Source: a virus
Strand: one strand, 5' to 3'
Length of the DNA: 26,524 nt
Virus record (IMG/VR): IMGVR_UViG_3300025305_000113
Span: 1 to 26,524 of that record
In this document: positions 1 to 26,524 of the stretch, piece after piece
How positions within the stretch are numbered: the stretch's first letter is position 1
Layout: each line of letters starts with the position of its first letter
Program-made: the position numbers and the translations under genes
The notes under the pieces: model-generated
Databases searched by the model: none
The model's input: the letters and a program-made list of their open reading frames with translations, nothing else
What the model was told of the DNA's origin: nothing

Positions 1-979
1 TACTACTTGGCAATTCACTGAATGTAATATTCTCAAGAGTTCCAAATTGTGAAAATCTTTCGTCCCTTGTGCCGGTTGAATTAACCTTAAGTTCGTTATC
101 GACCTTAACATTAAAAGCGCAGACGGAACCGCGGGGGCCCGCAAGAGCAGAATAATCTGTACTGGGGGTTGTGCCGGTCTCCGTATCATACTTTGCTATT
201 AAATTAGGGATTGTGGGTATCGGGTATGTCGCAAAATATTCAAATTCGTTTTCCAGTGAGATCGCAACTGCATCATTTGCGGTATTAAAATTAATAAGAG
301 CCTCGCCGCTAGCAAAATTTTCAAATCTGGAGGTCTTCCGACTGCCGGCGATCGTTAAAATAAATCTATTATCCGCATACACCAAAAAATCTTTATCGAG
401 CAAAAACTTTTTGATAATCATTTGTTCACGGTTTTCCGCGGTGGGAGTAAGTTTTTCGTCAGATGTTCCGCTGTTGGCTATCCCTGATTCTACTACCAAT
501 TTCGTAATATCAAAATCATTGGTCTGCAGGAACTTGAAACTTGTAATACCGTCGTTAATTATTTTAGTAGTTTCATCATTCACAGAAACATAGTAGCGGT
601 CATTTCTTAATGTCGGAGAATATGAGGTTTTGTTGTTGGTTCTCAATGCCGGAATATATTGTATGAACGCATGCATATAAGGCTCGATTTCCGCAATTTG
701 TTCGTTTGTTAAATACAAAATTCCGCTATCGTATGAATTCAAACCAAACTGTATATTTTTATTAACATCTTTGTAAGCCTCAAATAGTTCCGTTTTCAAA
801 AGTGCGGGTTTATAATCATCGTCATCTTTATATGCGGCGTTAAACATCCTATAATCTATCTCGTCGTCACCAAGCGCGAATTTAGCAATCTTAAACTTAC
901 CCCTCGAAAGAAGCTTTTTGCCCTTTTCGGTTAGCGTTGCATTGATTATAATTGAATCGCTGGTTTTAGTGAATGCCAT
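1..979 (-). CDS. Putative virion structural protein, 3' end cut by window edge
   Basis: The reading frame opens with an ATG at 977-979 and stays open for 326 codons to the left edge, so the C-terminus is missing. The protein starts MAFTKTSDSIIINATLTEKG. Residues 14-43 carry the pattern LTxxGKxLLSxGxFKxxxFALGDDEIDY, which closely matches residues 13-44 of the 607-aa protein encoded at 10331-12154, so the two probably share an N-terminal fold. The rest (IAGSRKTSRF near residue 210, many short beta-like stretches) belongs to no family I can name. It is the only gene here clearly separated from its upstream neighbour by a gap with a promoter-like element (1000-1027). The ribosome site is weak (AAAG about 4 bases before ATG). 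A structural role is inferred from the neighbours and the shared module; the exact function is unknown. Confidence 0.85.
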   Translation of the reverse strand, partial: MAFTKTSDSIIINATLTEKGKKLLSRGKFKIAKFALGDDEIDYRMFNAAYKDDDDYKPALLKTELFEAYKDVNKNIQFGLNSYDSGILYLTNEQIAEIEPYMHAFIQYIPALRTNNKTSYSPTLRNDRYYVSVNDETTKIINDGITSFKFLQTNDFDITKLVVESGIANSGTSDEKLTPTAENREQMIIKKFLLDKDFLVYADNRFILTIAGSRKTSRFENFASGEALINFNTANDAVAISLENEFEYFATYPIPTIPNLIAKYDTETGTTPSTDYSALAGPRGSVCAFNVKVDNELKVNSTGTRDERFSQFGTLENITFSELPSS

Positions 980-999
980 ATCTTTAATTAGTGTAGTCT

Positions 1000-1027
1000 A
1001 TAATATTAATATTTTGTAGACTGTCTA
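1000..1027 (-). promoter_or_regulatory. Sigma70-like promoter before the left-edge gene
   Basis: Read on the minus strand there is TAGACA (1022-1027, 5 of 6 to TTGACA), a 16-base spacer and TATTAT (1000-1005, 5 of 6 to TATAAT). It lies in one of the few gaps of the cluster. The predicted transcription start would be near 993, leaving only about 14 bases of leader before the ATG at 979. The -35 overlaps the stop codon of the upstream gene and an inverted repeat. This is pattern matching only; in AT-rich DNA such matches arise by chance. Confidence 0.4.
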
Positions 1028-1028
1028 C
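1016..1028. repeat. Perfect inverted repeat at the end of the 1180-aa gene
   Basis: The plus strand reads GTAGAC-T-GTCTAC, a 6-base perfect inverted repeat with a single central base. It overlaps the TAG stop codon of the upstream gene and the -35-like element. A further GTCTA (996-1000) and the 12-base palindrome AATATTAATATT (1002-1013) lie in the same gap. The loop is too short and no T-run follows, so it is a poor terminator. An operator-like protein binding site is possible but unproven. Confidence 0.5.
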
Positions 1029-4000
1029 CACCTTTTTGCGGGATGAGTTTCTTCGAGGATCTGTTGGATGTAGGCCTGATCGATTTTACCACCCACAGCC
1101 GCGAATTTGAATCCCTCGTATTTGAACTCCTCACCCCAGCCTTCGTACGATGGTAGACCGACAATACCACAAATGATCGCTACAGCATCATCAGCATTAA
1201 TGTAAGTCTTAAGACGATTACTCCTTCTGAATTCAAAAAGAATTTGGGATAGGGCTCTTATATAGTCGTGCACATGCCGTTCTCCGCCGGCGGGGATCGG
1301 GCTCGGAATCGCGCCGCCGAAGCGGTTGAAGAGGCCCCTGTGTAGCGTTTGAATCTGGTCGGAGGGATTGGCTGCAAATGCATATTGAGAAACTGTGATT
1401 CGGTATCTCTCGTGTGCCGGATCTTGTATTGTTGTTTCCACTTCGTCCTTGCCTGCGACGGTTGCGGAGTTACCGCCCAGTTGTGGCGTCGACCCGCCGT
1501 TCTGTTCCGCGACTGGATCGGACAAGAATTCAATATTGTTATTCTCTTCGATGACCGGTACGGCGCCGAGCTTCGATTCCGAGGAAGCGGGTGAAGAAGG
1601 GGGGAGCATCGTTTCTGATAGCTTGGTAAGATCTCTGGTTCTTAAATTAAAGGTTGTGTTTAAATCAATTTTTTTGCCAGTCTTTTTGGATGTTAATCTG
1701 ACTTTGAATTTTTTGTCCCATATAGATTCGTCTGAGATTCCAACCTTAAGGTTCCCCACTTCGGCGGAGGCATACTCGGTAAAATCCATTTCTGATGTAT
1801 CAAAGACCATTTGGTTTATGTGCGGCTCCAATTGCATTAATTTTTTAAACGCTTTCGAGTTAGTTGTAATTTTGTTGGGTGAAAATTCAGAGGAATCTAC
1901 AGTGTCAAACAGCGAATAAATATAGCCTCCGTCATTGACCAGTTCACACTCAATAATTTGAGATAATGGGCCCGGCATATTGTTCTCATTCAATAGCCTG
2001 AAAAGGTAATAATATTTCCTGTCTGGGATGATTTTATCTGCGGTAATGTAGTCGCGAAAATTGTGTGGACCATCGGGGATTCTTAGATCGATGGTTGCCA
2101 CTAGCGCGTCTGCAAAATCGGCAAAGGAATTTGGCTTTTGTGTAATTCTATACATTTCTATAAAGCGTGCGGGTGATTGCGAGGGCTCTGTGATGTCTTG
2201 AACAGACAAGATTTCTCTTGAGTTTAAATATTGTGATTGCAGTGCTGAATCGTTAATCGTTATATTTTCGGGATAAGTTCTATCGATATAGCTATCTTGG
2301 CCTATTTTAAACCCTACGCGGTTAGAATCGTCAATAAAATGAAATGGTATTACATTAATTGCATTAGGCGGGCTATCCAAAACTTTAACTGTTTTTTGAT
2401 AAAACGGGATCTCAATCAATTCAAGACATGGCTCGATCATTAAGTGAAAATCGGCTAACTGCGGGTATATGCTCACATCAACCTCGCTGGATGCCAGTAT
2501 GTTTTCGCCGGCTAACACGCTTTTCATCACATTACCCAATATCTCAGATTCATCAACTGCGGCCGTCGAAAATAACTGGGATGCAACCTCCTCAGTAGCC
2601 GGGTTATAGAACTGCACGCAGAACTTTGGATCTTCGGCGAGATCATCGGGGTTGAGTTTCTGTCCTGTTCCGATTTGTTTAGTCAGTCTAAAGTCGGCAT
2701 ATTTGTATTTATGACTCATTACCAAAGCATAAGCGCTAATTTTATAGGTGTAGTTCTCGCCGTATTTTACCTGTGAGTCTGTTATTGATATTTGTTCTGG
2801 GGCGTGAAATGCGTTGTATACCCAAAATTTTTGAATAATGTTTTGGTTACTGCCATCTCCTGTCGGGGTGCCACCAATTTTCTCAATTTTATAAGCCATA
2901 ACTTCGTAAAACTTTTTCGTTGGATTAATTATGCGCTTAAAGATGTCCTCGTTCAATTCATTGTGGCCGAAGTAATACAGTGCTTGATTCCGGTCTAGCA
3001 TGGTTGGTGAGCCCCCGCCTTCAACCCCAAGGCCTTGAGTGAGTAGGTGGAAATAAAAGTTTGTCATGTCGAAAACTTTGTCTATTGATTGTAAAAGTTC
3101 TTGACTAGTCTTGTTTCTATATAAAGTATCGGCAGTCACAGTAGACGCGTGATCAGCGGATTGAGGAGCGATAAACAAAAAGTTATCATTTAATGCAACA
3201 TCATAATTATTAAAAGCATAAGTTAAAAATTGTATAAAATTTATAGTTTTTAGGCCGATAGTTTCGTTTAATATTTCATTTACTTCTGTGAATGGCACCG
3301 TGGGGGTTACACCCGCATAAGAGGGAACATCGTAATTATTCGAATAGTTGAAACTCTGGTTTCTTACCGGCAGATCCGTGATTGTGCCCTCATCAATATC
3401 TTTTAAGATTTCTAAAATTTTATGACTCGCGGGAGCGATGTTCTGGACAAATCCAGATGATGGATTGAAAGATGGCTGCTCAAGAGAATCTTCAAATAAT
3501 TCCGTCAACGCCGGCTGGGTGGGGCCCGTGTCTGGATCGATTTCTGGGTTTGCAACTATGTGTCTATCAAAATTTATCTCTACATTGTAAAAAGTTGAAA
3601 GTTTTTCGTCAATGTTAAGCCAAAGTGGCCACTTATTCGGATCTTCGGACCATCCACCGGGGGCGTCGATCCATCCGAAATATTTATTATCAAATATTAA
3701 ATTTTGTTGATGTGTTAGAGCAGCATTCTTATATTCTTCCTTGATATTAGCATTGATGAAATGCGAACCATAATATTGATCTTTTATAGTGTCTTCATAG
3801 GGATGTCCGGTGTCAAAGTGATAATTAAAAACATTTTCTCTCTGCTTCGTCCACCCCGTCGCCCTCCGGAGCGTGATGTCCGGATGGGGTCCAGTGGCGT
3901 CTTCCGCTGCCTCGTATAGTTTCAAAGCGTTTATATAATAATTTGGTATAAGCAGCTCGCTCGAAAGTTCCGAAGCCCAATCTTGATAGTTCTGAATAAG

Positions 4001-4567
4001 GGTATTATAGTCTAAATACCTCGCCTTTGCTTCACAAATTGATACGGGAGCCGATGGTGTGTGCATTAAAAATTCATAAGCGCGCTTCGTTTTGTAATTC
4101 ATCGGCATCTTAAAATCTATTGCAACATCATAATAGATTCTTGATGTATCTGTCAAATTATTAAAGTCTACGCCAGCAAAAGATCCTCCAACAAAGTACT
4201 CTCTCCAATATATGTCTCCTTGGATATTATCAAGATCGGCATACATCCTAAAAGGTATCTTTACATTTGGAATATGCAAAGAAGGATTGATCGCTGTTAT
4301 TCGAGTAGAATTTACTTCCATCTTGTAAATTTGAGTAACTGAACAACTAACATGGGGAAACGCATGTGGGTTTGTCGGATCGTCTTCTACTGCAATGTCT
4401 CTCGGAAACATTACGAAGTTGCCCCGGGATGGATGGCCATCCGTACGAGATATTCTCACAGTGTTTCCAATAGCTTTTCTTAACTTATCTTCGGTGAATG
4501 TTTCTACCATATTAGAAGAATAAAGCTCAAGATATCCATTGCGGCTGCCTTCGATTTCCCATGACAT
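1025..4567 (-). CDS. Large virion structural protein with FN3-like segments (1180 aa)
   Basis: This 1180-codon gene starts at the ATG of a TAATG overlap with the upstream gene, preceded by AGGAGG at 4580-4585 (12-base spacer), which supports the start. Two or three segments look like fibronectin type III folds: about residues 555-625 (FYEVMAYKIEK, then DSQVKYGENYTYKISAYALV) and about 810-885 (EMYRITQKPNSFADF, then KYYYLFRLLNENNMPGPLS), both with the FN3 pattern of Tyr-rich strands. I cannot assign the N-terminal half to a family. A Ser/Pro/Gly-rich, GC-rich linker follows around residues 985-1090 and leads to a C-terminal part rich in aromatic and charged residues. No signal peptide or membrane segment is visible. 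FN3-like modules are common in phage tail and baseplate proteins, so a peripheral tail role is inferred. It is last in the coupled string before a gap. Confidence 0.88.
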   Translation of the reverse strand: MSWEIEGSRNGYLELYSSNMVETFTEDKLRKAIGNTVRISRTDGHPSRGNFVMFPRDIAVEDDPTNPHAFPHVSCSVTQIYKMEVNSTRITAINPSLHIPNVKIPFRMYADLDNIQGDIYWREYFVGGSFAGVDFNNLTDTSRIYYDVAIDFKMPMNYKTKRAYEFLMHTPSAPVSICEAKARYLDYNTLIQNYQDWASELSSELLIPNYYINALKLYEAAEDATGPHPDITLRRATGWTKQRENVFNYHFDTGHPYEDTIKDQYYGSHFINANIKEEYKNAALTHQQNLIFDNKYFGWIDAPGGWSEDPNKWPLWLNIDEKLSTFYNVEINFDRHIVANPEIDPDTGPTQPALTELFEDSLEQPSFNPSSGFVQNIAPASHKILEILKDIDEGTITDLPVRNQSFNYSNNYDVPSYAGVTPTVPFTEVNEILNETIGLKTINFIQFLTYAFNNYDVALNDNFLFIAPQSADHASTVTADTLYRNKTSQELLQSIDKVFDMTNFYFHLLTQGLGVEGGGSPTMLDRNQALYYFGHNELNEDIFKRIINPTKKFYEVMAYKIEKIGGTPTGDGSNQNIIQKFWVYNAFHAPEQISITDSQVKYGENYTYKISAYALVMSHKYKYADFRLTKQIGTGQKLNPDDLAEDPKFCVQFYNPATEEVASQLFSTAAVDESEILGNVMKSVLAGENILASSEVDVSIYPQLADFHLMIEPCLELIEIPFYQKTVKVLDSPPNAINVIPFHFIDDSNRVGFKIGQDSYIDRTYPENITINDSALQSQYLNSREILSVQDITEPSQSPARFIEMYRITQKPNSFADFADALVATIDLRIPDGPHNFRDYITADKIIPDRKYYYLFRLLNENNMPGPLSQIIECELVNDGGYIYSLFDTVDSSEFSPNKITTNSKAFKKLMQLEPHINQMVFDTSEMDFTEYASAEVGNLKVGISDESIWDKKFKVRLTSKKTGKKIDLNTTFNLRTRDLTKLSETMLPPSSPASSESKLGAVPVIEENNNIEFLSDPVAEQNGGSTPQLGGNSATVAGKDEVETTIQDPAHERYRITVSQYAFAANPSDQIQTLHRGLFNRFGGAIPSPIPAGGERHVHDYIRALSQILFEFRRSNRLKTYINADDAVAIICGIVGLPSYEGWGEEFKYEGFKFAAVGGKIDQAYIQQILEETHPAKRW

Positions 4568-5607
4568 TAGTAGCTACTGCCTCCTGTGGTTTCGAGCGGG
4601 CCGGTGGCCGTTGTCGTGCCCGTATCCGTCGGCATTGCCATAGAGCTTAACTTAGACATATCAAAGGTGGGAGATGTTTGACATCTTACTCTAAATTCTT
4701 TTGGAACCTCGGTCGTGGCTTGCAATAATTGATCAAAAAGTTGATATTTATTGTTAACATATTCTTCGGCTTGTGCGTCGACGCGTTCGACGGTTTTATA
4801 TCGATTGGTCAAATCTTCTCGAATCTGCGGGAATTCATGTATGCCGGAGTTAATTATCAAATGTCCGGATCGGAAATCCCAATCTTCCAGATACTCGCTT
4901 GGCCAAGTCACAGCGGCCACCCATGGCCAGTCCTGCTTGTCGGTGACAGAGCTATCATAAGTACCCGGTGGGACTGACCCTGCATGTGGGGCAATCACGC
5001 CCGGGCCTGGGATGAGTAGGCCCTCGAATTCTATCATTAGCGGCCTCACAGCCTTGGACTCAAGAACTTCTATAATTTCACCGGTTCCGCCGGCGTACGC
5101 CCCGAAATCCGTTTGGGCGATATTTTTCGCCGTGGCCACGATACTAAAAAAAGAGGTTGAAGGATAACTATTAAGCCAAAAGCTCGTAAAATCGTCCCAG
5201 GAACCATTAGCGCTGTTACTCCACGAGTTGGCCCAGATCTCTCCGACGGACCAGACGCTTGGCAGCTGGCTGAACATATTTTGTACCCATGACATACGGA
5301 AGTATCCGGATGTGCCTGTCTGTAGAAATCCATTGGTGTCGATATCGGGTAATCCTGTTATGGCAGCATATGTATATAAACTAAACCGGAGTGCGCTACT
5401 CATTCCGAGGCTTTGGCTCTCATAGAACCACTTCATATTGTAAATCGGATAGCGATGGTCCTCAGTGTACCCTGAGACTTTGGATGGAGGATTTGGCCCT
5501 AAAAGAACCTCACGAGTAACAGGCACTACCGCACTCCCGCCTGTTTCGTCCCATCTCGCCTGCAACACATATAGCCAGTTTTCTTCATCTGTTCTCGACC
5601 AAGACAT
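4567..5607 (-). CDS. Unknown Trp-rich virion-cluster protein (346 aa)
   Basis: The gene starts at a TAATG overlap with the 214-aa gene, with AGAGGAG at 5618-5624 (10-base spacer) as ribosome site, and ends in the same TAATG arrangement with the 1180-aa gene. The protein is rich in Trp (about 13, many between residues 95 and 240) and ends in a low-complexity Thr/Gly/Ser tail (TGTTTATGPLETTGGSSY). Like its downstream neighbour it begins MSW. Around residues 195-215 there is a Gly/Pro-rich stretch (LLIPGPGVIAPHAGSVPPGT). I recognise no family. Position inside an uninterrupted structural operon suggests a virion or assembly protein. It has no signal peptide or membrane helix. The coding sequence is noticeably more GC-rich than the flanking AT-rich parts. 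Confidence 0.85.
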   Translation of the reverse strand: MSWSRTDEENWLYVLQARWDETGGSAVVPVTREVLLGPNPPSKVSGYTEDHRYPIYNMKWFYESQSLGMSSALRFSLYTYAAITGLPDIDTNGFLQTGTSGYFRMSWVQNMFSQLPSVWSVGEIWANSWSNSANGSWDDFTSFWLNSYPSTSFFSIVATAKNIAQTDFGAYAGGTGEIIEVLESKAVRPLMIEFEGLLIPGPGVIAPHAGSVPPGTYDSSVTDKQDWPWVAAVTWPSEYLEDWDFRSGHLIINSGIHEFPQIREDLTNRYKTVERVDAQAEEYVNNKYQLFDQLLQATTEVPKEFRVRCQTSPTFDMSKLSSMAMPTDTGTTTATGPLETTGGSSY

Positions 5608-6251
5608 TATTTAAGTGCTCCTCTGGATGGTTTCTTCGGCAACATTTTATTTCTAGATCCCCGCGCGGAGCTTGTTAATTTAACTGCCACCTTCACCAAT
5701 TTCTTTTGTGCTGCTCGTTTTTGTTCTCTTTCGACTTGTTTATCGCTTTCCGGTTTCTCGTCATCCAACTCGTAAAAGGGATCACTTTCAGATTTAAATT
5801 TCTCAGTGGCGGCGATGATTTCCGGAGTCAAAGTATCTAGATCGGGGTCTAAGATTTTGCTGTTTTTGATCGTAGCGTCGACATTGGTTGTTTTTAATAA
5901 TGAGAAATCTTTAGAAAATTCAACAACTATAGAACTATGAGGATCTATTTCTTCCGCTTCGACGGGAATAAATCCTAAATCGTTTAATAAGATTTCTGAA
6001 TCTCTGATAATATCTCCTTGTATTTTGTTGGCAAAGGTATAGCCTTCGTTCATTAGATCACTCAATGCTTCTGCAATCTCTGAGTTCGTGCCCGGGCCTA
6101 AAGATTTCTTAATAATACCATTTCTTGTCATTATCTTACCATTTTGGCCACGCATGGCCGCTGGCAGGTGCTTGCCTTTGGATGCACCGCCGGTTGTCCG
6201 CGGAGTGGCGGGAGCAGAGGGGGCGGTGCTTTTTGTTTTTTTATAGGCCAT
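5607..6251 (-). CDS. Small highly charged cluster protein (214 aa), unknown
   Basis: This short gene sits between two giant-protein genes. Its N-terminus (residues 1-50) is basic and low in complexity (Lys, Thr, Ala, Pro, Gly), the middle (about 55-170) is acidic and predicted partly helical (SEIAEALSDLMNEGYTFANK), and residues 170-214 are again strongly basic (EREQKRAAQKKLVKV, then KMLPKKPSRGALK). Such a basic-acidic-basic layout suits a flexible linker, chaperone or nucleic-acid- or protein-bridging component, but no family is recognised. The ATG at 6251 is preceded by GGAA about 11 bases upstream; a 39-base gap containing three GATACAAT copies separates it from the upstream gene. It ends in TAATG overlap with the next gene, so the two are probably translationally coupled. 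Confidence 0.82.
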   Translation of the reverse strand: MAYKKTKSTAPSAPATPRTTGGASKGKHLPAAMRGQNGKIMTRNGIIKKSLGPGTNSEIAEALSDLMNEGYTFANKIQGDIIRDSEILLNDLGFIPVEAEEIDPHSSIVVEFSKDFSLLKTTNVDATIKNSKILDPDLDTLTPEIIAATEKFKSESDPFYELDDEKPESDKQVEREQKRAAQKKLVKVAVKLTSSARGSRNKMLPKKPSRGALK

Positions 6252-6266
6252 TTTAATAATTATTCC

Positions 6267-6292
6267 ATTGTATCAAATTGTATCATTGTATC
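6267..6292 (-). repeat. Three direct copies of GATACAAT
   Basis: On the coding (minus) strand GATACAAT occurs at 6292-6285, 6284-6277 and 6274-6267, the first two in tandem and the third after two T bases. The first copy overlaps the TGA stop codon of the 1346-aa gene. The copies fill most of the 39-base gap before the 214-aa gene. They could be a promoter, a regulator site or a slippage product. Confidence 0.8.
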
Positions 6293-6294
6293 AA
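6267..6294 (-). promoter_or_regulatory. Sigma70-like promoter within the GATACAAT repeats
   Basis: TTGATA (6289-6294) and TACAAT (6267-6272) each match the sigma70 consensus at 5 of 6 positions and are separated by 16 bases. The spacing arises from the repeat itself. A start near 6260 would leave only about 9 bases before the ATG at 6251 and would exclude the GGAA ribosome site, which weakens the case. An alternative is that the upstream TACAAT copies (6277-6282 or 6285-6290) are used. Confidence 0.3.
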
Positions 6295-9200
6295 ATATCG
6301 ATCCTGATGCCGCCGGGGATGAGCGCCCAGGTTTCTACTTCACTATAATCGTGCCCGATCCATGGTGGTGCCTCCGTTGAGACAAAGTTCGAGTCTCCGG
6401 GATAGTCATCCATGCTGACTACTGCAGAGATCCCGTACGCCCAGCCGCCGAAAGCGCCGCCGCCCAATGTCACGAACGACCGGGATGCTTCTACATTCAC
6501 TTCGAAGTCGCTGCCGTCGACAGGGTTCGTGGGATTGTTAGTGGGATCATTAATTTCAGCGGTGATGCGATCTTTCATTAACTCTAGAGCGGTCTCGATA
6601 TTCTTGTGGGTGTTTACAGTGGAGAGCCCGCCGGCGGCGTATCCGGTGTCAGCCAGGCCGATGCCCTCAAAGTTTTGGCGTATACGGACGACGAGCGAAT
6701 AGCGGGTCGTGTCCTCTTCTGCGATCCGGCGGCGCGCCTCTGGTAAATAAAAATAATTAATTATGTAGAGTAGATCTACCAAGGCTCTGCGACTTCGACG
6801 GGCGGTCGGTGAATTGCCGGAGGCGCGGCGCTTGGCCCGGGTGCCGTCGGCGTTGATCTCCGCGTCGACAGACGACCTCATTAGTATCTCATGGGCCCAT
6901 TTCCCGGCGCACGAATATATGACATCGCCCATCGTCATGTCGAGTTCGGGCCTTTCTTTGAGTCTCCTTTCTATAGTTTCCTGGGTGGCGAGGGCATGGT
7001 CACCGGCGTGATAAGTACTGGTCGAAGTGCCTGTGGTGAGGTCGAGGGCTCTGGCTCGCCAATCCCGACCACTGTACGGTAAGAAGATCTCGTCGTAAGC
7101 GATTTGTACTATGTTTGATTCACTGGGGTTTATGATGTCGACCCAGGCATTGGCGCTGTAAGTCACGATGGTTTCGGTGGCCCAGGTGGTCTCGGCGTGG
7201 GTGAGGCCCTCTTCGTCAACCTCGCTTAAGAGACTGATGTAGATCTTACCATCGGATACGCCCATCTGTTCGCCGGCGGTGTCGGACCACGCGGCGTCAA
7301 GCTCCGCCCTGTCGTATGTCGAGTAGGCCGTGTCGCCAACAACGCCGGCGTACAAAGAATGTTTGGTCATGTCTGTGCCCTCCTTCCTCTCACCACCGGC
7401 ATAATTGGTAATGTAGTCCTCGCGGCCGCCCATATATGCGGCTCGGGGTATCACAATCACTGGCGCGCCTTCTCGGGGGGAGAACGAGTCTGGGCCGGTG
7501 ATGTCAGGAAAGAAATCACCGTAAATTGGGCCCAGGTTTTTGCCGCCGAAGTCAATTTGGTTGTAAAAGTCGGTACTCGCGCCCGAACCAGCTTCGTCGC
7601 GTAGCCGATTCCGCGGACTTAGTTCTGGACCGCCGGCCATCCAGACAGGGCCCAAATAACTGAGAATTTCTGCGAATGTTTCTTTAAAATTCAAAGTCGA
7701 TTCTAAGGTGCCCGTAGAGGGCGCGATTTTCATTAACTCGTTCATCACTTTGGTGTTGAGGGAATCTTCCGAAATCATCTCAGGGTTAAACATTATATCA
7801 GATAATGCAACTACCGTATATGCGGCCTCAATCCAAGGCTTTGTGTCTGCATATTTTTCATTTATTGCGTCAACAAAAAATTGGTTATACGAGTTGGTGA
7901 GATTGTTAAAAGAACAAATATCAGCAGATACAGTAGAGTACTCTTCATAGTTCTCGTATACTGCTAGGCAGTGATCATAAAATGCCTCGACAAAATATCT
8001 GGTGAAATCAATGCAGCGCACCTTCATTTTATAAACAGTTGATTCGGCGTCTATATTGTTAAGTGCTGCCAGGTTCTCCCTCCGGTCTTCGTCATCGGCC
8101 AAGCCTTCGTGACTGGCATTGTAATACGCCACATCGTCGTCCATTAGATCGCTAAACTCAAAACACATGAGTCGGTATCCATCAAGAACGGGGCCTAGAC
8201 CATCATAGGAGACTTCAACTCCCAAATCATTATGGCCATCAAGTCTCTTCGTTCTATCCGCACTGGCAACATCAAAATTTTTAAATTTCAAATAAGAATA
8301 TAATTCAGTTCCAAGAAGATCAGTAGATTTGGCCACGGGCCGCAAATACCTGAATCTGTATACATCCATGGCCTCCATGAAGGAGTCGGCAGCTTCAACA
8401 TGTTCATGCTCCCAACTGAGTCCGGTTCGTCGTTGTCTTGGTAAAGGTGGTCTGTGGCTCAGGAGGTCACCATCATAAGATGCGTATTTTCCGTCGACTT
8501 TGAAATCAGCAAATATTTTACACTTTATGCTGCTGGCGCTGCTGGCCACTCCAGCCATACCCACATATAACTCTTCTCGCTGTAATTCTACAAAGTCAAG
8601 AAAAAAATATTCATAAGGAATTCCTTTTCTAAAATATTGCTGTATCTTGGTTAAATTTAACACCTGGGCGGCCGCCGACTGGGTTCTTAACGCTTTCTCG
8701 TAATCAAAAAAGAAATATCCTTTATTACGCACGATGAAATTAAGATCTTCCATATCTTCCAACGAGGTCGGGGAACCTAATAGTTCGCCGGCGGTGCCGG
8801 TATCCCCGCTAGATAGCTGATATTCCACCTCTTCTCTCGCCATTTCTTCAGCAATGTCGGCCGGATATCCTTCCTCTATATAATGATCCTTAAATTCCTC
8901 AATCATGGAACTAAACTCGGTTTCTCCTACAGATAGACCGGCGATCGTCGCTTCCGGACCCCCCCAAATACTATCTGTCATGGCGTCCGCGGAGATGTAA
9001 GCAGATCCCCAGACTGTAGAATCGGTTAAAGGCAGCACTGACCATGCTTTTCTCTCAATCTGAAACCACCTCCTAGGTATAAAGTGTTCTGAAGGGACTA
9101 TGGATGTGCCGCGCATGTATCCAGATTCTGCGCGGGGATTGGGCGCGCTATAGGTACCGATCAATCCACCTTGGCGGTTGTCAGTGACAAGAGAATCTAA

Positions 9201-10331
9201 ATATAGTTTTTGCGATAATTCCTCTTGCGACTGAACAACTTGCAATACCTCTGCATATGTGACTACAAATGAGTTAAAAAATCTACCGGACGCAGTATTT
9301 TGATCCTTGTTGGGATAAGTCGAACTGTAATTAGCTATTTCGCCCAGCATGTTTGTTCTATTGTGTTCTCCCAAAATGATCGCTTCCAAGTCTGAGATAT
9401 TTTTGTTTAGAATTGAATCGGAGGCGCGCTCAGCAGAAAACTCTGCGATTGTTGCTTCAAAGGCGGCTTTTAGATCCGTATACCCATAATTATCGGTAGA
9501 ATAAAACTTCCCGTTTATAGACTGCAATACAAATTCAAGGTATGGACTTCCATCTGGTCGGCTATACTGGCTATAATAGCGGGATGCTGTGCTAGCTCCT
9601 TCTAAAACCTGATAATAGGTTATGTTACCAAAAAAACTATTATAAGTTTGACTTGAAACGGTTTTGGCTCTGCCAAACAAAACACCTTCGCTGCCCGGGG
9701 TCATATAAGTATCTGTAAAATTATCGTTTTCGATGTCGTTACGGGGGAGGCCAACCATAGCAAAGAGAAAGAGTTTTTCCACATCCTTTAAGGGAGTGTC
9801 GAATAGGCCGCCGGTATGTTCGACACTGCCGCTATATGTAAATTCACAAGTAATATTAGATATCTCGATGATCTCATTGCCTTCGCCATCGAAAGAATTA
9901 TTTAAGATCAGAATAGCGCCGTCGTCGCCTTCTACAAGGTCCTTTAGCTTATTCTCATATGCAATTTTCGGATTTAGGGATCCGGATCCACCAAGAATAC
10001 CCTCATTCTCTAGCCCCTCTACATAAGGAAACCATTGTAACAAATCAAGAGCCTCGTTTTCTAAGGCTTCGGCCCATTGCGGATCATCCGTGGTAATGTA
10101 TGCATACAGAGTTAAATCTTCAAGATAACTCCTAAAAAATTCTTGGGTGTGGGACTCATCCAAGTGGCGTGGCTTTGTAAATTTAATCGACAAAGTTGCA
10201 GTTATTTTAGCACGGTTATCGTATCCCGAATCGCCGCCGGGTGTATCAACCTCGATCGATTGAATAAAGACTGTCGGGAGTCTCGCGCCGAATGTTTCTG
10301 CTCCAACTACATTTAAGTTTATACTACTCAT
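6291..10331 (-). CDS. Large unknown virion structural protein (1346 aa)
   Basis: The gene starts at a TAATG overlap with the 607-aa gene, with GAGGA at 10341-10345 (9-base spacer). The N-terminus (MSSINLNVVGAETFGARLP, then IEVDTPGGDSGYDNRAKITA) looks like a beta-rich domain; a charged helical stretch lies near residues 475-505 (ADIAEEMAREEVEY), followed by an aromatic stretch GYFFFDYEKAL near 540. Around residues 1165-1185 there is an Arg-rich segment (RAKRRASGNSPTARRSRRA). No domain can be named and no transmembrane or signal sequence is seen. The last roughly 450 residues are encoded by DNA much richer in GC than the rest of the gene, which could mark a recombined or swapped segment. Tail or baseplate membership is inferred from its place between other structural genes. 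Confidence 0.87.
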   Translation of the reverse strand: MSSINLNVVGAETFGARLPTVFIQSIEVDTPGGDSGYDNRAKITATLSIKFTKPRHLDESHTQEFFRSYLEDLTLYAYITTDDPQWAEALENEALDLLQWFPYVEGLENEGILGGSGSLNPKIAYENKLKDLVEGDDGAILILNNSFDGEGNEIIEISNITCEFTYSGSVEHTGGLFDTPLKDVEKLFLFAMVGLPRNDIENDNFTDTYMTPGSEGVLFGRAKTVSSQTYNSFFGNITYYQVLEGASTASRYYSQYSRPDGSPYLEFVLQSINGKFYSTDNYGYTDLKAAFEATIAEFSAERASDSILNKNISDLEAIILGEHNRTNMLGEIANYSSTYPNKDQNTASGRFFNSFVVTYAEVLQVVQSQEELSQKLYLDSLVTDNRQGGLIGTYSAPNPRAESGYMRGTSIVPSEHFIPRRWFQIERKAWSVLPLTDSTVWGSAYISADAMTDSIWGGPEATIAGLSVGETEFSSMIEEFKDHYIEEGYPADIAEEMAREEVEYQLSSGDTGTAGELLGSPTSLEDMEDLNFIVRNKGYFFFDYEKALRTQSAAAQVLNLTKIQQYFRKGIPYEYFFLDFVELQREELYVGMAGVASSASSIKCKIFADFKVDGKYASYDGDLLSHRPPLPRQRRTGLSWEHEHVEAADSFMEAMDVYRFRYLRPVAKSTDLLGTELYSYLKFKNFDVASADRTKRLDGHNDLGVEVSYDGLGPVLDGYRLMCFEFSDLMDDDVAYYNASHEGLADDEDRRENLAALNNIDAESTVYKMKVRCIDFTRYFVEAFYDHCLAVYENYEEYSTVSADICSFNNLTNSYNQFFVDAINEKYADTKPWIEAAYTVVALSDIMFNPEMISEDSLNTKVMNELMKIAPSTGTLESTLNFKETFAEILSYLGPVWMAGGPELSPRNRLRDEAGSGASTDFYNQIDFGGKNLGPIYGDFFPDITGPDSFSPREGAPVIVIPRAAYMGGREDYITNYAGGERKEGTDMTKHSLYAGVVGDTAYSTYDRAELDAAWSDTAGEQMGVSDGKIYISLLSEVDEEGLTHAETTWATETIVTYSANAWVDIINPSESNIVQIAYDEIFLPYSGRDWRARALDLTTGTSTSTYHAGDHALATQETIERRLKERPELDMTMGDVIYSCAGKWAHEILMRSSVDAEINADGTRAKRRASGNSPTARRSRRALVDLLYIINYFYLPEARRRIAEEDTTRYSLVVRIRQNFEGIGLADTGYAAGGLSTVNTHKNIETALELMKDRITAEINDPTNNPTNPVDGSDFEVNVEASRSFVTLGGGAFGGWAYGISAVVSMDDYPGDSNFVSTEAPPWIGHDYSEVETWALIPGGIRIDI

Positions 10332-12154
10332 TAGCTATTGTCCTCACAGTCATCAACATCCGGTTGAAAGTCTCGCAACTCGGTAACATTCTCTGCGGGC
10401 AGGTTGCAGATTTCGGGCGAGGTGGCGCTTCCATAAATATCATAATAAATCTCTTTAAATTTTTCTTGTGCACAATCAAAATCTATATCAACATAATATG
10501 AATTTTTATTGAAAGTATTTGCACACGCACAAGCTATTTTACCATTAGCATCTTTGTCTGTTAAGACATTAAAGAAATAATCAACAGCATCAGTGGTGAG
10601 TTCTGGTTGCTGTACTTCCTCGGGGGTTCCGGAAATCATGAGACCATCTACAATTTGCGGGTTCTCGTTCTTAAAATACTTGCGCTTAAGTTCCGTGCCG
10701 GTGGCGGTGTATCCGCCACTAAAGCCCGTGGGACTGATTCTGGCTGTTGCTGCGGTGGTGGTAATTGTTTGATTTGGGTTTCCTTGGGTCGTATTATTGT
10801 TAGTGAGAGTAATGTTAAAAGGATTATCAAAAGCATAGCCTATAATCTCCGAGATCTGGCTCTCATCTATACTGATTTTTAGATTGTGATTGCCGGTATA
10901 ACACCCGGCCGGATAAAGGTATTTGCATCTGCCTTTTAAAATATCACCTGTGTCATCTTTATCATGATCGGTCGGATACCCTCTGGTTGTAGAGCCATCA
11001 TCTTGGTTGAGCGCAGATAGAAAGTTGAGGACTGTCCCTTGTGTGTTAACACTTCCGCCGTCATATTCATAATTGCTAGATACAACGACTCCAATATTTC
11101 CTGCCGATGGCACTGAGAGTGGTTTAGAATTCGCTATAAATTCAAATGTCTGGCTTGTGATCCCATCGCTAATAGTCACTGTATCGCCGGCGGTGATGGC
11201 TGTGGCGGCAACCGCGATAATAGCTTCTGCTGCAGTTGTAACGCCGGTATCTAATGTCATTTCGAATATTTCAACATCGAAATTTTCTGTTAACAATTCG
11301 GTGTTTAATTCTTCTGCGTATACCATAACATCATCGCGAATCAGTTTAATTGTATTCCCTCCTTTAAAGGGCATAGTTTCGCTTACAAATTCAGACACCG
11401 CAGATGTGTCTAACATAGGAGCGGGGGCGCTTATTAGCTGTGTATAATATGCGGCGACATCAATTTGGGGAATATTGAACTCGGTGACTTCGTTATCGTA
11501 ACTAGCGGACGAAAAGTTGTACTTTGTCGTATCTTTTCTCTGAATATTGCTCATCTCACCTTGGCAAGTTATAAGCTTCCAAGCGGGGGACGCTTGCGTG
11601 TTGTCGCCTTCAAATCTGGCGTCACCGATAGCTGACTCAAAAGAAAGTATTTCTGGCTTTGGAACATATCTTTGTGGGGCAATATCTAAGTCGAACAAGG
11701 AAGGGCGGTAGATACCCGCGAGATCGGTGGTTGGATCTCCTTCAGCCAGGGCTATGATTTCTTCATCGGTCAGTGTCATTCCGTAGGCAAGTCGTCCCAT
11801 GTACATAAAGTCTTCATAAACCGTAGATCCACGCATGGCCGTGAGGGTTCCGCCGGTCGTGGTTGTGCCCGAAAAGCCGAGCATTTCCCCCCCTATAAAA
11901 GTACTCGGAGGGACCGAATTTTCGGCCTCTTCAAAAAGCAAGATGCCTTCTATAAATTGAGTTTCAGTTTTAATTCTTTCGTGAACTTTTGTTTGCACTT
12001 CTTTAAAGCCGCCGTATTCGCTATCATATAGCACGCCAGTATCAAAGAAGGCATAGTACTCCGGCTTCAGTTGACCAACCGAAAGCCGGTGCTTCCCATA
12101 CGGGGTCAATTGAAAATCTATAACTCTTTCTTTTTTATCTAAAAACTTAGCCAT
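10331..12154 (-). CDS. Virion structural protein with LTxxGKxxLSxG N-terminal module (607 aa)
   Basis: The start lies in a TAATG overlap with the 3135-aa gene; the ribosome site is a weak A/G run. Residues 13-44 (DFQLTPYGKHRLSVGQLKPE, then YYAFFDTGVLYD) match the N-terminus of the left-edge protein. Residues about 305-480 look like an inserted beta module: an Ala-rich helix (TTAAEAIIAVAATAI), then AGDTVTISDGITSQTFEF, then NITLTNNNTTQGNPNQTI, a style common in phage fibre and tail proteins. The C-terminus is Cys-rich (ACACA at 541-545, further Cys near 561, 583 and 603; also 410 and 418), suggesting metal binding or disulfides in a mature particle. It ends very acidic (DVDDCEDNS). Exact function unknown; a tail or baseplate role is inferred from context. 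Confidence 0.87.
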   Translation of the reverse strand: MAKFLDKKERVIDFQLTPYGKHRLSVGQLKPEYYAFFDTGVLYDSEYGGFKEVQTKVHERIKTETQFIEGILLFEEAENSVPPSTFIGGEMLGFSGTTTTGGTLTAMRGSTVYEDFMYMGRLAYGMTLTDEEIIALAEGDPTTDLAGIYRPSLFDLDIAPQRYVPKPEILSFESAIGDARFEGDNTQASPAWKLITCQGEMSNIQRKDTTKYNFSSASYDNEVTEFNIPQIDVAAYYTQLISAPAPMLDTSAVSEFVSETMPFKGGNTIKLIRDDVMVYAEELNTELLTENFDVEIFEMTLDTGVTTAAEAIIAVAATAITAGDTVTISDGITSQTFEFIANSKPLSVPSAGNIGVVVSSNYEYDGGSVNTQGTVLNFLSALNQDDGSTTRGYPTDHDKDDTGDILKGRCKYLYPAGCYTGNHNLKISIDESQISEIIGYAFDNPFNITLTNNNTTQGNPNQTITTTAATARISPTGFSGGYTATGTELKRKYFKNENPQIVDGLMISGTPEEVQQPELTTDAVDYFFNVLTDKDANGKIACACANTFNKNSYYVDIDFDCAQEKFKEIYYDIYGSATSPEICNLPAENVTELRDFQPDVDDCEDNS

Positions 12155-15100
12155 TATTTATCTTTTTTCAATAGAATGTCTACATCCATTTTAATTAGTT
12201 CTACGAAAGATAAGTAATCGTAGGGCCAATTAAAGCCAAATTTGTATTCTTTCAACTTGGTGTCTTTATGCTCAATCTGCCTTGTAGACTCATTCGCCTG
12301 ATCTGGGATTAAGTCGTAATAATCTGTTTGTGCTCTCTGTTTGACTTTAAAAACCATCCACCTTAAATTCTCGTTCATCAACACTCTTTCGTTAATCAGT
12401 TCGTTGTCAGCTAAATTGTGAGATATTGAAGAATTTTGAAATGTTAATTTATCACAATCTCTAGGAGATAGGTTCTGCCATATATATGACAAATCATCTC
12501 TGTCAAACTCATATTTGAATTCGAAGACATACATTGCGATAGGATCAACCTCTTTGTTATTCAAAAAGTCAAACTCTGGCGGGAACACATACTTTTCCAT
12601 TGATTGTCTCAGTCTTCTGAGTGATTCGCCGGCAGCACTTAAACTATCTCCTTCTGCTGAGCCCTCTGCTTCTTCTCTGGTTGCTCCGAAGCGCCTTTTC
12701 GGGATAGACACAAACCTCTTGCGCGTTTGTCTCAGCTTTGAGGTTCTGGGGATTTTGGACTTTTCGTGCTGTTCCACCGGATCAAGCATATAAGGTATTG
12801 CCACCACCGCTTCGTGAACCGCAAAGCTTTCTTTAATTTGTCCGAGTTTCGTGCTTGAATTTGTTTTGTCAAACCCACACAACGAAGATAACGAGCGAAT
12901 ATTTTTATAAAGATTCGCCCTCTTTTCCATAGAATCACCGCTGGTGCCGCCGGCGCCATTGTACGGTGTCAGGGCCACGGAGTTCACCAAATAATGACTA
13001 CGAAGCCACTCACCGGGAATATCGGTAATTTCTAAAAATATTCCCGTATTTAGATCATCCGGGATAACTCCGAATTGATGCCACATGCCCCGCGGGACAG
13101 AGGCTGAGCCATATGTTGGAAGTGTTAGAGTACCGCTAGCAGCAGTAATCCCGTGCACACCTTGGTCATTAAAATTAAGCATAGGCGTTTCCCACTTGGG
13201 CTGAATAATCCACTTGCTACCTACTGGTTTGTTTGTATTCTTGAGGACCCTTCCGAACTTATCTGTCTCTTGCTCTAAGACGCGCTGAGTTCCAAATAAT
13301 TTAACACTAGAGGTTAATTGCATCGAGTTGACATTAATTCTTTTTCCATCGTAAATCGATGGGACTGTCTGATCGTTGTCGGGGGTTACCCCTCCAAACC
13401 CGGCAAACTGAGTTTGTTCGACTGGGATTAGCACTGGCATCGAAGCTGTTAGCACTTTTGAACCCAGCTGCCTATTTTCGCCGGCGTCAAACCTCCAACA
13501 AACAACCTTCATTTCGTTTAGAATTCGGTTTAAACTATATACTTGAGTTGTTTTGCTGTCGGAATCTGTGATCTCTGGTCTAAAGATTAAATCGGCCCAT
13601 GCTTCACCATCATAATAAGGCGGTGTAAACGCTGGGTTGTAACCACTAAAACTATCTCGGGCAGCTTTATCGAAAGGGGCCGCTGCCGCATTTGAACCCG
13701 TTGGTCTTCCAGCGCATGACGGACCAAACGCAGTGGGGCGGCTGTACATTGTAAATGTTTCTTTGAACTTAGGATTGCGCATTGGATCTTGAGGTATCGG
13801 ATATTGGCCGGCGGAAGCAGTGCCAGCTACAGTCCGGATACCACCATTGACCCCATAGTAGCCGGCGCCCTTTGTCTGACCATATGAGTCGTATTCATGC
13901 TCATAGGTTCTGGCGCCGTTATGTGACTTTCGAAGTTTAACTCTCGCCATATAAAGCGGCCTATCGTCTTCAAAGTTACTATCTGGGGAAAACTGCAGGT
14001 CATCGAGGACCGTGTTAGATTCAAGTCGCGTTATTCCCGCTCCTTGAAGAAAGAACTCGCCGCATGCTCCAAAGAAATTACGAGCCATAAGTGTGTAAAC
14101 ACCATCTGCGTTATCTGAATAGGAGGCGGTAATACATTCCTTGTTGTACACAAGATCAGGCCCTTCGTCGTGGTTATTCCAGTTCCAATCTAGGCTCATC
14201 GAGGGATGGCTTTCCATGTCTATAAAGTCAGTATTGAGCACATATTTTTGTGGGTCGACAATTGCTTCGAACGGAATTCTCTTGTCCCAATATTGACCGC
14301 CCATATAAACTCCGGAACCATCGATATACATAGCCTGTGTGGCGTTTCCAGTAATAGAAAGGGCATAGTTGTGAGTAGATGCTGACAAATTTGTACCATA
14401 CGCTCTTCTCATACGCTTAGACGGGTTTGAAACAATGGGGTAATCAACTGCAATTCCCGATTTAATGGAATTATACAAAATTCCGGGAGAAATGAGGGGG
14501 TCAAGCAGGAATTTTAATATTCCGCCGGCGCGTAGGCTCAGATTGCCATTCTCGTTTGTGTATGTCGTGAGGCCCGTTTCGCTTCCCGAGTGACCCATTG
14601 TAAAGGATTTCCCAAACGAATCACCAAATTGAGCAGCAAGATCGACCGACCTTTGGGCCGGATAAAAGCCTTTATATGGATTATATTTGATTGCAGCATC
14701 ACAAGAGAGCTTAATCTCTTTTGCATTTAAAAGACTTTCCCTCTTAATTCCTAAGAAGTTTTCAAGGAAATCGGAATTAGAATAGTCTTTATAGAAATTT
14801 GTATCAGCACTAGAACTAGTGGTTCCCACAATTTCAAAGAAATTAGTCTTCGATTTGTTGTTAATGCCGTACTTGTAATAATCTTTAATGTGTTCGCTCA
14901 TTCTATATTCGGGAACAACAGCATATCCTTTCGCCAACAATCTATTATTTGCATCAAAAGCATCATAGCTGTCGTGCCAAGGATTCGAAGCGGTTGCCTG
15001 AAATACGGATGACGACCCGCTTTTGATTACTATTCCAGCCTGTGTTGGTGCTTCCCATGCGGCTTCGCCCGCAAAAACTTCAATCTGGTGTGCCGCGGCG

Positions 15101-18100
15101 AACGAACCAGTCCACGAACCGGTTTCAGCTATCTTAACGCCAGAAGGAGAAACTACCGAATTTGGTGAACTTAAGTCGTGCTTTCTCGCATAAAGCGGCG
15201 CCGGCGCCAACAAGGAAAATTTTCCTGATTCAGCCCAGAGAGTGAAATAAGCGAAATAAGTATTTTGTAGCGTGCCACCCTTTGGAATTGTAAGGTTGAA
15301 GGCTGCAGCGCCAGTTAGGGGTACAAAGGGAGTCCTATTTACATAATTTTCCGGGATAAGAACATTGAGGTCTGAGGCGCCTTTAGTGCCGCTAACAAAC
15401 GAGCGCGTCAAGAAGTTATTTGGCGCATCCAAAACCCAGCAGCTTTTACTGACTGGATACTTAAACATAGAGCTTGAAAGAGTGCCTCCTTTCGTATTTC
15501 TATCGGCCCTAGAATTACGCCAGAATTTATTATCATATCCAACGCGGCGGCTCGAAAAGGGGCCAAATTCGTTTTTTGTTGTGGGAAATATATTTTGTCG
15601 ATATAAGAGCCAATTTACAGTACTGTCAGTCTTACCTGTGCTGGTCGACCACATCCTCAGAATATCCCTATATGGCTCCTCGACATGATGTAAGTTTTTC
15701 TCAGCATAGTTGTTAAGTTCAAGCTCGTTGAAAAATAACCTTTCATTTGTGTTGGTAAACTTAAGAGTAACATTTTCATTTGTAATTTTTGGGCCGTTCG
15801 GGGTCAAAACATCAAAATTAATATATGAATTCCTACCTTTAAGAGACAGCGGCCGCAAGACATAAGTGCTTAAAGCCGAATCACTTCCTGTTGCTATCGT
15901 AAGCTGATTTAATTTTCTATCGTTCACGAGGATTTTATTATCATTTTGGTGGAACTTATTCCATCCCCAGCCGTATGTGGCGCCGCGAGAAGTCAATAAT
16001 TGATTTAGATAATTTGTGTTCGGGGCTGTGCCCACCAAATCTGTATTGGTGTAGTTGCTAACATTTACTGCCGCGGGAAAACCAATAGTGTTACTGCTCG
16101 CGCTAATGGGATCGACAATGATCACACTCAAATCGTGTGTCGGCTGTGCAAATGCTCCAATAGTTGCATTCGAACTACTAACAAACTCCCAATAGTATTC
16201 TAGGCCCGCGGAGGAAGTTCGGTAAAGATTGCGGCCGGGGCTGTTCGTCCTTTGGTAGCCTGCATATCTGATGTCTGAAACATTTAGCACCGATTTCGAC
16301 AACCATTGATATTGCCTATCTGATTGTGGAATCGGTCTTTGAATATTCAGGTTGTCGAATAGAGAACTTGTAGTAAATGTTGAATTATCTACATTGGTAG
16401 GCTTGATTAATTGTCTAGTATTTCTTTGCGTTTTGTGGAATGCCGGCAATTCATCAGCGGTTGCGCCGGGAGTAATTACAAAAACGGAATCTCGGCCGAA
16501 CCTGCCGGCATGCCGGGCGGTGTGTGAAACAAGGCCGTAGTCTTTGCCGTGGATGTCGCTTACTCTCATAGTAGAGGGAGTGCCACCATGAGCCTCGGAA
16601 ATGCTGCCTGTGGGACCCTGAGACGGCTTTAATACCGTGAGATTTCTGTAGGGTATAGAGTTGTATGGTGAGAATTCGGACGCTTTAAAATCTTGGTACC
16701 CTCTAGTTTGGACCTCGATGCCGCCGGGGGCAGAGAACTTAGTGACAATAATAGTATTATTGTTGGTGTTGTCCAAATAGGAGGTGTTGTAATCATCTAT
16801 GAACTGAGCGTGTAGTTGTTCACCGCGATGGATGTCTAGCAGGGTTCTAACATTTGTTGTGCTATTAACTTCGGTCGCTCTGGCCGGCAGAGTGGGTTGG
16901 TTGTCAATAAACGCCCGGGCATTGTTCTGCGCTCCGAAAGAGTGCACAACCTCGTATTGTTTGTCGTAGTTGCCCGGAACGGTTTTGTTGTTGCTCGTTC
17001 TGCTAATGTTCTTGATATTGACAGGTCTCTTCGCCACAAAGTCGCGATATAGATAAGCCTTTTCGTGATATGGATACGGATATGGAATAACTCCAGCAGG
17101 AGGATCGTATCCCGACGGCGGATAGTCTGCGCCGACGACGCCGATTGCGCCAGAAGGAATAAGGTCACACGATCCCAATAAAATTCTCCAAGCTTCGGGC
17201 CGATTGTTCTGCTGGTCGGTGCCGGTGTTCAAGTCAATATGTCGGGATTGATGACCTCCAACAACATCGTTAGTAAAGGGTCCCTGCATTGGTACCTCTA
17301 GTTGATCGCCGTAGACATCGTTGTGGACATTCGTGATCATCAAATTATCAGCTACTCTTGATATGACTTCCGCGTTGTACCCATTTCCAACCTCAACGCT
17401 AGCGCTGTAAACATTAAACGGGAATGCCATACCAGATTTGACATTCTTGTACCCAAGGCCAAGCTCCCAGTCGCGACCGGTTTGAACCTTGAATGTCTTT
17501 TTCTTTTTAACGATCATCTCACCGGGTTGGGTGGGATTTCTATAGACCGGAATCTGGGTTGATTCGCTGACAAAACCGACCATGACATTTAATGGCACAA
17601 AACCACCGCCATCATGGTTAATCGGACCAGCCGGCTTGACTATCGAGGCGGCAAAATCAAAGTTTTTGTTACTTTCAAAGTTAGTACCGCCTTTAATATT
17701 TCTAGTTAAAACCTTGTTGCTGTTGATTATTCTACCATTTTGGGCATCTTCCATGGCCATGGTGAAGTTGAACGGCCGGGTACCCGTTCTTTTACGAAAG
17801 TTAGAGGGCGTATAATTTGTGCCGTCGAGATTTGTTAAAGTTGGTGATGCGGCGGCCGCCGAATTGTGGGGTACTGAATATATTATATTCCTAAATGTAT
17901 TTCTTTGCGCATCGATATTAGCATCTCCAGAACTAATTTCGGCGGCGGCGCGATTGGCGCGGGAAGCCCAGAATTCTATGTTGGTTTGTGTATTACGCGA
18001 GGCATTATTCTCTGGGCTTGCTGAGTTCGCGTAAGAAAAGGCCATGGCTTCGGTTTCGGTGCTAGTGCCCTCCGGCAGTACTCTCTCTAAATCAAATTTA

Positions 18101-21100
18101 TTAGAGTCCAGGATATTGATCCTGTTTTGATATTTGTTTCTTTCAAGGACATGGCTTTCGACAACATTTTGAATATCGTTTACATATTCACTAGAAGCAG
18201 GAACTAGTTGAGAGATTATTGTCGTTATTGCGTCATCAAACCATTTATAGTATTCTGTATATTTTTCTACAGTTGTGACACTTGTTACTCTTCGGAAAAA
18301 CTGTTCTCTTAATTTTTCCATATCTTTATATCGATCGCGGTAATAATGAACTGGGTGACCCACAACATCATTAAAGTCTATGACTCCTGCGAAGAAGTCT
18401 AACATCTCCTCTGATATTGCATTATAAAGACTCTTCTCTATCGAGTAAACAAAGTTTGGAACTATCTCTTCTCTTCGTAAATTGGGCGTTAAATCATCAG
18501 TATCACTAAAAATCTGAACCATATCAGAAGATACGGGACGCTCTGGATCGACGAATTTATAGATATTAATGCTTTGTTTTTTGGCGGCTTTGGTTGAAGA
18601 AGCCGGGAAACCATAGCCGTATCCCGTATATTGATAACCAGAGATGCCACCCGTCCAGCCACTGGATGATATATCCGTGTGGGAACCCGAGCTAAAATCT
18701 TGTACCTTGAATCTCCCGGAAGAATCAGAGCCGGTTACATTCCTGAAATTCCAGTTGAAGGCCAGTGTATCATGGCCCAAGGTCTCCACATATTTATTTG
18801 TGCTATCTTGTAAATTGGCCAGCGGGCTTATTGGTTGAATAGAACCTGAGAGTCCAACATTTTCTAAGTCTAATGCATGCTGCTGCAGGTCAGTATCTTG
18901 TAAGTATTTTGTCCAGTATGCCACCGAAGAAACTAATACATCGCTCTTATAACTAACGGAGCCGGTCACATTTACTCTGTCAGCGCCGGCATATGCTCTC
19001 TTGGCAGACTCTATGAATCCTTTGCCGGCACGAGTTGTGACAGTGGCAGATTGTGTGAAAGAATTAAACAAGTCGGTCGTGATGGCATTGTAGCCAGAAA
19101 AGATGACCTCATATCTATGTTTGCGATTATTGGCAAGATCATCAATATTTCCACTGACGAATGTATCAAGTGGGTAATTTTGTGGTTTTACTCTGACCGA
19201 AAGGTTCCAACCATTGTTGTCGTAAACATCATTGTAGACTGTGCTCGTCAGCGTAACAGACTTCAATGTGGTTGGATCCCAATAAATAAGCTTAAAATGG
19301 CCGCCTTTTGATTGATTCTCGTCGCGAACAAAATATACCTTAAAATTACCATAATCAACATTAGCGGCCAATTTTGTAGTGTCTGTTCCTTGCGAAGATG
19401 TCGCGGCAGTACCGTCAACAGTGACTATTCCAAACAGGGAAATCTCATCATATTCGGAAGATTGTCTATTGTTTACATGTTGTGTTGGTTCATAATTCGG
19501 AAAAACGATATTTGATTCATATGTAAACCCATAACCATACTGCTTAACGCTGCCCGTTACTGAACCTAAAATGATGGCGCTGTCTACATCGGCATATGAA
19601 ACTTTCTTTTGGAAAACAACAGCATCGCTGTTCTGGTCAATTCCAAAGTTGGCACAATTTTTCTTAAGCAATTGTTGCTCAAGATTATTTTTTAAATTGA
19701 ATTCTGTGTTGTGAGAATTAATCCTAAGTGCCAACAAGTTATCATTAACATTAAAACATTTCAAGACATTTCTAATGGCCTGCTCTGTGCCTTTCGCTTT
19801 ATAAATTTCCGTTAAATTGTTGTAAAGGTTCTGATAAATCAGGTTCTTAGCCTCATACAAATCGTTCTCAAAAATGGTTTTATCAGAACGGTTCATGAAT
19901 TTTTCAAGCACCGTAGAGTCGATGAAAATTTCTGGAGAATAAAGTCCGAGGGATTGCGGCAGGTGCTCAGCAAAAGAAACCGGTTTGAAACTGCCGCTGG
20001 TATATGTCTGGTTTCTCAGTTTCGGTAAGTCTGTGATCTGGGAGTACAATTTATCAAAGTATGTACCCATTATATGCGTGATGTATTTTAAATCGGAATT
20101 CTCATTATCTGCATTCTCGTCAAGAATCCAGCTGGGAACTAAATTCATAAATGCCGAATTGTTGCTATAATCATAAGACGAGCCAGAAGTAAGCAATCTA
20201 TTCTGCAAACTAATATAGTCCGGATGATTTGTTCTGATAATCGGATCTAAGAATTCTTTGGTGGCGGCTGATGCTGAAACAATTGCGGAACCCGTGTTTC
20301 GAGCACCAGCAGTATATCCAGTCCAAACACCGTTTGTGACACGGCCGGCATAGTCTAATACAATACTATCTGTCGCTGTATCTGTCGTAATCCCTTCGTT
20401 GAATTTGTAGTACACGCCGAGGGTCGTGTTCGAAATATCACTATTGGAGCCTCCGCGTACTTGATCAAACCAGTTGTCTCCAATCTCTTTAGAGGTTCGT
20501 GCGCTCTTCCAAAATCTAAATTCGTCTAAAGAGCCAGATAATCTACCCCAGCCGGCCAGCGCGGAAGAGCCTGAAGGTGCAGTGACAAGCGCCCCAATTC
20601 GGCCGACAAGATTTTTTTCGTAAAGAGGGCCGAAGGTTGCGCCATAGCTGGCTGTTGCGTTTCTGTGGCCGTTAATATAAAGCGAAGCTGTGCCCGACGA
20701 GAGCACAACTGCATAGTGGCCCCAGCTTGAGAATTCACTTGGGCTAAAATTACCAAGCTGTACAGAATTCACGGCTGTAGAGCCCGAAGCAATGCTAATT
20801 CTAAAGGGTTTCTCGTTGGAACTGCTGCCAGTCACCTCTATCGTCATTCTTCCGTATTGTGCGCTAGATGAAAGCTCATTATTCCATAAGTCAAAAATAA
20901 CTTGTCTTTGCGAAGCATACGAGCCAGTTTTTAACCAAAATTCGACCGTCACCCCGTCATTAAAGTTAGATCTTAAATTAGATGTTCTAGTACCGGAGCC
21001 GTAATCTGATGGTAGTTTGGCGCTCGTGTAGATTGTTTCATCATATATATTAGAGTAGTTGTACTTATTGTCTGCAGGACTCGGCATTAAGTCTTTAAGA

Positions 21101-21561
21101 TCCGAAGTCGAAGCGGAGCCGGTTCCAGGGCCCCCAAACAGATCGATATACTCGTTACCGGCAGGCCTGGCGTAGTGATCTGCGAAACCAGACTCAGTGT
21201 AGCCCGCGCTATTCAAAGAAATGTAGCCCGTGCTGCGTGGATATTGATTTTCTAAAACATATCTTTCAACATCAAGACAGCCGTTCAAAAATTTGTTTAT
21301 TTCTGCTTCTGAGCCATCATAAGGATAAAAGTCAGTAATTCTGCTTAAAGCCGACTTATAATACAGGCGCGCTGAACCATACTTAGCGAAATTTTCAGGC
21401 TGAGAATAATCGAGTTGCGGGGTATACCGCTCTGCGTCGATCTTCTTTTGTATAACATTCTCCAACGACTCAGCGTCACCAGTAAAAAGATCTTTGGTGC
21501 TGGTCTTGGAAACAAATTCTTGAACTTTGTTACTTGATTCAAAAAGCTTCTTAATACTCAT
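12154..21561 (-). CDS. Giant baseplate/adsorption protein with LamG domain and tail-protein-I-like segment (3135 aa)
   Basis: One uninterrupted frame of 9408 bases, about a third of the window. The ATG at 21561 overlaps the upstream gene by 11 bases and has AGAG 9 bases before it. Residues about 200-370 form a LamG/concanavalin A-like lectin domain (VTVEFWLKTGS, WGHYAVVLSSGTASLYING, SLDEFRFWKSARTSKEI), a glycan-binding jelly-roll fold. Residues about 440-615 resemble P2 tail protein I and similar baseplate proteins: LVPSWILDEN, YFDKLYSQITDLPKLRN and LTEIYKAKGTEQAIRNVLK, where the KGT/Ala-Ile-Arg motif is characteristic. Its place after the gp25- and gp6-like genes agrees with the P2 order W-J-I. 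The remaining 2500 residues are beta-rich and Ser/Asn/Thr/Gly/Tyr-rich with no family I can name; there is a short acidic Ala/Ser/Glu linker near residue 2970 before a charged C-terminal domain (YVFEFKYEFDRDDLSYIWQN). Probably a baseplate-wedge or host-adsorption component. Confidence 0.9.
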   Translation of the reverse strand: MSIKKLFESSNKVQEFVSKTSTKDLFTGDAESLENVIQKKIDAERYTPQLDYSQPENFAKYGSARLYYKSALSRITDFYPYDGSEAEINKFLNGCLDVERYVLENQYPRSTGYISLNSAGYTESGFADHYARPAGNEYIDLFGGPGTGSASTSDLKDLMPSPADNKYNYSNIYDETIYTSAKLPSDYGSGTRTSNLRSNFNDGVTVEFWLKTGSYASQRQVIFDLWNNELSSSAQYGRMTIEVTGSSSNEKPFRISIASGSTAVNSVQLGNFSPSEFSSWGHYAVVLSSGTASLYINGHRNATASYGATFGPLYEKNLVGRIGALVTAPSGSSALAGWGRLSGSLDEFRFWKSARTSKEIGDNWFDQVRGGSNSDISNTTLGVYYKFNEGITTDTATDSIVLDYAGRVTNGVWTGYTAGARNTGSAIVSASAATKEFLDPIIRTNHPDYISLQNRLLTSGSSYDYSNNSAFMNLVPSWILDENADNENSDLKYITHIMGTYFDKLYSQITDLPKLRNQTYTSGSFKPVSFAEHLPQSLGLYSPEIFIDSTVLEKFMNRSDKTIFENDLYEAKNLIYQNLYNNLTEIYKAKGTEQAIRNVLKCFNVNDNLLALRINSHNTEFNLKNNLEQQLLKKNCANFGIDQNSDAVVFQKKVSYADVDSAIILGSVTGSVKQYGYGFTYESNIVFPNYEPTQHVNNRQSSEYDEISLFGIVTVDGTAATSSQGTDTTKLAANVDYGNFKVYFVRDENQSKGGHFKLIYWDPTTLKSVTLTSTVYNDVYDNNGWNLSVRVKPQNYPLDTFVSGNIDDLANNRKHRYEVIFSGYNAITTDLFNSFTQSATVTTRAGKGFIESAKRAYAGADRVNVTGSVSYKSDVLVSSVAYWTKYLQDTDLQQHALDLENVGLSGSIQPISPLANLQDSTNKYVETLGHDTLAFNWNFRNVTGSDSSGRFKVQDFSSGSHTDISSSGWTGGISGYQYTGYGYGFPASSTKAAKKQSINIYKFVDPERPVSSDMVQIFSDTDDLTPNLRREEIVPNFVYSIEKSLYNAISEEMLDFFAGVIDFNDVVGHPVHYYRDRYKDMEKLREQFFRRVTSVTTVEKYTEYYKWFDDAITTIISQLVPASSEYVNDIQNVVESHVLERNKYQNRINILDSNKFDLERVLPEGTSTETEAMAFSYANSASPENNASRNTQTNIEFWASRANRAAAEISSGDANIDAQRNTFRNIIYSVPHNSAAAASPTLTNLDGTNYTPSNFRKRTGTRPFNFTMAMEDAQNGRIINSNKVLTRNIKGGTNFESNKNFDFAASIVKPAGPINHDGGGFVPLNVMVGFVSESTQIPVYRNPTQPGEMIVKKKKTFKVQTGRDWELGLGYKNVKSGMAFPFNVYSASVEVGNGYNAEVISRVADNLMITNVHNDVYGDQLEVPMQGPFTNDVVGGHQSRHIDLNTGTDQQNNRPEAWRILLGSCDLIPSGAIGVVGADYPPSGYDPPAGVIPYPYPYHEKAYLYRDFVAKRPVNIKNISRTSNNKTVPGNYDKQYEVVHSFGAQNNARAFIDNQPTLPARATEVNSTTNVRTLLDIHRGEQLHAQFIDDYNTSYLDNTNNNTIIVTKFSAPGGIEVQTRGYQDFKASEFSPYNSIPYRNLTVLKPSQGPTGSISEAHGGTPSTMRVSDIHGKDYGLVSHTARHAGRFGRDSVFVITPGATADELPAFHKTQRNTRQLIKPTNVDNSTFTTSSLFDNLNIQRPIPQSDRQYQWLSKSVLNVSDIRYAGYQRTNSPGRNLYRTSSAGLEYYWEFVSSSNATIGAFAQPTHDLSVIIVDPISASSNTIGFPAAVNVSNYTNTDLVGTAPNTNYLNQLLTSRGATYGWGWNKFHQNDNKILVNDRKLNQLTIATGSDSALSTYVLRPLSLKGRNSYINFDVLTPNGPKITNENVTLKFTNTNERLFFNELELNNYAEKNLHHVEEPYRDILRMWSTSTGKTDSTVNWLLYRQNIFPTTKNEFGPFSSRRVGYDNKFWRNSRADRNTKGGTLSSSMFKYPVSKSCWVLDAPNNFLTRSFVSGTKGASDLNVLIPENYVNRTPFVPLTGAAAFNLTIPKGGTLQNTYFAYFTLWAESGKFSLLAPAPLYARKHDLSSPNSVVSPSGVKIAETGSWTGSFAAAHQIEVFAGEAAWEAPTQAGIVIKSGSSSVFQATASNPWHDSYDAFDANNRLLAKGYAVVPEYRMSEHIKDYYKYGINNKSKTNFFEIVGTTSSSADTNFYKDYSNSDFLENFLGIKRESLLNAKEIKLSCDAAIKYNPYKGFYPAQRSVDLAAQFGDSFGKSFTMGHSGSETGLTTYTNENGNLSLRAGGILKFLLDPLISPGILYNSIKSGIAVDYPIVSNPSKRMRRAYGTNLSASTHNYALSITGNATQAMYIDGSGVYMGGQYWDKRIPFEAIVDPQKYVLNTDFIDMESHPSMSLDWNWNNHDEGPDLVYNKECITASYSDNADGVYTLMARNFFGACGEFFLQGAGITRLESNTVLDDLQFSPDSNFEDDRPLYMARVKLRKSHNGARTYEHEYDSYGQTKGAGYYGVNGGIRTVAGTASAGQYPIPQDPMRNPKFKETFTMYSRPTAFGPSCAGRPTGSNAAAAPFDKAARDSFSGYNPAFTPPYYDGEAWADLIFRPEITDSDSKTTQVYSLNRILNEMKVVCWRFDAGENRQLGSKVLTASMPVLIPVEQTQFAGFGGVTPDNDQTVPSIYDGKRINVNSMQLTSSVKLFGTQRVLEQETDKFGRVLKNTNKPVGSKWIIQPKWETPMLNFNDQGVHGITAASGTLTLPTYGSASVPRGMWHQFGVIPDDLNTGIFLEITDIPGEWLRSHYLVNSVALTPYNGAGGTSGDSMEKRANLYKNIRSLSSLCGFDKTNSSTKLGQIKESFAVHEAVVAIPYMLDPVEQHEKSKIPRTSKLRQTRKRFVSIPKRRFGATREEAEGSAEGDSLSAAGESLRRLRQSMEKYVFPPEFDFLNNKEVDPIAMYVFEFKYEFDRDDLSYIWQNLSPRDCDKLTFQNSSISHNLADNELINERVLMNENLRWMVFKVKQRAQTDYYDLIPDQANESTRQIEHKDTKLKEYKFGFNWPYDYLSFVELIKMDVDILLKKDK

Positions 21562-23086
21562 ACTTGCTTACTCTAAACTTAAAAATTTCATTTTGCTCTT
21601 GCCATGAACTTAACTCGTGATCATAAAAGGCGATTTTGAGCCCATATTCATAATCCGCTTCGAGCAATTTCATGTTAAAGTCAAAATAATTGCCCGAGAC
21701 ATCATAAGATAGACCAGTTGCAAGTAGCCCTGAGCCGGTGTCGTGCGCGACAGCCTCGTAGTTATCTAAAATTCTTAAAACCCTATATGACGCTGTGGGT
21801 ATTGTCACTGTGGGCGCAGACGCAACTGCTTTATTGTAAATTGTTGGGTTCCAATTTTTCTCTCTCACGAAGACATTAAATCTTGCAGTTTGATTAGACA
21901 TGTAACTATTTTGCAAGTTCGTAATGTTAACATAATAAGTGGGTTCGCGAGGATGTAAGGCCGTATCCATCGAAACGGCTTTAATAGATCCGGTGTGGAC
22001 TTGTGTACTTCCAAGACTCCATACATCATGTAATGTTGTCAATGAACTGGTAACCATCAATCTGGCCCTGTAAATACCTGTATCTGATTCTGTGGTTGGT
22101 ACAACATATACGGAAGAACCTGTCAGGTCTTTAATCTTTAAAGTCGAACCGGTTGGATCTCCAAGAGAACTTGAATAAATACGCACTTTTAAAGAGTCGC
22201 CGGAAGGTATTGTTTTCAATTTACCACGAACATAATTATAAAAATAAATATCATTTATATTCTCGGTAGATGCCAATGAACTACTGATATAAAATTGACC
22301 TCTGTGGTCTCTACGGGACGAATCCCATTTTGCTTCGATCGTTGGCTTTTTAAAATAATATTGAGTACCTCTGGCAAAGAACCTCTTTGTATAATATGAG
22401 GTTGTGGCGCCATCGGGAATGTTTTGTGTTGGTTGGTCTTGTGATGCTTTAACATTAATTCCGAATCCTTTGGCTTCTTGGCTTGAGGTTAGTTTAATGC
22501 CTAGACCATAGTTGGCAATTCCGCTGTCGCCGGCGCCACGGATCCATCTCTCAACTAAAGGAGTAATATTAACTGACAAGTTTTCAAGACCAGAGTTAAA
22601 AAGTTGTTCGTAACGGTAATCCGCAGAACTAGAGAGCCAATCCCCGCCACCAGATATCGAGTTCCACGAAGATGTTGCGGAGGCACTCATCCAATTACTG
22701 CCTTCGTTGCCCTTTGTAAGATCGCGGTACCCTTCTAGATCGAGCCCTACCCCTTCTTGCCAACCACTAAAAAAAGGATGTGCAACTAGGCGCATGTTTC
22801 TTGGCACCGTCTTTGATGTTTCTGCGTTGTATAAATTTAGATAAAAGTTTACGCTGCCGCTGGCTGGTATTCTGCTATTTGTTCTGTCATTGGCAATTTG
22901 ATCAATAGGAAACTTTATTAAAGCTCTGGATAGTTCTTGCGAAGAAGTAGACTGTCTGCCGTACACAGAATAAATTTCAAGGATATCAGCCTCGCCGGCG
23001 TTAGAGCCGGTAGCTCTTGTTTCCAAGTTGCTCTTAAATGCATTGACAATTGTGTTGTCTGCTGAAGCTGTGTATGCCCTAATCAT
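21551..23086 (-). CDS. Structural protein with DNRLRE-like beta domain (511 aa)
   Basis: The ATG at 23086 lies in a TAATG overlap with the gp6-like gene and is preceded by AGGAAGAG (23094-23101, 7-base spacer). Residues about 1-205 follow the pattern of DNRLRE / CBM96-like beta-sandwich domains: SRALIKFPIDQI, GSVNFYLNLYNAET, a Trp-bearing PFFSGWQEGVG, NWMSASATSSWNS, then NITPLVERWIRG and NYGLGIKLTS. These domains usually bind polysaccharides or act as adhesive surface modules. The remainder (about 250-511) consists of further beta-rich, possibly Ig-like units (RGKLKTIPSGDSLKVRIYSS; ARFNVFVREKNW). No signal peptide. Lying between J-like and the LamG giant, it is plausibly a baseplate-attached accessory or receptor-binding protein. 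The domain call is from pattern recognition; another Ig-like fold is possible. Confidence 0.85.
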   Translation of the reverse strand: MIRAYTASADNTIVNAFKSNLETRATGSNAGEADILEIYSVYGRQSTSSQELSRALIKFPIDQIANDRTNSRIPASGSVNFYLNLYNAETSKTVPRNMRLVAHPFFSGWQEGVGLDLEGYRDLTKGNEGSNWMSASATSSWNSISGGGDWLSSSADYRYEQLFNSGLENLSVNITPLVERWIRGAGDSGIANYGLGIKLTSSQEAKGFGINVKASQDQPTQNIPDGATTSYYTKRFFARGTQYYFKKPTIEAKWDSSRRDHRGQFYISSSLASTENINDIYFYNYVRGKLKTIPSGDSLKVRIYSSSLGDPTGSTLKIKDLTGSSVYVVPTTESDTGIYRARLMVTSSLTTLHDVWSLGSTQVHTGSIKAVSMDTALHPREPTYYVNITNLQNSYMSNQTARFNVFVREKNWNPTIYNKAVASAPTVTIPTASYRVLRILDNYEAVAHDTGSGLLATGLSYDVSGNYFDFNMKLLEADYEYGLKIAFYDHELSSWQEQNEIFKFRVSKYEY

Positions 23087-24879
23087 TATTTAGCTCTTCC
23101 TGAAAAATCGGTGCTCGGAAATTTGAATTCGACGATTGCATTCTTTGGTATAACAAGCGCGTCTCCGTCCGGTGAAAGATTTTTATCAATATTGATTGTA
23201 GCGCTTGAATAGTTGGTTCCTGTTTTGTTCATTAGGCGAACTTTTAAGACATCCAAAACACCTCGTACATTTTTCAGAACGCTGTAGATGTCACTGATTT
23301 GCACTGATTCTCCGATGTAGTAATTATTGTTGAATCTTGCGCTAAGAGAACGAACACATTGGCCAATTACGGCTTTCTTGTCGGCGCCCGGAACAGTTTT
23401 GATGCTAAATTCAATCCCAAGATTAATAATGTATGGATTCAGAATATCAATTGTATCATTTATCATTCTAAACTGATTTAGCCAAACTTTTAAATTTCTT
23501 TTAATTGTTGAATTGGTTTTGGTTAAGTTTCCAAATGAATTTTCAGAAACAACATACATATTTAAGTTTCTTTTTTGTGAATCAGGATCCCTTTGTACCG
23601 ACACTCTTTTAACGGAACCAAACTTTGAGTGCATTCTGTATGCCAGATTTTCATAATCTGCTTGGGTAACCGCTCTATTCTGAGTTGGAAAGGTGTCGTA
23701 AATTCTTTGCTTTATTTCATCAGATGTTGGAGTCGTAACATCTCCAACAATTGGTGTTTCATTTTCAATCTCGACGGATTGGCGCACATCGGCCATCGTT
23801 GCTGAGGATAATATGGTTTTGTTTTCGAAATCCATCAAAACTTTGCTAACTTGGTTAAGTTGTTTAGCCGCCAAATTTGAATTCCCGGGATTGGTGGTTC
23901 TCATCACCACTGTTAGTGTGGTGTTTTCTGGGACAATTCCCAGCGCTTGATTTTCAGAAAGGCGAGTTGGATCGAACGAGGCCGCTGTCGTATATGTTTT
24001 ACCAAATACACTCATGGCGACCGACTGCGGGTCCGCCACCAAATCGGCGGCACTCTCTTGGCCGCTTCCAAACTGCAAGGATACCACAGGGCCGTTTCTT
24101 TCGGCAGTAAATTTCCGGGAAACCAAAAACGGCTTTATGATCGAAGGCACATTGTCAGTTTTATAGTTTGTATTTGATATCTCTCTATAAATAATATCTT
24201 GAGCCAAATAATCAACTTCGTAGTATTCGTTACCATCACTATCGAAAACAGAAATAATCTCAGAAACATTTGGCGTGGACAAATTAACTTTCGCAAATTT
24301 TTGAAATGAGCCAACTTTCACTTGTTCGGTGAGAAGTATGCCAGAAACTACACGGCCGTATGCTTTAACTGCGTAGTGAGTTGGAGAGCCGTTCGAGTTG
24401 GTTGTGCCCACAACAACCGGGTTTCTGGAGTCAGCAAAATTAACATTATCCATTAAGGTATAATTTAAGCCCGTGGAACTTTTAAACTGCGATCCTTTTC
24501 TTAATATTGGGGCATAGTCTCTATTTAGGCCGAGACCTACCGAAGTGGCTGGGACCATGACATAGAACGCAGCTTCGCCGTATGTAGATGGCCGGCCTGT
24601 AAATTTATACCCCAGGACACGGCCGTGTCTTAATATATTGTTAAACTGATACGCAGTGTCGAGAAATGACTCGTTAACATTGTAATCTAAGTAGAAAGAT
24701 AGTTGATCTCCAACATACGCAACCGCATCCACCATCAAAGAAGCAAAGGATGCTTCACTAAAATCTTGGAAAGAGTCAGGATAAAGTCTTTCCGCTATTT
24801 CCATTAGATCATTGCGAATTGTACTAAATTCGCGATTTGTATAATTTATAGGAATTATTTTCTTTTGATTATCGGCCAT
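23086..24879 (-). CDS. Baseplate wedge protein, T4 gp6 / P2 gpJ-like (597 aa)
   Basis: Forms the inner wedge ring of contractile-tail baseplates, which triggers sheath contraction. The N-terminus has the family signature: INYTNREFSTIRNDLMEIAE (11-30), then DFSEASFASLMVDAVAYVGD (39-58) and YNVNESFLDTAYQFNNILR (66-84), followed by LGYKFTGRPST (89-99). The C-terminal part carries the other J-like hallmark, QNRAVTQADYENLAYRM (400-416), then a VKRVSVQRDPDS strand and the usual domain with IGESVQISDIYSVLKNVRGV (522-541). The length is close to that of T4 gp6 (about 660 aa). The start is supported by GAAAGGA at 24886-24892 with a 6-base spacer, the best ribosome site in the window. It follows the gp25-like gene by 15 bases, the usual gp25-gp6 or W-J pairing, and is coupled to the next gene by TAATG. 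Confidence 0.94.
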   Translation of the reverse strand: MADNQKKIIPINYTNREFSTIRNDLMEIAERLYPDSFQDFSEASFASLMVDAVAYVGDQLSFYLDYNVNESFLDTAYQFNNILRHGRVLGYKFTGRPSTYGEAAFYVMVPATSVGLGLNRDYAPILRKGSQFKSSTGLNYTLMDNVNFADSRNPVVVGTTNSNGSPTHYAVKAYGRVVSGILLTEQVKVGSFQKFAKVNLSTPNVSEIISVFDSDGNEYYEVDYLAQDIIYREISNTNYKTDNVPSIIKPFLVSRKFTAERNGPVVSLQFGSGQESAADLVADPQSVAMSVFGKTYTTAASFDPTRLSENQALGIVPENTTLTVVMRTTNPGNSNLAAKQLNQVSKVLMDFENKTILSSATMADVRQSVEIENETPIVGDVTTPTSDEIKQRIYDTFPTQNRAVTQADYENLAYRMHSKFGSVKRVSVQRDPDSQKRNLNMYVVSENSFGNLTKTNSTIKRNLKVWLNQFRMINDTIDILNPYIINLGIEFSIKTVPGADKKAVIGQCVRSLSARFNNNYYIGESVQISDIYSVLKNVRGVLDVLKVRLMNKTGTNYSSATINIDKNLSPDGDALVIPKNAIVEFKFPSTDFSGRAK

Positions 24880-24894
24880 TTATATTCCTTTCAA

Positions 24895-25263
24895 TTAAGT
24901 AGTAAATTCCAACAAATCTTTAATATTTAAAGACGGGATGCTATAAGCGATTTGGATGCCCAACTTGTTGCGATCTTTGTCGGTACTGTCAAATTTGATG
25001 TCACTGATAACAATTACGGGCAAATATTTTTGTGCTTGCTTTTTTATAGTGTTGTTCAAATCAATAAAAATAGTATCTGAAAAATTTTCAAACAGATAAG
25101 TTCTGATCCCTACACCGAAGTCCGGTATCATCACTCTTTCTCCGGGATTTGTTAATATAAGCATCTTTAAATTTTGTCTAATCAAAGTGTTTATATCATC
25201 AATCATGGTATATCCATTAATGCTGTTTCGAGTTATTGGTAGTTTAACACCTAAAGTAGTCAT
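24895..25263 (-). CDS. Baseplate wedge protein, T4 gp25 / P2 gpW-like (122 aa)
   Basis: The core motif ILTNPGERVMIPDFGVGIRT (36-55) followed by YLFEN is the hallmark of the GPW/gp25 family (LLTxPGERxMxPxFG...LFE). Family members sit at the junction of sheath and baseplate and help start sheath polymerisation; despite an old lysozyme-like label they are structural. The length of 122 aa fits the family (T4 gp25 is 132 aa). The N-terminal part DDINTLIRQNLKMLIL is the expected helix. The ATG at 25263 has AGAGG at 25274-25278 (10-base spacer), and a TATAAT box lies upstream in the 43-base gap. The gp6/J-like gene follows directly, which confirms the assignment. Confidence 0.95.
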   Translation of the reverse strand: MTTLGVKLPITRNSINGYTMIDDINTLIRQNLKMLILTNPGERVMIPDFGVGIRTYLFENFSDTIFIDLNNTIKKQAQKYLPVIVISDIKFDSTDKDRNKLGIQIAYSIPSLNIKDLLEFTT

Positions 25264-25290
25264 AATAATTCAACCTCTAATAATTATCCC

Positions 25291-25296
25291 ATTATA
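25291..25296 (-). promoter_or_regulatory. TATAAT -10-like box before the gp25-like gene
   Basis: A perfect TATAAT on the minus strand lies in the 43-base gap between the right-edge gene and the gp25-like gene, preceded by a run of six A bases. A start near 25284 would give a leader of about 20 bases holding the AGAGG ribosome site, a sensible arrangement. The best -35 candidate (TTGGAT) is 19 bases away and weak. It could be a phage or extended-type promoter, or chance in AT-rich DNA. Confidence 0.35.
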
Positions 25297-25306
25297 TTTT
25301 TTATTG

Positions 25307-26524
25307 TTATCGTTTATCCAATATATCTGGGCCGTCACACAATTCGCCGTCTGCATTGTATGGATTCTGCTTGAGCCTCCTTCTTTGCCACCATGGCAAC
25401 ATACCTGCGCCGGGTGTGGGGAATACTCTAGCTTTAAGATTTCTGAGCTTAATATGGACAGGACTTTTCTCCCTGCTTTTCTGGCCCGGTTTTTGGTCAG
25501 CAGCATAATAGTGTGTCCTAAATAATTTTTTAATTCTTGCTCTAGAGTTTCTTAGCAGTACCCGATCCCATTCATCCCAATTCAATGTAAATGGGGTAGC
25601 CCATGGGCGGTCTTTGGGGTGTTCCCAACCTTCGTTGCCGGTAAGGGCACTGCCGTGTACATCAAAGACGGTGGCATCGAATTCAAGATCGTCATCCCAA
25701 AAATCAGGAAGACCGTAGATTTCTTTGTTCGAGTCGGTGGCCTCAATTGTTGTTTTCTCGTTCTGGGTTTTAATGAAAACTCGGGACCCGGGCTTCATTC
25801 GAACGACCTTAAATGGAGAGCTATTCATCCAGTCTGACTTTGTATTGGTGTTTGCTTTCTTGCCGAAGAACCAATCGCCGGTGTCCGGTCTCGATGTTGT
25901 TGCAAGCCATCGGTGGCCGTCCTTCTTGCCGGGGGTAACCTCTCCGACGGAGGCCAAGAAACCCATATCATTATAAATTGCCAATGTAGAGGTTATCTTT
26001 TTCATTGAGAATACATAACTCATAAGTAATTTATATTTTGGATCGTGTTTTAAGTGTTGTAACAAACAATGTAATAGTTTGCTATTAGCTTGGACTGGTT
26101 GGAATTGTGAGGTTTTGAAGTCTAGCGCGTCGACCTCAACAGATGTAATAAGCGTGCCCTTATAATAAAATGCCAGGCCATGCCGAACGCCGATGTTGCC
26201 TTCAATACCAACATCTACTCCGTCGTCATTAGTAATTAATTTTAAAGTACCGGGCCATATATCTGATATTCTTACCTCGGGGTTTTCGGCGCTAATTTGA
26301 GCTTTTGCATCAGTTGTTGATTTCTTGACACCATCGATAGAAATATATTTTTCAAGTTTAAAGGGGGTCGAATCGGAGTAGCTACCAGCACCAAAGGCAT
26401 AGTCGGGTACATCGCCGATCGGAACGGTTATTTCTTCAGTTTCAACAAAATTGACAAGGCTCGTATTGCCATCGGGATATCTCGTTACGGTTGTTCCCGT
26501 TGTGGCCACTTGCAAGATATCTGC
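25307..26524 (-). CDS. C-terminal part of a large unidentified structural protein, 5' end cut by window edge
   Basis: The frame is open to the right edge: in-frame codons GCA GAT ATC precede the first possible initiator, a TTG at 26513-26515, so the true start most likely lies outside and at least 405 residues are visible. The visible N-terminal part is beta-rich (GNIGVRHGLAFYYKGTLITS). An amphipathic helical stretch follows (LLHCLLQHLKHDPKYKLLMS, then YVFSMKKITSTLAIYND), then a domain with WPLDD-like acidic and aromatic residues (DFWDDDLEF). The last 80 residues are very basic (NSRARIKKLF, KPGQKSREKSPVHIK, WWQRRRLKQ). I recognise no family. Directly upstream of gp25/W one often finds the hub, spike or tape-related genes, so a baseplate or tail role is inferred, but there is no motif evidence for spike or lysozyme activity. 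Confidence 0.8.
   Translation of the reverse strand, partial: ADILQVATTGTTVTRYPDGNTSLVNFVETEEITVPIGDVPDYAFGAGSYSDSTPFKLEKYISIDGVKKSTTDAKAQISAENPEVRISDIWPGTLKLITNDDGVDVGIEGNIGVRHGLAFYYKGTLITSVEVDALDFKTSQFQPVQANSKLLHCLLQHLKHDPKYKLLMSYVFSMKKITSTLAIYNDMGFLASVGEVTPGKKDGHRWLATTSRPDTGDWFFGKKANTNTKSDWMNSSPFKVVRMKPGSRVFIKTQNEKTTIEATDSNKEIYGLPDFWDDDLEFDATVFDVHGSALTGNEGWEHPKDRPWATPFTLNWDEWDRVLLRNSRARIKKLFRTHYYAADQKPGQKSREKSPVHIKLRNLKARVFPTPGAGMLPWWQRRRLKQNPYNADGELCDGPDILDKR

Follow-up and report, generated by a model that had tools for sequence, protein, structure and literature searches.

What kind of protein is encoded by a single open reading frame of 3135 codons lying just beyond baseplate genes in a virus genome, and why should it combine a lectin-like domain with a segment resembling the small tail protein gpI of phage P2? 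The frame (P0001) occupies positions 12154-21561, on the minus strand like its parts and the genes P0003 to P0006 considered below, of a 26.5-kb virus record, the whole of which (26,524 nucleotides) is here termed the window. It begins with ATG and is intact throughout, as the original prediction had it. Its N-terminal region (residues 1-191; 20989-21561) has a conserved MSIKKLF start, from which the frame is open in 49 relatives, full or partial, at 39-75% identity and with many reaching the C terminus; that conservation makes the frame more than a chance occurrence. An IMG/VR search found 50 relatives of the giant, and with a profile built on residues 1-1152 at least 555 IMG/VR stretches were seen to encode relatives. 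The giant protein is real, intact and widespread. None of its relatives was found in bacterial and archaeal genome contigs, and cultured phages searched at both DNA and protein level with either the giant or the form from locus L051 gave no match; the profile alone reached relatives in cultured phages. A PHROGs scan of the giant gave no match and a Pfam scan gave nothing beyond Laminin_G_3. Family members have to date been annotated only as 'hypothetical' or 'uncharacterized', and neither giant nor stand-alone forms (see below) are described in the literature consulted on LamG with baseplate and on Far-T4 genomes.

The interpretation favored here, and a probable one, is that the giant serves an uncultured Far-T4 myophage as its baseplate wedge subunit of the gp7/gpI type, bearing LamG domains and a fused extension. 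The lectin-like part is the more readily recognized. Laminin_G_3 matches residues 192-360 (LamG1; 20482-20988) with E=2.1e-16 and 60.8 bits against a curated Pfam cut-off of 27.6, bearing out the claim of an N-terminal LamG domain ahead of the I-like segment.

The I-like segment itself is a helical gpI/gp7-type core, residues ~447-613 (19723-20223), discerned from profile comparisons and predicted structure. The KGTEQAIRN motif within it, earlier placed near residues 589-597, is present, one residue further on at 590-598 (19768-19794). Its K-G-T is invariant across 44 aligned relatives, and the G and T are retained in 122/122 of a deeper set. When those 122 were scanned one by one against Pfam, Tail_P2_I matched the core in 44 at E<=1 (best 7.8e-4), the next best family matched in 8, and Gp7_helical matched the core in 7 (best 0.0021), counts that are not independent since the members are related. 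The window protein gave no Pfam match to Tail_P2_I (PF09684). Across 12 long contigs (146-340 kb) there were four Tail_P2_I matches, all within the putative wedge-protein gene, and one of these, in a stand-alone relative, exceeds the curated cut-off.

A gpI profile was also built from P2 and 16 other phages and compared with 250-residue tiles of the family. It matched only where residues ~545-660 were included, the other tiles giving E values of 0.2-0.7, and with a deeper family alignment E dropped from 0.0035 to 2.8e-4. The T4 gp7 core profile matched the module core at E=0.0022, the alignment running collinearly through 114 columns and bringing the two KG motifs into register (T4 DFYSTKGIEASYKFLFKVLY above EIYKAKGTEQAIRNVLKCFN). 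As a yardstick of known relatives in the same set-up, gpI against gp7 gave E=0.0076, while the gpI profile found pyocin PA0619 at 1.3e-50. Pairwise hhalign probabilities for the core matches are 13-41% and no single profile match is overwhelming; PDB sequence profiles compared with the core, the second sandwich described below and the extension yielded nothing relevant. Several profiles of moderate strength nevertheless fall on the same stretch, so the relationship of the I-like segment to gpI/gp7 is upheld: at the level of sequence the core is demonstrably homologous to P2 gpI, with the helical core of T4 gp7 as the better match of the two. No support was found for equating the conserved helical block further along with the C-terminal helix of gpI (PAS motif), hhalign showing no alignment with the gpI C terminus.

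AlphaFold2 modeling of residues 430-668 from 122 sequences gave an almost all-helical prediction (pLDDT 75). In a Foldseek comparison with PDB the predicted core had no match at E<1, and second in rank, weakly (E=1.5), was 7kh1_A2, a 173-residue chain of the XM1 baseplate. That chain is most likely XM1 gp17, the gp7 ortholog, because gp17 was modeled for residues 1-79 and 107-200, which amounts to the same 173 residues.

The setting of the gene has its own story to tell. Upstream of it are a gp25/gpW gene (P0003; 24895-25263; E=9.5e-12) and a gp6/gpJ gene (P0004; 23086-24879; PHROG baseplate wedge, E=2.5e-22), the latter matching T4 gp6 at E=1.5e-4 over 363 columns. The expectation that the giant follows W- and J-like genes therefore stands, with a conserved 511-aa gene without recognized function (P0005; 21551-23086) lying between J and the giant. 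A P0005-like gene similarly separates gp6 from the wedge protein in giant loci, stand-alone loci and cultured Far-T4 phages, and the 80 loci with the stand-alone form keep both gp6 and P0005 neighbors. Directly downstream of the giant is P0006 (10331-12154), whose N-terminal ~50 residues serve as the marker of where the wedge segment stops, in giants and stand-alone loci alike. At the other edge of the window, 25307-26524 encodes a C-terminal fragment (P0002) of a protein whose relatives are ~1850-2090 aa; its family has 99 matches in giant loci and was not found in stand-alone loci.

The 26.5-kb window has no gp23 gene, and the Far-T4 placement is drawn from the long contigs of relatives, where T4-type Gp23 (E about 1e-60) was found in 11 of 12 and a tail sheath likewise in 11 of 12. 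Sheath-family matches in these contigs (G001-G012) occur in long ORFs of ~970-1060 aa, G010 having three of them and G005 two. For the Gp23 of one giant-bearing contig, an uncultured phage record came closest; the nearest cultured relatives are those of Flavobacterium phage immuto, Microcystis phage Mel-JY01 and Rhodothermus phage RM378, of which RM378 is the cultured Far-T4 representative (PMC4360716, PMC7198788). With the core profile, no module match was found in RM378, while a 1265-aa ORF emerged in immuto and a 1337-aa ORF in Mel-JY01, neither having a Laminin_G_3 match. In immuto the genes for baseplate assembly and baseplate wedge proteins are followed, in that order, by a P0005-like gene, a short one and immuto_161 (QQO92079.1), currently annotated as a hypothetical protein, which aligns with the core (7e-16) and, 55 residues later, with the helical block (1e-6), there being no LamG2 between; the Mel-JY01 ORF matches the second sandwich region. 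Immuto, whose laboratory host is Flavobacterium sp. LMO8, encodes LamG elsewhere, in three more ORFs of 221, 259 and 460 aa (MW353176.1:139848-142372). Since immuto_161 has core then helical block without LamG, these two constitute the conserved unit, and LamG is an accessory part.

What of the remainder, earlier regarded as about 2500 residues without a nameable family? Part of it resolves. Between the core and the helical block is LamG2, a LamG-like second beta-sandwich (residues ~627-1003; 18553-19683) recognized from predicted structure, Foldseek and the Mel-JY01 match; Pfam by sequence found nothing there, and tandem LG structures align across LamG1 plus LamG2 in Foldseek. Family comparison then reveals the conserved helical block, EYYKWFDD...LERNKY (residues ~1040-1146; 18124-18444), where the stand-alone form ends, and beyond it the C-terminal extension (residues 1147-3135; 12157-18123) peculiar to giants. 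For these last 1989 residues the earlier description still holds, as in the window protein they have no Pfam or PDB match. Within the extension, residues 1367-1419 and 1618-1677 (17305-17463 and 16531-16710 of the window) give a weak hint of duplication, which is not claimed as such, the hhalign E of 0.016 being the best among several hundred comparisons. The giants of L011 and L028 have variable basic, glycine-rich C-terminal tails of up to 130 residues past the conserved end.

Complete relatives fall in two size classes, giants of ~2820-4130 aa and stand-alone proteins of ~1110-1290 aa, the latter close in size to T4 gp7 and stopping at about residue 1140 in window-protein numbering; the extension joins where they end. 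In an unrooted FastTree phylogeny of the shared part, giants and stand-alone proteins split cleanly (support 1.0), so that one fusion or one split explains the size pattern. The P0006-type gene, directly 3' of giants, is 3-7 kb further down in nine stand-alone loci, usually preceded there by two genes, of 250-340 aa and 780-1390 aa. As the same interval before that gene is filled in both arrangements, the giant extension takes the place of these two downstream genes, and, to judge from position, may be their equivalent. Downstream of the stand-alone form in L051 (L051:14796-17846) is a 1016-aa collagen-like protein with G-P-T/G-D-T repeats.

LamG content varies among the giants. LamG1 is common to the 54 complete ones, 26 of which add one or two LamG domains more. 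Six sites receive such additions: positions 308, 659, 1488, 1696, 1719-1729 and 2185, the insert at 308 falling inside LamG1. Of 19 extensions, Pfam confirmed Laminin_G_3 in 9, with 3.1e-20 as the best E. In L102 and L047, LamG1 is split by inserts of ~520 and ~110 residues that are not LamG according to the family model.

The core homology, the LamG ahead of it, the helical block after it, the position behind gp25 and gp6, the gain and loss of LamG domains and the junction of the extension can be read from sequence; how such a protein might work is more conjectural. The core would pair with two copies of the gp6-like P0004 product in a (gp6)2-gp7 wedge, as in XM1 and T4, that would keep the baseplate poised and would open upon contraction. 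LamG1 and LamG2 would hang on opposite sides of the core, and the C-terminal extension would project at the rim of the baseplate, the place of the gp17-held tail spikes in XM1, and would serve additional lectin domains in contact with the host surface as their scaffold. The LamG domains would there bind glycans, with shuffling of extra copies at the six sites tuning the target, and fusion would have made wedge and arm one chain in place of three gene products. Tentatively, and with the odds against so full a scheme, every wedge may thus bear a covalent multi-lectin receptor-binding arm that arose by a single fusion of a gp7-type protein with its downstream adhesin genes, underwent later LamG hopping and couples host recognition directly to a subunit with a part in triggering the opening of the baseplate.

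Could the giant instead be a large tail fiber or adhesin, its gpI/gp7 likeness convergent or fortuitous? Great size and LamG domains are typical of adhesins and the core matches are individually weak, but whether the locus is giant, stand-alone or cultured, the gene comes after gp25 and gp6, the gpI match is tile-specific, that to T4 gp7 is collinear, and the 12 long contigs offer no Tail_P2_I match outside the wedge gene; a fiber is improbable. With a wedge protein accepted, its LamG domains might yet be structural, serving subunit packing or baseplate stability and binding no host glycan. The presence of LamG1 in every giant, with conservation about equal to that of the wedge core and of the rest of the protein, fits a structural role as well as binding, and the Foldseek matches of the LamG part, to pentraxins and laminin LG domains, point to the general LamG/pentraxin fold and not to a sugar-binding subset. 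The gain and loss of extra copies at six sites is, however, expected of modules in contact with hosts and less so of packing parts, making the purely structural alternative less likely than not.

Whether the extension descends from the two downstream genes is finely poised. Neither hmmsearch --max nor hhalign detected homology between it and these genes of ~300 and ~780-1390 aa, as expected had it been acquired elsewhere and simply replaced them; against this are the matching interval from module to P0006-type gene and an hhalign hint, the best at a non-significant E=0.11, that is collinear with direct fusion. Replacement from elsewhere is accordingly given not far short of an even chance. The two clean sides of the unrooted tree would equally suit a giant ancestor whose splitting yielded the stand-alone form, but the proteins of T4 (gp7, 1032 aa), immuto (1265 aa) and Mel-JY01 (1337 aa) are all of the short kind, making such a split quite unlikely.

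If the giant is indeed a wedge subunit with lectin domains, a large uncharacterized protein family of uncultured phages gains a likely function, and the Far-T4 group's equivalent of gp7 is identified, with immuto and Mel-JY01 as cultured carriers. The gain and loss of LamG domains by a core structural protein also bear on changes of binding in abundant aquatic phages.

How do known systems compare? PMC10457771 regards T4 gp7, XM1 gp17 and pyocin PA0619 as counterparts. P2 gpI and Tail_P2_I, R2 pyocin Tri2 (PA0619) and XM1 gp17 share with the giant the core around KGT and a place after W and J genes; unlike it, P2 gpI, Tri2 and XM1 gp17 are of 176-242 aa and lack lectin domains, and the C-terminal part of gpI has no recognized counterpart in the giant. 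Loop 80-106 and the C terminus of XM1 gp17 hold the tail spikes, the same kind of place as that where giants bear their extension. The immuto_161 and Mel-JY01 proteins have the giant's core, helical block and operon position without its extension, and immuto also lacks the second sandwich. LamG domains are known in general from jumbo-phage virion proteins (PMC7824862); LamG1 and the inserted copies resemble other Laminin_G_3/pentraxin-type domains in their significant Pfam matches and differ in being placed within a putative baseplate wedge protein. T4 gp7 is a nearer comparison than the small P2 gpI: its gene likewise follows gp6, and its I-like helical core likewise sits in a long chain with further domains on both sides. 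The I-like segment is, as first proposed, embedded in a chain of more than 3000 residues, yet with T4 gp7 already holding such a core in a long multidomain chain, embedding in itself is not new. T4 gp7 shows an fn3-like match at its N terminus along with Gp7_5th/6th domains and has neither LamG nor the ~2000-residue extension of the giant, and it is the lectin decoration, the domain shuffling, the giant fusion and the annotation of the family that are new.
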